Origin: Pirellulaceae bacterium
GTDB lineage: Bacteria; Planctomycetota; Planctomycetia; Pirellulales; Pirellulaceae
NCBI GenBank assembly: GCA_022448315.1
Contig: JAKVCA010000015.1
Coordinates: 1-56,835 of the forward strand
Direction: 5' to 3'
DNA: 56,835 nucleotides
Under the pieces are notes generated by a model that was given only the letters and a program-made list of their open reading frames with translations, made no database searches and had not been told where the DNA came from. The position numbers and the translations under genes are program-made. Within the stretch, counting starts at the first letter, position 1. Each line of letters starts with the position of its first letter. This document shows positions 1 to 56,835 of this stretch, in pieces.

Positions 1-39
1 AAGAAATTCACGCCGCAGGGCCTGGCTCCCTCACGCTAA
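1..39 (+). CDS. possible C-terminal tail of an upstream gene (partial)
   Basis: Frame 1 is open from the window edge to a TAA at 37-39 and would encode a 12-residue tail (KKFTPQGLAPSR). It sits immediately before the TPR gene on the same strand. With only 12 codons, family and even reality cannot be judged. Confidence 0.2.
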   Translation, partial: KKFTPQGLAPSR

Positions 40-104
40 AATATCCGGGACGTGTGAGAGGGTTAGTTTCTTTCGGTCAGCCTATTCCTGTTCAGCAGGG
101 TGAC

Positions 105-2921
105 ATGACAGAGAATTCATCGATAACACCTCGAGGAAAGATGCGCTCGAATCCGGAAAAAACCTCGAGAGCTAAAGAGGTATTCGAAGAGCATTCCATC
201 ATTCTGACGTCGCGATCGGCAACGCAAAGGCGGATCGACTCGGATGCCTGCCAACATTTCGTTGCGCAGGTTCATCGGCAAGTTCAGTCTTTTATCAAAG
301 AAGAGCTGCATCAAGAGGACGTTTTTTTACAGATTGCGTATGCGATCCCCCCTGAGGTTCAGTCTCATGAAATGGGCGACCGACTCGTTTTGGACATCCA
401 AGCCACTCCACTCGTTCTGACTCAAGAGCAGACGCAGCGATTGACCGACCGACTGACAAATCTTCGTATTCCTCGCGTGGTCGAGGGGCCGGTCAGTATG
501 GTCGCCACCATCCCCTCGGTTGCTTCCGCAACCGGAATTGTTCCGCCGAAATTTCAACTTCCTTTTTTGAAATACTATACGAGACGAGGCCCGCAATCGC
601 TCGATGGCATTGTGCTGAAAGCGGCGGGGATGGAGTGGCGTGAAAAACGTCGCCTCGTTCCCTTTTTCCTGAGACACAAGTTTGATCGCGGAATGCATTG
701 GTGGAAGGAATGCAGGCGACATATCGCGAGTCAGACCCTGTTGCGGTGGAGAAATTGGCGTCGTGGAATTACGACTTTACCTGAGCGGATCCGGCAAAAC
801 CTTGGAAACGCATCGATCTCAGTTTTGTCGCATTGGCTGGATGAGTATCCGCGGTCGAGCGAATTGTTGAAGGCCCGTGGCATCGAAATGGCTTCCCGGC
901 ATGAATGGCTCGCCGCAGTGCGCGACTTCACGGCCTATCTGGTTCTGAACCCCGATGACGTCAATGTTCTATGCCGCCGTGGCGATGCCAGTTGTCGAAA
1001 CAATGAATTTGGGCAAGGGCTGGGAGATTTTAAACGGGCATTGGAACTCGATCCAAACTCGTTTGAAGCTCGTCTGGGGCTGGCTTCCATTTACATCGAT
1101 TTGTCTGCTTGGGATGAAGCAGAAAAGCAGTTGGGGGAAGCGATCGAGCAAAAGCCGATGACGTCCCAGTTGCATTTGATGAGATCGCTGGCTCGTGGGG
1201 GAAAAGACGACCTTTTGGGCGCGAAGCGAGATCTGGATCGATGTATCCAACTGGACCCCAATCATCTGGAATTTTACGCAAGGCGAGCACTGCTGCGTCA
1301 ACAGTCGGGTCCGGGAAGCCGAGATGAAGAGCAGTGGCTTCGGGACATTGAAGCGGATCTGACCTGTCATCTGGATCTGCGTGACGATCAAGCCGCAGCA
1401 TGGGCCCATCGCGCCGAGGTGAGATTGAAACTTCGAGACTTCAGAACCGCGCTCGCCGACTGTGCTGAGGCCTTGAAGTTGGATCCGGAGCTTGCGTGGG
1501 CTTATGGGATCAAGGCGGTTGTGCATCGATTTAGATCGGAATGGGAACTCGCCAATGACGCTTGTGAGAAAGCCATTGATCTGGGGCTCGAGTCGGCCGA
1601 CGTTTATTTAAGCCGTGCGATGTCCAGGCAGGAGTTGGGACAGGCAGATGGAGCTTATGAGGACTGTAGCTCGGCGATCAGTGTGAATCCGTCACAACCC
1701 GGTGGTTATGAATTGCGGGGCGTTCTCCTTCTGGAGCAAGGGGATTTTGATGCGGCGATTTCGGACTTCACCGCAGCCCTCCAATTTGGGGCCGAGCCTG
1801 CAAGGTGTTTTGTTAACCGAGGCAATGCCCATCGTTTGAACCAAAATGTTTCTTCAGCGATCGTGGACTACGGTCGGGCCATCGAGCATGATCCCAGTGC
1901 GGTTCCCGCGTACTTGAATCGAGCTTTGGCGTTTGAGCAGGAAGGGCGATTCGAGGCGGCTCGCGAGGATACCGATCGTGCTCTGAATATTGACGGCGAC
2001 TCGGTCATGGCCCTCGACATTCGAGGGCGACTGTGGCAAGAGGTGGGTCAACACGATCGGGCCATCGAGGATTGGTCTGAGGCACTGGCCAACCAGCCCG
2101 ACTTTGCACCCGCTTTATTCAATCGAGGGCAACTGCTTATGCAGTTGCAACGGGTGGATGAGGCCGAGGCAGATTTTTCGAGGCTTGCAACACTCTGTCC
2201 CGATTGGCCAGTGGCTCATAGCAGTCGTGGCGGCGCCTTGATTCAACAGGGAGATATGGAGGCGGCCGAAGCGGCTTTTCGTGAGGCCATCGAACTTGAC
2301 CCTGATGCCGAGGATTCGATTCGTCAACAGCGGCTATTGTTTGAGGCACATTATCACCAGGTCAATGAAAGATACAGCGAAACGGTCCGGATCGCATCGG
2401 AAGTCCTCGAGATGGATCACGAAAGCTGTTGGGCTCTACGATTGCGAGCGGGTGCCTATTGGTACAACGAGGAATACGTCGAGGCCGTTGATGATTTCAC
2501 GCGGGTGATTGAGTCCGATGATGAGTCGGCGGATGACTATGCTGGCCGCGGGCAAGCACTCGCAGAATTAGGTGATTACGATCGCGCCTTGAGTGATTTG
2601 GATCGTGCTCTCGAAATGGCAGAAGCTCAGCCTTCGCCGCAATCGAAGGCTTACTCATTGAGCGGAAAAGGGCTCGCACTCGTGGGACTCGGTCGATATC
2701 AGGAAGCCCATGACGTGATCGAGAGGTCGATTGAACTATGTCCCGAAAATGCATGGGCACTCTATAACCGTGGACTGCTGGAATATGGTCAGGGGCAAAA
2801 GCCTCAAGCCGTAAAGTCGTTCGAGGAGGCCATTCGTTTGCGTCAGCCTGCATTGACGCCTCGAAAACGACAGAGGGCCGAGGCGTTTATCCGAAGGTTT
2901 TCGGATTCGGATTCGGTTTGA
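105..2921 (+). CDS. large tetratricopeptide (TPR) repeat protein
   Basis: The product is about 938 residues from the ATG at 105, which follows an AGGG about 5 nt upstream; a GTG at 54 in the same frame would add 17 unlikely residues. The first ~270 residues have no family I recognise and include a basic, Trp-rich stretch around residues 190-235. From about residue 270 to the end there are many tandem TPR units with typical W/Y-G-A/R helices, for example AWAHRAEVRLKLRDFRTAL and ALYNRGLLEYGQGQKPQA. No signal peptide or membrane helix is evident, so it is probably cytoplasmic. TPR arrays normally scaffold protein complexes; the partner is unknown. The C-terminus ends in an acidic/serine tail (FSDSDSV) encoded by a short GATTCG tandem repeat. 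Confidence 0.9.
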   Translation: MTENSSITPRGKMRSNPEKTSRAKEVFEEHSIILTSRSATQRRIDSDACQHFVAQVHRQVQSFIKEELHQEDVFLQIAYAIPPEVQSHEMGDRLVLDIQATPLVLTQEQTQRLTDRLTNLRIPRVVEGPVSMVATIPSVASATGIVPPKFQLPFLKYYTRRGPQSLDGIVLKAAGMEWREKRRLVPFFLRHKFDRGMHWWKECRRHIASQTLLRWRNWRRGITTLPERIRQNLGNASISVLSHWLDEYPRSSELLKARGIEMASRHEWLAAVRDFTAYLVLNPDDVNVLCRRGDASCRNNEFGQGLGDFKRALELDPNSFEARLGLASIYIDLSAWDEAEKQLGEAIEQKPMTSQLHLMRSLARGGKDDLLGAKRDLDRCIQLDPNHLEFYARRALLRQQSGPGSRDEEQWLRDIEADLTCHLDLRDDQAAAWAHRAEVRLKLRDFRTALADCAEALKLDPELAWAYGIKAVVHRFRSEWELANDACEKAIDLGLESADVYLSRAMSRQELGQADGAYEDCSSAISVNPSQPGGYELRGVLLLEQGDFDAAISDFTAALQFGAEPARCFVNRGNAHRLNQNVSSAIVDYGRAIEHDPSAVPAYLNRALAFEQEGRFEAAREDTDRALNIDGDSVMALDIRGRLWQEVGQHDRAIEDWSEALANQPDFAPALFNRGQLLMQLQRVDEAEADFSRLATLCPDWPVAHSSRGGALIQQGDMEAAEAAFREAIELDPDAEDSIRQQRLLFEAHYHQVNERYSETVRIASEVLEMDHESCWALRLRAGAYWYNEEYVEAVDDFTRVIESDDESADDYAGRGQALAELGDYDRALSDLDRALEMAEAQPSPQSKAYSLSGKGLALVGLGRYQEAHDVIERSIELCPENAWALYNRGLLEYGQGQKPQAVKSFEEAIRLRQPALTPRKRQRAEAFIRRFSDSDSV

Positions 2922-3000
2922 TCAATCTGCGTCAGGAAATGGGACCCAGGGGCGTCATTTCTCGATTTGTCGGGATCAGCTGTCCTGCCTATCCTTCATG

Positions 3001-3033
3001 CACTGTCGCCCTCCGATACACTGTCGCCCTCCG
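3001..3033. repeat. tandem direct repeat, 2 x 15 bp
   Basis: The 15-mer CACTGTCGCCCTCCG occurs at 3001-3015 and again at 3019-3033, separated by ATA. The match extends to 17 of 18 bases when the preceding trinucleotide is included. It lies between the TPR gene and the SDR gene, about 115 bp upstream of the latter. No role can be assigned. Confidence 0.7.
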
Positions 3034-3146
3034 CTGTTCTGGGACGACGCCGTGAACTTGAGGGTGTTGTTGGCACTACCAGTGACGTACCATGATCCAG
3101 CAGGTAACGTGCCGCATTTGCAACTTTATTGAAAGTGCTGTCCAGC

Positions 3147-3941
3147 ATGGAATCGGGACTCGAAAATCGAGTGGTCTTGGTGACAGGTGCCAGTGGTGGC
3201 ATTGGCTCCTCGATGGTCAGAGCTTTTCTGGCCGAGGATTCAAAAGTTGCGGTTCATTATGGGAACCAACGAGACTCCGCCGAGAAACTCGCGACAGAAT
3301 CCGAGGGGCGTGCGAAAGCATTTCAAGCAGACCTTACCCAAGAGGCGGAGGTCGAGCGTCTTTTCGGTGATATTGAATCGGAACTGGGCCCTGTCGAATG
3401 CGTCATCGCGAATGCAGGAATCTGGCCGGCCGAAAATGTGCCGATTCATGAAATGACATTGACGCAGTGGAACAAGACGCTGGCAGTCGATTTGACGAGT
3501 GTTTTCCTGACCATGCGACGGTTTTTCATCGGGATCAGGAATTTCGAGTTGAAGGATCCTTCCGCCGTACTGATCGGATCAACCGCCGCCGTGTTTGGAG
3601 AGGCAGGGCATGTTGACTACGCGGCCGCAAAAGCAGGAATTTCTTACGGAATGCTTCAGACCCTGAAGAATGAGATTTCCCAACTGACTCGCTCAGGCCG
3701 GGTGAATGCCGTATGTCCGGGATGGGTCATGACTCCGATGGCAGAGAAATTTGCCGAAGATCGTGAGTCGAAGGCAAGAGCCCTACAGACCATTCCCATG
3801 CAGAAATTTGGGCAGCCCGAGGACATCGCGGCATCAGCCGTTTTCCTTTCGTCTCCACGACTTTCAGGGCACTTGACCGGTCAGCGTCTTGTCGCCAGTG
3901 GAGGCATGGAAGGCCGTGTGCTGTATCCTCCTGGTGAGTGA
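3147..3941 (+). CDS. short-chain dehydrogenase/reductase (SDR, FabG-like)
   Basis: A classical SDR of 264 residues from the ATG at 3147; a TTG at 3129 is also in frame but adds only six residues. It shows the Rossmann cofactor motif TGASGGIG at 13-20, the NAG motif near 89-91, a catalytic Ser near 145 and the YAAAK catalytic pair Tyr158/Lys162. The PGWVMTPM stretch after the active site is typical of 3-oxoacyl-ACP reductase-like members. The family reduces or oxidises carbonyl/hydroxyl groups with NAD(P)H in the cytoplasm; the substrate cannot be read from sequence. The nitrilase-family gene follows on the same strand after 65 bp, so the two may be cotranscribed. Confidence 0.9.
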   Translation: MESGLENRVVLVTGASGGIGSSMVRAFLAEDSKVAVHYGNQRDSAEKLATESEGRAKAFQADLTQEAEVERLFGDIESELGPVECVIANAGIWPAENVPIHEMTLTQWNKTLAVDLTSVFLTMRRFFIGIRNFELKDPSAVLIGSTAAVFGEAGHVDYAAAKAGISYGMLQTLKNEISQLTRSGRVNAVCPGWVMTPMAEKFAEDRESKARALQTIPMQKFGQPEDIAASAVFLSSPRLSGHLTGQRLVASGGMEGRVLYPPGE

Positions 3942-4006
3942 AATAATCGGTGAGCCCTTGAGGGGGCGGTTGCCATGATTTCTTATGTCCTCACAGAGCG
4001 ATAGCC

Positions 4007-4963
4007 ATGCGAGATATGCGAGTTGCTACCGTCCAGTTTCAGCACGAGAGCGGCAACAAAGCGGCAAACTTGAATACGGTGTTGCGTTTTGTTCGGAACG
4101 CATCGGAGCAAGGTGCGGAACTGGTTGTCTTCCCGGAGTGCTGCATCTCCGGTTATTGGCACCTTCGAAATCTGGAACGTGAAGCGCTTCTCGAATTGGC
4201 GGAGCCCATTCCGGAGGGCGAAGTGGTCCAACAAGTTCTGGCGTGGGCCCAGGAATATCAGATTTCCATTGGTGTCGGGCTCGTCGAGCGGGCAGGTGAG
4301 CAATTATATAACTCCTACGTTATCGCCATGCCTCACGGCGAAGTTCAGTGCCACCGTAAGTTGCATTGTTTTATAAGCGGCCATCTTGAAAGTGGCAGTC
4401 GGTATACCGTGTTTGATATGCCAAATGGCAATCGGGTTGGTGTCCTGATTTGCTATGACAATAATCTGGTTGAGAACGTGCGTGCCTGTGCACTGAGGGG
4501 CGCGGAGATCCTTATCGCGCCTCATCAGACCGGAGGTTGTCGTTCCAGTAGTCCCCATGCGATGGGGCCGATTGACCCTGATTTGTGGGAGTCCCGCGTA
4601 GAGCATCCAGAAGCGATTGAAGCCGAGTTTCGGGGGGATAAAGGACGCGGCTGGCTGATGCGTTGGTTACCTTCACGAGCTCATGACAATGGCTTGTTCC
4701 TGATTTTCAGTAATGGTGTGGGTCTCGACGATGGTGAAGTGAGAACAGGGAATGCGATGATTTTGGACCCGTATGGTAGAGTCCTTTGCGAAACGTCGGT
4801 GGCTGGTGAAGCGATTCTTGTCACCGATCTCGTCGCCGAACTCCGGAATCGCTGCACAGGAGTTCGGTGGCTTCAGGCTCGACGGCCTGAACTTTACGAG
4901 GACCTTGCTAAGCCGACGGGGCGCGAACGGTCAACGCGACAAGTTCGTTTTGATTCAGACTAA
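4007..4963 (+). CDS. carbon-nitrogen hydrolase (nitrilase superfamily)
   Basis: The 318-residue protein has the nitrilase-superfamily Glu-Lys-Cys triad: Glu44 in VVFPECCISGYW, Lys118 in HRKLH and Cys149 in GVLICYDNNL. The family hydrolyses non-peptide C-N bonds (amides, carbamoyl groups, nitriles) in the cytoplasm as oligomers. Length is usual for an amidase-type member, with about 40 extra C-terminal residues rich in Arg. The ATG at 4007 is used; an in-frame ATG nine bases later is possible. It follows the SDR gene on the same strand. Exact substrate is unknown; an N-carbamoyl or aliphatic amidase role would fit the family. Confidence 0.9.
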   Translation: MRDMRVATVQFQHESGNKAANLNTVLRFVRNASEQGAELVVFPECCISGYWHLRNLEREALLELAEPIPEGEVVQQVLAWAQEYQISIGVGLVERAGEQLYNSYVIAMPHGEVQCHRKLHCFISGHLESGSRYTVFDMPNGNRVGVLICYDNNLVENVRACALRGAEILIAPHQTGGCRSSSPHAMGPIDPDLWESRVEHPEAIEAEFRGDKGRGWLMRWLPSRAHDNGLFLIFSNGVGLDDGEVRTGNAMILDPYGRVLCETSVAGEAILVTDLVAELRNRCTGVRWLQARRPELYEDLAKPTGRERSTRQVRFDSD

Positions 4964-5266
4964 CGCGTTCATGGTCGCGGTGGTGGGAAGCCAGAACCCT
5001 ATGGGGCGGCTTGTGACCGCGAGTCGAAATCAGGCCGAGAAATTGACTTGCCTTGTGGACCTGCCGAAAAAGGACACCATTGAAACCACGACGAGTGAGA
5101 CTTCCGCACCAGCGAGGTAAGGGCCTTGCTCAAATCGACGGTAGGCAAAAAAAGAGCACCTTCAACCGAGTCGGTTTCTGGTGCTCCTCAGAGGTCCTCA
5201 TATGACGCTTGCTCGCAGAAGATGGGACCATTTCGTCAGCGTCTCCAGGCTCTGGTTGGTCTGACC
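4964..5266. other. intergenic, convergent gene ends
   Basis: About 300 bp lie between the nitrilase-family gene (plus) and bcp (minus), which point toward each other. It contains the bcp terminator described separately. A long overlapping frame through the nitrilase gene end looks like chance; I see no supported gene here. Confidence 0.6.
5147..5186 (-). terminator. rho-independent terminator of the bcp gene
   Basis: Read on the minus strand, GAGCACC (5186-5180) pairs with GGTGCTC (5160-5154), with an inner AACCGA/TCGGTT stem in between, and the hairpin is followed directly by seven T (5153-5147). It lies about 80 bp downstream of the bcp stop codon. This is a textbook intrinsic terminator. 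Confidence 0.88.
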
Positions 5267-5743
5267 TCAGTCAGCCAATTCTTTCAATGCATCGATCACC
5301 TGTTGATCATGACCGTCCACTTTGACTCGTTTCCAAAGCTTGGCCACCTTCCCATCGGCATCAATCAAGTACGTCGAGCGTTGGATCCCCATCGACTTTT
5401 TCCCGTACATGTTTTTTTCACGCCATGCACCATATTTATCTGCCATTGCGTGGTCCGGATCGGCCAACAAGGGGAAATTGAGACTGAATTTATCCCTGAA
5501 TTTTACGTGACTCTCCACAGTATCGGGGCTGATACCGAAAACTTGGGCACCCAACGCCTTGATTTCATCCTGACGATCACGAAACGCGCAGGCTTCCTTT
5601 GTACAGCCAGGCGTGTCATCTCGTGGGTAGAAGTAAAGAACCACGGGGTTTCCTTTGAGTTCAGAAAGTTTGACCTTCGATCCGTCGTCTGCATGTAACG
5701 TAAACGCGGGTGCTTTTTTTCCCTCTTCAATCCAGTCCGACAT
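5267..5743 (-). CDS. bcp: thiol peroxidase, Bcp/PrxQ-type peroxiredoxin
   Basis: The 158-residue protein is full length for the Bcp/PrxQ family. The motif FYPRDDTPGCTKEACAFRD holds the peroxidatic Cys47 and, five residues on, the resolving Cys52, the arrangement of atypical two-Cys BCP enzymes. It reduces hydrogen peroxide and organic or lipid hydroperoxides in the cytoplasm using thioredoxin. A thioredoxin-fold protein is encoded elsewhere in the window (26761-27732) but carries an export signal, so it is probably not the partner. The gene is monocistronic: a strong terminator follows it and nothing on the same strand precedes it closely. Confidence 0.95.
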   Translation of the reverse strand: MSDWIEEGKKAPAFTLHADDGSKVKLSELKGNPVVLYFYPRDDTPGCTKEACAFRDRQDEIKALGAQVFGISPDTVESHVKFRDKFSLNFPLLADPDHAMADKYGAWREKNMYGKKSMGIQRSTYLIDADGKVAKLWKRVKVDGHDQQVIDALKELAD

Positions 5744-6137
5744 CTGCTTTCCTCAAAAATTAAATTGTGGGGTTATCTTGGCGTTGATGAATTGATGGTG
5801 CCCCGACAAACTTGCAAATGATGATTCAGGGCGGTCATCGATTGAGTTTCGTCATCAAGGCCGTTCGACTTCGGATTATTGCGCGGGCGGGCGAAGCGAC
5901 GACCAGTTTTCCATCTTGTTGGGACAGAAATGCTTAAAACACATTCGCAGTTATTCTCCACCATTGTGCTCCTCTCGCTTCTATGCTTCAACCTTACCGC
6001 CCGAGGCGATTCACTCAGGTTCCGCTGGATTCGATGTCTTGCTCCGTCAATTGCATCAAAAGCGATCGGCATAGCTCTTGGGATTCGTCTGCGGGCGACC
6101 GACAGGAACTCAGTCAGAATCGTGACCTCAGCCGGAT
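5744..6137. other. intergenic region with a possible broken small gene
   Basis: Nearly 400 bp between bcp and the cobW-type gene, both on the minus strand. The only protein-like content is the candidate secreted peptide on the plus strand starting at 5931 (separate entry). I see no RNA gene or clear promoter motif. Confidence 0.5.
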
Positions 6138-6151
6138 TCAGTCGCCGTTAA
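5931..6151 (+). pseudogene. possible small secreted protein, probably frameshifted
   Basis: An ATG at 5931 opens a good signal peptide (n-region MLKTHSQ, hydrophobic core IVLLSLLC, then FNLTARG). The same frame continues to 6151 with Arg-rich, unconvincing sequence. A neighbouring frame gives more natural sequence (AIHSGSAGFDVLLRQLHQ) and becomes continuous with the signal peptide if one C is dropped from a CCC run near 6001. The 3' end overlaps the end of the cobW-type gene on the other strand. I do not recognise a family. It could be a decayed gene or a chance signal-like frame. Confidence 0.25.
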
Positions 6152-7241
6152 ATCGATGGGTGGGAACCGGTCGACCAGGTTTGAGGCAATTCAACGCGGT
6201 TGTTGCCACGACAAGCGAATTTCGATTCGCCAAATGTTCAAGCACTTTTCTGAACGTTGCTTCCAGGGTTTCCGGTGGAATGGCAATTCTCGCATTGACC
6301 ACCAGTTCGGCAAAGCGTGTTCGATGCTCGGAGGCGAGCGATAGTTGAACCGGTTGATCATTACTGATGGCGTTTGCAACGGCGTAGGCGCCTTCTGCTT
6401 GACCGATGACTTTCAGGTGGGCTACTTCGGAACCCAGTTCGTGCATTTCGTCGACCATTTGTTGAAGCAAGTTTGTCAGGATCAAGTCGAGATCAAACTC
6501 CACTTCAGCTTGGATACTGATATTCGCGTTGAGCCATCCGAGTTCGGCTTCTCCCGCGGCATAAATGTCATAGTCAATATCCAGAATGCGACGGCAATGC
6601 TCTCCGGATTGATTCAAGGCCGTCATCAAACGGTCAATGTTTTCACCCGTCTTTGCCGAGATACAGAGGATTTCTCGACCCGGAAAATTCTGGTTCAACA
6701 ACTCCACGAGTTCGTCTCGATCTTGGGTTGTCAGTTGATCAATCCGGTTGACGAGCAATAAATCAGCTTCTTCGAGCTGTTTGCGAAAGATGTACTCGGC
6801 TTGAGGAGAGAAGCCACGTTGGCCAGATCCGCGAAGAATTTTCTTTCCGTGACTCGGTTTGAGGATGACCGCATATGGACCAATTTCCAATTCCCGATTC
6901 GCGAATTGCATCAGGGGTTGAGCGACCGTGGCGACGAGATCCGTACAGCTGCCAACGGGTTCAGCCAGGATGATATCAGGGTGCTGACTCCCTTCGAGCT
7001 TGCCCAGCGTTTCTGTCAGTTGATTGAAACTGCAGCAGAAACATGCGCCTGCAACCTCTCCAACTTCGAAGCCCTGCGATTGGAGCAACTCTGTATCGAC
7101 CAGGCCTGCTGCCTGGTCATTGGTCACAATCCCCACCGTCAGGCCCTGTTCCTGGTAGCGTCGCGCCAGTCGGGAAATCGTGGTGGTTTTTCCTGCGCCC
7201 AGAAAACCTCCAATCATATGAAAACGCGTTTTTCTGGTCAT
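6138..7241 (-). CDS. CobW/COG0523-family GTPase (metal chaperone type)
   Basis: A 367-residue G3E-family GTPase from the ATG at 7241; an in-frame ATG at 7268 would add nine residues. Counting from 7268, the Walker A GGFLGAGKTT is at 20-29, the metal-binding CFCC (CxCC) at 76-79, the AEP motif near 102-104, and NRID serves as the base-recognition NKxD motif. The C-terminal ~150 residues are the usual substrate/partner domain. COG0523 proteins hydrolyse GTP and deliver or insert metals such as zinc or cobalt; CxCC is the metal site in characterised members. No clear Zur-like operator was found upstream, so the cognate metal is open. It is not near cobalamin or nitrile hydratase genes. Confidence 0.9.
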   Translation of the reverse strand: MTRKTRFHMIGGFLGAGKTTTISRLARRYQEQGLTVGIVTNDQAAGLVDTELLQSQGFEVGEVAGACFCCSFNQLTETLGKLEGSQHPDIILAEPVGSCTDLVATVAQPLMQFANRELEIGPYAVILKPSHGKKILRGSGQRGFSPQAEYIFRKQLEEADLLLVNRIDQLTTQDRDELVELLNQNFPGREILCISAKTGENIDRLMTALNQSGEHCRRILDIDYDIYAAGEAELGWLNANISIQAEVEFDLDLILTNLLQQMVDEMHELGSEVAHLKVIGQAEGAYAVANAISNDQPVQLSLASEHRTRFAELVVNARIAIPPETLEATFRKVLEHLANRNSLVVATTALNCLKPGRPVPTHRFNGD

Positions 7242-7596
7242 GTTGAGATCAATTCTGCTCTTCCGCATATTGCCAGCAGAGGGGTGTTGCCGAGACCTGT
7301 CGGTGGCCTGTTCGAAAGCGACCGCTTGTCATTATCGCCCCTTTTCCTGCCCCGTCAATTTGCCTGTGAAGACTCACTGCTGCAGAACTGCAATGCAAGT
7401 TGAAAATCGCCTTTAGTGATTCGCGTAACGGTGTCGGCCACCGGGCAGTGATTTGCCTTTCGGCAGGTGCTTTGAACCTTGAGCGTTTTTCCTTTCGAAA
7501 AAAGGTAGTCACCTGTCAAATGGTATCGTCGACCAATTTCTGATCAGTGCATCGAGGCGAGGGTCGCACGCTTCTCCGCGAAAGGTCGACTCGCGT
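7242..7596. other. intergenic, no gene recognised
   Basis: About 350 bp upstream of the cobW-type gene and downstream of the DUF2334 gene's end. All three minus-strand frames give low-complexity, Arg/Ser-rich products without family character. It should hold the cobW promoter. A TCATTATC segment near 7328 is only half of what a Zur box would need. Confidence 0.5.
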
Positions 7597-8280
7597 TTAC
7601 GACGGGTAGGGGATGGATTCGACCTGGTCCAAAAGGGGCCGAATATCTTTTTTCAGCAAGAGTTCGAGATCGAATGGGTGGAGTGAAATTCTCAGCGGTC
7701 GCCGCCATAACATAGACGTAAAGCGATTGGTGAAATTCAAAAAACGCAGGGAAAGCTTGCGGAAGAGTGTGTCCGCTTCAAATCCGACAACAGGAAGGGG
7801 CTGGTACCGTAGTGTGGACCAATCCCAGAGGCCTCCCAGTGTTTCGCAGTAGCGAAACGGAAGTTTGTCGTGGCATCCTTGCGGCAGTCGTCCCAATGCC
7901 CAAGCGGGTGGGACATAAAGACTTGGTGCAGCGAGGCGATGAGATTCAAACCACCGATAACACCTTTGGATCAAGGCGACGCGTTCGGGAGGCGAAAGAC
8001 ACAGGTGTTCGGCCACTCGGCGCGAAAGCAAGGCGGAATGCAGTCGGTGATAAATTCCTCGGATCGTTTCGCAACGGTGGACCCAGCCGTGTCCCGCAAG
8101 CGAATACCCTTGATCTTGCCACTTTCGTAACTGGTCAAGCTCCGAATCCTGCCAGTCCAGTCCCGGAACCACAAGCAAGGTGGTGTGGGCGATCCTCGAC
8201 TCATCAAATACGCGGAGAATGCGATTGACGTGCTCAAGTGTGGAAGGCATGACGTCATGGATCGAAACAAGGGAATTCAT
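7597..8280 (-). CDS. DUF2334-type polysaccharide-deacetylase-like protein
   Basis: About 227 residues from the ATG at 8280; three codons upstream a TTG is possible. The N-terminus (LVSIHDVMPSTLEHVNRI) is the hallmark of DUF2334 proteins, a divergent branch of the carbohydrate esterase 4/NodB fold; the Asp of IHDV and the His residues of SLAGHGWVHRCE are the expected metal-site residues. No signal peptide is visible. The family is presumed to deacetylate N-acetylated sugars or related glycans. It is the third gene in a same-strand group with a sulfotransferase and a glycosyltransferase, separated from the latter by 370 bp, which suggests but does not prove a shared role in surface glycan synthesis. 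Confidence 0.8.
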   Translation of the reverse strand: MNSLVSIHDVMPSTLEHVNRILRVFDESRIAHTTLLVVPGLDWQDSELDQLRKWQDQGYSLAGHGWVHRCETIRGIYHRLHSALLSRRVAEHLCLSPPERVALIQRCYRWFESHRLAAPSLYVPPAWALGRLPQGCHDKLPFRYCETLGGLWDWSTLRYQPLPVVGFEADTLFRKLSLRFLNFTNRFTSMLWRRPLRISLHPFDLELLLKKDIRPLLDQVESIPYPS

Positions 8281-8650
8281 GACATGCAATCCGACGAGAG
8301 AGGCGGGGTATTAGATTGGGATCGAATTTTGCTAAATCGGGTTTGGATGCTTGTTCTATGCTCAACGGCGTCGTTGAATCCGCGAAAAGGTGATTGGAAA
8401 GTCTGCTGAAACCTTGGGGCTGATCGCGAGTCTCGTAGAACTTTCGGATAGCGGACCCTTCGTGGAAACCGTCAAGGTTCGCGCCTCGCGTCGGAGATTG
8501 GTCGCGTACGAGATCCAGTAACCACCGACGCACAATTGTACACGAAGGTTACCACCGTCATCGCCTCCGATTTATCTGGCAGGTGGGCCGAGTTTCTCGT
8601 GCGTTTTTGAGGCTCACCATTGCTACTCGAAAATAGGCGATCACACGGGA
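8281..8650. other. intergenic, no gene recognised
   Basis: About 370 bp between the glycosyltransferase end and the DUF2334 start on the same strand. Minus-strand frames are interrupted and composition is not protein-like. Its length makes a separate promoter for the DUF2334 gene likely. Confidence 0.5.
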
Positions 8651-9817
8651 TCAATTGACGTTCAACGCCTTGGGCAGTTGAAGGTTGGAGTCGACCAGAC
8701 CATACAAGATTTGCATCCAACCATTGATCGTGGTGTCATTCCATTCATGCGCTGCCTGCCAACCCCTTTCAACGACAGCCTTTTTCTCTTTCACCGATAG
8801 TTTGGCAATGCGCGTGATGGCCTGAGCGACCGTCTCGTGAGCACCCTGCGAGAATAGCCCTTGGGCAAGGTCTGGCCAGTCATGGATTCCGCAGTGCTGC
8901 GAAACGAGAACCGGTCGGTACCGGGCAACGCCTTCCAGAGCGACCGTGCCAAAGGTCTCAATCGACGAGGGCAGGACCAACAGGTCGCATCGATCCACTT
9001 CGTCCAAGACTTCGCTGCGACTCAGCCAGCCCGTCAAATGAACGTTGTCGACACGGTTGGCCGCTGCTTGAAGATGAGGCCGTAGAGGGCCGTCACCCAC
9101 AATTTGAAATTGGACGCGGGGCAACTGCTTCGCAGCATCCAAAAGGGTGTCGACATTCTTTTCTCGCGCCAGTCGACCAACAAATAGAACTCGGGAAATG
9201 CCCGCGACTGTGGTCTGATCCGAGTTTGCGAGGAATTCGTTGGCCAATGGTGTGCCGACCAAATAGACACGGCGACCCCGAAGTTGCCGTGCATCCCGAA
9301 CAGAGTCTTCGCTGATTGCGACAATCGCGGTTGCGTACCTGAGAAGCATGCGATGAATGCTTCTCAGCATGCGACTTCCCGTCGAGGCGAAGAAGGGATG
9401 CCAGTAGAGCTTGGTCAATTTTTCGAAGTCTGTGTGGTGCCCCATGCAGATCGGGATTTTTCGACGGTGAGCTTCCTGGGCGCCGATGAAGCTGTAAGGT
9501 CCCAAGGTTGGGATCAGGACGATGTGTGGCCGAAAACGATCAAGCCTTTCGCGAAGCCGATTCCTCTTGGGATAAACCATGGCTTGAGTGGCATCGCCGG
9601 GTAAGGGGATCCGGAAGGACTCGAAGTTGCGGTCTCGCTCACTGGTTGGGCAGATGAACTCGACACCCACGCCGACGTTTCGCAGATGTTGGGCCAAATC
9701 CTGATAGTAGGTGCCGACTCCGTTTCGACCCGCAAGCGCATCGGAAATGATCGCGACGCGAAAAGACGGAAATGCCTTCCTCGCCGGCAAGGGCAAATGG
9801 GTCTCTGTTTTCAACAT
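8651..9817 (-). CDS. glycosyltransferase family 4 (GT-B fold)
   Basis: The 388-residue protein has an N-terminal donor-loop region with GRNGVGTYYQDLA and an HTDF motif, and a C-terminal Rossmann half with LFVGRLAREKNVDTLLDA, GDGPLRPHL and an EX7E motif in SSIETFGTVALEGVA. This is the GT4 pattern of retaining enzymes such as alpha-mannosyl- and glucosyltransferases acting at the cytoplasmic membrane face on lipids or polysaccharide precursors. Its start (9817) overlaps the end of the sulfotransferase gene (9811) by 7 bp, a sign of translational coupling. Donor and acceptor cannot be told from sequence. Confidence 0.92.
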   Translation of the reverse strand: MLKTETHLPLPARKAFPSFRVAIISDALAGRNGVGTYYQDLAQHLRNVGVGVEFICPTSERDRNFESFRIPLPGDATQAMVYPKRNRLRERLDRFRPHIVLIPTLGPYSFIGAQEAHRRKIPICMGHHTDFEKLTKLYWHPFFASTGSRMLRSIHRMLLRYATAIVAISEDSVRDARQLRGRRVYLVGTPLANEFLANSDQTTVAGISRVLFVGRLAREKNVDTLLDAAKQLPRVQFQIVGDGPLRPHLQAAANRVDNVHLTGWLSRSEVLDEVDRCDLLVLPSSIETFGTVALEGVARYRPVLVSQHCGIHDWPDLAQGLFSQGAHETVAQAITRIAKLSVKEKKAVVERGWQAAHEWNDTTINGWMQILYGLVDSNLQLPKALNVN

Positions 9818-11025
9818 GATGACTGGACTCCCGGTGCCAGTGATGAATCAGAAATCGCTGACGTCGTAACGCCGGACTCGCATGAGACTTGAAGTCCCAT
9901 TCGTGAGTCGTCGTAGAGCCAAGAGTATTCTGACCGAAGTGTTGAGTGATTTAACCCGAATTGTTCCAAAGTGTAGCGGTGGCCGCTTCGATATTTTTTG
10001 GCCGGCGTCGACGGGGCGGGTTCCATCCCTGCGGTCAACGCGGCTGCATCATACCCCAGTTGATTCGCCAGGGACGTTAAGGCGATGTGAGGTTTCCCCA
10101 CAAGATCCCGATACGGAACCACTGCAGCTTGCTCCCCCAGCAAGGTCAATTGGTTGCCAATATGTTGATAGTAATGGTGCATCATTTCCTTGAGCAACGG
10201 TTCGAGGGTTGCTGCAGGGTAGCCCAGCAGTTCCGGACCTCCTCGCATCGAACTCAATAGCGACGGGATCGTCTCTTCTGGAGTCCGAATTGGAATGGCA
10301 AAACGGGCTGTCGGAAAGTGGTCATGCAATGAAGCTAGCATGCCGCAAAAAGATGGGTTTTTTGATACGAGCGTTCGTTCATGTCCACGGACGTGGAGGT
10401 GCCTTTGCAGCAGTCCGCGATAAAAATTCATGACCGTGTCTCGGTCCTCAGACGACTCCCATTGGTCGAACTGGGGCAATTTCCAGAGCTTTTCGCAGTC
10501 AGGGAAGGCGACGATCAGCAGAAAACAGGCATGCAGCGGAAGCAGGCCGAAATAGTCTTCTTCTGCGTCCATGAGTGAAGTCGCGTGGATATCGTCCATG
10601 CTTGAAAAGCAGTGCTGTTCGATGAATCGGAGACAGCGGAGGCCAGGATGTCCAATTCGTGAATCGCACGCATGAAGTCCGAGCCAAAAACGCTTCTGAC
10701 AGATTGCCGGTGCAAGGAGTAATTCCCAGAAATAAAAGGTCGTGAACTGGGGATTTTTTTCGATCAGGCGATGCAGGTAGGTCGTTCCGCTTCGAGGTGG
10801 TCCAATAATAAAGAGCGGTTTTTTCGGTTCGATCGCTTTGAATGAAGGAAAAAGAAGATGATCCAAGGCCAAGCAAAAACGATGGAACCAACCCATCGGG
10901 ATCAACACGAACAAAATGCCGGCAGTTAGAAGCCAACGCCGAATCCCCCGTCGCCCCGTAATTTTTGGCGTAGAAAGGAGGCCACTTCGGATGAGGTCCC
11001 AGGTTGTCGGGAGCATATCTGGCAT
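9811..11025 (-). CDS. membrane-anchored sulfotransferase family protein
   Basis: A 404-residue protein with a hydrophobic segment at about 31-48 (LLTAGILFVLIPMGWF), followed by the sulfotransferase 5'-phosphosulfate loop IIGPPRSGTTYLHRLIEKNP (about 74-92) and a plausible 3'-phosphate motif in RFAIPIRTPEETIPSLLS. These proteins transfer sulfate from PAPS to sugars or lipids. The single N-terminal anchor suggests work at the membrane. It is the first gene of a coupled pair with the GT4 glycosyltransferase, pointing to synthesis of a sulfated glycolipid or polysaccharide. Start is the ATG at 11025; the ~500 bp upstream is gene-poor and should contain the promoter. Confidence 0.9.
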   Translation of the reverse strand: MPDMLPTTWDLIRSGLLSTPKITGRRGIRRWLLTAGILFVLIPMGWFHRFCLALDHLLFPSFKAIEPKKPLFIIGPPRSGTTYLHRLIEKNPQFTTFYFWELLLAPAICQKRFWLGLHACDSRIGHPGLRCLRFIEQHCFSSMDDIHATSLMDAEEDYFGLLPLHACFLLIVAFPDCEKLWKLPQFDQWESSEDRDTVMNFYRGLLQRHLHVRGHERTLVSKNPSFCGMLASLHDHFPTARFAIPIRTPEETIPSLLSSMRGGPELLGYPAATLEPLLKEMMHHYYQHIGNQLTLLGEQAAVVPYRDLVGKPHIALTSLANQLGYDAAALTAGMEPAPSTPAKKYRSGHRYTLEQFGLNHSTLRSEYSWLYDDSRMGLQVSCESGVTTSAISDSSLAPGVQSSC

Positions 11026-11528
11026 GCGGAAACTTTGGTGTTCGGGGCGTCGGTTCTAAACGTCGTGTTTGCGTTTATGTGTGCCGGCGGATCGCAATTT
11101 GTGGTTTTCGCTCGATGTTTATCAATCTTGGCGACGAGGTTGTCTCTAAAGGAGACTTTTCTCTCGTGACCAAGGCGCAGAAAATATTAGTTTGTTCGAT
11201 ATAAACTCATTTTCTTTGTAACGGTCTCGGGTGGTGTGAATTCAAGGCATTCAGGATGAGTGGGAAGTGTGGGTGATTAAGCAGTCCGCTGGTTACTCCT
11301 CCGAGAGTTGCCCTGTCGCCAACAGCTCATTGCATACCAATTCCCCTCGAATATCAAGGAATTGTTGAAGGATTGAGGCTAGGTCTGTTTGATCGCTCGG
11401 TCATTTCGCTTGCTACAAGGTGACTTCTTTACCCAACTTCTCATAGAAAGTGCTTCGTTCAGAAATTTCCCTCGCTCCGACGGTTGCGGTATTGGCGAAA
11501 ATGCCCCAGCCGGCCCCTCAAGATCGGC
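11026..11528. other. intergenic region, promoter side of the sulfotransferase operon
   Basis: About 500 bp between the sulfotransferase start and the isochorismatase/ThuA gene end, both minus strand. The half nearest the sulfotransferase shows nothing coding. The other half contains a possible decayed frame (separate entry, 11293-11500). A short AT-rich stretch lies at about 11186-11217 (AAATATTAG...CGATATAAACTCATTTTC), a reasonable promoter area but without a clear -35/-10 pair. Confidence 0.45.
11293..11500 (-). pseudogene. possible decayed gene fragment
   Basis: On the minus strand one frame reads protein-like (ANTATVGAREISERSTFYEK, then GKEVTL), hits TAG and TGA within four codons, then resumes in the same frame with TDLASILQQFLDIRGELVCN and ELLATGQLSEE before a TAA at 11295-11293. 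Between the two stops another frame gives VASEMTER, so a pair of compensating indels would also join the halves. No start codon with a ribosome site is visible and no family is recognised. It lies directly downstream of the isochorismatase/ThuA gene. Treat as suggestive only. Confidence 0.22.
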
Positions 11529-13628
11529 TTAGTCTTTTTTATAATGAAGCTCGGGTTCGATATAGATGTCACTCACGGTCCCGAATTTTGCGGGCAGAGG
11601 TAAGCGACTCAAACTTGAATCACCGTCTTGACGCATCTCCCAACGCCCTGACAGGTGACCTTCGGATTCGTTAAGGCGAAACCACGGAGCGACACTTGCG
11701 GACTCCGAGGAAGGCAGGCGGATGACCAGTAGCGAGGTTTCCTCTGCTTCTAACGCCGTCTGATTCATCGAGAATATCGTGCGTTTGTTTTGAGTGTCGA
11801 TTCTGGACCGCAATTCCTGACCGTTGAGCCATGCCTTTGCATCAATCGAATTGGGAACAACGAGTTCGGTGGCTTCCTTGTCGATCAGTTTTTTGGGAAG
11901 TCGGAACGTGCAACGGTACCAGGTAGGGATCTCCGGTGTCAGGACCTTGCTGTCACTGATGCTACTGGGCTTGGGCAGCGACAGTGGCTGCCAAGGTCGT
12001 CTCTTCAAATGCTCTTGATACGTCTTACTCAGGTCGGGTGGCGGCAGGTGGAGCATCCCGTGAACGGCTTGGTTCAGGAGGCAAACGAATAAGGGGTTTT
12101 CAAAATCTTGGGGGTGTCCCAGTGAGGTGTAGAAAGATCTTCCTCCATCGCTCCGCTGAAATGTCCACGCCACGGGTTCCGCAGGAAATTCCTTTGCTTT
12201 CCCATAAAGCAAAACTTCCGCGCCTTTGGCCACCGGGGCCGATTGGTAGAGCGAACCGCTTTGAGGCCATGGGAAGGGGCCCACACCCTTGAGCCAGGGG
12301 TGATTTTCCTGATTGGGTGCGACGTTGATTTCTGATTTCACCTCATTGGGATGATGGCCATGGTAGTTTCCACCCCAGACGACCGAGTCAAATTCAGGCC
12401 AGTCATCAAGTGGCGAGTCGGGTGTGCCTGTCCGAACGGCAAACGCGTGGCTCGATGTCCTCAAACCGATGATCGGTTTGCCAAAAGAAATATGCTTTCG
12501 GATCATTTCGAGTTGCTGAGCCGGGGGTGTTCTACGCCTCACGCTTAGCACTACAAGATCTGCCGATTCGACCATTCCCAGCCCCGGAAAGTCATTGGGG
12601 TCTTCAGCATTCGCGTGAACGAAACTGACGCGACACGTTTGTCCCAGATTCGCTGCGGCGAATCCTGACAGTGTGGTTGCCGTCTCGTAGAGCTTCTCTC
12701 CAATGACGAAGACCACGTGGGGACGCTTGTCATCCTTGAAGCGGAAGGATTCGCCGCCCAATAATTGATCGCTGGTCATGGTAGGGCAGACATGTCGTTC
12801 AACATGGTCGATGATCAGGTCCGTGCCGGTAAAATGACTGACAAATGGCCAGCGAGCAGGATTGTACATGGTGTCCGTCATGTCACGCATTAGAACGACA
12901 TCTTTACCGACCCGAGCCATTTGTCGAAGTCCAAACGGTCGCCCGAGCACGCACATGTTGGTGTGGACCCCAGTAAGGATGACGTGCTCGATCTGGTTTT
13001 GTTCGAGGATGGCCCACACCTCATCGCCGCGGTCGGAAAGGTAATCAAGCTGAGGATGGATCGTGATTCTCGGGTGCTGTTTGAGCCACGGTGTGTTTGG
13101 GTTGCGACCCTCGCTTTTCAGTTTCTTTGCCCACGCCGCGTGCTCATCAGGATGGTCATCTTCACCTCCATCTGACTGATCAATGGGATAGAACGCCGCC
13201 TCTTCGCCTGGGATTTTCGAGCACCACAGCTGGACGTCCTTGGGGAGATTCTGGATTCCTGACCTTGCCTTTTGGGCCCTCAGCCTTGCGGGGTGTTCTC
13301 GATATTGAGGCATGCAATCACTCGGGGAGTGGATGATCGTCGCGCCTGCGGTTCGGGCATGCGCGAGGACGTCATCAAGTCGACCAACAAATTCCTCCAG
13401 TCGACGCACAGCGTTGATGCTGTGATGAGCATCCCAAACGTCACAAACAATGATGGCCGTTTTGTTTGCTACCCACTTTGTGGGTTGGGTGGTTCGATGG
13501 TATTGGGTCGCGCCCTCGCGGATGGGCGTCTGGTGCGAAAGTTCAAGCGAAAACATGGAATCCTGACCCGGGGTGACTCGAACGGCCGCACAAAGGACCA
13601 TGGCGGCAAACAAACTCAGATTTCGCAC
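11529..13628 (-). CDS. exported isochorismatase-family / ThuA-like / jelly-roll fusion protein
   Basis: From the GTG at 13628, preceded by AGGA at about 8 nt, the product is 699 residues with a signal peptide (RNLSLFAAMVLCAAVRVTPG). Starting from the ATG at 13706 would bury this signal behind 26 unlikely residues. The N-terminal half is a cysteine-hydrolase (isochorismatase-like) domain with the Asp of IIVCDVWDAHH and the nucleophile Cys in VILTGVHTNMCVLG. The middle (VVFVIGEKLYETATTL onward, ending near SFYTSLGHPQDFENPLF) is a ThuA/amidotransferase-like fold. The C-terminal ~130 residues (WYRCTFRLPKKL, AKAWLNGQEL) look like a galactose-binding jelly roll. It is the last gene of the DUF1501-PSD1 operon, 115 bp after PSD1. 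Substrate unknown; an amide or small-molecule hydrolase is likely. Confidence 0.85.
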   Translation of the reverse strand: MRNLSLFAAMVLCAAVRVTPGQDSMFSLELSHQTPIREGATQYHRTTQPTKWVANKTAIIVCDVWDAHHSINAVRRLEEFVGRLDDVLAHARTAGATIIHSPSDCMPQYREHPARLRAQKARSGIQNLPKDVQLWCSKIPGEEAAFYPIDQSDGGEDDHPDEHAAWAKKLKSEGRNPNTPWLKQHPRITIHPQLDYLSDRGDEVWAILEQNQIEHVILTGVHTNMCVLGRPFGLRQMARVGKDVVLMRDMTDTMYNPARWPFVSHFTGTDLIIDHVERHVCPTMTSDQLLGGESFRFKDDKRPHVVFVIGEKLYETATTLSGFAAANLGQTCRVSFVHANAEDPNDFPGLGMVESADLVVLSVRRRTPPAQQLEMIRKHISFGKPIIGLRTSSHAFAVRTGTPDSPLDDWPEFDSVVWGGNYHGHHPNEVKSEINVAPNQENHPWLKGVGPFPWPQSGSLYQSAPVAKGAEVLLYGKAKEFPAEPVAWTFQRSDGGRSFYTSLGHPQDFENPLFVCLLNQAVHGMLHLPPPDLSKTYQEHLKRRPWQPLSLPKPSSISDSKVLTPEIPTWYRCTFRLPKKLIDKEATELVVPNSIDAKAWLNGQELRSRIDTQNKRTIFSMNQTALEAEETSLLVIRLPSSESASVAPWFRLNESEGHLSGRWEMRQDGDSSLSRLPLPAKFGTVSDIYIEPELHYKKD

Positions 13629-13743
13629 AGTGGTTTTCCTGTCGCTTGAAGGACCATGAAGCCATGCTTCGGGCCTGGGGTGAAGGTTGGAAAAATGGAC
13701 GAACATATGGCGGTTGGGATTTTAATGTCTGCAACCAAGTTCG

Positions 13744-15720
13744 TCAGTCAACATAGACGAACTCATTGGTGTTGAGCATGGCCAAGCAAACATCTTTCCA
13801 TCGCTCGGGGAGATCTTCTTCCCCCGAGGACTGAACAAAAGACAAGACCTCTTGGACTTCTGCTGGAGTAGGAGGACGACTTACGGTCAGCACGAACAGG
13901 AGATGCACTTTGGATTCGGGACTGACCGCATCGGCCTTTAAACGCAGGGCGAGTCTTTCGGAGATTTCCCTCGAAAAATCAGAATTTAAAAGTTGGAGCG
14001 ATTGCAGTGCTGTGGTTGATTCGTAACGCCGGGCACAGCTTTCGTTACCGCTGGGCCGATCAAACGAGTCGAACAGCGGAAGGCGAAGATTGCGACGCGC
14101 GAAAACGTAGATGCTGCGTCGACGATGCTGGTTGGATTCAGGTGTCACATCCCATTGGCCTTTCAGAAGATCCTGCCGAACTTCCTGAGGGAGTGGGGGG
14201 CGAAAACTGGGACCATACTGCTGCGCGTTGAGGCTGCCTGAGATTTTCAACATGACATCCCGGAGCGACTCACCGGTTAATCTTTGTCTCGGAAAGTAGG
14301 CGAGGGTCAAATTTCTCGGGTCCTGCTCGATGGCGGATTTAAATTGTCGGAGGCGATCTGAGAGGTCCAGAGAGTCAGTCTCCATATCAAGGTCGGGATA
14401 GCTTCCGCGTTGATAAGCATCGGTGCAAACGATTTTTCGGTGCAGTCGCTTCAGGCTCCAATCGCCCTTGGTGAGTTCCGTTGCCAGCCAGTCCAGCAAC
14501 AGCGGGTGTGTCGGGGCGTCTCCCATGTATCCAAAATCACTCGGCGATCGACTCAAGCCATGCCCGAAGTGTTGCTGCCACGTTCGATTGACGATGACTC
14601 GTGAGGTCAACGGGTGTTGGTCTTGGGTGAGCCACTTCGCGAGAGCCCAGCGTCGTCGCGTCGTCTCGCCGGGCAGGCTCTCCGCGACGGCTTGTAGATG
14701 GGAATCGGTGGAATTGACGATACGAAGAAATGAGGGGACGACCTCGGGCCCCAAACGATCCCAATCTCCACGGATTCGCAAATGGCTTTTTGCAGGAGAC
14801 GGGTTCACTTCCTCAAGTAGGCTGACGGAAATGTTCTTTTTGACGTTGACCGCCGGTTCGAAAATCGCCCGCATCCTGTAGAAGTCGGCGTGGCTAATCG
14901 GGTCAAACTTGTGCTCGTGACATTGAGCGCAGCCGATTTGCAGACCCATGATTACGGATCCCACGTTGGCAGCAATGCCGTTGAGCAAGTGATTCTTGCG
15001 CTCGTCTTGTGAGTTGATGTCTGGCATGTCCGGACCCGCCAGGCAAAACGTGGTGGCGATTTTTGCCTGAGGATCCTCGGGTTCAATCTCGTCTCCGGCA
15101 AGTTGCAACGAAATGAACCTGTCGTAGCCGATGTCTTGATTGATCGCCTGAATGACCCAGTCTCGATATCTCCAAGCCTCGGCTCGAATTTTATCATGCT
15201 CAAACCCGTCCGTTTCCGCAAAACGGGCAAGGTCCAGCCAGCTTTGGGCTTGGTGTTCACCCAGTTGTGGGCTGGCAAGAAGTCGGTCAACAAGTCGCTC
15301 GATGGCATCCGGACGTGGGTCATCAAGCCATTGCCTCAATTCATCTGGAGTCGGCGGCAGACCGGTCAGGTCGAGGAACAGTCGGCGAACCAGAACTCGG
15401 CGACTCGCGGTCGGAACCGGGTCAATGTCGCGTAATTCAAGTTGCGCCAAAATGAATGTATCGATGGGGTGGTTGGCCTTCGATGCTGGTGACCAAGCGG
15501 GGAGCGATGGTCGCTGGAGAGGCCGAAATGCCCAATGATCACGATCGGATGCCGTAATCGGTGGTTCTTCGATGGCGGAGTCGGACGAGGTAAAATCGTC
15601 CTGAGCGTGGCCCTGAACAACAAGGCAGGCCCAAAGGGCCAGCGTGGTGGCAATCCAGTTCTGCCGATGATGGCTGGAGGCGATCTTTGGAGTTTCATAA
15701 CGCATCCATCGAAGGTTCAT
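13744..15720 (-). CDS. PSD1-type protein (DUF1549 + DUF1553) lacking the N-terminal cytochrome domain
   Basis: The 658-residue protein has a signal peptide (NWIATTLALWACLVVQGHAQ) and then goes straight into DUF1549 (RRLFLDLTGLPPTPDELRQW, then WLDLARFAETDGFEHD) without the usual CxxCH cytochrome-c-like module. DUF1549 keeps the conserved GCAQCHEHKFDPI near the middle. DUF1553 follows (LAKWLTQDQHPLTSRVIVNR, then QQHFGHGLSRSPSDFG and the C-terminal ALQSLQLLNSDF). These exported proteins are abundant in planctomycetes and nearly always sit next to a DUF1501 gene; their function is unproven. Here the start overlaps the DUF1501 stop by four bases (ATGA). At about 660 residues it is well below the 900-1100 of full PSD1 proteins. 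Confidence 0.93.
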   Translation of the reverse strand: MNLRWMRYETPKIASSHHRQNWIATTLALWACLVVQGHAQDDFTSSDSAIEEPPITASDRDHWAFRPLQRPSLPAWSPASKANHPIDTFILAQLELRDIDPVPTASRRVLVRRLFLDLTGLPPTPDELRQWLDDPRPDAIERLVDRLLASPQLGEHQAQSWLDLARFAETDGFEHDKIRAEAWRYRDWVIQAINQDIGYDRFISLQLAGDEIEPEDPQAKIATTFCLAGPDMPDINSQDERKNHLLNGIAANVGSVIMGLQIGCAQCHEHKFDPISHADFYRMRAIFEPAVNVKKNISVSLLEEVNPSPAKSHLRIRGDWDRLGPEVVPSFLRIVNSTDSHLQAVAESLPGETTRRRWALAKWLTQDQHPLTSRVIVNRTWQQHFGHGLSRSPSDFGYMGDAPTHPLLLDWLATELTKGDWSLKRLHRKIVCTDAYQRGSYPDLDMETDSLDLSDRLRQFKSAIEQDPRNLTLAYFPRQRLTGESLRDVMLKISGSLNAQQYGPSFRPPLPQEVRQDLLKGQWDVTPESNQHRRRSIYVFARRNLRLPLFDSFDRPSGNESCARRYESTTALQSLQLLNSDFSREISERLALRLKADAVSPESKVHLLFVLTVSRPPTPAEVQEVLSFVQSSGEEDLPERWKDVCLAMLNTNEFVYVD

Positions 15721-17120
15721 GCCAAGATCTCCTCAACCACTTCAGCTTCGTCCGGACCTGTGAGGCGTTGCGCGAGACCGTTGTGGAAAAAGGTCAACTC
15801 GTTATGGTCAATCCCGAGTAGATGTAGAAGCGTCGCATGGAAGTTCCGTACTGAGACCCGTTTTTCTGTTGCCCGAAGACCGACGTCGTCCGTGGCGCCG
15901 TAAGCGATGCCTTTTCGAAGTCCGCCCCCTGCAAGCCACATCGAGTAGCCCCACGGGTTATGATCTCGTCCCTTGCCCTGTTCGCTCATGGGCATGCGTC
16001 CGAATTCGCCACCCCAGATCACGAGGGTGTCGTCAAGCAGTCCTCGTTGTTTGAGATCAAACAGTAGACCAGCAACGGGAAAGTCAGTTCTGGCACAGTA
16101 TTCCCCATGGTTCTTGGCCACATCCGAATGGGCATCCCAACCGTTGGTATCTCCCGAGTAAAGCTGGACAAACCGTACGCCCTGCTCAAGCATTCGCCTC
16201 GCGAGCAGGCAACGTGTACCAAACTCTTGCGTTTCAGGGCGATCCATTCCGTAGAGTGAACGGGTGTAAGCGGACTCCTTCGAGAGGTCGACCAATTCCG
16301 GGGCGGCGGCCTGCATTCGGAAAGCGAGTTCGTAAGCCTGCATTCGCGTCGAGAGCTCATCATCACCGAGGCGTTGCTCGATATGCCTTTTGTTCAGTGA
16401 CTGAATGAGGTTCAGCGTCGAACGTTGTTCTCGTCGACTTCGGGTACTTGTCGGATTCAGATGAATCAGTGGAGTGGGGCCCGGTCGGACGGTCACGCCT
16501 TGGTGAGTCGCGGGCAAGTAGCCGCTGCCCCAGGCGGGTGGACCTCCTTTGATTCCGCCGCCCGGGTCCGGCAAAACGATAAAGGAGGGCAGGTTTTGAT
16601 TTTCTGAACCGAGTCCGTACGCGACCCAGCTTCCAAAACTGGGCCGTCCCATTAGTATCCCTCCGGTGTTCATCTGATACACGGCTTGAGGGTGGTTTAC
16701 GCTTTCACCATGCATGCTTCGAATGACACAAAGGTCATCCGCATGCTGAGAAATCGCCGGAAGAAAGTCGCTGATTTCCAGTCCACTGGCCCCCCGCTTT
16801 TTGAATGGCTTGATGGGGCCAAGGAGCGGGTTTTTCGCAACGGCGCGACGAGTCATCACCTGTCCGAAACTCTCGGGAAGCGGCTGCCCAGCATACTTGG
16901 TTAAGGCCGGCTTGGGATCCAAAAGGTCGACGTGAGAAGGACCACCGTGCATGAAGAGCCAGATCACTCGCTTGCATTTAGGCGAGTGCCCAGGGGCTTG
17001 GACCTCTGCCCCGGATGATGTCTTCGCGGCAAGGGAGGTGAGAGCTGCGGTCATCAGACCGGCACCCTGAGAACTGAGGAAACTCCGTCGGGAAAGCGGT
17101 TGAGGGGTGGGTTGGCTCAT
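15717..17120 (-). CDS. DUF1501 protein with Tat-type signal
   Basis: From the ATG at 17120 the protein has 467 residues; a start at 17147 would add nine residues before the signal. The N-terminus holds a twin-arginine motif (LSRRSFLSSQGAGLMTAALT), followed by the DUF1501 opening VIWLFMHGGPSHVDLLDPKP. Late motifs include VIWGGEFGRMPMSEQGKGRDHNPWG, characteristic of the family and related to the alkaline phosphatase/sulfatase fold. DUF1501 proteins are exported and paired with PSD1 proteins in planctomycetes; no enzymatic role is established. The stop codon overlaps the PSD1 start (ATGA at 15717-15720). Its own start overlaps the stop of a small upstream frame in the same way. Confidence 0.93.
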   Translation of the reverse strand: MSQPTPQPLSRRSFLSSQGAGLMTAALTSLAAKTSSGAEVQAPGHSPKCKRVIWLFMHGGPSHVDLLDPKPALTKYAGQPLPESFGQVMTRRAVAKNPLLGPIKPFKKRGASGLEISDFLPAISQHADDLCVIRSMHGESVNHPQAVYQMNTGGILMGRPSFGSWVAYGLGSENQNLPSFIVLPDPGGGIKGGPPAWGSGYLPATHQGVTVRPGPTPLIHLNPTSTRSRREQRSTLNLIQSLNKRHIEQRLGDDELSTRMQAYELAFRMQAAAPELVDLSKESAYTRSLYGMDRPETQEFGTRCLLARRMLEQGVRFVQLYSGDTNGWDAHSDVAKNHGEYCARTDFPVAGLLFDLKQRGLLDDTLVIWGGEFGRMPMSEQGKGRDHNPWGYSMWLAGGGLRKGIAYGATDDVGLRATEKRVSVRNFHATLLHLLGIDHNELTFFHNGLAQRLTGPDEAEVVEEILA

Positions 17121-17359
17121 GGCTTCGTACGTCGAGTTGAAAGGCATGCGAGGGGGCGCGAACGAACTTGCTCAATTCCAAACGCGACTTTCAGCGATTC
17201 GGCATGCCTAGGTAAAGCGATCAGTTGATTCCCAGTCTCATCATACACCCTCGCCGCCTTGAATGAAAAAGTGTCTGGGATCAAGAGGCTTTGTAAGGTG
17301 AATGTTTGTTGCGAAGTCGACGCAACTTCCCGGCGGGTCGAAGGGGTAGCTTGGATCAT
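17117..17359 (-). CDS. small unknown protein coupled to the DUF1501 gene (tentative)
   Basis: An 80-residue frame starts at an ATG five bases beyond the stop of the FkbM gene and ends with a TGA that overlaps the ATG of DUF1501 (ATGA at 17117-17120). The sequence is protein-like in its middle (LIPDTFSFKAARVYDETGNQ). AAGGAG lies directly against the ATG, closer than ideal for a ribosome site. There is no signal peptide, membrane helix or family I recognise. Position and overlap suggest a leader or coupled gene bridging FkbM and the PSD1 operon, but the frame might be chance. Confidence 0.33.
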   Translation of the reverse strand: MIQATPSTRREVASTSQQTFTLQSLLIPDTFSFKAARVYDETGNQLIALPRHAESLKVAFGIEQVRSRPLACLSTRRTKP

Positions 17360-17364
17360 CTCCT

Positions 17365-18210
17365 TCAGTCCCGGGGCCGGCGAGCAAAGAGATTGAGCTG
17401 GAGGTCCATTTCCAGGTAAGTTTCTGGATTCACCAGTGGTTGAGGACTGCAAAATTGCGTTTGTATGTAGTAGCGGAAACCACTTTCTTTGAGCTTTCGA
17501 AGAACCTCGTCAAGGAGTTGAGGTTCTCCTTCGAAGGAATGGTACTCGACAAACATCTGCTCAACGTTTTCCAAAGTCCGCGTCTGGCAAAGGCATTCCG
17601 CCTCGGCGCCTTCGATATCCATTTTTAAAAAATGGACAGGCTGGTCGAGAAGAGCTTCCAGCTTGATTCCATCGACTTGGGTTGAACGACTGGATTGGGC
17701 AAGGGGGTAAATGCGACCACTGTCGGCCCCTTCGCAATGGAATTCAACGCGCTCTCCGGTGGTGTTGATCGCAGCATGGATCAATTCCAGGTCAGAAAAG
17801 TGGCGTTGCGCGAGATTGGTTGACAACAGGTAAAAAATTTCGGGGTCCGCTTCAACCGCCCGAACATGTGCGTTGGGGAATTTCGATTTGAAGTAGAGCG
17901 CGGCCAAACCATAATTCGCCCCGCAGTCAACAATACGAGGCGCGTCGGACCGGCAATCAAACCGATAGATCTCTTTTTCAAAAATCTCCTGATAGCTCCA
18001 ATAGAATGAGAGCGAGTCCGCAATGCCGAAAGGTTGCCCTTGCACTTCCACGGTCATTGGCTGGTAACGAGGTGCGGTCAATAGCTCTTGAAAAGGAGTC
18101 GACGGGTCGACTCGCTTCCAACGTTTTCGCGTCCTCGAAAGCTCTTTTCTAATTGATTTGATAACCACCGCTGGCCTTTGCGTCGCTTGATAAACGCGTC
18201 TGTTGTTCAT
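17365..18210 (-). CDS. FkbM-family SAM-dependent methyltransferase
   Basis: The 281-residue protein has the SAM-binding motif RIVDCGANYGLAALYFKSKF in its middle, an acidic VEADPEIFYLL strand that would bind the ribose, and the FkbM signature FLKMDIEGAEAECL. FkbM enzymes O-methylate sugars, polyketides or other hydroxyl groups. About 90 residues precede the Rossmann core, rich in Arg/Lys (SIRKELSRTRKRWKRV). No export signal is seen. The upstream gene is divergent, with a 234-bp shared promoter region, and the downstream same-strand neighbour is the small frame before DUF1501. Given the sulfotransferase and glycosyltransferase nearby, a sugar-methylating role is plausible. Confidence 0.88.
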   Translation of the reverse strand: MNNRRVYQATQRPAVVIKSIRKELSRTRKRWKRVDPSTPFQELLTAPRYQPMTVEVQGQPFGIADSLSFYWSYQEIFEKEIYRFDCRSDAPRIVDCGANYGLAALYFKSKFPNAHVRAVEADPEIFYLLSTNLAQRHFSDLELIHAAINTTGERVEFHCEGADSGRIYPLAQSSRSTQVDGIKLEALLDQPVHFLKMDIEGAEAECLCQTRTLENVEQMFVEYHSFEGEPQLLDEVLRKLKESGFRYYIQTQFCSPQPLVNPETYLEMDLQLNLFARRPRD

Positions 18211-18444
18211 GCACGATACTCCGAAGGCAGAAGGGCCCTCTTCACCGTGTCAATGTCCGCGAGCCCATCGTACCGCCCCGCTGAATGTTGAGCAAAGGGA
18301 TTGCTCCATGCCGGACTTCTTTACGAAATACAAATAAAAAACTCACGGGGACTGAATGACGGGGATTTAGAAAGCTAGCAATGTCAGGGTCAAAGAAGGT
18401 CTGCTGAAACATGTCTCTATACGCGAATTTGTGAGGAACTTGCC

Positions 18445-18999
18445 GTGGTGACTGACAAAACTTTGTTGTCGGATGTCTTGACCAAGGATCGACTTCACGA
18501 GCATCTGACAGAAATGACATTGATTGCCGACCGATTGCTCCGAGAGGAGTTTCGCGGCTCGAGGCAGGAAAGGGAGGTCTCGGGACCCTCAATCCAAAAT
18601 AGGTCTGGAGTGCCGCCGCATCTTGCGGCAGCCAAAACGACCACGCGGTCGGAGGAGTATCTCCTGTGGCTCGCCTGCTGCGGCGGACCTTTTATCCATG
18701 GCGAAGCGGTGGGCTCGTTTGAGTTTCTGGTTTACCTCGAGCTTATTCCGGCTGAAGAGCTTTGTCGTATTCGAGGGGAAGAGGAGCTCAGCAGTTGGTT
18801 AGATCGAGTCCGCACTCTGATGAAATGCGGCTTCTTTGACAATTCCACGTTGGAAGTTGCTCGAACCAAAGTTCAACAAGTTCTTCGGCAGAGAATGCTC
18901 TCGAGCGATCCTCGTTCTGCCGATTGGCTTGATTCGCTCGCATATTTTTCAGGTCAAGCCTCCGAGTCTTCGGACTGGATATTCGCCTTGCAGCCGTAG
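18445..18999 (+). CDS. hypothetical protein
   Basis: A 184-residue frame begins at GTG 18445 with GAGGA about 7 nt upstream, which supports this start. I do not recognise it. It looks cytoplasmic and mostly helical, with a leading segment LTKDRLHEHLTEMTLIADRL, an aromatic/Cys-containing block EEYLLWLACCGGPFIHGEAV, and a C-terminal amphipathic part. Acidic and basic residues are evenly spread, as in a real globular protein. It is transcribed away from the FkbM gene and is followed after 220 bp by the condensation-like acyltransferase. Confidence 0.7.
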   Translation: MVTDKTLLSDVLTKDRLHEHLTEMTLIADRLLREEFRGSRQEREVSGPSIQNRSGVPPHLAAAKTTTRSEEYLLWLACCGGPFIHGEAVGSFEFLVYLELIPAEELCRIRGEEELSSWLDRVRTLMKCGFFDNSTLEVARTKVQQVLRQRMLSSDPRSADWLDSLAYFSGQASESSDWIFALQP

Positions 19000-19219
19000 T
19001 GCGATTTACTTAGCGCCGGTTGGCACAGACTAGATTGCGTGAATGTGTCGGTACCGATTGGGCTTGTGAGTAGAAAGTGACGGGGATTCTCGGTAACATG
19101 CGTGAGCCGTGAAATTGGCATGGGGGCCGTACCATTCCGAGGTCAAAGACCTTCTCCATTGCCGAAGGAACTTCTACGTGGTGTGAACTGACCTCTCTTC
19201 ATGCGGCAAGCTAACCCGA

Positions 19220-20554
19220 ATGACGCTGCTCGCGCTTCCGTTGACGAATTTCGAAGAGTATATGTTGGCCGATGATTATCCCGGCCATCCGCTAACAATC
19301 GCTGCGCGTCTTCGTTTTTCGGGTCAGGTCTCACAGCAGGCGGCGACTGCTGCCTGCCAGCGTGTTTTCGAACGGCATCCTCTCGTCCACAGTCGGGTTA
19401 GCTCAAAGGGGCGGAAAAAAGTTTGGTCCGGCGCACTCAATGCGGTCGAGCCCCCTCTCTTTGTTGCTGGGGAACCGACACGGGAGCTTCCCGATCTGGA
19501 GAGGTTTGATCTGTTTGAGGAAAATGGCGGAAAATTCACCTTCGTTCAGGGTGAGCAACTCTGTGAGATGTTTGTTCGCGGGCATCACGCCTGTCTTGAT
19601 GGGATCGGCGCCCTTCAGTTGATCCAGGATTGGATGCAGTGTTATCACGAAGAAGAAGGCTCATCATCTCATACCGTCAAACTGCGACGGCTTGACCCCG
19701 AGCTTCTCCATCAGCGTGGAGACTTTGGGTTTCGAACGTGGCAGTATGTCAAGCAACTCCCTCGGCAAGCCCTTGGCCTGTATGGAATTCACGAGTTCCT
19801 TAACCATAGGGCCGTTCCCCTCGTTCCCTCGAGACCTGCCCGCGCAGAATTCCCGGCGAAAGGGATCCACGCAGTGGAGTCCATCGACTGGACTCCCACG
19901 CAGTTTGAACGCCACCTTCGATACGCAAACCAGCTTGGCATCCAGACAAACGAGTTGCTCGTTGCGGCTCTCTTCAAATCGATGAGTCATTGGAGGCGGG
20001 CTCGATCGCTGGGGTCGGAGGAAGACTGGCTGCGGATCATGGTTCCATTCAACATGCGGGAGTTCAAGCATCGAAAGATGCCGGCGGCCAACCGTGTTAG
20101 TTTCGTCAGTGTGGATCGGCGAGCGCGTCCGTTTCACCAATTCGATAAGTTGGCCAAAGGGATCCACGGACAAATGGAAGTGATTCACTCCCATAATCTT
20201 GGGTTGACCTTTCAGGCATTCCTGAATCTTCGAGCGAAAATGCCAGGTGGGGTCGCCCGTCTGGCACGGCCAGATTTGTGCGGCGCGACGGCCATTCTTA
20301 CCAACCTCGGTCGACCCTTTCGCCGATCTCGACTTCCTGAAAAGGAAGGTAAGATCTGTCCTGGAAACCTTGTCCTGCAAGATTATGAACTCATGCCTCC
20401 GCTGCGACCAAACACACACTTGTCGTTTGCGGCGTTTCGATACGCTGGGAAACAGAGGTTGACCGCCTGTTATGACCAGCGCGAGCTGACGCGCGAAGAT
20501 GTTCGGGAACTGCTTGATGAATTGGCTCGTGAAGCCATTCCAGTTCCGGATTGA
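19220..20554 (+). CDS. stand-alone condensation-type acyltransferase
   Basis: The 444-residue protein has the His motif HHxxxDG (HHACLDG, residues 122-128; His123 would be the catalytic base) of the chloramphenicol-acetyltransferase-like superfamily that includes peptide-synthetase condensation domains, wax-ester synthases and PapA acyltransferases. Other matches are the opening LPLTNFEEYMLADD, the mid-protein QTNELLVAALFKSM, and ATAILTNLGRPF, the region corresponding to the DFGWG-like structural motif. There are no adenylation or carrier domains nearby, so it should join an acyl-thioester to an alcohol or amine as a free-standing enzyme. No membrane segment is evident. Product unknown; a lipid ester or acylated glycan are possibilities. 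Confidence 0.85.
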   Translation: MTLLALPLTNFEEYMLADDYPGHPLTIAARLRFSGQVSQQAATAACQRVFERHPLVHSRVSSKGRKKVWSGALNAVEPPLFVAGEPTRELPDLERFDLFEENGGKFTFVQGEQLCEMFVRGHHACLDGIGALQLIQDWMQCYHEEEGSSSHTVKLRRLDPELLHQRGDFGFRTWQYVKQLPRQALGLYGIHEFLNHRAVPLVPSRPARAEFPAKGIHAVESIDWTPTQFERHLRYANQLGIQTNELLVAALFKSMSHWRRARSLGSEEDWLRIMVPFNMREFKHRKMPAANRVSFVSVDRRARPFHQFDKLAKGIHGQMEVIHSHNLGLTFQAFLNLRAKMPGGVARLARPDLCGATAILTNLGRPFRRSRLPEKEGKICPGNLVLQDYELMPPLRPNTHLSFAAFRYAGKQRLTACYDQRELTREDVRELLDELAREAIPVPD

Positions 20555-20601
20555 GCCTCCAGCTGTTTGAAGTTCAATCCGGAGTCATCGCAAGTTTTCG
20601 G

Positions 20602-21019
20602 TCAGTCCATGGTTTTCTGCTTAAGTGCCGATATGGCTCTTTCCAAGACTTCGCAGAGCTGGTCCGGGTCGTTGGTTCCCACTCGGAAATGTCTTGTACC
20701 CAGATTGATTGCAAGGCAGTCGAAACCCCACATGTTGTAAATCCAACCTTTGCCAGGGGTCCAATGCACTCCCCAGCCATCGAGCAAGCTGTTTTTTCTG
20801 GGCGAACGGAAACAATCTCTTCCAGCAAAACCTTTTTTCCAGCAGAGGAATCGGCCCAAAATGAACCCTTAGTGATGTTTCAGACACGGTGGTGGTGAGT
20901 GACTGGAAACACAAAGTCATGAATGTCATCAGCAACGCCACGCTCAAAAAGAGCCAAGATGCCCATGCAGGTTCATTCCCCCAAAGACGAACGGCGAGGG
21001 TCAAGTTGCTCGCGACCAC
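20602..21019 (-). pseudogene. two-TM protein with bacterial PH-like domain, broken by two frameshifts
   Basis: Three minus-strand frames join into one protein. Frame one (from GTG 21019, or an unknown start nearer 21085) gives two membrane helices and then TTTVSETSLRVHFGPIPLLEK. The next gives LLEEIVSVRPEK. The last gives LLDGWGVHWTPGKGWIYN and FRVGTNDPDQLCEVLERAI, ending at TGA 20604-20602. Adding one A to the six-A run at 20838-20833 and one to the six-A run at 20797-20792 makes a continuous 139-residue product. The pieces resemble the small bacterial PH-like family with YGWGIRWTP and FRIGTD motifs. It is either a recent pseudogene, an assembly error at homopolymers, or expressed by slippage. 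The next gene beyond its 3' end points toward it. Confidence 0.7.
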
Positions 21020-21124
21020 AGCCAGAAGAACAAATGACCATGGTCCCCTTTGAGTGTGTTGATAGGTTGGGAGAGCGTCTAAGGTTGGTTTATTGATCTA
21101 GATTCATCCTCCCTGCATTCAAGG

Positions 21125-22519
21125 TTATGGTTTGCTCAGTAAAAACTTCATTGCTCGGCGCAGTTCGCGGTCGATCGAGGGTTCGCAGAAAGCGACACTC
21201 ACCTCATAACCCCCACATTCATACTCTTCAGCCGTCGGGATATACCATGGCCCACCGTCTCCGTAAGCAGCTGTAGCCACAGTGAGTTCGGATGCGATCT
21301 GCTGTGCTGCGAGTTGATACTCGATAAAACATTCGGCGGGTAGATGCAGGAGGGCAAGGTCGTTGATGCAAAGGCTGCTCAGGATGATCGGTGTCCGCTG
21401 GCGAACACGATTGAGCCATGCGACAGTGTAAGCAGGGCGATTCCGATTGACCGTGGTCTGCTTCGGGTCGGCAATCTGCAATTCGAGTGCTTCAGCATCG
21501 AAGAGCCCTCGAGGTTCCGGGATCATCTCCTGAGTCCGCCAATGAAGGTTGCGGATGGGGGTCTTTGATAATTGCTCATCACTGGATTGCATGGCACGGA
21601 AGAGCCGATCGGTAAGCTGTTTTCGTGATTCGGGTGTCCCATCGTTGTATTTGCCCGCCGCGACGTTTCCCGCGCAGCCGGTGAAGTAGAGATGGCAGCA
21701 CCCAGGTTGCTCGGCTTGCAATCTCTTTCGGGCTAGACCCACGAAGTCACTGGTCACGCGACCGTCCGCGTAGTAGCTCATGGGGTGAGTGGCATAATAA
21801 TGGCTGCAGGCAACCTTGCGATCGCCCGAATAGAAGGCCACCGTTTTCAGCCAGGGGTCAATGGTCCCTTCGGGTAACGCACGTAGCGTCGCGTCACGGC
21901 AGCTGCTTCCACGCATGCTTGTGATGCGACCCTCTTCGTTTCGAGCCACACGCCGATTCGCGCCGACTTTATCCACTTCGGCCTGCCCCCAACCCACATG
22001 GGTTAATGGGACGGCTTGGTTCAACGACTCACGAGCTGCGGTCTCCGCACGCTTGAGGCACTGTTGAAAAAAATCCGTATCGACGATCGCTGGCAGGTCG
22101 GGGTGTTTGGAAACAATCTTTTGTGCATCGAGGCAGGCAAATGGGGCATTGTGTTGGTGAACACATTGGACTGCCACCTGGTCTGCTGAAGTGCCGACCG
22201 CGTTGGCCAAGGTTTCTCGCCACTGAATATGCGCCGTGTTCAATAGCCCGGTCCAGTCAACGCTGCAAACCACAACCGGTTTTTCAAGCCCCAGAATGAC
22301 GAAGCCAAGGGCTTCCAAAGTGTCGTCGACCACTTCCACGGGTTTGATCCAGCCACCGCAGCAGGAATGACCAATCGGAGGCGTGACATCGAATCGGAAT
22401 GTCGCGATTCTTAGACCCGCCGCAAATTCGCTACCCTGAAGTCCGGATTCACCGAGTTGCCAGGCCCAAGGGGTTAATGCAGCGGCTTGAATCAGTTGTC
22501 GACGGTTCAACTTCGACAT
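21125..22519 (-). CDS. neutral/alkaline ceramidase-like protein, Tat-type signal
   Basis: From the ATG at 22519 the product is 464 residues, beginning with MSKLNRRQLIQAAALTPWAW, a twin-arginine-like signal. The body matches the neutral ceramidase N-terminal-domain family found in planctomycetes: FDVTPPIGH at the start of the domain, VQCVHQHNAPF as the metal-binding His pair, YATHPMSYY and SDFVGLARKRL mid-protein, and GPWYIPTAEEYECGGYE near the end. True neutral ceramidases are 650 residues or more with an extra C-terminal domain, so this short form may hydrolyse another N-acyl amide. It is the third same-strand gene after the inositol oxygenase and the TIM-barrel protein (57-bp gap), suggesting one transcript. 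A paralogue is at 51249-52646. Confidence 0.85.
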   Translation of the reverse strand: MSKLNRRQLIQAAALTPWAWQLGESGLQGSEFAAGLRIATFRFDVTPPIGHSCCGGWIKPVEVVDDTLEALGFVILGLEKPVVVCSVDWTGLLNTAHIQWRETLANAVGTSADQVAVQCVHQHNAPFACLDAQKIVSKHPDLPAIVDTDFFQQCLKRAETAARESLNQAVPLTHVGWGQAEVDKVGANRRVARNEEGRITSMRGSSCRDATLRALPEGTIDPWLKTVAFYSGDRKVACSHYYATHPMSYYADGRVTSDFVGLARKRLQAEQPGCCHLYFTGCAGNVAAGKYNDGTPESRKQLTDRLFRAMQSSDEQLSKTPIRNLHWRTQEMIPEPRGLFDAEALELQIADPKQTTVNRNRPAYTVAWLNRVRQRTPIILSSLCINDLALLHLPAECFIEYQLAAQQIASELTVATAAYGDGGPWYIPTAEEYECGGYEVSVAFCEPSIDRELRRAMKFLLSKP

Positions 22520-22576
22520 GTCACACTCCCTTCGTCGTGAGGTCCATGTGCCGAGATTCGATGAAATCAATTCGGC

Positions 22577-23458
22577 TTATTGCGACGTCATTTTTTCAAA
22601 GAGTTGCCGCTGCTCGATCAGTGCTGCGACTTTGTCCTTGGGGTTGGTTCGCGCTTCCAGCAGGATCCATCCTTCGTAGTCCATGTCCATAAAACGCTTC
22701 ATCAGATCCGCGTAGGGGTAGTTGCCGACGTTGAGTTCACGGATGTGGACGGTTTGTCCAAAGCGATCTTTGACCATGTCAAAGTTGGCCGCGAGACCTG
22801 CGCCTTTCAGATCCACGTCATTGGAGTTCCAGCAGACGCCGACATTCGGATGATCCGCCACCTCAAAGATGGCCTTCATGACAGGCAGTTCGCTCGTTCC
22901 TGATCCATGGACTTCGACGCGGATTTCCTGACCGAATCCAGCTCCATATTCTGCGACTTCATTTAGCGCTTTCCCGATCTGTTCGATGGTTTGGTCTCGT
23001 GGCACATCCTTGACGAAGCCGTTGGGTTTGACCTTCACCCCGGAGCCGCCGCAATCATGCATCAACTCGATGTACCTTTTGGTCAAGTCAATGTTTGCCT
23101 TCAAGCGATCAGGATCATTCTCGTGGTACTGCGCATTGGAACCGTAGCCAACAAGTTCCACGGAACTGTCTGCGAAACGCGCGGCAACCTCTTTGCGTTG
23201 TGCGGCCGTCAGTTCGGGCTCAACACCATGTTTGTGTTGCGTTCGAACTTCGACTCCCTGGAGACCAGATTTCTCGCAGGTATCGATCAACTCGGGGAGT
23301 GAAAAATCTTTGCCCCACAAATAGGTCACCAGGCCAAACTGCATGTGGTGTTCAGCCATCGGTTCAGAACTGGCGGCACTGAGAGTTGGATTGAGCCCTA
23401 GCCCAACGGCCGTCGCGGTAGAAGCCTGACAGAAAACTCTTCGGTTTGGATGGTTCAT
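22577..23458 (-). CDS. TIM-barrel sugar isomerase/epimerase family protein, exported
   Basis: The 293-residue protein belongs to the xylose isomerase-like/AP-endonuclease-2 TIM-barrel family: GLVTYLWGKDFSLPELID, GLQGVEVRTQHKHGVEPELT, GVKVKPNGFVKD, VRVEVHGSGTSELPVM (metal-binding Glu and His), VGVCWNSNDVD, and EGWILLEARTNPKD near the end. The first 30 residues (NRRVFCQASTATAVGLGLNP) form a twin-arginine-like export signal, common in planctomycete members. Characterised relatives isomerise or epimerise sugars or inositol derivatives. It lies between the inositol oxygenase gene (150 bp upstream) and the ceramidase-like gene, so it may act on glucuronate or an inosose; that is inference. Confidence 0.88.
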   Translation of the reverse strand: MNHPNRRVFCQASTATAVGLGLNPTLSAASSEPMAEHHMQFGLVTYLWGKDFSLPELIDTCEKSGLQGVEVRTQHKHGVEPELTAAQRKEVAARFADSSVELVGYGSNAQYHENDPDRLKANIDLTKRYIELMHDCGGSGVKVKPNGFVKDVPRDQTIEQIGKALNEVAEYGAGFGQEIRVEVHGSGTSELPVMKAIFEVADHPNVGVCWNSNDVDLKGAGLAANFDMVKDRFGQTVHIRELNVGNYPYADLMKRFMDMDYEGWILLEARTNPKDKVAALIEQRQLFEKMTSQ

Positions 23459-23609
23459 GATGTCCTCTTTTGCGGGCCGTCGCGAAAGCTCAGGATTAGG
23501 TGAAGTCTCAACAAGTGATTCAGCTTTAATTTACCATGGCACGAGGGGAACGTCGAAAATGATCCGTCCCTACCCGTCCTAAGATGCGGAAGGCTTTGTC
23601 TTTGAGTCT

Positions 23610-24494
23610 TCAAAAGCTCAATTCGGCAGGAAGATATTTTCGAATCAATTCCATGTAATAAGGCTTGAGTTCGTTCCAGTTGGGTGGCGTTGGGTTTTTG
23701 GAGTACAAGTCGTAAGGATTGAAGGCCTGGACCCACGGCAGCATCTCGCGATCATGATCATCACAAAGGTGATCGTATTGCCCTTCCCGGTGCCAAGCGT
23801 AAAAGGAGTGGTACCGGATCATGTAGAGGGCGGGCTCTGGTAGGTAATCCTTCATGACGTGGAACAGATATTCATCATGACCCCAGGACATCAGGACCTT
23901 GCGTAGCCCGCAGCCGGGTTCGTACATGCCAGACTCGGAGCCGTAGTCAGGAACGGCCCGATCCGGATTTTCATCAAAGAATCCGTGGTAGACGATTCGG
24001 TTGTTGAAGGCACAGCCTACCGGGAATGTATCCCCGACCACGGCCCACTGTGGTTCTCCAAACAGGCAGAGCAGCTTTCCGAGGTCATGCACCAATCCGG
24101 TGAGGACAAACCAGTCTGGGTGACCATCGTGGCGAATACTTTCGGAGGTTTGCAGGAGATGTTGAAGCTGATCGAGTTCGATATCTGGGTCGGAGTCATC
24201 CACCAGTGTGTTCAAGTAATCCAACGCTTCAAGAACCGTCAGGCGACGCGTTTGCAGAGGGAGGTACTTGGCCCGCTGAGCTTCGACAAAGTCGACCGTC
24301 TGATGGCGGTGATTCTTTCGATAAAAATCTCGAACCCCCTCTCGAGCCTGTGCATCATAATTTCGGTAGCTACTTTGGGGCTTATGTGGCTCCGGGTAAA
24401 CATGGTTCGCGACGAATTCTTCCCAGTCATGCATGTCCCGCCGTGCAGTTTCAGGGGGAAGGTCCGAATCTTCGGGGTAGTGTGGAGTCATCAT
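23610..24494 (-). CDS. myo-inositol oxygenase (MIOX family)
   Basis: The product is 294 residues from the ATG at 24494 (another ATG follows at once; AGAGGTGG precedes them). It closely matches the animal and plant MIOX fold along its length: SSYRNYDAQ, HQTVDFVEAQRAKY, TVLEALDYLNTLVDDSDPDI, FGEPQWAVVGDTFPVGC, LMSWGHDEYLF, MIRYHSFYAWH, MLPWVQAFNPYDLYSK. All six di-iron ligands known from the human enzyme are present: His125, His136, Asp137, His206, His229, Asp262. MIOX uses oxygen to cleave myo-inositol to D-glucuronate. No signal peptide, so cytoplasmic. The next genes on the strand are a TIM-barrel isomerase-like and a ceramidase-like protein. Bacterial MIOX is uncommon as far as I know. Confidence 0.93.
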   Translation of the reverse strand: MMTPHYPEDSDLPPETARRDMHDWEEFVANHVYPEPHKPQSSYRNYDAQAREGVRDFYRKNHRHQTVDFVEAQRAKYLPLQTRRLTVLEALDYLNTLVDDSDPDIELDQLQHLLQTSESIRHDGHPDWFVLTGLVHDLGKLLCLFGEPQWAVVGDTFPVGCAFNNRIVYHGFFDENPDRAVPDYGSESGMYEPGCGLRKVLMSWGHDEYLFHVMKDYLPEPALYMIRYHSFYAWHREGQYDHLCDDHDREMLPWVQAFNPYDLYSKNPTPPNWNELKPYYMELIRKYLPAELSF

Positions 24495-24726
24495 TCCACC
24501 TCTTTTCACGGGAGTGTCACGGCACCGTGTTTTAATACCGCGCGGCTGCGTTCTGATTCTACCGAAACGTAGTGAGGGGTGTGGGAAATCCGGCCAGTGT
24601 TCCTTAGCCTGTTACTGATCGGGGAGCGTCTGTTGGGAAGCCCATGGTGGAAGTGGCAAACTCGGGATTCCATCTATCGCTCTCCTTGAGTCAGGCGTTT
24701 TTGTCATGACGTCTCTTTAACGACCC

Positions 24727-25143
24727 ATGCAACTTGAGAATTCCGTGAGCGACTTTCCCTATCATCGGTTTTCCCTGGTCTGGTTACCCAACGCTTTTAA
24801 AATCATGCGTTTTCCAGCCAACGCGGATGTTCCACTGGACCAACTTGGGGGTGCGAACCTGTTCTTGGCGAGGACTTCGGATGAAGTTTCGGTTCTATGT
24901 GAGGCACGGCAAGAACTGATCAGCGATTCGAGTCACGGACCTTTACGTGGCTTTCGGGTTGCAGGCCAGCTTGAATTTGAATTGGTGGGGGTTCTTGCCG
25001 AACTGACCAGGGTCTTGGCGAGGGCAAAAATCAGTGTCGTCACCGAGTCGACATTCAACACGGACTACATTTTTATCGAGGAATCTGCTGTAGAGTCTGC
25101 GATCGCCGCATTGCAGGACGCCGGATTCAAATTTGACACTTGA
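24727..25143 (+). CDS. ACT-domain-containing protein
   Basis: A 138-residue protein from the ATG at 24727. The C-terminal half (FRVAGQLEFELVGVLAELTR, ISVVTESTFNTDYIFIEES, VESAIAALQDAGFKF) is a typical ACT-type beta-alpha-beta fold, and the N-terminal half looks like the leading subdomain of small tandem-ACT proteins of the CASTOR/DUF-type. Such proteins bind amino acids and act as sensors. It is cytoplasmic, divergent from the inositol oxygenase gene (shared 230-bp region), and precedes the 2-hydroxyacid dehydrogenase by 98 bp on the same strand. A regulatory or chaperone link to that dehydrogenase is possible but not shown. Confidence 0.8.
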   Translation: MQLENSVSDFPYHRFSLVWLPNAFKIMRFPANADVPLDQLGGANLFLARTSDEVSVLCEARQELISDSSHGPLRGFRVAGQLEFELVGVLAELTRVLARAKISVVTESTFNTDYIFIEESAVESAIAALQDAGFKFDT

Positions 25144-25241
25144 ACGGCTTTGCTGAGGGCGCGTCGACTTTCAGAGGCGCGAGGGATAAGACGAAACTTG
25201 GCTCGTCGGCAGGCTGATGTTTTTCATGAAAGGACGAGGGA

Positions 25242-26255
25242 GTGAAGTTCGTGATTTATCCATCCGTGGATGAGGATCGTTTGGCCAAGATTCGATCAAC
25301 GGTCGAGCATTGGACCGTCGTGAATGCTGATTCCGAGGATGCAGCGAGCCAAGCGATTCAAGATGCGGACTGCTTTTTTGGGAAAATCACTCCCCGTCTA
25401 CTAAGTCGTGCCAGCAGGTTGAAGTGGATTCAGTCGCCCACGGCCAGTCTGGAGCATTACGTCTTTCCGGAGCTGACCACGCATCCTGCCGTACTCACCA
25501 ATATGCGAGGGTTATTTTCCGATGTGATCGCCGACCATGTGATGGGCTATATCCTCTGTTTTGCCCGGCAATTGGCGACCTATATCCGTCAGCAATCTCA
25601 GGCGAAATGGGCGCCGGTTGGCGGCGAAGCGGGACGGTCGGACTTCAAGAGTGGTCCCGGGCAGGTGTCGCCCATTGATTTAAAACACCGTCAATTGCAA
25701 ACGCAGACCGTGGGTATTGTCGGGCTTGGAGAAATTGGCCAGGAACTCACGCGGCGGGCAGCTGCATTCGGTATGAACGTGATTGGCGTAGATCCCCGTG
25801 AAGATCTCCGTGGCATCATCGATCTCCCTGAGCTTTCCGAAGTCTGGAAACCGGAAGATCTAAACCAACTGTTGGAGGTGGCAGATTACGTGGTGGTTGC
25901 CGCTCCACATACGCCTGAGACGGTCGGCATGTTTGCTTGCGATCAATTTCAGGCCATGAAGTCAGACGCCATTCTGATCAATATCGGCCGAGGCGCATTG
26001 GTTCGGCTGGACGATCTCGTCACCAGTTTGAGGCAAGGCGAAATTGGTGGGGCAGCACTGGATGTTTACGAAATTGAGCCGCTCCCCCAGTCGCACCCGC
26101 TTTGGGCCATGGAGAACGTCATCTTAACGCCGCATATCGCCGGGTACGCGCCTTGCATCGCCGAGCGGCACCTTGGCGTGGTGTTGGAAAATGTTCGAGC
26201 ATTCGACCAAGGTGCACCGCTCCAAAATCTAGTCAATAAAACCCTCTGGTACTGA
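25242..26255 (+). CDS. D-isomer-specific 2-hydroxyacid dehydrogenase
   Basis: The 337-residue protein starts at GTG 25242 behind an AGGACGAGGGA ribosome site. It has the NAD-binding GLGEIG at 161-166 followed by an Asp (GVDPRED) that favours NAD, and the catalytic set Arg250 (INIGRGALV), Glu279 (DVYEIEP) and His298 (TPHIAGY). The substrate domain is split N- and C-terminal as usual. Enzymes of this family interconvert 2-oxoacids and D-2-hydroxyacids (glyoxylate/hydroxypyruvate, phosphoglycerate and others); the 40-residue insertion near 118-150 is not typical of SerA. Cytoplasmic. Upstream partner gene encodes an ACT-domain protein, reminiscent of the ACT domain fused to SerA in other bacteria. 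Confidence 0.9.
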   Translation: MKFVIYPSVDEDRLAKIRSTVEHWTVVNADSEDAASQAIQDADCFFGKITPRLLSRASRLKWIQSPTASLEHYVFPELTTHPAVLTNMRGLFSDVIADHVMGYILCFARQLATYIRQQSQAKWAPVGGEAGRSDFKSGPGQVSPIDLKHRQLQTQTVGIVGLGEIGQELTRRAAAFGMNVIGVDPREDLRGIIDLPELSEVWKPEDLNQLLEVADYVVVAAPHTPETVGMFACDQFQAMKSDAILINIGRGALVRLDDLVTSLRQGEIGGAALDVYEIEPLPQSHPLWAMENVILTPHIAGYAPCIAERHLGVVLENVRAFDQGAPLQNLVNKTLWY

Positions 26256-26407
26256 TTGGATTCAAGAGTTGATTCGGACCGGGCAGGGTCGCCCTGGGTT
26301 TTGGGTAGACGGTCATGCCCTATGGGATGCCAAAGTCGTGGTGAAGTACTCCTTCATGAATGAAGACGCCTGGATCCCGCAAGCCCGGTTTACTCGAGGG
26401 GGACTTC

Positions 26408-26669
26408 ATGTTTCTCAGCCGACTGCTAATGATTTCCTCAATCGGTCTTAGTGTATGCTTGCCCACAACCCTTGAAGTTCAGGAGTCGCCCGAAACATTC
26501 GCGTTGCGGTGACGATCAATGACGAGGTGTAGATCGATTAAGGTGTACGATGGTGCCCAGGGCATCGATGGTGAAGGCAAAGTGGGGCGAGGGCAGACGT
26601 GACATTGTTGCGGCGGGGAGAGCGACCACGAATCTCAAGGTCTACTGGAATCGTCCCGTTGAAGAATGA
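26408..26669 (+). pseudogene. small secreted protein gene with several frameshifts
   Basis: An ATG at 26408 preceded by GAGGGGG (about 5 nt) opens a clear signal peptide (MFLSRLLMISSIGLSVCLP). The frame stops at 26510-26512, but other frames continue naturally: NIRVAVTINDEV, then SIKVYDGAQGIDGEGKV, then GEGRRDIVAAGRATTNLKVY with WNRPVEE and TGA at 26667-26669. Adding one A at the AAA near 26493 and removing one base near 26530 and one G from the GGGG near 26582 gives an 86-residue product. I do not recognise a family. The strong ribosome site and signal peptide argue that this was a real gene; the number of breaks argues for decay. Confidence 0.5.
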
Positions 26670-26703
26670 ATGCCGGGTTTTGAAAGTCGAGAGGTTTCAT
26701 TAA

Positions 26704-26735
26704 AAAACGCCACGACCTCAAGGCCGCGGCGTTTT
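26704..26735 (-). terminator. rho-independent terminator of the thioredoxin-like gene
   Basis: AAAACGCC (26704-26711) pairs with GGCGTTTT (26728-26735), with further C-G pairs inside and a TCAA loop. On the minus strand the hairpin ends in GGCG followed by six T (26707-26702), 25 bp after the stop of the thioredoxin-like gene. On the plus strand it has only four T, but may also end transcription coming from the decayed gene at 26408. Confidence 0.85.
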
Positions 26736-26760
26736 CTAATTTCTTGACTTCAATGCGAAG

Positions 26761-27732
26761 CTATTTTTCTTCGTCATCACTGAAGTATTGGCCAAGGATG
26801 CTCTTGATCTGACTGGCCATCTCGCTTTCGGGAGCCAATTTTTCTGCAGCAAGCAGGGTTTCTTTGGACTTGGCTTTGTCCTTGCCGAAAAGCAATTGAG
26901 CTTTCATGAACAGGACCTCCTGATGGAGTTCCGCTTCGGGTTGGCTCGAATCGATGAGGTCGTCGATTTTCGCCAGTACGCCGTCAATGTCGCCCGGTCC
27001 GCGCATCGACTGCCGAATGGCGGTCAGTTGAGAGCGAATTTCAGAAGCCTTGATCAAACCAACAAACATTTCCTTCATGCCGGTTGCGTTGTCTGCGTCC
27101 AACTCGATGATCTGGTCAATTTCCGGGCGATAGGTTTGGACGGCGAGTTCCGGATCGATGTCCTTGATCGCTTCTCCGAGGAACTTGGCTTTCTCTGCAC
27201 CGTCGGCAGCTGCCGCCTTGGCGAACATGGCATCACGATTCTTACGAATCGCAACTTTCTCATTCATCTGCTTCAGGTAATCGGCGGAGCCGGTGTTTGA
27301 ATAACCCACCATACGGGCGTAAGGTCGCCCTTTGGCATCGGCGAGAATGATGGTCGGGAAACCGCTGATTTTGTACTCCGCCACCAACTTCTGGGTCTGG
27401 TCCTGAACTTCCTGAGTTTGCTTACTCTTGTCGCGAGGATTGTCAATCATCAGCAACACAAAGTTCTCAGGAGCTTGGGTCAGGAATTCTTCGGTGCTCA
27501 GGACGTTTTTGTAGAGCGCCTTGCAGGGAGGGCACCAATCGGAGCCGGTGAACTCCATGAAGATATCTTTTTCGTCCGATGTGGCTTTGGTTTTCGCATC
27601 CTCAAAGCTGACGATGAATCCTTTGTGGCTACCGTCTTCACCTTCAGCAGCACGAACCGATTGGACATGGTTCGCTCCGGCCAGCAAAGCCAGTACCGCG
27701 AATGCGGTAAAGCAGCGTTTTGAAAAAAGCAT
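26761..27732 (-). CDS. exported thioredoxin-fold protein
   Basis: From the ATG at 27732 the protein has 323 residues and a signal peptide (MLFSKRCFTAFAVLALLAGA). A start at 27825 would place 31 residues before it. The thioredoxin domain has the redox motif SDWCPPCKALY (Cys67/Cys70) and the cis-Pro loop SGFPTIILAD. After about residue 170 comes an all-helical part with charged repeats (LGEAIKDIDPELAVQTYRPE, LFGKDKAKSKETLLAAEKLA) that resembles a TPR-like extension. Such proteins act outside the cytoplasmic membrane as disulfide reductases or isomerases for exported proteins. Monocistronic, with a terminator close downstream. Confidence 0.9.
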   Translation of the reverse strand: MLFSKRCFTAFAVLALLAGANHVQSVRAAEGEDGSHKGFIVSFEDAKTKATSDEKDIFMEFTGSDWCPPCKALYKNVLSTEEFLTQAPENFVLLMIDNPRDKSKQTQEVQDQTQKLVAEYKISGFPTIILADAKGRPYARMVGYSNTGSADYLKQMNEKVAIRKNRDAMFAKAAAADGAEKAKFLGEAIKDIDPELAVQTYRPEIDQIIELDADNATGMKEMFVGLIKASEIRSQLTAIRQSMRGPGDIDGVLAKIDDLIDSSQPEAELHQEVLFMKAQLLFGKDKAKSKETLLAAEKLAPESEMASQIKSILGQYFSDDEEK

Positions 27733-28042
27733 AAGTCCTGTCTCCGGGTTATTGAAAAAGTGTTCTGGAATATGAATGTGTTTCGCTTCCAAGGAGTTTC
27801 GACCAAAGACCGCAAACCTTAGCAAAACTTTTCGTGGTGTCTTTCAAGGCATGCTCTTAGAGCACTTTTTCTCCGCTCAGGGGCCGAGAAAAAACTCCGA
27901 GCCGTTGAATTGTGTTGAGGGGCACGCATCGGCAGCAGGCGACGGGCATCGGGCGAAAACGATGCAAATAGGGAGCTTCTGCCGTAAACACACATCTTTG
28001 AGTCACGGATCTCACAATCAGGCGCCGTAATAACGGTAACGC

Positions 28043-28076
28043 CGTCCGGTGGATTCCGCAATCAGTAAACCGGACG
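28043..28076. promoter_or_regulatory. inverted repeat, 8-bp arms, 18-bp spacing
   Basis: CGTCCGGT at 28043-28050 and its exact reverse complement ACCGGACG at 28069-28076 flank 18 bp. The site lies in the divergent region between the thioredoxin-like gene and the DMT transporter, a usual position for an operator. No T-run follows, so a terminator is unlikely. Confidence 0.3.
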
Positions 28077-28180
28077 CCGGTCGTAAATTTAGCTGGGACA
28101 TTTTGCGAATGAGCCGTTCAAAACCAGGATGAAAAGCCAGCCTGCTCGTCCGAGAAAGAAACGGTTGCGTTAAGCTAGGG

Positions 28181-28201
28181 CGATGCGAGTCCGTCGCATC
28201 G
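28181..28201. promoter_or_regulatory. perfect hairpin, 8-bp stem and 5-nt loop
   Basis: CGATGCGA (28181-28188), loop GTCCG, TCGCATCG (28194-28201). It lies about 160 bp upstream of the DMT transporter start, in what could be its leader. There is no following T-run. It may be a leader hairpin or operator; no known element is recognised. Confidence 0.3.
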
Positions 28202-28358
28202 GTCGCCTTGAAGGTTAACCGCGCCGCCTCGAGTGCGACGAAGAGCGGCCTGGTTCAAACCAAGGTTGGCCGATTGTCCACGCATTTTCGTGTTCAGTGG
28301 GGTGAACAATTCCTCGCCACGGAATACAAAACCGTCCATCTGAACTTGGAACGAAACC

Positions 28359-29237
28359 TTGCAATTCGCGTTTGAACGACGGACTCTGCAGCTTTGGGTC
28401 GTAACTGTGGCAACTTTGGTTGCATTTGCCGCCAACTCGGTGCTGGGGCGAGCCGCACTTTTTCCCGGCGGTTCGGGTGCGCCGTCGATCGACCCCATCA
28501 GTTTTACGGTTGTCCGTCTTTTGGCTGGAGCAACTTTGTTATTCCTGCTAATTCTGGGAAATCGGTGGAAGAAAGGAGAGATGGAGATTCGCGGTTCGTG
28601 GTTGGCGAGTTCCGCTCTGATGATTTACGCCGCGGCTTTTTCCTGGTCTTACCTTTCGCTGTCAGCAGGAACTGGAGCATTGATCCTGTTTGGATTTGTT
28701 CAGGCGACCATGTATGGATGGGCCGTGTGGTCAGGCGAGCGACTTCGTTTGGGGACCTGGTTGGGCCTTGCGGTCGCTTCTCTTGGCTTGATTACCCTCT
28801 CAGCACCGGGAATCGAGAAACCACCTCTTCTCGGTGGAGTTCTGATGGCCGTTGCCGGGATCGCCTGGGGCGGCTACTCACTACTGGGACGCGGGCAGTC
28901 CCAGCCGGTCTTGGCGACGGCAGGTAATTTTCTGCGCTGTGGTCCACTCATGCTGTTACTTATCCCTTGGGTGGTGACCCGAGGAGTTTATACAAACCGA
29001 GGATTGTTGCTTGCTGTCATTTCCGGCGCGCTGACTTCTGGATTGGGGTACGTCTTATGGTACACGGCACTGAAAAACTTGACGGCAACGCGTGCGGCTC
29101 TTGTTCAGCTGAGTGTGCCTGTGCTTGCCGCGCTCGGAGGCGTTCTATTCCTCGGTGAGTTCTTTTCTCTTCGGCTCGCCATCGCAACCCTCCTCGTGCT
29201 CGGAGGGATCGGACTCGCGATCGTGCAAAAGGACTGA
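28359..29237 (+). CDS. DMT-superfamily (EamA) transporter
   Basis: The 292-residue protein has about ten membrane helices arranged as two EamA halves, including LWVVTVATLVAFAANSVLGR, LASSALMIYAAAFSWSYLSL, GVLMAVAGIAWGGYSLLG and LAALGGVLFLGEFFSLRLAI near the end. Drug/metabolite transporters of this type export or import amino acids, nucleosides or small metabolites across the cytoplasmic membrane. The frame is closed by a stop at 28341, so the start is the TTG at 28359 or a later alternative codon; no ATG precedes the first helix. Only hairpins of unknown role lie upstream. Substrate cannot be predicted. Confidence 0.88.
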   Translation: MQFAFERRTLQLWVVTVATLVAFAANSVLGRAALFPGGSGAPSIDPISFTVVRLLAGATLLFLLILGNRWKKGEMEIRGSWLASSALMIYAAAFSWSYLSLSAGTGALILFGFVQATMYGWAVWSGERLRLGTWLGLAVASLGLITLSAPGIEKPPLLGGVLMAVAGIAWGGYSLLGRGQSQPVLATAGNFLRCGPLMLLLIPWVVTRGVYTNRGLLLAVISGALTSGLGYVLWYTALKNLTATRAALVQLSVPVLAALGGVLFLGEFFSLRLAIATLLVLGGIGLAIVQKD

Positions 29238-29646
29238 TCGAGCTCGTTTGCGGCCGGTGCTTGGACTGCAGCAAGGTCGCTTCGCGACGCAAATCGATTC
29301 CATGAAGTCACGCGTTGAACGGGGAAGGTTGATCGATTCGCACTCTCCTTTCACTCGTGAATGATCCGAGACGTCCCAGCAGGAGTACCTACTCTTGCAA
29401 GAATCCCCCAAATCCTCGATTGTGTTGAGTTAGTAATCGGCACTTGCGAGCAGATTTTCGGTCGACATCCAGAAGATCGAGTTCCGTGGGAGTCAGGGCA
29501 GGTCAGGGGATTCGGACGTCCTGCTAGTGTTGTGTCGGTTGAAGGCGATAAGGCTCGGGCCCCGGCTGCCGTGAAGCCCGGTGTCGTGGAATGGGTCTCT
29601 CTGTCGCCGTATCAAGACTTAGCTTCAATGCGACCGACTGCTTGCG
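29238..29646. other. intergenic, no supported gene
   Basis: About 400 bp before the cation/proton antiporter. A 99-residue plus-strand frame from 29361 overlaps the antiporter start by 14 bp and has some protein-like sequence (VELVIGTCEQIFGRHPED), but no ribosome site, no family and uneven composition; I leave it uncalled. Confidence 0.45.
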
Positions 29647-31368
29647 ATGGAAATATTTAGCCACATTGCACTTACTTTCGGCTTGGTGCTTACGGCAGCC
29701 TTGATGGCTGGCACGCTGGCCGATCTGCTGCACCTCCCGAAGGTGACCGGCTACCTCTTGATCGGGGTCGTTCTCGGGCCAAGCGGATTGGATTTGCTTC
29801 AAGATGCTCATGTGCATGAGCTCGAACCTTTGACCAAGCTGGCAATTGGTCTCGTTTTATTTGGCTTGGGATGCCATTTCCCGATCTCCCATATGAGGCG
29901 TATTGGGAAACGAATCCTTCGACTTTCGATCGGCGAGTTGCTGATCACTTTCCTATGTGTCAGCCTTGGCATGCTTGCGGTGGGCTCATTTTTCGGCAAT
30001 GACTGGAAAAGTGCCTTGATTTTCGGAGCCCTTGCTCTTGCGACGGCTCCCGCCACAACGGTTCTGGTCTTGAAAGAGTCTGAGTCAGAGGGGCCGCTTA
30101 CGGAGGCCGCCGAAGGCTTGGTGATTTTGAATAACCTTGGTTCGATTATTGTATTCGAGCTCGTCTTTCTCGTGATCACTTTGGTCGGTGGCGAGTTTCC
30201 TGGTTCGCTGCTGGTTGGATTGAAGGCGTTTCTTACCAGCGTGCCGGCGTCACTGGCGCTGGGAGTGGCCACCGGCTTGGTGGTCAGTCTTGGTTGCTCG
30301 TTACTTTCGAATACTCGTTGGCTCGTTCTCCTTGTCGCAGCGAACACTTTTTTACTTGGACTGGCTGAGGTTCTCGAGACCAATTACATGTTGGGCTACC
30401 TTGCGATGGGGCTCACGGTTGCCAATTCGAGCGATGATGCCCGGGCCATCAATTCGAATATCGATCGTCTGACCGGTTTTCTCTGCGTCATCTTTTTCGT
30501 CATCCACGGAGCGGAACTGGACCTCAATGCATTCTTGCAGGCAGGTGTCCTCGGCGTGGCATACATTCTGTTTCGAGTTTTGGGCAAGTACGTCGGTGTG
30601 TTTACCGCCGCGACCTTCAGTCATGAACCTCCCGCCATTCGAAGCTGGCTGGGGACAACTTTGTTGGCGCAGGCGGGCGCCGCCATTGCTCTCGCATCCG
30701 TGACCGCGCAACGGGATCCCCGCCTTGGAGAAATCATTCAGCCCTTGATTCTTGGGACCGTTGTTGTCTTCGAAATTGCGGGACCTTTGTTGATCCGACT
30801 TTCGATTTTACGTGCGGGTGAAGTTCCACTGGCTCGAGCGGTCCATCACACCAGCAGCACTCCTCTGGATGAGATCATGAAACTCGTCACCCGGATCCTC
30901 GTCGCTTTTGGGAAGGATCCGCGGCACCGTCGGGAGCCAACCGAGCTGAAAGTTTCCGATCTCGTACGCAAAAATGTTTCAGGAGTCGATCAATCTGCCA
31001 GTTTCCGTGATGTCATTTCATTGATTGAGCACAGCCACGACAACACCTATGCCGTAACCAACGACGAAAATGCGCTGGTGGGCATCATTCGGTACGACGA
31101 ATTGAGCCGGGTCATGTTCGACCAGAGCGTCGCGGACCTGGTCCGTGCTGATGACCTGTGTTCGCCCGCATTGTGGAAACTTTATCTCGGTGATTCCGCT
31201 GAGACCGCCGTGAAGTACTTCAGGATCAGCAACCACGACTGTATCCCTGTGCTTTCGGGCGAAGATCAACCTCGATACGTTGGCGTTCTACGACGCCGTG
31301 ATCTGATGCAGTACTTCAGGGGGCGACTGGACAGCGAAGGAGAAAGCTCGAACACTTCCTCTTCCTGA
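29647..31368 (+). CDS. CPA2-type cation:proton antiporter with C-terminal CBS pair
   Basis: The 573-residue protein has about 12-13 membrane helices of the KefB/Na+/H+ exchanger type over residues 1-385, starting with IALTFGLVLTAALMAGTLAD and the family motif HLPKVTGYLLIGVVLGPSGL. Another conserved stretch is ALALATAPATTVLVLKESES. The last ~140 residues form two CBS motifs (VSDLVRKNVSGVD to VGIIRYDELS, and CSPALWKLYLGDSAETAVKY to YVGVLRRRDLM) in place of the RCK/TrkA-N domain of KefB. CBS pairs sense adenosine nucleotides or ionic strength and gate the transporter. It sits in the cytoplasmic membrane. It starts at ATG 29647 and is probably monocistronic. Confidence 0.9.
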   Translation: MEIFSHIALTFGLVLTAALMAGTLADLLHLPKVTGYLLIGVVLGPSGLDLLQDAHVHELEPLTKLAIGLVLFGLGCHFPISHMRRIGKRILRLSIGELLITFLCVSLGMLAVGSFFGNDWKSALIFGALALATAPATTVLVLKESESEGPLTEAAEGLVILNNLGSIIVFELVFLVITLVGGEFPGSLLVGLKAFLTSVPASLALGVATGLVVSLGCSLLSNTRWLVLLVAANTFLLGLAEVLETNYMLGYLAMGLTVANSSDDARAINSNIDRLTGFLCVIFFVIHGAELDLNAFLQAGVLGVAYILFRVLGKYVGVFTAATFSHEPPAIRSWLGTTLLAQAGAAIALASVTAQRDPRLGEIIQPLILGTVVVFEIAGPLLIRLSILRAGEVPLARAVHHTSSTPLDEIMKLVTRILVAFGKDPRHRREPTELKVSDLVRKNVSGVDQSASFRDVISLIEHSHDNTYAVTNDENALVGIIRYDELSRVMFDQSVADLVRADDLCSPALWKLYLGDSAETAVKYFRISNHDCIPVLSGEDQPRYVGVLRRRDLMQYFRGRLDSEGESSNTSSS

Positions 31369-31518
31369 ATTCGCGTTTTGTGTCGACAACGCCGTTGTCC
31401 TCTGGGATGATTCTGTGGGTCGCCAGTTCTGAGCGAGTGTGTCCCACATGAGATGCAGGCGTTGCCGATCTGACAATGGCCCGTGCCCTATCGTCCTTGG
31501 AGAGTGCAGGTGCAAAAA

Positions 31519-32562
31519 ATGGTGGAGCGATTCTTGATCGGTGGTGTTGCCGTTGGCCTGTTGCTTGCCAACTCGCCAACGCTCGCTCAAGCACCCGCAA
31601 GGACCACCTTGGCAAATCCATCTCAATCCTATCGCGTCGCAAAGACCGACTATGTCGTTTTGAATCGAGGCGAAGTGGAAGCGGTGATTGTCAATAATGC
31701 CGCGGTCGATGATGGGAAATTACCGGGGCATCGAGGTGGGTACAGCGGTATCGCCTCGCTCAAACGTGGTGGGGCAAATAAAAATCTTTTTGTTCCAAGT
31801 TATGCCGGTTTGAACTTCGAGCATATTCATGATGGAACAAGTCAGCCGAGGGAGATTCTGTTCGAGCCACGTCATGCATTGATGGAACTGCGGGTGATCG
31901 ACGCGTCTACCGTGGAGCTCTATCAGGCACCGACGCCGACGTGGGGCTTGGAGAGTGCGACAAGGTACGCCATTCTGGCGGACGGCACCATTGAGATGAC
32001 CTTCGAATGCATACCTCGTCGTGACACATTTCGGAATGGCTATATCGGACTGTTCTGGGCGTCTTATATCCATCAACCAGAATCTCTGGCGATCCATTTT
32101 CGAGGGCGTCGCAAGGAGGAAAGCAACACCAGTTGGATACGCGCGACTTCCCCCAGGCATGGAGCGGCAGCAACACATGTACATCTCGATGATGCAAGGG
32201 TATGGAAGCGAGACAACGATTTTCCATTGAGTCTCGTCTACAATCGGTCAAATTATCGTTATGCCGACCCGTTTTATTTTGGCGTCAATGAGGATTTGGC
32301 ATTGGTTTTCATGTTTCGCCCTCAAGATGAGATCCGTTTGTCTCAGTCGCCCAGTGGCGGAGGTGTGGGGAATCCGGCCTGGGATTTTCAATGGATGATT
32401 CCTCAGTATGAAGTAGGGCGGCGTTACCAAATGGTGATGCGCCTGCAGGTCGTTCCCTACGAGGATTCAGAGTCGGTCTGGATCCGTTCCGCCCCCCACC
32501 GCAAAGCCCTTGCTTCCGACGAGGTGGAGAAGGGTGAGCCGACCAGCAGGGATTCCAGATGA
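31519..32562 (+). CDS. exported protein of unknown function
   Basis: From the ATG at 31519 the product is 347 residues; GTG 31510 or GTG/ATG codons back to 31483 are also in frame. The signal peptide is clear (MVERFLIGGVAVGLLLANSP, cleavage near TLAQA). The mature part is beta-rich and aromatic: SQSYRVAKTDYVVLNRGEVE, GYSGIASLKRGG, ATRYAILADGTIEMTFECIP, LGFWASYIHQ-like GLFWASYIHQPES, and PQYEVGRRYQMVMRLQVVP near the end. This looks like a beta-sandwich carbohydrate-binding or aldose-epimerase-like fold, but I cannot name a family. It is followed by a weak terminator and, 220 bp on, by the ThuA gene. Confidence 0.8.
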   Translation: MVERFLIGGVAVGLLLANSPTLAQAPARTTLANPSQSYRVAKTDYVVLNRGEVEAVIVNNAAVDDGKLPGHRGGYSGIASLKRGGANKNLFVPSYAGLNFEHIHDGTSQPREILFEPRHALMELRVIDASTVELYQAPTPTWGLESATRYAILADGTIEMTFECIPRRDTFRNGYIGLFWASYIHQPESLAIHFRGRRKEESNTSWIRATSPRHGAAATHVHLDDARVWKRDNDFPLSLVYNRSNYRYADPFYFGVNEDLALVFMFRPQDEIRLSQSPSGGGVGNPAWDFQWMIPQYEVGRRYQMVMRLQVVPYEDSESVWIRSAPHRKALASDEVEKGEPTSRDSR

Positions 32563-32631
32563 CACGCCTTCTTCAGGTCGGGTTGTTTCAAAAGGCCTGT
32601 GGAGTGGTGTTCATCGAAGAGTTAGGATGAC

Positions 32632-32652
32632 ACGGGTACCCGTTGTTTTTTT
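32632..32652 (+). terminator. weak terminator candidate
   Basis: The palindrome ACGGGTACCCGT (32632-32643) is followed, after TG, by seven T (32646-32652). The usable stem is only four or five base pairs with a GTAC loop, so this would be a weak terminator. It lies 70 bp after the unknown exported protein gene. Confidence 0.35.
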
Positions 32653-32782
32653 GATTTCTGCACGACCTCTCCGACTTCGTTGTTCAGCACATGCGACCCC
32701 GTGGTGGTAGGCTGGCCGGGCAAGAATTCTGGTTCTCGAAACTTTTGGCTCGAAACGGCGGTGGCCTGGGGAACGATATCTG

Positions 32783-33703
32783 ATGAAAAACCAAACGCTT
32801 TTGATTCTGTTTGCCCTTTTGTCGGTGTTTACCCCGTGGGGAAATGCTCAGGATACAAAAAAGCTGGTCTTGATGGCAGGCAAGCCCTCTCATCCGCCAC
32901 GGATGCATGAATTCAATGCGGGGGTGCAACTTCTAGCAAAGTGCCTGAATGATTTTCCCGGTTTGGACGTCGAAGTGGTACTGAATGGCTGGCCAAAGGA
33001 TGAAAGTGTCTTTGCAGGTGCCGACGCGATTGTTTTTTACATGGATGGAGGGGCACGTCACGAAGTGGTGTTGGAAGAGGGACGCCGCATGAAACTCGTC
33101 CAAGAGTGGGCTGACGCTGGGGTTGGCCTCGGCTTCATGCATTTCGGCGTCGAGGTGGTTGCGGACCAGGCGGGTAAGGAATTTAAAAATTGGATTGGGG
33201 GTCATTACGAACATATGTTCTCCTGCAACCCAATATGGGAGCCAAAATTCGAGTCGTTCCCCGAACACCCGGTCACTCAGGGCGTCAAGCCTTTCGAGAT
33301 TAAGGATGAGTGGTACTTCAACATGCGTTTCATTGCCGATATTTCAGGCAATGAGAGTGTCGAAGTTGAGGGGTTGAACTTTGTCCCCATCCTTGTGGCT
33401 TTGCCCTCCGGTGCAGTTCGAGATGGGCCTTACGTTTATCCAAGAGGCCCCTACCCTCACATCCAAGCTTCCAAGGGGCGGGCCGAGGCCATGATGTGGT
33501 GTGTCACCCGCACCCGGGGAGGGCGAGGTTTTGGATTCACGGGGGGGCATTTTCACGACAACTGGGGCAACGATGACTACAGAAAAGTCGTACTGAATGC
33601 CATGGTTTGGCTCGCCAAATGTCCTGTGCCTGATGGAGGTGTGGCGTCGCAGATTTCACAAGCGGATTTGGATCAGAACCTCGATCCCAAGAATCGACGG
33701 TAA
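32783..33703 (+). CDS. exported ThuA-domain protein
   Basis: The 306-residue protein has a signal peptide (MKNQTLLILFALLSVFTPWG, cleavage after NAQ) and a ThuA-like glutamine-amidotransferase fold: KKLVLMAGKPSHPPRMHEFN, ADAIVFYMDGGARHEVV, GVGLGFMHFGVEVV, NWIGGHYEHMFSCNPIW, then HPVTQGVKPFEIKDEWYFNM and TGGHFHDNWGND. ThuA domains are common in planctomycete exported proteins and have been tied to sugar (trehalose/disaccharide) use in other bacteria; the catalytic activity is unclear. The gene has its own upstream region and nothing close downstream. Confidence 0.9.
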   Translation: MKNQTLLILFALLSVFTPWGNAQDTKKLVLMAGKPSHPPRMHEFNAGVQLLAKCLNDFPGLDVEVVLNGWPKDESVFAGADAIVFYMDGGARHEVVLEEGRRMKLVQEWADAGVGLGFMHFGVEVVADQAGKEFKNWIGGHYEHMFSCNPIWEPKFESFPEHPVTQGVKPFEIKDEWYFNMRFIADISGNESVEVEGLNFVPILVALPSGAVRDGPYVYPRGPYPHIQASKGRAEAMMWCVTRTRGGRGFGFTGGHFHDNWGNDDYRKVVLNAMVWLAKCPVPDGGVASQISQADLDQNLDPKNRR

Positions 33704-34302
33704 CCCGATAAGGATGGCGGTGGGTGTCCTCTTCGCGTGTGGAAGCTGTCGAGGAAGAGGTCATGGGCAAAATGAAATTGAAAGATGCTGCTGGTATTAC
33801 TACAGCCGATTGGACTTAGGGATTTACCTGTTCCACACCTTTTCTGCGGCCTGAATCTTTGCCACCAATCCGTGTTGCAAAAAAATAGATGGTGGCTCGA
33901 CTCAATCTCATTGAAGCCGCCTTCTCCATGTCCGGCGGTCTCCGCATGTTTCGTCGTTTCACCCTGTCGAAGGTCTGCGATGATCCTCCTCTTCTTCAAT
34001 GCGTCTCGATCATCTTGGTCCCTGTAAGGGACTGCTTCTGCCGAAAGGCCAAAAGATCCCCCGCTGCGACCGAATCGGGGCAGGTTCCTTTTCGGTTTCT
34101 CGATCACTTGGGGCTGTGATAGGGACCGGCGATTTTGCTGGCATTTCCGGAATAAACCCTAAACTCGCCGATTTTAATGGCGTTTTGGGGTCGTCGTTCT
34201 CAGAAATGGCATCTAACCTTCACCCGCTCTTAACACATTAGGGATGGAGCAAGTCCGGCATGACCGAGTGCAGTGGGGGCGAGATCGTTTAGGGAAGATT
34301 CA
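33704..34302. other. intergenic, about 600 bp, nothing supported
   Basis: Frames on both strands exist (for example an 80-residue plus-strand frame at 33999-34241 and a 144-residue minus-strand frame overlapping the ThuA gene end) but none has a ribosome site, a signal peptide or recognisable motifs. I see no tRNA or rRNA. It could hold a small RNA or decayed gene that I cannot recognise. Confidence 0.45.
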
Positions 34303-34509
34303 ATGGCGAAGCCTGCAACGCAAATGAAGCTAAAACTTCTAATCACGATCTGGATCGCGTTTCCTTTTGTTGCTGCGCTGAAATCGATGGTTGATCAGCA
34401 TGCGATCCGAGTGTCGGAACTTGAGCGACAGAACCAGATGCTGCGCGAAGAAGTGGAACGAAAAGCTCTGCTTTCTCGAATGATGGAAGTGGCACAGGCC
34501 AAACGCTAA
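34303..34509 (+). CDS. small membrane-anchored coiled-coil protein
   Basis: The ATG at 34303 follows AGGGAAG with five-base spacing, a good ribosome site, and encodes 68 residues. After a short basic start comes one membrane helix (LLITIWIAFPFVAALKSM), then a heptad-rich, charged coiled coil (ELERQNQMLREEVERKALLS). The layout resembles FtsL/FtsB-like or other bitopic scaffold proteins with the helix near the N-terminus, but length and neighbours do not support a division role. Family unrecognised. Confidence 0.65.
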   Translation: MAKPATQMKLKLLITIWIAFPFVAALKSMVDQHAIRVSELERQNQMLREEVERKALLSRMMEVAQAKR

Positions 34510-34639
34510 AAACAGAGCATGTCCCCCCCGTTTTATGATCCATTTGCCAAGGGGAAGTGAATTGGCAACGTCCGCTTTTCGCGATTCCGTCAAGGACGAT
34601 CGGGTGTCGAAAATGGCCGCTCCCGGAGTCTTTGCGGCC

Positions 34640-35461
34640 CTAGAATAATTCCTCGAGATCTTTGAGTTCATCAAGGTACTCCTGCGGGAAAGGGTTTCCC
34701 GTTTCTTTGTCCTTGAAGTTTTTGGGATGAGCGTTTTTGGAATTGCGGGACTCATTCTCAGGATTGGATCCTGACACTTCTTGGGAGGCACGTTTCGGGC
34801 GAGAAGGTGTTTGAGACTCCAAAGACCTGTCAGGAGCCTGCGACGCAACGGGTGTGGGAGAGGCTTCAGTTGGATTGGGCGGAGCATCGGACTTGGCGTC
34901 GGCCGGCGATGCCAATGAGGCCGCCTCGTCTTTTTCGGGCCTTGTTTCGTCAAGATCGGTTTGGAAGTCGAAGCCGAATTCCGTCATCCATTCCGCTACC
35001 TCGACGGCATCAAGATCGCGAGATGACGGTTTTCGGAAGGGCTTTTTCGTCTGCGGTTTTTCAGCGCGGAGTTGCAGCTGATTCAACCACGGTTCGCTGT
35101 CATTGGTTTTGGCTTTACGACGCTTTGCAGCCCGTTGGACCCGGTGATCGCTTGAGACGACCATGAGCCGTCGAGGTGACGAGTGGGTTCGGATCAAGTA
35201 TTCGAGCAGGTCATCGGCTTCCTCAAAGTCCCTTGCAAAACGAACGGTGATGTCTTTGTGAACAAGCTCCGTTGGCAGGTGACGAGGCGCGTCTTTCGCA
35301 TCGAACACCACAACGGTTTCTTTCCGATCGTTGGGGTCCAACAAATTCGACAGTCGATTGAGCAATGCAAGGCGCGCTCTTTCCAGCGATCCTCGGCCCA
35401 TGCTACGGCCGAGGATTCCGGCCACGTGAAGCAGATTGTAGCCATCAATCAAGATTTTCAT
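34640..35461 (-). CDS. NYN-domain (YacP-like) putative RNase
   Basis: From the ATG at 35461 the protein has 273 residues. The N-terminal ~130 form a NYN/PIN-like domain: MKILIDGYNLLHVAG with the metal-binding Asp6, ETVVVFDAKDAP, FEEADDLLEYLIRTH with paired acidic residues, and LMVVSSDHRVQRAAKRRKAK. YacP (Rae1-type) proteins are endoribonucleases. After it comes a basic linker and a long low-complexity Pro/Ser/Glu tail (about residues 160-250) before a short conserved end (EYLDELKDLEELF). The tail is unusual for YacP and may mediate binding to the ribosome or degradosome. It is divergent from hrpB, separated by about 290 bp. Confidence 0.85.
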   Translation of the reverse strand: MKILIDGYNLLHVAGILGRSMGRGSLERARLALLNRLSNLLDPNDRKETVVVFDAKDAPRHLPTELVHKDITVRFARDFEEADDLLEYLIRTHSSPRRLMVVSSDHRVQRAAKRRKAKTNDSEPWLNQLQLRAEKPQTKKPFRKPSSRDLDAVEVAEWMTEFGFDFQTDLDETRPEKDEAASLASPADAKSDAPPNPTEASPTPVASQAPDRSLESQTPSRPKRASQEVSGSNPENESRNSKNAHPKNFKDKETGNPFPQEYLDELKDLEELF

Positions 35462-35754
35462 GACGGAGCACCTTGGTTGGATCGCGAAATTGGCGGGAGA
35501 CATCCGGGGCCGATTTTAACTTCGTCCAGCCCACGGACACTCGCGTCGGAGTCTTGGCCATCTCCTGAAGGATGGCGGCCTCACGGCAAAACTTGGCAGT
35601 CGCCTGACGGTTGTCGAGGGTTATTCGATCTGTCATCATCCCCATGGCGGTTCAAGTTTTTCCGGCCATGTTTACTCTATCCCACAAAAAGCTACCGTCC
35701 ACCCTGTGAGTTCTCCGGGGTCCCGTTTCAAGTCAACAAGGCGATCATCACCGT

Positions 35755-38292
35755 ATGTCACGCGAATTGCTGCCCATCGACTCTGAGCTTCCGAAAGTGT
35801 TGGAGGCCTTGGAGTCAGACGGATGTGCCGTCGTCCGCGCGTCTCCGGGAGCCGGAAAAACGACTCGGATTCCTCCTGCGGTTGAACGCGCGTTGGGTCC
35901 AGCCAAGGGCCAGATATGGATGATCGAACCGCGCCGGATGGCCGCGCGGACCGCTGCCCGTCGTCTAGCGCGGGAACATGGGTCGACGGTGGGGCATTAC
36001 GCGGGCTATCGTGTCAGGTTCGATCACAAGGTGACTCGGGACACTCGGGTGGTTGTCGCGACGCAGGGTATTTTGCTGAGGCATTTGCAAAGCAACCCGC
36101 TGCTGGAAGGCGTAGGAGCCGTCATTTTTGACGAATTCCATGAACGTCAACTCGATGTCGATCTTGCTCTCGCCATGGTCAGCCAGGTTCGCAAGACCTT
36201 ACGCGAAGATCTGAAGATCATTGTCATGTCTGCGACCCTGGATCCCATGCCAATTTCCGAGTGGCTTGGCAGTTGCCCTGTCATTGATTGTCCGGGACGC
36301 CAATACCCGGTCGAGGTCAAGTATTCCCCGATTCCGCATCGTCATCGTGACGATGAGCATGTGGTTCAGGCAATCGAAAAAACACTGTCACGATCTACGG
36401 GCGATCTTCTTGTGTTTCTTCCCGGTGTCGGTGAGATCTTCGGGCTGCAACGCGCTCTAACAAGTTTGGCCAAGCGTGAGAGCTTGGCGGTCCTTCCTCT
36501 GTACGGTGATCTGGATCCACTCGCACAGGATCAGGTTCTGCAACCCAACCATCAGCGCAAAGTTGTTCTGTCCACCAACGTCGCCGAGACCTCGGTGACC
36601 ATCGAAGGGGTCACAACGGTGATCGATACGGGGCAGGCACGGATCATGCAGTTTGATCCTCAGCTTGGACTGGATCGATTGGAACTTGTGCCGATTTCGA
36701 AAGCGTCGTCAGATCAACGCGCAGGACGCGCAGGTCGGATGGAACCGGGAGTCTGTATTCGCCTCTGGAATCAATCGAGTCATCGCCATCGATCGGACCA
36801 GGAGAAACCCGAGATTCAACGGGTCGACTTGTCGTCTTCGGTTCTGCAACTTCACTGCTGGGGGGAAAGCGATGTTGAGCATTTTCCCTGGTTCGAAAAG
36901 CCCCAAGCCGGCTCGCTGAAGCACGCCGTGGAGCTGCTTGAAAGATTGCAGGCGCTGGATCAGGGGCGATTGACCTCCCTTGGCCGCAGGATGAATGACC
37001 TGCCCGTTCATCCACGTCTGGCCCGAATGCTGATTGAAGGGCAGCGGCGTGGGGTTGGGAAACGCATTGCCATCCTTGCGGCATTGCTCAGCGAACGTGA
37101 TCCCTTTCGTGCAAAGCGAAATCATCAACCACCCACTTCGCGAGGCTCAAGGGGGGTGCTAACCACACGGGTCAACCACCGGTCGGATTCCGATGTTCTG
37201 GATCGCCTCATCGCGTTGGAGAAATTTCGAGAGGGTGGTGTCATTCAACATAACGTCGGGACGCTTCAAGCCGGTACAGCGTATCACGTGCTCAAGGTTG
37301 CCAAAGAACTTGAAAGGACGCTCGAGGAAGTTGCGGCTGACATGGCCGTTGATGGATCCGATTCCGATCAAGAGGTGTTGAAGTGCCTTCTGGCGGCCTT
37401 TCCCGACCGCTTGGCACGTCGGCGTGAAGTGGGCGCGAACAAGGGAATGATGGTTGGGGGCAAAGGCGTCAGGTTAGCCCCAAGTTCGGCTGTCCATGAT
37501 TCTGAGCTGTTCCTGTGTGTAGACGTCGACGCCGGGAAAACAGACGCCTCGGTTCGCCTTGCATCCGGCATTGAGCGGGAGTGGTTGGACACGAACAGAG
37601 TTCAGGAAATCACCGACCTGTTTTTTCATCCGACCCGCAAAGAAGTTCAAGCGAGAAGACGAGTCTACTGGGAAGACCTTGCTCTCAGTGAACGGCCGGT
37701 AAACGTCCCTGACAATTCCGAATCTGCCGATCTGCTTTATCGAAATGCCACGAAAGCATGGGTTCAGGTTTTCCCGAAAAAAGACCAGCGGCTGATGAGT
37801 CTCGTGACCCGAATTCAGTGCTTGCGTCACTGGTTACCTGACGAGCCCCTGCCAAATTTTAATGTGGAAGGACTGCAGGAAGTGATGCGAGATCTTTGCA
37901 GTCATTGCCGATCATTCGACCAACTGAAGAAAGCGGATTGGTTAGGGGCCGTCAGAGGGCGGCTTAGCTACTCGCAAATGCAGGTCGTCGAGGGTGAGGC
38001 GCCTGACGAATGGCAGTCTCCGGGGGGGCGGCGTTTCAAAATTCAGTATGAGGAAGGGAGCCCTCCAATCCTGGCCGCCCGCATTCAAGACCTCTTCGGG
38101 CTCAGAGAAACACCCACAATCGCCCGCAATCAGGTTTCCATGCTGCTGCATATGCTAGCACCAAACATGCGTCCTCAGCAGGTTACGGATGACCTGGAGA
38201 GTTTTTGGAAAAACACCTACCCGGTGATTCGAAAGGAACTCCGTGGTCGCTACCCCAAGCATGAATGGCCCGAAGATCCGCTGCGCATCTGA
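35755..38292 (+). CDS. hrpB: ATP-dependent helicase HrpB
   Basis: The 845-residue protein is full length for HrpB. Helicase motifs are in order: Walker A SPGAGKTTRIP (30-40), Ia EPRRMAARTAARRLA, motif II DEFH at 126-129 (FDEFHERQLD), motif III MSATLD near 158, motif V STNVAETSVTIEGV and motif VI QRAGRAGR near 325. The helicase-associated HA2 region and the HrpB C-terminal domain follow, ending in HEWPEDPLRI, close to the usual terminal KHxWPEDP. This DEAH-box family unwinds nucleic acid with ATP; the cellular role of HrpB is poorly known. It starts at ATG 35755. Confidence 0.96.
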   Translation: MSRELLPIDSELPKVLEALESDGCAVVRASPGAGKTTRIPPAVERALGPAKGQIWMIEPRRMAARTAARRLAREHGSTVGHYAGYRVRFDHKVTRDTRVVVATQGILLRHLQSNPLLEGVGAVIFDEFHERQLDVDLALAMVSQVRKTLREDLKIIVMSATLDPMPISEWLGSCPVIDCPGRQYPVEVKYSPIPHRHRDDEHVVQAIEKTLSRSTGDLLVFLPGVGEIFGLQRALTSLAKRESLAVLPLYGDLDPLAQDQVLQPNHQRKVVLSTNVAETSVTIEGVTTVIDTGQARIMQFDPQLGLDRLELVPISKASSDQRAGRAGRMEPGVCIRLWNQSSHRHRSDQEKPEIQRVDLSSSVLQLHCWGESDVEHFPWFEKPQAGSLKHAVELLERLQALDQGRLTSLGRRMNDLPVHPRLARMLIEGQRRGVGKRIAILAALLSERDPFRAKRNHQPPTSRGSRGVLTTRVNHRSDSDVLDRLIALEKFREGGVIQHNVGTLQAGTAYHVLKVAKELERTLEEVAADMAVDGSDSDQEVLKCLLAAFPDRLARRREVGANKGMMVGGKGVRLAPSSAVHDSELFLCVDVDAGKTDASVRLASGIEREWLDTNRVQEITDLFFHPTRKEVQARRRVYWEDLALSERPVNVPDNSESADLLYRNATKAWVQVFPKKDQRLMSLVTRIQCLRHWLPDEPLPNFNVEGLQEVMRDLCSHCRSFDQLKKADWLGAVRGRLSYSQMQVVEGEAPDEWQSPGGRRFKIQYEEGSPPILAARIQDLFGLRETPTIARNQVSMLLHMLAPNMRPQQVTDDLESFWKNTYPVIRKELRGRYPKHEWPEDPLRI

Positions 38293-38444
38293 CGGCGTCA
38301 CTCCACGCGCTTCCTGCGGATCATTTTTTGTGTTGGAGGTCCAACTTCCCTGCCCAGCGATCAATCTGGTCTTGCACGTGTTTCAACATTTTTCTATTGC
38401 CGACGCCGCGGAAGTTTTCGGTCAACGGGATCCAGGGCGAGTCC

Positions 38445-38936
38445 ATGAGCCAACAATCGGAATTGCGGATCATGTTGAAGGATCCTCAACTCGACGTGCG
38501 CGTCGAGGCGGTCCGGGCGATTGGGCGACTTGAAACCCTGACGCCCGATTTGGTGGGCGAAGTGGTTCTGGCTTGCGCGGGCCAACCAGAGGTTCGTGAA
38601 GAGGCCTTTGCGGTGCTCGAGGATCTGGGCTTACCTCCTGCTGAATCGGCACCCTGCCTGATCAATTTGCTTTTGCACGAAGATTCACTGGTCATTTATT
38701 GGGCGGTGACTCTGTTGGGACGCCTTGGGAAGAAGACGCATGAGATTGAACGGTCGATCGTGAACGTCTTGAAGTGTTCGAGCGAAGCCTCCGTCCAGGA
38801 GCGAGCACTCTGGGCGCTCGGCAAGATGCAACCGGTCCGGATTTCTACCAGGAAGATCGTCGAGGTGTATGCGGATTCGGTAAACCCACGAATTCGCCGC
38901 TTCGCAAGTCGTCTACTGGCAGAGTCATCGACGTAA
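38445..38936 (+). CDS. small HEAT-repeat protein
   Basis: The frame opens at 38265 inside hrpB, but the ATG at 38445, after AGGGCGAGTCC, is the credible start and gives 163 residues. It consists of about four HEAT-like helical pairs: LKDPQLDVRVEAVRAIGRLE, AGQPEVREEAFAVLEDLGLP, EDSLVIYWAVTLLGRLG, SSEASVQERALWALGKM, NPRIRRFASRLLAES. HEAT repeats are protein-binding scaffolds. No signal peptide or membrane helix. It follows hrpB by 150 bp on the same strand. Confidence 0.8.
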   Translation: MSQQSELRIMLKDPQLDVRVEAVRAIGRLETLTPDLVGEVVLACAGQPEVREEAFAVLEDLGLPPAESAPCLINLLLHEDSLVIYWAVTLLGRLGKKTHEIERSIVNVLKCSSEASVQERALWALGKMQPVRISTRKIVEVYADSVNPRIRRFASRLLAESST

Positions 38937-39037
38937 CGCGAGGGTTTCATCAGGGCGAAAGGATTCGATGATGGACCAGAACATTCTTTTTTGAATGTTT
39001 TAGGCCCTAGGTAACGTGACAGGCAGGGAGGCCTGAG

Positions 39038-40111
39038 ATGGCGAGAAGAAGGAAAAAGAAATCACAAATCGGCTTTTTGCGCTGGGGTTTTCTGGCGTTG
39101 GTACTCGGGGGCGGGATCGGCGTTTATCTCAATCCCGAACTGCCCTTCATCGGGCCTCTTGTGGCCAGGCTGAATGTCCCAGAAGTGGTCAGCCCTCAGG
39201 CTCTGCAAACCGAGGGAGAAAAAGTCGTCGAGAGCCTTTCGGCCGTCATTTCAAATGGCGAATCTGACGACTCTACAGGAGCCAATGCAACTCGGGGACT
39301 GGTAATTCCTCAGACATCGACCGATCGTAAACCCGCCGATCGGATTCGTATTGCTACCTTCAATATCCAGATCTTCGGTCAAAGTAAAATTGGAAAACCG
39401 GATGTTGTCGAGATTCTTGCCCAGATCGTTCGTCGTTACGATCTTGTTGCCATTCAAGAAATCCGCACCAAAAAAGATACGCTGCTGCCTACGTTCATCA
39501 ACAAGGTAAATGAGGCCGGTGGCAACTATGATTTCCTGATCGGCCCAAGGATCGGGCGGACGATCAGCACGGAACAATACGCTTATATCTATGATGCGTC
39601 TCGCATCGAATACGATCCAAGTTCCATCGGCACCATGTCCGATCCTAATGACTTGTTGCATCGAGAGCCTTATGTCGTGCGGTTTCGCGCGAAGACGCCG
39701 AACCCCGAAGATGGGTTCACGTTTTGGCTTGTGAATATCCACACGGATCCTGATGAAGTTCCGGAGGAGATCGATGCGCTTGCGGACGCGTTTCAGGCGA
39801 TGCAAACGGCCCGTGCCGACGAGGACGATGTCATCTTGCTCGGTGATTTGAATGCGGATGAGAAAAAGTTTGGGCGTTTGGGACGCATTCCCGGTATGTC
39901 TTGGGTGGTCATGGGCAAGGTGATGACGAATACGCGAAAAAACCACGCGTATGACAACATTCTTTTCGAACGGGGGGCGACGAGTGAATATCTGGGAAAC
40001 TGGGGTGTGCTTGATATGGAGACCATATATGGACTGTCTCGTGAGCAAACGCTGAAGGTCTCAGATCATCTTCCCGTCTGGGCAGATTTTGACGTGCGCG
40101 AGTCTCGCTGA
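39038..40111 (+). CDS. endonuclease/exonuclease/phosphatase (DNase I-like) protein, membrane-anchored
   Basis: The 357-residue protein begins with a very basic stretch (MARRRKKKSQIGFLRWG) and one hydrophobic segment (FLALVLGGGIGVYL), so it is an N-terminally anchored or exported protein. The EEP fold follows about residue 100: RIATFNIQIFG (Asn), DLVAIQEIRTKKDTLLP (metal-binding Glu), FWLVNIHTDPDE, VILLGDLNADEKKFG (Asp/Asn) and the final SDHLPVWADF (Asp-His pair). These are the catalytic positions of DNase I-type nucleases, and the sequence resembles the DNase I branch more than the phospholipase or exonuclease III branches. Likely role is extracellular or periplasmic nucleic acid degradation. 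Confidence 0.88.
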   Translation: MARRRKKKSQIGFLRWGFLALVLGGGIGVYLNPELPFIGPLVARLNVPEVVSPQALQTEGEKVVESLSAVISNGESDDSTGANATRGLVIPQTSTDRKPADRIRIATFNIQIFGQSKIGKPDVVEILAQIVRRYDLVAIQEIRTKKDTLLPTFINKVNEAGGNYDFLIGPRIGRTISTEQYAYIYDASRIEYDPSSIGTMSDPNDLLHREPYVVRFRAKTPNPEDGFTFWLVNIHTDPDEVPEEIDALADAFQAMQTARADEDDVILLGDLNADEKKFGRLGRIPGMSWVVMGKVMTNTRKNHAYDNILFERGATSEYLGNWGVLDMETIYGLSREQTLKVSDHLPVWADFDVRESR

Positions 40112-40171
40112 GGCGGACGCCCATGCGTTGATCGCCTTCCCAGTTCCAGTGGATAGATTGCTATTTTGCCC

Positions 40172-40508
40172 CTACTGGGTGCTCTCCAGCGACGTCATCA
40201 GCGCGTGTCGGTTTTGCTGCCGGCAAAACGCACTCAATGCCACCCCGGTCAAGTCGGTTTGCGACGGAGCATGAAGCAAAGTCGGAACCGCCGCAAGTTT
40301 TTGAGCCATGCTGACGCCATGGGATCTTCGCCAACAAACGGGTTCTCGCGATCCGCACAGGTAACGATCGAAGGCTGCTCAATCCGTTCCGTACCCAAAA
40401 TCAACTCGACTTTGAACCCGGAAGGAAGCCTCTTTGCGCGTGAACAGACGTGCCTCCTGCCAACAGTTCGACGAGAGCGACAATGAGTAAGAGGAACTTG
40501 AAGGGCAT
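40172..40508 (-). pseudogene. small secreted protein gene with frameshifts
   Basis: The ATG at 40508 opens a strong signal peptide (MPFKFLLLIVALVELLAGGT, then SVHAQ). That frame ends after 35 residues. The next frame continues VELILGTERIEQPSIVTCA and DRENPFVGEDPMASAWLK, and a third gives LAAVPTLLHAPSQTDLTGVA and LSAFCRQQNRHALMTSLEST to a TAG at 40174-40172. Adding one base near the GGG at about 40412 and one A in the five-A run at 40298-40302 makes a continuous 112-residue product. Family not recognised. It is the last of a same-strand series after PSD1, DUF1501 and the esterase. Confidence 0.55.
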
Positions 40509-40605
40509 TCGATTACCGTGTGCGACACGGGAAGTGTGAGACAAAGGGAGAGACACATCGAGGCATTTCACGCCTGATTTGACCCTCGTGTCATGGGGTC
40601 CAGAG

Positions 40606-41535
40606 CTACTCGAGATCCTGCGCCGTGAATGCAAGTTTGCGACGACCCAGCCAATCGATCGCCCGGTCTCCCCATGTGTGAATGATGGAATTCGCGACAG
40701 GTCGAAGGCCGTAACCGTGACCTCCCGTCTCGTAGAGGTGAAGTTCGGCTGAGACCTTATGCGTTTTGAGTTTTGTGTAAAACGCGACACTGCTGAGCGA
40801 AGTACTGCTGTCATCGTGGGTGTGAACGAGAAAAGTGGGTGGCGTCTCTTCATTGATGGTGAGTGCTGAAATCAGCTGATTTGAGTTTTGCTCCACCAAT
40901 CGCCAAGGATAAATCAGCATGCCGAAATCTGGTCGGCATGAGTGGGCGTCGATGGCGTCGCGGGCCGGGTAGGAAGGCTGATCAAAACGGGTAAGTGACA
41001 ACGCAGCGAGTTGGCCGCCTGCTGAAAGACCCATGATTCCAATCTGTTTCGGATTGATCTGGAGTTCTTCGGCGTGGTGGCGAGTCCATCGAATGGCGCG
41101 TTGAGCGTCTTGTAGAGGTCGTTTCCAAAGCGTGGTGTCCTCGGATCCGGTTTTGGTCCGATAACGAAGGACGATGCCCGTCACACCTGCTGCGTTAAGA
41201 CGCTGGGCGATCTCGGAGCCCTCCTTGTCGACCACGCAATAGTTGAAGCCGCCGCCTGGGCAGATGATCACCGCGGCGCCGGTCCTATGTTCGGATGTTG
41301 GCTGGAAGACCTCCACCGTCGCAAGAGTGATGTCTTTGATCCTCGTTGCGGGGGGATTTTCGTTGGCGCGTCGAGGCAAGGCGACCCCGGTCGATTGTGA
41401 AGATTCCCCTGGGGCAAGGCCGTCCCAAATCCGGATCAGCTGGTCCTGTGTCCATCCGGACTGAGGCATGGTCACCAGCGTCAGGATCGCGAGGCAGATC
41501 AAGGGGAGTCGGTAAAAGGTGGGTTTGGTTTCCAT
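40606..41535 (-). CDS. exported alpha/beta hydrolase (esterase)
   Basis: The 309-residue protein has a signal peptide (LPLICLAILTLVTMPQSGW) and an alpha/beta-hydrolase fold of the acetyl esterase/acetylxylan esterase branch: the oxyanion region AAVIICPGGGFNY, nucleophile Ser in IMGLSAGGQLAAL, acid Asp in LVHTHDDSST and His in YETGGHGYGLR. Planctomycete relatives are annotated as xylanase or acetylxylan esterases. It would remove acyl groups from polysaccharides outside the cytoplasm. It lies 138 bp downstream of DUF1501 and a hairpin, so it may have its own promoter. Confidence 0.9.
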   Translation of the reverse strand: METKPTFYRLPLICLAILTLVTMPQSGWTQDQLIRIWDGLAPGESSQSTGVALPRRANENPPATRIKDITLATVEVFQPTSEHRTGAAVIICPGGGFNYCVVDKEGSEIAQRLNAAGVTGIVLRYRTKTGSEDTTLWKRPLQDAQRAIRWTRHHAEELQINPKQIGIMGLSAGGQLAALSLTRFDQPSYPARDAIDAHSCRPDFGMLIYPWRLVEQNSNQLISALTINEETPPTFLVHTHDDSSTSLSSVAFYTKLKTHKVSAELHLYETGGHGYGLRPVANSIIHTWGDRAIDWLGRRKLAFTAQDLE

Positions 41536-41638
41536 GGAGGCTGACCCCTATCCTTGGGACAGTGCATTTCTTCGGGGATGGCGAGTTGGCGAGCAAAGAG
41601 CAGAACGTTTTCGAGCGTCATCGTAATGGGGAAATTTC

Positions 41639-41661
41639 AACTTGGCTGAAACGGCCAAGTT
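41639..41661 (-). terminator. terminator-like hairpin downstream of DUF1501
   Basis: AACTTGGC (41639-41646), loop TGAAACG, GCCAAGTT (41654-41661): a perfect 8-bp stem 12 bp past the DUF1501 stop codon. On the minus strand the stem is followed by GAAATTTC and not by a T-run, so it is either a rho-independent terminator of poor quality or an mRNA-stabilising hairpin. Confidence 0.45.
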
Positions 41662-41673
41662 TCGTGAATCCAA

Positions 41674-43125
41674 TCAGCTGAGAAGCTCCGTCACAACTTG
41701 GTGTTCCTCGACTCCCGAAAGTCTCATGTCCAGACCCTGAAAGGGATAAGTTAATCGGCGATGGTCGATTCCAAGGCAATGGAGTAACGTCGCTTGCAAG
41801 TCGTGAACATGAACCGGATCTTCAGCCACGTTATAGCTGAAATCATCCGTCTGTCCGTGACTGAAACCGGATTTGACGCCCCCTCCAGCCATGAACATCG
41901 TGAAGCAACGAGGGTGATGATCTCTTCCCGCCTCGGGACTCTTGAAGTCGCCTTGCCCCGCGATTCCTCGGCCAAATTCACCGCCCCAAACGACCAGCGT
42001 ATCCTCCAGGAGTCCTCTCTGTTTCAAGTCATGAAGCAGACCTGCGGTCGGTTGGTCCACATCCCGACAGCGGTCAGGGCACCAGGCGGTGAGCTTCTTG
42101 TGGTGGTCCCAATCGGGGTGGAAAAGCTGAATGAAGCGAACCCCCCGTTCCGCCAGACGTCGTGCGAGGATGCAGTTTGAGGCATAGGAACCGGCCCGCC
42201 GGGATTCAGGACCATAGAGCTTGAAGGTGGCTTCAGATTCATCGGAGAGGTCGGCGAGATCTGGGACCGAACTCTGCATTCGGAAGGCCATCTCATATTG
42301 TCGTATTCGCGTATCCACTTCGGGATCGAGACTGGATTCAAACTTGATTCGGTTGAGCTCGTTCAAGCCGTCCAGCATCGTGCGTCTTGCTTTCGAAGTG
42401 ATGCCCCGGGGATTATTCAGATACAAAACCGGTTCCTTGCCGGATCGCAGCGGCACTCCCTGATGTCGCGATGGGAGAAAGCCAGATCCCCAATAGTACT
42501 CGTACAGGGGCTGATCACTCGGTCGTTCCATCTTGGAGACCAGGACGATGTAATCCGGCAGATCCCGATTCACCGAACCGAGTCCGTAGCTGACCCAGGC
42601 TCCAGCACTGGGGCGTCCAGGCAGTTGATGACCGGTCATCAGAAACGTCATTGCGGGTGCGTGATTGATGTAATCGGTGGTCATCGACTTGATAAAACAC
42701 AGGTTATCCGCCACCGACCCAATGTGGGGTAGCCATTCACTGACCGTTGCACCGCTTGAGCCCCACTTGTGGAACTTGGCTCTCGCCGGCATGACCAGTT
42801 GTTTCTGGTTCGCGGTCATCCCGGTCAAACGCTGACCATTTCGCACCGAGGCTGGGAGTTCGGTCCCCTCAAACTTCTCAAGTCCCGGTTTGGCATCAAA
42901 AAGGTCGATTTGAGATGGGCCGCCGGATTGAGTCAAAAAAATGACACGCTTCGCTTTAGGAAGATGATGCGGTTGCAGCTTGGTCAGGTCTGTCATCGAG
43001 CTTCCGAAGCAGTTGTCCTCTTGGGCCAAATTCGATAGCGCGATCGAACCCAGGCTCAATCCCATCGTTCGATTGAGAAAACTGCGGCGTGAGATTTCGT
43101 TGGCGAGCTCGGAAGTGCGGTGCAT
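41674..43125 (-). CDS. DUF1501 protein with Tat-type signal
   Basis: The frame opens at 43353, but the ATG at 43125 is right: it gives 483 residues beginning MHRTSELANEISRRSFLNRT, a twin-arginine signal, and earlier codons lie inside the PSD1 gene end. Family features are RVIFLTQSGGPSQIDLFDAK, MTTDYINHAPAM, and VVWGGEFGRGIAG followed by GRDHHPRCFTMFMAGGG. Like other DUF1501 proteins it is exported and of unknown activity, paired with the PSD1 gene 40 bp upstream. It is clearly paralogous to the 15717-17120 gene, but with the gene order reversed (PSD1 first). Confidence 0.93.
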   Translation of the reverse strand: MHRTSELANEISRRSFLNRTMGLSLGSIALSNLAQEDNCFGSSMTDLTKLQPHHLPKAKRVIFLTQSGGPSQIDLFDAKPGLEKFEGTELPASVRNGQRLTGMTANQKQLVMPARAKFHKWGSSGATVSEWLPHIGSVADNLCFIKSMTTDYINHAPAMTFLMTGHQLPGRPSAGAWVSYGLGSVNRDLPDYIVLVSKMERPSDQPLYEYYWGSGFLPSRHQGVPLRSGKEPVLYLNNPRGITSKARRTMLDGLNELNRIKFESSLDPEVDTRIRQYEMAFRMQSSVPDLADLSDESEATFKLYGPESRRAGSYASNCILARRLAERGVRFIQLFHPDWDHHKKLTAWCPDRCRDVDQPTAGLLHDLKQRGLLEDTLVVWGGEFGRGIAGQGDFKSPEAGRDHHPRCFTMFMAGGGVKSGFSHGQTDDFSYNVAEDPVHVHDLQATLLHCLGIDHRRLTYPFQGLDMRLSGVEEHQVVTELLS

Positions 43126-43165
43126 GGAAGTTACTCTTAAAAAACGGTCTTGATCGCCGGAAGAT

Positions 43166-46100
43166 CTACTCCCGCGTCTGCGCCTCGTCCAGATTGAGCA
43201 GGGTACTTGCAGTGAGTAACCAGGCCGCGAGTTCAGACGCGGGCACGTCAGGCCGGGGGGCGCCACCCACGGTAAGCGGCTCAAGCGGCACCAATAAATT
43301 TTCTGCCTCCAAGACTTCGTTCTGGTAATACGTTCGGAGTCCTTGAAGTTCATCTTTTACCACAGCCACTTCTCGGTCGGTGGGCGTTCTCGATAGTATC
43401 TGGCGACAAAGCCACCGAATCCGATCCGAGTCGTCTGAAGGGCGATTAAGCGTCAGCTTGGCCAGATGATAAGAACTGGCGAGGACCGACTTGTCATTGA
43501 GCAGCGTCAGTGCATGCAGCGGTGTATTGGTACGGATCGTTCGGACCTGACACGTGCGTCGTTTCGATGCGTCAAAGAACGCGGTCGGCGCAACCGATCG
43601 TCTCCAGAAGGCATAGATGCTTCGACGAAACAAATCATCGCCGACGCTTTCCTTATAGTGGAAACGTCCCATGCTCGAATCGGCCCAGGCTCCTGGTGGT
43701 TGGGTCGGAAAAACCGGAGGGCCACCAAGTCTCGGGCTCAGCAGTTGACCGTTGGCGAGGATAACATCGCGAATCATCCAGCTTGGAAGTCGATAGCGAG
43801 ATGCTCGGGCAAGCCAGCGATTTTCCGGATCCTCCTCTTTCAATTGCGGCGTCCAATCCGAGGACTGCCGATAGGTGGAGCTCATCGTGATCAACTTGTG
43901 GATATGTTTGATGTCCCAGCCACTCTCCATGAACTCGACGGACAACCAGTCGAGTAATTTGGGATGGGTGGGCGGTGTGCCTTGCGCCCCAAAATCTTCG
44001 CTGGAGGCCACAAGACCCCGGCCAAAAAACGTTTGCCAATATCGGTTTACCGCAACCCGAGCGGTAAGGGGGTGGTTGGGGTCGACCAGCCATTGCGCGA
44101 GATTGAGTCGTGTGCCGTCCTTCGCGGGCTCTGCCAGATCAGGCTGGTTGAGCACCGACGGAAAACCGGCCGTGACTTCGGCCCCCTTCTTGTCCCAAAC
44201 TCCGCGTTCCAAAACATGGGTTGTCCGCCGTTCATCTCGATCACGAAGCACCATCACGGAAATGGGTTTCGTGGCCTGCCGGTATTGGTTCACTCGCTCT
44301 TGAGCGCGGTCCACTTGTCGTCCCAGTTCGACGAAGATTTCCTGCTGGGCGAGAAATTGTTGCTGAAGCCGATCTCTCAGGTCGGCTTCCAACGATTCGA
44401 GTTCGACAACTCCAGCGAGTTGTTCGAATGGGCTGGTCTCGGTCGATCGCAGGAGAGGGCCGTGTTCGTTTGTGAGCAGGATACGAAATCGTCTCATGGA
44501 CGAGTAGCCCTTGAGGGATCGATGTCGCAGTTCGATCAAAAGGTTCTCGTTCTCGGACAACTCGACCGCATCGGCAAACTGAAAGACGGCAGTTCGGGCC
44601 TCGGTCGAGTCTCGGCCCAGGCTTGTCCAACCTGTGCGAGGGTCATCATCAAGGACGGTTGCGACGGGACCGTAGACACGACCTCCGGATGCCCCTTGAT
44701 GATCCGCAATCGCCGATTCAATCGGGATCGGCCTCATCGTTCTGCCGTCCTCACTCACCCTGTAAACTTTCAGGTTGGTCAGGATCAGGTGCCCATCGTC
44801 GGCGAGCGTCAATCTCGCCTCATCCGCTTCACCAACAGGGATGACTTCCAGTCTCAAGCCGGTCACGATGGATGTTCGAGGATGGAGGAGCAAGGTGTAG
44901 TCATCATGTCGAGGATTCGGGCCCGTGACATGGAAGTCGCCTGCCGTTGTCTGCTCGATCATTGAGTCCGTGGAAGTTCGAACCTCCCGGACGTCTGAAT
45001 TTTGCCAGCTTTGGTGGTTTGTCTGGCGGAGTAGGCGGTCGTGCTGTTCACGGAGCCAGAGATCGAATTGCTTCAACGCCCCGTCTTTTTCTTTCTGGAG
45101 CCGTTGTTTCTGCTGCGCGAGCCAGTTTTGGCTTGCCTTGAGTCCTTCTTCCACATGCGGGGAACGGACCTGAAGATGAGGTCCCGCCCCTCGGCCCGCC
45201 CGACCATTTTCATCAATGCTGTCGAAGAAGGTTGTTAATGCGTAGTATTCACTTTGAGTGATGGGGTCATATTTGTGACTGTGACACTGGCAACATCCGA
45301 GCGTCAAACCCAGCCAGACGGTCCCAACGGTATTGACTCGATCGATGACATAATCGACCCGCGATTCCTCAGGGTCCCGACCACCCTCGCCGTTGGTCAT
45401 GTGGTTCCGATGAAACGAAGTGGCAAGTTGCTGAGATTCGGTGGCGTCGGGTAACAGATCACCTGCAAACTGCTCAAGCGTAAACTGATCGAACGGCATG
45501 TTGTCGTTGTAAGCATCGATAACCCAGTCCCGCCATGGCCAGTTGGTACGAGTTTCATCGATCTGGAACCCATCGGTATCTGCGTAGCGGGCCGCATCGA
45601 GCCAGGCCATGGCCATTCGTTCTCCATACCGTGGCGAGGCCAATATTTCGTCGACAAGTTCTTCATAGATCTTGTCCGTGGGTGCGTTTTCAAATCGCTG
45701 GATCTGCTTTTGGCTCGGAGGCAGGCCCGTCAGATCCAGGGCAAGTCGACGCAACAGCGTGGCGGGCGCAGTCTGCGGAGAGGGTTTCCAACCTTTCTCA
45801 TCGAGTCGAGCGAGGACAAAGTGGTCAATTGAATTTCGGGTCCAGTTTGGGTCGGATACCGGCGGAGCTTCTGGACGGGACGGCGGAGTGAACGACCAGT
45901 GATTTTTCCAATGAGCTCCCGCCTGGATCCAGCGTCGGAGGGTCTCGACCTGTTCTGCAGTGAGTTCCTTACCGGACTCTGGGGGCGGCATCTTGAGATC
46001 GGGATCCGAGGTGACAAGTCGTGCGTATAGCTCGCTCGCCTCCGCGTCGCCGGGTTCGATCGCCCCTTCTTTGGCCGCCTTCTCCTGATCCAGACGCAAG

Positions 46101-46288
46101 TCCGCTTCACGATGTTCCTCATCGGGTCCGTGACAAAAGAAGCAGTTGTTTGACAGGAGGGGACGGATGTCGCGGTTGAAGTCGATTTCTTCCACGCGTG
46201 CTTCCGAGGCAGGCATCGCGGTGCATAGGACCAGCAGGGAGAGCAGCTTTAGCGACGTTTTGGTCTTTGGAGAGCAGTCAGGCATCAT
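43166..46288 (-). CDS. full-length PSD1-type protein (cytochrome-c-like, DUF1549, DUF1553)
   Basis: From the ATG at 46288 (46312 is in frame) the protein has 1040 residues. After a signal peptide (TSLKLLSLLVLCTAMPASEA) the cytochrome-c-like PSC1 module carries CFFCHGPDEEHREADLRLD (Cys49, Cys52, His53). DUF1549 follows with LALDLTGLPPSQKQIQRF, WLDAARYADTDGFQID and GCCQCHSHKYDPI. A long middle part has a Gln/Lys-rich coiled coil and a beta-sandwich-like region. DUF1553 ends the protein (RLNLAQWLVDPNHPLTARVA, RSIYAFWRRSVAPTAFFDAS, ALTLLNDKSV). Such proteins are exported and probably haem-bearing. It is the first gene of the pair with DUF1501. Confidence 0.95.
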   Translation of the reverse strand: MMPDCSPKTKTSLKLLSLLVLCTAMPASEARVEEIDFNRDIRPLLSNNCFFCHGPDEEHREADLRLDQEKAAKEGAIEPGDAEASELYARLVTSDPDLKMPPPESGKELTAEQVETLRRWIQAGAHWKNHWSFTPPSRPEAPPVSDPNWTRNSIDHFVLARLDEKGWKPSPQTAPATLLRRLALDLTGLPPSQKQIQRFENAPTDKIYEELVDEILASPRYGERMAMAWLDAARYADTDGFQIDETRTNWPWRDWVIDAYNDNMPFDQFTLEQFAGDLLPDATESQQLATSFHRNHMTNGEGGRDPEESRVDYVIDRVNTVGTVWLGLTLGCCQCHSHKYDPITQSEYYALTTFFDSIDENGRAGRGAGPHLQVRSPHVEEGLKASQNWLAQQKQRLQKEKDGALKQFDLWLREQHDRLLRQTNHQSWQNSDVREVRTSTDSMIEQTTAGDFHVTGPNPRHDDYTLLLHPRTSIVTGLRLEVIPVGEADEARLTLADDGHLILTNLKVYRVSEDGRTMRPIPIESAIADHQGASGGRVYGPVATVLDDDPRTGWTSLGRDSTEARTAVFQFADAVELSENENLLIELRHRSLKGYSSMRRFRILLTNEHGPLLRSTETSPFEQLAGVVELESLEADLRDRLQQQFLAQQEIFVELGRQVDRAQERVNQYRQATKPISVMVLRDRDERRTTHVLERGVWDKKGAEVTAGFPSVLNQPDLAEPAKDGTRLNLAQWLVDPNHPLTARVAVNRYWQTFFGRGLVASSEDFGAQGTPPTHPKLLDWLSVEFMESGWDIKHIHKLITMSSTYRQSSDWTPQLKEEDPENRWLARASRYRLPSWMIRDVILANGQLLSPRLGGPPVFPTQPPGAWADSSMGRFHYKESVGDDLFRRSIYAFWRRSVAPTAFFDASKRRTCQVRTIRTNTPLHALTLLNDKSVLASSYHLAKLTLNRPSDDSDRIRWLCRQILSRTPTDREVAVVKDELQGLRTYYQNEVLEAENLLVPLEPLTVGGAPRPDVPASELAAWLLTASTLLNLDEAQTRE

Positions 46289-46460
46289 GAATTCACGAGA
46301 AGGGTAGACCATCAGTGTTCACCCAAGGTGACGCGGAAAAGACCCGATCACGAGGGGAACCAAGTTTTGGGGGAGGGGAAATTCGGGGCCTTTGCCAAGA
46401 GGCATTTTTGGTGGAGTGGACCCTCAGGAAGCGTCGGCGTCAACCTTCATTCGTGAAGCA

Positions 46461-46511
46461 CCTGATCTTGATCAACGATGCGTTATCCCGATAGAGCCTG
46501 ATCCCGATCAA
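46461..46511. repeat. imperfect direct repeat with double GATC
   Basis: CCTGATCTTGATCAA (46461-46475) and CCTGATCCCGATCAA (46497-46511) match at 13 of 15 positions and start 36 bp apart. Each contains two GATC. They sit just past the lactonase-like gene's 3' end, in the leader of the PSD1 gene's upstream region. No known function. Confidence 0.5.
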
Positions 46512-46517
46512 GCTTAA

Positions 46518-47609
46518 CTAATCAGGGATGGATGTGCATAAAATCCACCACAAGCCGTCGGCAATATTGTAACGGCGAACGGAGGTCAGCTTTCCCGAAT
46601 TCTGATCGATCCCATAAATTTGAATCCCGCCCGAGGACTCACCTGCGGCAAGCAGGTATTTCCCGTTGTCGATCAGATCAAAGGAGCGAGGTACCGATTC
46701 GGTCGGGGTAGTGTCCTGCCATTCGAGATTCAAAGAGTTGGGGTTGATTTTGATTCGGGCAAGACTGTGATGCCCGCGATTGGATACGTACAGCCATTGC
46801 CCACTGGGGTGAATTTTAATTTCCGCCGTACTGTTTGGCCCACCATAATCGTTGGGGAGGGTGGACGCGGATGAGAGGTGGCTGAGTTGACCGGAGTCCG
46901 GATCAAGATGGTAAGCCGTGACGCTGTTGCCCCGTTCATTGCCGACCATGAGCTTGTTCGGATTCTTGGGATGCCATACCAGGTGACGGGGACCCGTTGA
47001 TTTCGGACATTGGAAACGATCCGGCTTGCAGGCGACGAGTCGTCCTCGTGCTGGCTCCCATCGAAACTGGAAAATTGCGTCGGGCCCTGTGTGGGGGACC
47101 AGAGCGAATTTCTGATCTGGACTGAGGTTGATGGCGTGGGCTTTTTCTGCCGTGGGAAATTCCTGAATCGCATTGACGGACAGTTGACCATCCGATTGAA
47201 TTTGATGCACGGACACTTTTGATGCGACGTAATAGGCCGTCAGAAGGAACTGGCCCGAAGCATCTGTGGAGAGATGTGCGGGGTCGGCGCCTGCCGACAC
47301 AACATTCAACAACTTGAGTCTGCCCGTTTTCGGATCCACCTCGCAACTGGCAAGCTCGCCACTCGACCTTAAAGCCACGAGCAGCAGATTCCTGTCTTTC
47401 AGGAAGGTCAGCGCTCCAGGCTCCGCAGGTAGTTGAAGCGTCTGCTTCAGAAATAATACCGAGTCGTCGAATCGGTAAACCAGAATTGCCCGATCATTTT
47501 TGGCAGAGACGTAAACCAGGTCTTCTGCCGTCACCAGCGTTGGCATTAGGCAAAGAAGGAGAACTTTTGCAGATAATTGAATCAAGCAACTTCGCTTGGG
47601 CATGTTCAT
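46518..47609 (-). CDS. exported lactonase-like beta-propeller protein
   Basis: From the ATG at 47609 the protein has 363 residues (an ATG at 47603 is also possible). After the signal peptide (AKVLLLCLMPTLVTAED) it forms a seven-bladed propeller of the 6-phosphogluconolactonase (Pgl) type with regular blades: DLVYVSAKNDRAILVYRFD, EPGALTFLKDRNLLLVALRS, DASGQFLLTAYYVASKVSVH, GPRHLVWHPKNPNKLMVGNE, HPSGQWLYVSNRGHHSLARI. The Pgl fold is shared by lactonases, but exported versions may act on other sugar lactones or only bind. It points away from the sulfatase gene. Confidence 0.88.
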   Translation of the reverse strand: MNMPKRSCLIQLSAKVLLLCLMPTLVTAEDLVYVSAKNDRAILVYRFDDSVLFLKQTLQLPAEPGALTFLKDRNLLLVALRSSGELASCEVDPKTGRLKLLNVVSAGADPAHLSTDASGQFLLTAYYVASKVSVHQIQSDGQLSVNAIQEFPTAEKAHAINLSPDQKFALVPHTGPDAIFQFRWEPARGRLVACKPDRFQCPKSTGPRHLVWHPKNPNKLMVGNERGNSVTAYHLDPDSGQLSHLSSASTLPNDYGGPNSTAEIKIHPSGQWLYVSNRGHHSLARIKINPNSLNLEWQDTTPTESVPRSFDLIDNGKYLLAAGESSGGIQIYGIDQNSGKLTSVRRYNIADGLWWILCTSIPD

Positions 47610-47654
47610 CACGTGGATTCTCTTTCAGGCCGTTCATTCAAGGTTGGGGCTCAG

Positions 47655-47688
47655 TGGCATGCTTCACATCTGCTAACGCGGCATGCCA
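47655..47688. promoter_or_regulatory. inverted repeat in the lactonase/sulfatase divergent region
   Basis: TGGCATGC (47655-47662) and its exact reverse complement GCATGCCA (47681-47688) are 18 bp apart. The site lies 46 bp upstream of the lactonase-like start and about 230 bp upstream of the sulfatase, in the only region between two divergent genes. This is where an operator would be expected. The rest of the 308-bp region shows no gene. Confidence 0.4.
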
Positions 47689-47917
47689 ACACGATGCTTA
47701 AGAGAAAGTGACTTCGAGGGGTGGTCATGCAAATGGCTTTGGCCACCCCAAACTGAGCACGGATCCGCCAGAGCATCCGCTGCGGTTCACCGTAGCCCCC
47801 GAGTATCTCCAACCACTGGGCGTCTGTCGCGCCTCGTATCGGACAACTATGATAGTGGCTGGAAACGCTTGAGTCAGACGTTTCACTTTAGAGTCCTCCC
47901 CGTTTACGGTGTGAAAC

Positions 47918-49441
47918 ATGTCACATTCCGTTATCTCAAGTACCCTCTCGCGTTGTGCTTTTCTGTATTTCGTGCTTCCGTGTTTCGCGACGTTTCATCT
48001 TGGAGCTGCCAGCAAAATCGGGGAAGCTGCCGAGCTGGGTGGTGGTGAGCCGCGTAATGTGATTTTGATCCTCAGCGATGATCACCGCTTTGATTTCATG
48101 GGATTTCATCCTGACAGTCCCAAGTTTCTGGAGACTCCCAACCTGGACCGCATGGCACGGGAAGGGGTCCATCTGGCGAATGCTTTTGTCAGCACATCAC
48201 TTTGTTCACCGAGTCGCGCCAGTGTCCTGACCGGTCAGTACATGCATCATCATCGGGTCGTGGATAATCAGAGGCCGGTTCCTGAAGGGACCCGATTCTT
48301 CCCCTCTGTTCTGCAAGCGGCGGGGTACGAAACTGCTTTTGTGGGTAAGTGGCACATGGGACATGATCATGATGAACCTCGACCTGGGTTTGATCATTGG
48401 GTCAGTTTCCGTGGGCAGGGGACCTATCACGACCCCGAATTGAATATCAACGGTGAAAGGAAAGGCTTTCAGGGCTACACGACGGACGTTTTAACCGAAC
48501 AGGCCATTCGCTGGCTCAAAGGTCGGGAGGGCAACGAGCAGCCTTTTTTTCTGACGCTCTCGTACAAAGCCGTGCATTACCCATTTCAACCTGCGCCACG
48601 GCACAAGGGGCGATATGCTGAGGAGCCGATTGAGTATCCTGAAACGATGGCCAATACCGAACGAAATTATCGGACCCAACCCAACTGGGTTCGCGAACGC
48701 CGCTACAGTATTCACGGCATTGACCATATGGAAACGGGTGCATTTGACCGCGACCCCGTACCCGATTTCGATCAACTTTTTCATCAATATTGTGAGGCTG
48801 TGCACGGACTGGATGAAAACATCGGTCGCGTGTTGACCCATCTGGATCAATCAAAATTGAGCGAGAGCACGCTTGTGCTTTACATGGGGGATAACGGGTT
48901 TGCGTTGGGTGAGCATGGTTTTTATGACAAGCGTGACGCTTTTGAAGAGTCGATTCGAGTCCCCTTGCTTGCTTGGGCTCCGGGGCAAGTGGATCCCAGT
49001 GTGGTGCAGCCGATGGTTCAGAATATCGATTTGGCGCCCACCATTCTCGACGCGTGTGGCGTTGAAGCGTCTGAAGCCATGGACATGGATGGCATGTCGT
49101 TTTGGCCATTGCTTCTCGGTAAAAATCCTGAGTGGCGCGACCATATCTTGTACGAGTATCACTGGGAGTGGAATTTTCCGGCCACACCGACGACTTTTGC
49201 CATACGTACAGATCGTTACAAGTTCATTTTTTATCACGGCGTCTGGGATGCGAACGGTTTCTACGATCTGGAAACGGACCCACATGAACGTCACAATTTG
49301 ATTCATGTCCCGGGATACCGGGAGATGGCCATGCAACTACGCGAACAGCTGTTCAATGAGTTGGAGAACTCTGGCGGGCTGGATTTGCCCGTGCGTCGGC
49401 CGGCTGGTGATCGGCTGGACCAGAGAAAATTGAGAAGATAG
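47918..49441 (+). CDS. type I sulfatase (formylglycine-dependent), exported
   Basis: The 507-residue protein has a hydrophobic signal (FLYFVLPCFATFHLGAAS) and the arylsulfatase fold: NVILILSDDHRFD with metal-binding Asp54/Asp55, the maturation motif SLCSPSRASVLTGQ in which Cys96 becomes formylglycine (CxPSR), YMHHHRVV, GKWHMGHDH, and YMGDNGFALGEHGFYDKRD. Late part HILYEYHWEWNFP and YKFIFYHGVWDANG is usual for planctomycete sulfatases on glycans. It would need a formylglycine-generating enzyme, not in this window. The kinase follows 195 bp on. It probably removes sulfate from polysaccharides or sulfoglycolipids outside the cytoplasm. Confidence 0.95.
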   Translation: MSHSVISSTLSRCAFLYFVLPCFATFHLGAASKIGEAAELGGGEPRNVILILSDDHRFDFMGFHPDSPKFLETPNLDRMAREGVHLANAFVSTSLCSPSRASVLTGQYMHHHRVVDNQRPVPEGTRFFPSVLQAAGYETAFVGKWHMGHDHDEPRPGFDHWVSFRGQGTYHDPELNINGERKGFQGYTTDVLTEQAIRWLKGREGNEQPFFLTLSYKAVHYPFQPAPRHKGRYAEEPIEYPETMANTERNYRTQPNWVRERRYSIHGIDHMETGAFDRDPVPDFDQLFHQYCEAVHGLDENIGRVLTHLDQSKLSESTLVLYMGDNGFALGEHGFYDKRDAFEESIRVPLLAWAPGQVDPSVVQPMVQNIDLAPTILDACGVEASEAMDMDGMSFWPLLLGKNPEWRDHILYEYHWEWNFPATPTTFAIRTDRYKFIFYHGVWDANGFYDLETDPHERHNLIHVPGYREMAMQLREQLFNELENSGGLDLPVRRPAGDRLDQRKLRR

Positions 49442-49635
49442 CCTCAGGTCGCTTGTCTGTCTTCCCACTGATTTTGGTACGGTTGAGGTTGACCCGAGTC
49501 GCAAGTTGCGGCATTGGGTCACTCGAAGGGTTGGAGAATTTTTTGAAGAATACATCCACCGATATTGGGCAGTTGACTGAGACCCTTGATTTTCAAATTG
49601 AGGGTGCGTTTTCCGACCAGGAAGGCTCGGAAATC

Positions 49636-51252
49636 ATGGATTCGTCCAGTATCACGTCCGCCTCGGATATGGGGAGTCGTATCGGGAAAGGCCCGCACGA
49701 ACTGTCCCATGAAACGAGGAGACTGCTGCAAAAGCGGCTTCGCGCTGCATGCGTGGTCTTGCTGTTTGGTTTCGCTCTCTTCATGATTCGTGGCTTCTTC
49801 GTCCTGTTTCCACTCGACATTCGAGTGCTTCATCTGGCGTTGATGCTGTTCTTGTTGATTGGGGTGATTGGGCTCACGGCGATTGAGTTTCGACTCGGGA
49901 CTCTACGTTTCTTCGAAGTCAGCACCTTCATTCTGGTGGATTGTTATTTGCTGGCGACATTGTGGATTCAGTTGCACGTTGCACAGCTCGAGGACAATCC
50001 AGTGGCTGCGGTGAATGCGGTCAAGGTGACCATGCTGTTCACTCTGATTTTGCTGACGTTGTACTGTATGTTCATCCCGAATCGTTGGCAAAAGGCAGCG
50101 GTGATGGCCGTCTTTTTTGTTTTCGGGCTTCCGGCCGTACTCGTCGCTTCGAGGCTGTTTTCAGCTCCCATTCGCGACTGGGAGGCTCCGATCGCGACGC
50201 TTGGAAACATCGCCGAAAACGAACTGATTCTTTTGACTGCGGCGACTGCGGCTGTTTTTGGAACCCACGTGATCAATCGCCTACGCGGCGAAGTGTTCGA
50301 GGCCCGTCAGCTTGGTCAGTATCGTTTAGGAGTCAAAATAGGTGCTGGTGGAATGGGGGAAGTTTATCTCGCTGAGCATAAACTGATGCGTCGTCCCTGT
50401 GCGATCAAGGTGATTCGACCGGAACGCGCCAGCGATCAAAAGAACGTCGAGCGGTTTGCTCAGGAAGTTCAGGCAGCGGCAAGGCTGTCCCACTGGAATA
50501 CCGTCGAGGTTTACGACTATGGAAAATCCGAAGACGGGGTTTTCTTCTTTGTGATGGAGTTACTCAACGGACTCTCGTTTCAGGAGCTCGTAGATCAGGG
50601 GGGACCACTTCCGCCGGAACGAGTGATCTATCTGGTCCTGCAGATTTGTGAAGCGCTCGAAGAGGCTGAACTCGTGCAGTTGGTCCACCGGGACATCAAG
50701 CCTTCGAATCTATTTACCATCATTCGAGGTGGTCGACATGATGTTGCCAAACTCACGGATTTTGGCCTCGTGCAGTCCACTCAGTCGTCCACCAATGAAA
50801 GAAATGAACGTCGGGCGATCAGTGGTTCTCCGTTGTACATGTCTCCAGAACAGGCTCGCGGCGAGAAGCCAGACCACCGCAGCGACTTGTATTCGCTTGG
50901 TGTCGTGCTTTACTTTTTGCTCAGTGGTCGACCTCCGTTTCAGGGAAAAAATGCCATCGCCATCCTCGTTTCCCACTCGCGTGATGAGGTTGAAGATCTC
51001 AAGCAGTTGTGTCCGGAGTTGCCCGTTGCTCTCTGTGACATCGTGATGAAGTGCCTGCGCAAATTACCAGAAGAGCGGATTCAGACGGCACAGCAATTGA
51101 AACACGCTCTGGAGAATGTTGAGCTGGAAAATTCATGGGGGCAAACCGAAGCGATGGCCTGGTGGGCAAGTATGGATGATTCGATGCTCGATCTCATCCG
51201 GCAGAGGACATCAGCAGGTTCGGGAACAATCTCGCAACCGTTGTCCAGTTAA
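49636..51252 (+). CDS. Ser/Thr protein kinase with six N-terminal membrane helices
   Basis: The frame opens at 49453; the ATG at 49636, after AGGAAGG, removes 61 unlikely residues and gives 538. Six hydrophobic helices lie at about 37-58, 63-84, 93-113, 127-147, 152-173 and 195-212. The kinase domain follows: glycine loop KIGAGGMGEVY, Lys258 (CAIKVIRPE), HRD 351-353 (LVHRDIKPSNL), DFG 375-377, and SGSPLYMSPEQARGEKPDHR. All catalytic residues are present, so it is probably active as a Hanks-type kinase. PknB-like kinases usually have the membrane helix after the kinase domain; here a multi-helix sensor precedes it. The stop codon shares TTAA with the convergent ceramidase-like gene. Confidence 0.93.
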   Translation: MDSSSITSASDMGSRIGKGPHELSHETRRLLQKRLRAACVVLLFGFALFMIRGFFVLFPLDIRVLHLALMLFLLIGVIGLTAIEFRLGTLRFFEVSTFILVDCYLLATLWIQLHVAQLEDNPVAAVNAVKVTMLFTLILLTLYCMFIPNRWQKAAVMAVFFVFGLPAVLVASRLFSAPIRDWEAPIATLGNIAENELILLTAATAAVFGTHVINRLRGEVFEARQLGQYRLGVKIGAGGMGEVYLAEHKLMRRPCAIKVIRPERASDQKNVERFAQEVQAAARLSHWNTVEVYDYGKSEDGVFFFVMELLNGLSFQELVDQGGPLPPERVIYLVLQICEALEEAELVQLVHRDIKPSNLFTIIRGGRHDVAKLTDFGLVQSTQSSTNERNERRAISGSPLYMSPEQARGEKPDHRSDLYSLGVVLYFLLSGRPPFQGKNAIAILVSHSRDEVEDLKQLCPELPVALCDIVMKCLRKLPEERIQTAQQLKHALENVELENSWGQTEAMAWWASMDDSMLDLIRQRTSAGSGTISQPLSS

Positions 51253-52646
51253 GGTGTCTTGGCCTCTAAAATCTTCTTAAGTGCTTCGCGAATGCGAGTC
51301 TCCGAACCCGGCGCTGCCCACAGCCACGAGTCATCGAATCCGTCTGCAAATTCCCGGGCTGTCGGAATGTACCCGGGCCAACACTCGCCATACCCGATGG
51401 AGAGCACAAACTGGTGGGGCGCCATCTCCTGTGCAAGGAGTTGGTATCCCACAAAGGACTCCCCCGGAAAAAGAACAATTTTGGCGGGACCGAGATCAAG
51501 GCATGGCAAGTCGATCGGGCGATTTTGCTCGAGTCGCTCGTGGGTTGCCAAACCCATCGCAGCAAGAATGCGCGATTCCGTTTTCGCATCTTGATCCTGA
51601 AGGACGTTCATGAGGCGATTCCGATCGACGCGTTCGCTCGGATGCATCTCCAGCTTCAGCGACGTATTTCGGAAGTTCATGGAGTCCAGCGGCACACGCT
51701 CAGTGTTCTCCCATGCGGTGACCATCCCATCATAGAGTCGCTGCACCAGAGCTTTTCGGTCCTCATTCGTGCCCGTATTGTATTTGCCTGCCGTCACATC
51801 GCCGCTGCACCCACTGGCATAGATTTGATGGATCGAAAAGTCATCCCTTTGACGTCGGGCACGGGCAAGTCCAACAAAATCCGAGGAGACTTCGCCCCGT
51901 CCATAAAAACTCATGGGATGCGTTGCGTAAACGTGGAGCGCGAGAATGGCTCGGTCATCGTGCCAGAAGGACAAGGTTTTCAGTTGCGGGTCGATCCTTC
52001 CAGTCGGGGCCGCCACCGATCTGGGATCCGTTCCACTTCGACTCCCGCGACCAAAGCTGATGGAACCATCCGGTAACACCATGCGGCGATTGGATGCAAT
52101 CTGTTCGACCGTTGCTTGACCCATACCGAGATGCGTGATGGGCCGACTCGACTTCATGCAGTCCTCGGCGGCTTTTGCCACTCTCACTAGCGTTTTGTCG
52201 TGGAAGTTCGAGTCGAATAACTCCCCCGCCAAGCCTACGGATCCCAGAAGGCGTTCTGCACCTCCGTCGATCACTGGAGCATCGTGCTGATGCAGACTAC
52301 AAACCATGACATGGTCGACGGTCGTGCCGGTCGAATCGGCGAGGGCCTTTCGCCACGCATCGTAGGAATCATTACGTATTTCGCACCAGTCAACTGCGCA
52401 GAAGACAAACGGCAAGCCGGTTGATTGCAGAACGAAACCGTGCGTGTAAAGAGGGTCCAGAACCTTTTGGCTCTTTGTGGGGAGCACCCCCATGCATCGA
52501 TGCTTCAAGGGGATGGTGACATCGACGGTGAAAGATGAAATTCGGAAGTCTTCGGCCTGACTTGATGAGGCCGAAGCGACGAATGCGAGAGTCAATCCGA
52601 TCGCAAGAAGTCTGGATGCCGATAGTCTCCGGGAAGGCAATTTCAT
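51249..52646 (-). CDS. neutral/alkaline ceramidase-like protein, Sec-type signal
   Basis: The 465-residue protein is a paralogue of the one at 21125-22519 but with a normal signal peptide (LLAIGLTLAFVASASSSQAE). Shared positions are ISSFTVDVTIPLKHRCMG, VMVCSLHQHDAPVIDGG (metal-site His pair), VYATHPMSFYGRGEVSSDFV, IYASGCSGDVTAGKYNTG and GECWPGYIPTAREFADGFD near the end. The family removes fatty acyl groups from ceramide or related N-acyl compounds; a shortened C-terminus leaves substrate open. It is convergent with the kinase and shares four bases at the stops. Confidence 0.85.
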   Translation of the reverse strand: MKLPSRRLSASRLLAIGLTLAFVASASSSQAEDFRISSFTVDVTIPLKHRCMGVLPTKSQKVLDPLYTHGFVLQSTGLPFVFCAVDWCEIRNDSYDAWRKALADSTGTTVDHVMVCSLHQHDAPVIDGGAERLLGSVGLAGELFDSNFHDKTLVRVAKAAEDCMKSSRPITHLGMGQATVEQIASNRRMVLPDGSISFGRGSRSGTDPRSVAAPTGRIDPQLKTLSFWHDDRAILALHVYATHPMSFYGRGEVSSDFVGLARARRQRDDFSIHQIYASGCSGDVTAGKYNTGTNEDRKALVQRLYDGMVTAWENTERVPLDSMNFRNTSLKLEMHPSERVDRNRLMNVLQDQDAKTESRILAAMGLATHERLEQNRPIDLPCLDLGPAKIVLFPGESFVGYQLLAQEMAPHQFVLSIGYGECWPGYIPTAREFADGFDDSWLWAAPGSETRIREALKKILEAKTP

Positions 52647-52716
52647 GTCAGGACCTCATCATTGAAGCAATGCACGCTCAAACGCCATGCGAGGCAAACC
52701 GAATAGGATTCAAGGG

Positions 52717-53211
52717 CTAAAAGAGAGCTTCTTTTCCCAGTTGTCGACGAACGATCACCCACTGTCCGCTGTGCATCATCCAGTGTGATGGAGTCAGGTT
52801 GAAGATTGATCCTACCGAAGGCGCGTATTCACGAATCCCTTCCGGACTCTCTTGTTGCAGATCCTCGTCGGTCATTGTAGACAATGCGTCGCGCAAAGCC
52901 TGATGCTGGGTCACCATCAATTCCAGGTACTTCTGTTTGGTCAAAAAAGAACTGGCGACGTCGACCCCGGCGTTTTCCTTGGAGTGTTGGTCAGCGAACC
53001 CCGAGGGAAGGTCCGGCATCGAACCGGGGCAGACGGAGTTGATGAGACGGTTATCCGAGGCAAGCAGGTGTCCGAGTTGCCATGCAATATGATTGCCACC
53101 GTCGCACGGTCGACGAAGCAGGTCTTCGTCGCTTAGATCTTGAAGATAGGCGTTCACGCAAAACGTTGCCGTGGACAAAGATTCGTTGATAAGTTGTTTC
53201 GCGACGCTCAT
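52717..53211 (-). CDS. DinB-family protein
   Basis: The 164-residue protein is a full-length DinB/YfiT-like four-helix bundle. The likely metal triad is His48 (WQLGHLL), His143 and His147 (TPSHWMMHSGQW). Family members act as metal-dependent thiol transferases (mycothiol, bacillithiol) or as unknown damage-inducible proteins; planctomycete members are uncharacterised. It is cytoplasmic. It starts 70 bp upstream of the ceramidase-like gene on the same strand and is divergent from the sialidase. Confidence 0.85.
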   Translation of the reverse strand: MSVAKQLINESLSTATFCVNAYLQDLSDEDLLRRPCDGGNHIAWQLGHLLASDNRLINSVCPGSMPDLPSGFADQHSKENAGVDVASSFLTKQKYLELMVTQHQALRDALSTMTDEDLQQESPEGIREYAPSVGSIFNLTPSHWMMHSGQWVIVRRQLGKEALF

Positions 53212-53401
53212 AATCTTGCTCTCCGTCAGGAACGTATTTTCAATTCGGATGATTTTGAATCTGTGATTTGACCAGCATGGGAAGCGTCGAGGATCGCGTC
53301 AAGAACGAGGACGAATCGCTGGTCATGTCCGTACGCAGTATCCGTTTGACCAAGCAAAATGGCTTTCGGCAATGTTACATTTATTTTTTGAAGGGAAGGC
53401 C

Positions 53402-55075
53402 ATGGCGTCGTCCATGTTTACGCTCGATCGTTTGCTCGCCCTGTGTTTCATGATCTTCCTCCTGGCAGGAGGTGAGTTGAGGGCGTTTTCAGAACTCATT
53501 TTTGTCGAAAGCGGTGCTCCGAAGGCGGTCATTGAAGTTGGAACGCCTTGGAAGCGTGACGCGGGTTTCCTCGAATTGCAAGGCACGGGCTGTGTGTTGT
53601 ATGCGGACGCGGTGATCGACCAAGGCGATTTTGTGATTGAGGCTGTGATACAGGTCGATGAACTCAGCAACAGTGCAGCGACGTTTTGTTTTGAGGCCCA
53701 GAGTCACCTCGGTTTTCAAGGTGGGACAGGACTCCCGTTTACCGAAGGGCCGCTTTTTGGCGGCGCCCCCAAGTTCTTTGAAGACGTTAAAGGCGTGGTC
53801 CCCGAAGGTCAGCCATTTCGATTGATGATTCGACGACAAAACAAAAGACTTTTGGTTCAGGTGGATGACAAAACGCTTTTTGAAACAGCCATTTCGAATG
53901 ATCCGCTTGGACGATTCGGGTTTCGACCGTGGCGAAGCAAGATGCGAGTTTATGAATTCCAGGCGACGGGGGAATTCTCACCCTATGTCAAAGTCGAGCC
54001 TTGGGCTTCCGATCTGAAAGCCGAGCCAGTCGATGTCTTTCGATCCGGTGCTGACGGCTATCATACGTACCGGATCCCTTCAATGGTGTCGACGACCCAG
54101 GGGACCTTGTTGGCGTTCGCCGAGGGACGCAAGTCCGGCGGTGGCGACGCGGGAGATATCGACCTGCTACTCAAACGTTCGACTGACGATGGGAAGACTT
54201 GGTCTGCATATCAGGTTGTCTGGAACGACGGTACCAACACGTGTGGGAATCCAGCCCCTGTGGTGGATGTAGAGACGGGTCGGATCTGGCTTTTTCTGAC
54301 CTGGAATTTGGGGTCAGATCACGAACGAGAAATCATGGCGGGGCAAAGCCGGTTTCCCCGTCGCTGTTACATGACGTTCAGTGATGACGACGGCATCACT
54401 TGGAAAGATCCGCAGGAGATGCCCCACCTGCGGGAATCGCATTGGCGTTGGTACGCGACCGGGCCCGACAAGGGAATCCAGTTGACTCGCGGGCAGTACC
54501 GAGGTCGTTTGGTGATACCGTGTAACCATAGCGATCATCAGGATCCTCAGCAGCACCCTTATCGTTCTCACGTCATCTTTTCCGACGATCATGGAAAGTC
54601 CTGGAAACTCGGGGGTGTCGTGGGGGAGAAGACCAACGAATCGACGCTCGTTGAACTGTCCGATGGAAGGATCATGGATAATATGCGGTCCTACCATGGA
54701 AAGAACCGGCGGGCAGTTTCCATCAGCGATGACGGCGGGGTGACTTGGGGGGACGTTTCGCTGGATTCCGCCCTGATTGAACCTGTTTGTCAAGGGAGTC
54801 TACTCAGGCTGGACTGGTCCGAGGAGTCGCGATCCAAGGGTAGGATCGTCTTTTGTAACCCTGCCAGTCGCGGTCGGGAGAGGTTGACGTTACGGACGAG
54901 TTCCGACGACGGTCAAACTTGGGCTTTCAACCGTTGTTTGTACCGTGGTCCCTCTGCATATTCTTGTCTGACAAAAATGCCAGATGGCCGACTGGGGGTC
55001 CTGTTCGAGCGGGATCGTTACCAGAAAATGACCTTTGTTGTTGTCGATGTTGAGTGGTTGGAAGCTCAGCCCTGA
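53402..55075 (+). CDS. exported exo-sialidase (BNR/Asp-box) protein
   Basis: From the ATG at 53402, after AGGGAAGG, the protein has 557 residues with a signal peptide (LLALCFMIFLLAGGELRA). Residues up to about 200 form a lectin-like beta-sandwich (DAVIDQGDFVIEAVIQVD). The catalytic propeller begins with YHTYRIPSMV (the (F/Y)RIP arginine) and has five Asp boxes: STDDGKTWSAY, SDDDGITWKDP, SDDHGKSWKLG, SDDGGVTWGDV and SSDDGQTWAFN. The order lectin domain then sialidase is usual for secreted bacterial sialidases that cleave terminal sialic acids from glycoproteins or gangliosides. Divergent from dinB-like; followed by PSD1 after 159 bp. Confidence 0.92.
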   Translation: MASSMFTLDRLLALCFMIFLLAGGELRAFSELIFVESGAPKAVIEVGTPWKRDAGFLELQGTGCVLYADAVIDQGDFVIEAVIQVDELSNSAATFCFEAQSHLGFQGGTGLPFTEGPLFGGAPKFFEDVKGVVPEGQPFRLMIRRQNKRLLVQVDDKTLFETAISNDPLGRFGFRPWRSKMRVYEFQATGEFSPYVKVEPWASDLKAEPVDVFRSGADGYHTYRIPSMVSTTQGTLLAFAEGRKSGGGDAGDIDLLLKRSTDDGKTWSAYQVVWNDGTNTCGNPAPVVDVETGRIWLFLTWNLGSDHEREIMAGQSRFPRRCYMTFSDDDGITWKDPQEMPHLRESHWRWYATGPDKGIQLTRGQYRGRLVIPCNHSDHQDPQQHPYRSHVIFSDDHGKSWKLGGVVGEKTNESTLVELSDGRIMDNMRSYHGKNRRAVSISDDGGVTWGDVSLDSALIEPVCQGSLLRLDWSEESRSKGRIVFCNPASRGRERLTLRTSSDDGQTWAFNRCLYRGPSAYSCLTKMPDGRLGVLFERDRYQKMTFVVVDVEWLEAQP

Positions 55076-55234
55076 TTCACCACAAGTGGATGTGATCAAT
55101 CAAGGGCCGATCGATTCTTGGACTTCCTGGGGCCCAAGAGCGATCCGCCCTTCGTATAATTGAAAGTGCTATCCCACTTCGTGTGGTTGCGGAAACTGAG
55201 TGGCTGATAGAGTTATGAAAGACGACGGACATTC

Positions 55235-56835
55235 ATGCGCATTTTCCTGATTTCTCTCATCGGTTTTTCCGCGACGCTGGTTTTCAGTGATTCGCGAACC
55301 GCCAGCTTGCTCGGTCAAGACGGAAGCATCTTGTTTCGGAGTCAGGTCAAACCGGCTCTTTCGGAAACCTGCTTCAAGTGCCATGGCCCGGATGACGCAA
55401 CGCGGGAGGCGGATCTCCGTTTGGATACCTTTGAAGATGCCACCCGCGATCGTGGTGGGTATGTTGCGATTTCTCCTCGACATGCCGACAAAAGTGAGCT
55501 GTGGAGTCGCATCACCAGTGACGATCCTGATCTGGTCATGCCGCCCCCCGACTCAGGCTTGGCTCTAACACAAAACGAAATTCAATCCATGCGTCAGTGG
55601 ATTGAGCAGGGCGCGGTTTACGAAAATCATTGGGCCTATGAGCCATTGGCTGACCACATGCCACCGTCATCGGCCCATCAGGAATGGACGAAATCTCCGA
55701 TCGATAGTTTTATTGCAGATGGGTTCGAGAGAAATCACCTGCAACCTGCAGACAAAGCGAATCGCGAGACCCTCTATCGACGTCTCTCGCTCGACCTGCT
55801 CGGCTTGCTGCCTGAGACGGATGAAGTAAGAGAGTACGTTTCCGATCCGCGTCCCGATGCTGACCAGCGAGTGATTGATCGCATGTTGGCAAGTCCTCAT
55901 TTCGGGGAGCGTTGGGGACGTCACTGGTTGGATCAAGCCCGGTACGCGGATACCCACGGGTACACGGTCGACTCGCCACGGACGATGTGGCCCTACCGGG
56001 ACTGGGTTATCGATGCGTTCAATTCGGATATGGCATTTGATCAATTCACCATTGAACAGTTGGCGGGCGATCTGCTTCCCGAGCCGACTTTGTCTCAGGT
56101 GGTCGCAACCGGTTTTCATCGAAATACGTTGATCAATCAGGAGGGGGGCTCGGACGCCGAACAGTTTCGGAACGAAACGGTGATCGACCGCGTGAATACG
56201 ACGGGGGCAGTCTGGCTGGGTTTAACCGTTGGGTGCAGCCAGTGCCATAACCACAAGTACGATCCCCTCCAACAGGTCGAGTACTATCAACTATTTGCGT
56301 TTTTCAACAGCACTCAGGATGTGAACAGCGTGAATCCGGTCGTCCGCGTGTTCACGCAGCAGCAGGAAACACGACTGCAACAACTTGATGCGGAATTGAA
56401 GCAGGCCAAGTCGGACTTGGCGACTTACGATCGCACGAAAGAAGAACAGAGCACAGCTGATGCGGAGCAGACTTCACCGGAATGGTTGACGATTTCCCCG
56501 CTCGACTTGCAGAGCGAGGCAGGTGCCCGCTTTGAGATACTGGAAGACGGTTCGATTCTCGTTTCCGGCAACAATGGGGCTCAGGATCGCTACGAAGTTC
56601 AGTTGAACATCCCAAAGGGTCGTTGGACCGCTTTGAGGCTCGAAGCGCTCACAGACCCATCTCTGCCGAACGGAGGACCTGGCAGAGCGGGCAACGGCAA
56701 TTTTGTCCTGAACGAAGTGCGGTGGAGTATTGCGGATCGCCCTCCTCTTACATGGGATTTCGCCATCGCTGACCATTCACAGAAAGACTATCCTGTCCAG
56801 GCTGCGATCGATGGAAATCCCGCGACTGGCTGGGC
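55235..56835 (+). CDS. PSD1-type protein, partial, cut by the window end
   Basis: The frame from the ATG at 55235 is open for 533 codons to the window edge. It starts with a signal peptide (RIFLISLIGFSATLVFS), then the cytochrome-c-like module with ETCFKCHGPDDATREADLRL (Cys46, Cys49, His50) and PDLVMPPPDSG. DUF1549 follows: LSLDLLGLLPETDEVREYV, WLDQARYADTHGYTVDSPR, GCSQCHNHKYDPL. Then a coiled coil (LKQAKSDLATYDRTKEE) and a beta-sandwich-like part (YEVQLNIPKGRWTALRLEAL). DUF1553 is expected beyond the edge, and a DUF1501 gene may follow. Downstream of the sialidase, same strand. Confidence 0.93.
   Translation, partial: MRIFLISLIGFSATLVFSDSRTASLLGQDGSILFRSQVKPALSETCFKCHGPDDATREADLRLDTFEDATRDRGGYVAISPRHADKSELWSRITSDDPDLVMPPPDSGLALTQNEIQSMRQWIEQGAVYENHWAYEPLADHMPPSSAHQEWTKSPIDSFIADGFERNHLQPADKANRETLYRRLSLDLLGLLPETDEVREYVSDPRPDADQRVIDRMLASPHFGERWGRHWLDQARYADTHGYTVDSPRTMWPYRDWVIDAFNSDMAFDQFTIEQLAGDLLPEPTLSQVVATGFHRNTLINQEGGSDAEQFRNETVIDRVNTTGAVWLGLTVGCSQCHNHKYDPLQQVEYYQLFAFFNSTQDVNSVNPVVRVFTQQQETRLQQLDAELKQAKSDLATYDRTKEEQSTADAEQTSPEWLTISPLDLQSEAGARFEILEDGSILVSGNNGAQDRYEVQLNIPKGRWTALRLEALTDPSLPNGGPGRAGNGNFVLNEVRWSIADRPPLTWDFAIADHSQKDYPVQAAIDGNPATGW

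Follow-up and report, generated by a model that had tools for sequence, protein, structure and literature searches.

A probable bacterial myo-inositol oxygenase in a Pirellulaceae genome and its relatives across bacterial phyla

The gene and its predicted active site

The window, by which is meant the whole stretch of 56,835 nucleotides of Pirellulaceae DNA analysed here, carries a gene for a myo-inositol oxygenase (MIOX), the one MIOX found in this 5.03 Mb genome, where it lies on contig C34. The gene and its main features are as follows.

23610-24494, minus strand: miox, myo-inositol oxygenase gene, 294 aa (open reading frame; PF05153, 362 bits over the whole profile; 2HUO, E 3.5e-85)
23709-24161, minus strand: codons of the six di-iron ligands, H112 (24159-24161), H136-D137 (24084-24089), H206 (23877-23879), H229 (23808-23810) and D262 (23709-23711), from the alignment with mouse MIOX
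24496-24502, minus strand: GAGGTGG, a purine-rich, putative Shine-Dalgarno-like element read from the sequence directly before a paired ATG ATG start

The reading frame is intact, running from an ATG at 24494 to a stop codon that ends at 23610, and a search of 23400-24760 returned no consensus sigma-70 promoter. The identification of the product as MIOX, made in the original prediction, holds. Indeed, the Pfam match covers residues 52-294 and profile positions 2-249 of 249 (E 2.1e-108; 362 bits with a cut-off of 25), and a PDB sequence search with the protein returned mouse MIOX (2HUO/3BXD, E 3.5e-85) and human MIOX (2IBN, E 3.5e-82) and, up to E 1, no other solved relatives. The blocks described as animal-like, namely FGEPQWAVVGDTFPVGC, LMSWGHDEY and HSFY.WH (here HSFYAWH), are likewise all present in the protein and align to the mouse and human enzymes, the aligned animal variants being WGEPQ in mouse and FGEPQ in human. 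The composition of miox is native and like that of the neighbouring genes, with a GC3 of 0.593 against a mean of 0.579 (sd 0.025) and a GC content of 0.527 against 0.539 (sd 0.017) over the 27 open reading frames of the window, MIOX included.

Animal MIOX relies on a mixed-valent di-iron centre that cleaves myo-inositol with O2 to generate D-glucuronate. The di-iron ligands of the mouse enzyme, which we take to be H98, H123, D124, H194, H220 and D253, correspond in the alignment to H112, H136, D137, H206, H229 and D262 of the window protein, which bears out the earlier claim that all six (four histidines and two aspartates) are kept. Among eight further positions that presumably belong to the mouse active site, R29, D85, K127, G141, D142, S221 and K257 are identical in the window protein, giving identity at 13 of the 14 positions checked, while D82 is T96 in the window and T, Q or E across 144 bacterial MIOX rows, in all of which (144/144, some genes counted twice) the same 13 positions are identical to mouse. 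The window protein is therefore similar to animal MIOX in whole-domain homology, in the six ligands and in seven of the eight further positions, and differs from it in overall identity (51-53% to mouse), in the threonine that replaces D82 and in the long branch lying between mammals and the bacterial group. Homology and active-site conservation support the expectation that the enzyme would yield D-glucuronate, with a mixed-valent di-iron centre in an HD-domain fold binding myo-inositol and cleaving its ring with one O2.

Distribution and phylogeny of bacterial MIOX

In a scan of a genome collection with one genome per species, at least 593 stretches encode MIOX relatives, and the best 80 were kept as named loci. 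These 80 of at least 593 belong to Bacteroidota (40), Planctomycetota (17), Verrucomicrobiota (12), Pseudomonadota (3), Armatimonadota (2), Acidobacteriota (2), Hydrogenedentota (1), Cyanobacteriota (1) and Gemmatimonadota (1), nine named phyla overall with one locus unassigned, and the phylum shares are biased because the named loci are the best matches to the window query. The 13 best-ranked among the matches listed (L018-L030) are planctomycete MAGs. Within the phylum of the window, a draw of 392 genomes, own genome included, gave 17 with a match, 15 above the cut-off and 13 full-length (the window's included); in the window's family, 91 of 241 genomes have a match and 89 of 241 are above the cut-off (own genome and some fragments included). 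These counts indicate that MIOX is widespread among bacteria, with few carriers in the phylum draw and many in the window's family. Some of the fetched loci overlap and some genes were taken twice (L020 and L139, for example, look like one contig of 98,487 bases), so that the 144 MIOX rows and the 58 planctomycete loci are not all independent. Two plasmid records in PLSDB already carry the name 'inositol oxygenase family protein' in their gene tables. The original prediction had called such an oxygenase unusual in bacteria and had named a large bacterial MIOX group as the outcome that would count against its view; that group is what the scans found. A mobile-element gene was also considered and rejected: no MIOX is present among 50,697 phage records, the 12 pattern matches of an IMG/VR pattern scan include no MIOX relative, and 3 of 72,556 plasmid records carry one.

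Identity of the window protein to planctomycete MIOX reaches 73-74%, and mouse MIOX is about equally close to its 15 best bacterial matches (49.6-53.2%). For the phylogeny, the 144 MIOX rows were reduced to 104 by an 88% identity filter, and 55 hand-chosen rows were combined with the window and two mammals, the only eukaryotes in the trees, into a 58-row tree that omits the long-branch row L013; the trees are unrooted. The five rows nearest to the window are four planctomycete and one Verrucomicrobiales, and the mammals attach beside the window's planctomycete group through a branch of 1.62 changes per column, both falling in the smallest well-supported set that contains the window (17 rows, 99/96). 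Since the AU test did not reject the mammals on the window's own branch (p 0.503), the divergent MIOX of a Catenovulum plasmid was added, which is 39-41% identical to the mammals, 36-37% to its best other bacterial matches and 34.7% to the window. In the resulting 52-row tree, from which eight of the 58 rows were removed and to which Catenovulum and Granulicella were added, the mammals and Catenovulum stand opposite the 49 other bacterial rows, window included, across a long branch (99/98). In parallel, the attachment of the mammals shifted to a place beside the planctomycete row L126 with weak support (81/55), which makes the attachment seen in the 58-row tree unstable, and the AU test again did not reject the window's branch (p 0.506). 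The mammal branch is so long that its point of attachment is weak evidence.

On these comparisons of sequence, the window gene belongs to a large set of bacterial genes and is not a recent acquisition from an animal. A move from an animal-like eukaryotic donor into the planctomycete lineage would account for the identity to mouse MIOX and for the position of the mammals beside the window's group, which both AU tests tolerate, yet such an origin is highly improbable: the window protein is much closer to planctomycete MIOX, the mouse enzyme is about equally near many bacterial ones, the mammals go with Catenovulum once it is included, their long branch weakens any placement, the eukaryotic sampling consists of two mammals and the composition of the gene is native. 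Recent transfer from animals was set aside on identity, tree and composition, with both AU tests still allowing the mammals to attach on the window's branch. Neither the label 'eukaryotic-type' nor the suggestion of a transferred gene is supported, given the large bacterial group and the identities to planctomycetes and mouse; the 99/98 split speaks against the label, and the AU tests tolerate the mammals on the window's branch. The MIOX phylogeny that had been proposed as a check, here run with two mammals, places the window in a large bacterial group, with an AU p of about 0.5 for mammals attaching on the window's branch.

MIOX may have passed between bacteria and eukaryotes in the distant past, one way or the other, since the AU tests do not fix where the mammals attach. 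That eukaryotic MIOX descends from an ancient bacterial MIOX, through passage from bacteria to eukaryotes or through common descent, is a serious possibility, if one that falls somewhat below an even prospect. The large and diverse bacterial family and the closeness of the Catenovulum enzyme to mammals speak for it, whereas the direction would need a root and broad eukaryotic sampling, and the trees are unrooted, contain two mammals and place them unstably. Such a descent is compatible with the preferred explanation, which is that the window gene is very probably an ordinary bacterial myo-inositol oxygenase making D-glucuronate, which may feed a uronate route, from a MIOX group spread across Planctomycetota, Bacteroidota, Verrucomicrobiota and other phyla, with transfer among bacteria suggested by the mixed phyla in the trees.

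Two divergent relatives deserve separate mention. Plasmid pCadTS8_2 of Catenovulum adriaticum (L159:8959-9942) holds the gammaproteobacterial MIOX that is nearer to mouse and human than to its bacterial matches, with genes for a phosphatidylinositol-specific phospholipase C, a metallophosphoesterase and a TonB receptor within 9 kb, and it is a better candidate than the window gene for an exchange with eukaryotes. The MIOX of L013 (genome G030, from another family of the phylum) is fast-evolving, with an end branch of 1.71 in a quick 107-row tree whose free search was 58 log units worse than the constrained one; an Ino1 match lies about 9 kb from it on the same contig, a possible locus of inositol synthesis and oxidation.

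Neighbouring genes, inositol import and the fate of glucuronate

No linked transporter or recognised inositol gene was found beside miox in the window. Downstream of miox, two genes 6 bases apart occupy 21125-23458 on the minus strand; one (22577-23458) encodes a xylose-isomerase-like TIM-barrel protein with a Tat-like N-terminus by reading, and the other a protein of 481 aa with no Pfam or NCBIfam match at E 0.001. When 16 window proteins were compared with L002-L097 at E 1e-10, no relatives emerged for the TIM-barrel gene or for the genes at 21125-22570 and 24727, and the 25242 gene had one partial match. In a looser search of these four neighbour proteins against 159 loci, one partial dehydrogenase match was found in one genome (L006/L137), and another of the four proteins had two weak matches (L123 and L052). 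An operon of miox with its window neighbours was rejected, as these neighbours are not conserved beside MIOX in the 159 loci. Further along the minus strand, DUF1501 and PSD1/PSCyt2 (DUF1553/DUF1549) genes stand in tandem at 13744-17147. The DUF1501 gene (15717-17147) has relatives in seven fetched loci, among them L016 with a weak MIOX match only; their positions vary and were not counted as linkage to MIOX, and their recurrence is probably due to the abundance of the family.

The relatives present a different picture. Of the 97 loci L001-L097, many of which have short flanks, 34 hold a sodium/solute symporter gene besides MIOX; it lies within 1.05 kb of MIOX in 33 of these 34 and on the same strand in 31. 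Among the best 80 of at least 593 stretches, the symporter is near MIOX in 32 of 40 loci from Bacteroidota and in 2 of 17 from Planctomycetota, and genes read from sequence as an RbsABC-like ABC transporter lie ahead of MIOX in 4 of the 58 planctomycete loci, a total that includes the window. This context of the relatives supports a role in inositol catabolism. In the window's own genome, contig C43 encodes a symporter (PF00474, akin to solved sodium/glucose cotransporters) that is 43% identical (398 bits) to the symporter encoded next to MIOX in L029 and is a candidate inositol importer; no inositol gene was recognised among its ten neighbours, scanned together with the symporter itself. Both plasmid loci, from Granulicella and from Catenovulum, also encode a phosphatidylinositol-specific phospholipase C, some 7 kb away from MIOX. 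On plasmid pACIX901 of Granulicella tundricola (L160:7212-18322), MIOX is found with a GRP-family sugar transporter, a LacI regulator and this phospholipase C-like gene, an arrangement that suggests the use of phosphatidylinositol head groups.

A bacterial homologue with published activity is the MIOX of Flavobacterium johnsoniae. According to the available text of PMC4551912, this enzyme is 45% identical to mouse MIOX and, in E. coli carrying Udh, reached a glucarate titre very close to that obtained with the mouse enzyme; the available texts of two other reports describe it as having the highest titre among homologues screened in yeast (PMC12076931) and as the best of four homologues in a further screen cited in PMC11683335. 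As MIOX activity limits titres in glucaric acid production, again by the available text of PMC4551912, bacterial MIOX enzymes are candidates for this use. Like the window protein the F. johnsoniae enzyme is bacterial, and the Bacteroidota rows among the matches listed are 59-71% identical to the window, the F. johnsoniae sequence itself standing outside the alignment. It differs in coming from another phylum, one in which the symporter is usually near MIOX (the 32 of 40 loci given above), whereas the window has none.

The steps after glucuronate are partly visible in the genome. Genome scans of the own genome gave no match to UxuA or to Ino1 and one weak match to UxaC (46-47 bits), and such absences are not firm, as the first pass of the scans was loose and the own 47-bit UxaC-like match was seen in one scan and missed in the family scan. 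The UxaC-like protein, on contig C40 (L158:8364-9938), scores 543 bits to PDB 4I6V and 57 bits to the uronate isomerase BH0493; weak UxaC-like genes occur in MIOX-negative genomes too. In the planctomycete sample, UxaC above 200 bits is present in 5 of the 13 genomes with MIOX and 2 of the 20 without it, and in the window's family in 3 of 35 and 2 of 21, respectively, with weak matches in 16 of the 35; the family scan included one genome, G128, that belongs to another family. UxuA above the cut-off occurs in 3 of the 13 genomes with MIOX and 8 of the 20 without and thus does not go with MIOX. On contig C39, a KDPG aldolase gene (above the eda cut-off) adjoins a KDG-kinase-like gene (PF00294, below the NCBIfam cut-offs). 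The search for a uronate isomerase or other glucuronate genes that the original prediction had proposed was therefore successful in part, with the C40 and C39 genes recovered and UxuA missing. As the middle steps were not found in the own genome, we infer everything that follows glucuronate.

This incompleteness, together with the lack of recognised inositol genes beside miox and the threonine at the mouse D82 position, could point to a MIOX-fold enzyme for another cyclitol, such as scyllo- or chiro-inositol. Such a specificity is unlikely when set against the match to mouse at 13 of 14 active-site positions and the activity of the F. johnsoniae homologue on myo-inositol, reported in the available text of PMC4551912 for a protein 45% identical to mouse. 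The most likely function is still the conversion of myo-inositol and O2 to D-glucuronate, predicted to feed a uronate route. In such a scheme, inositol would be imported by the symporter coded on contig C43 and oxidised by MIOX, and the glucuronate would enter a uronate route that perhaps starts with the divergent uronate-isomerase-like protein of contig C40 and would end in the KDG-kinase-like protein and the KDPG aldolase of contig C39.

The oxygenase route and the Iol pathway

The Iol pathway (IolG, IolE, IolD, IolB, IolC) has its substrate, myo-inositol, in common with MIOX and differs from it in chemistry. Its marker IolB is rare in the window's family, where 3 of 241 genomes have a match and 2 of 241 are above the cut-off, one of these two (G442) also having MIOX. 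IolD passes its cut-off in none of the 33 planctomycete genomes scanned and in 3 of 14 controls. In the own genome, no IolB match was found and the best IolD-like match reaches 225 bits against a cut-off of 715, so that the pair of IolB and IolD by which an Iol organism was recognised did not turn up there. A survey of 193,757 bacterial genomes, published in 2022, puts the share of Bacteroidetes species with Iol clusters at 3% (of 2,227); an inositol oxygenase comes up a single time in its main text, in connection with yeast, and the strings 'MIOX' and 'planctomycet' are absent from that main text (PMC9430895). In the openly accessible literature, as far as its available texts go, no study of what MIOX does for the bacteria that carry it was found. 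A Lake Michigan metatranscriptome lists inositol oxygenase, in the available text, among the gene families with more transcripts nearshore (PMC13101498).

Taken alone, the window gene is ordinary, and the part worth keeping is the picture at the level of the family, in which MIOX is above the cut-off in 89 of 241 genomes and IolB in 2 of 241. An oxygenase-based route of inositol use would thus occur in groups that are mostly without the tested Iol markers, for which it may stand in. A broader proposal comes close to an even call and is put forward tentatively: in the window's family and in many Bacteroidota, a symporter (or an ABC importer) and MIOX would form the main entry of inositol and replace the Iol pathway, surveys of Iol clusters alone would underestimate bacterial inositol use, and in some planctomycetes glucuronate would pass through a divergent BH0493-related isomerase and not through canonical UxaC. 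Collectively, the bacterial MIOX genes point as a group to an O2-dependent route of inositol use that, going by the main text of PMC9430895, was not counted in that survey.
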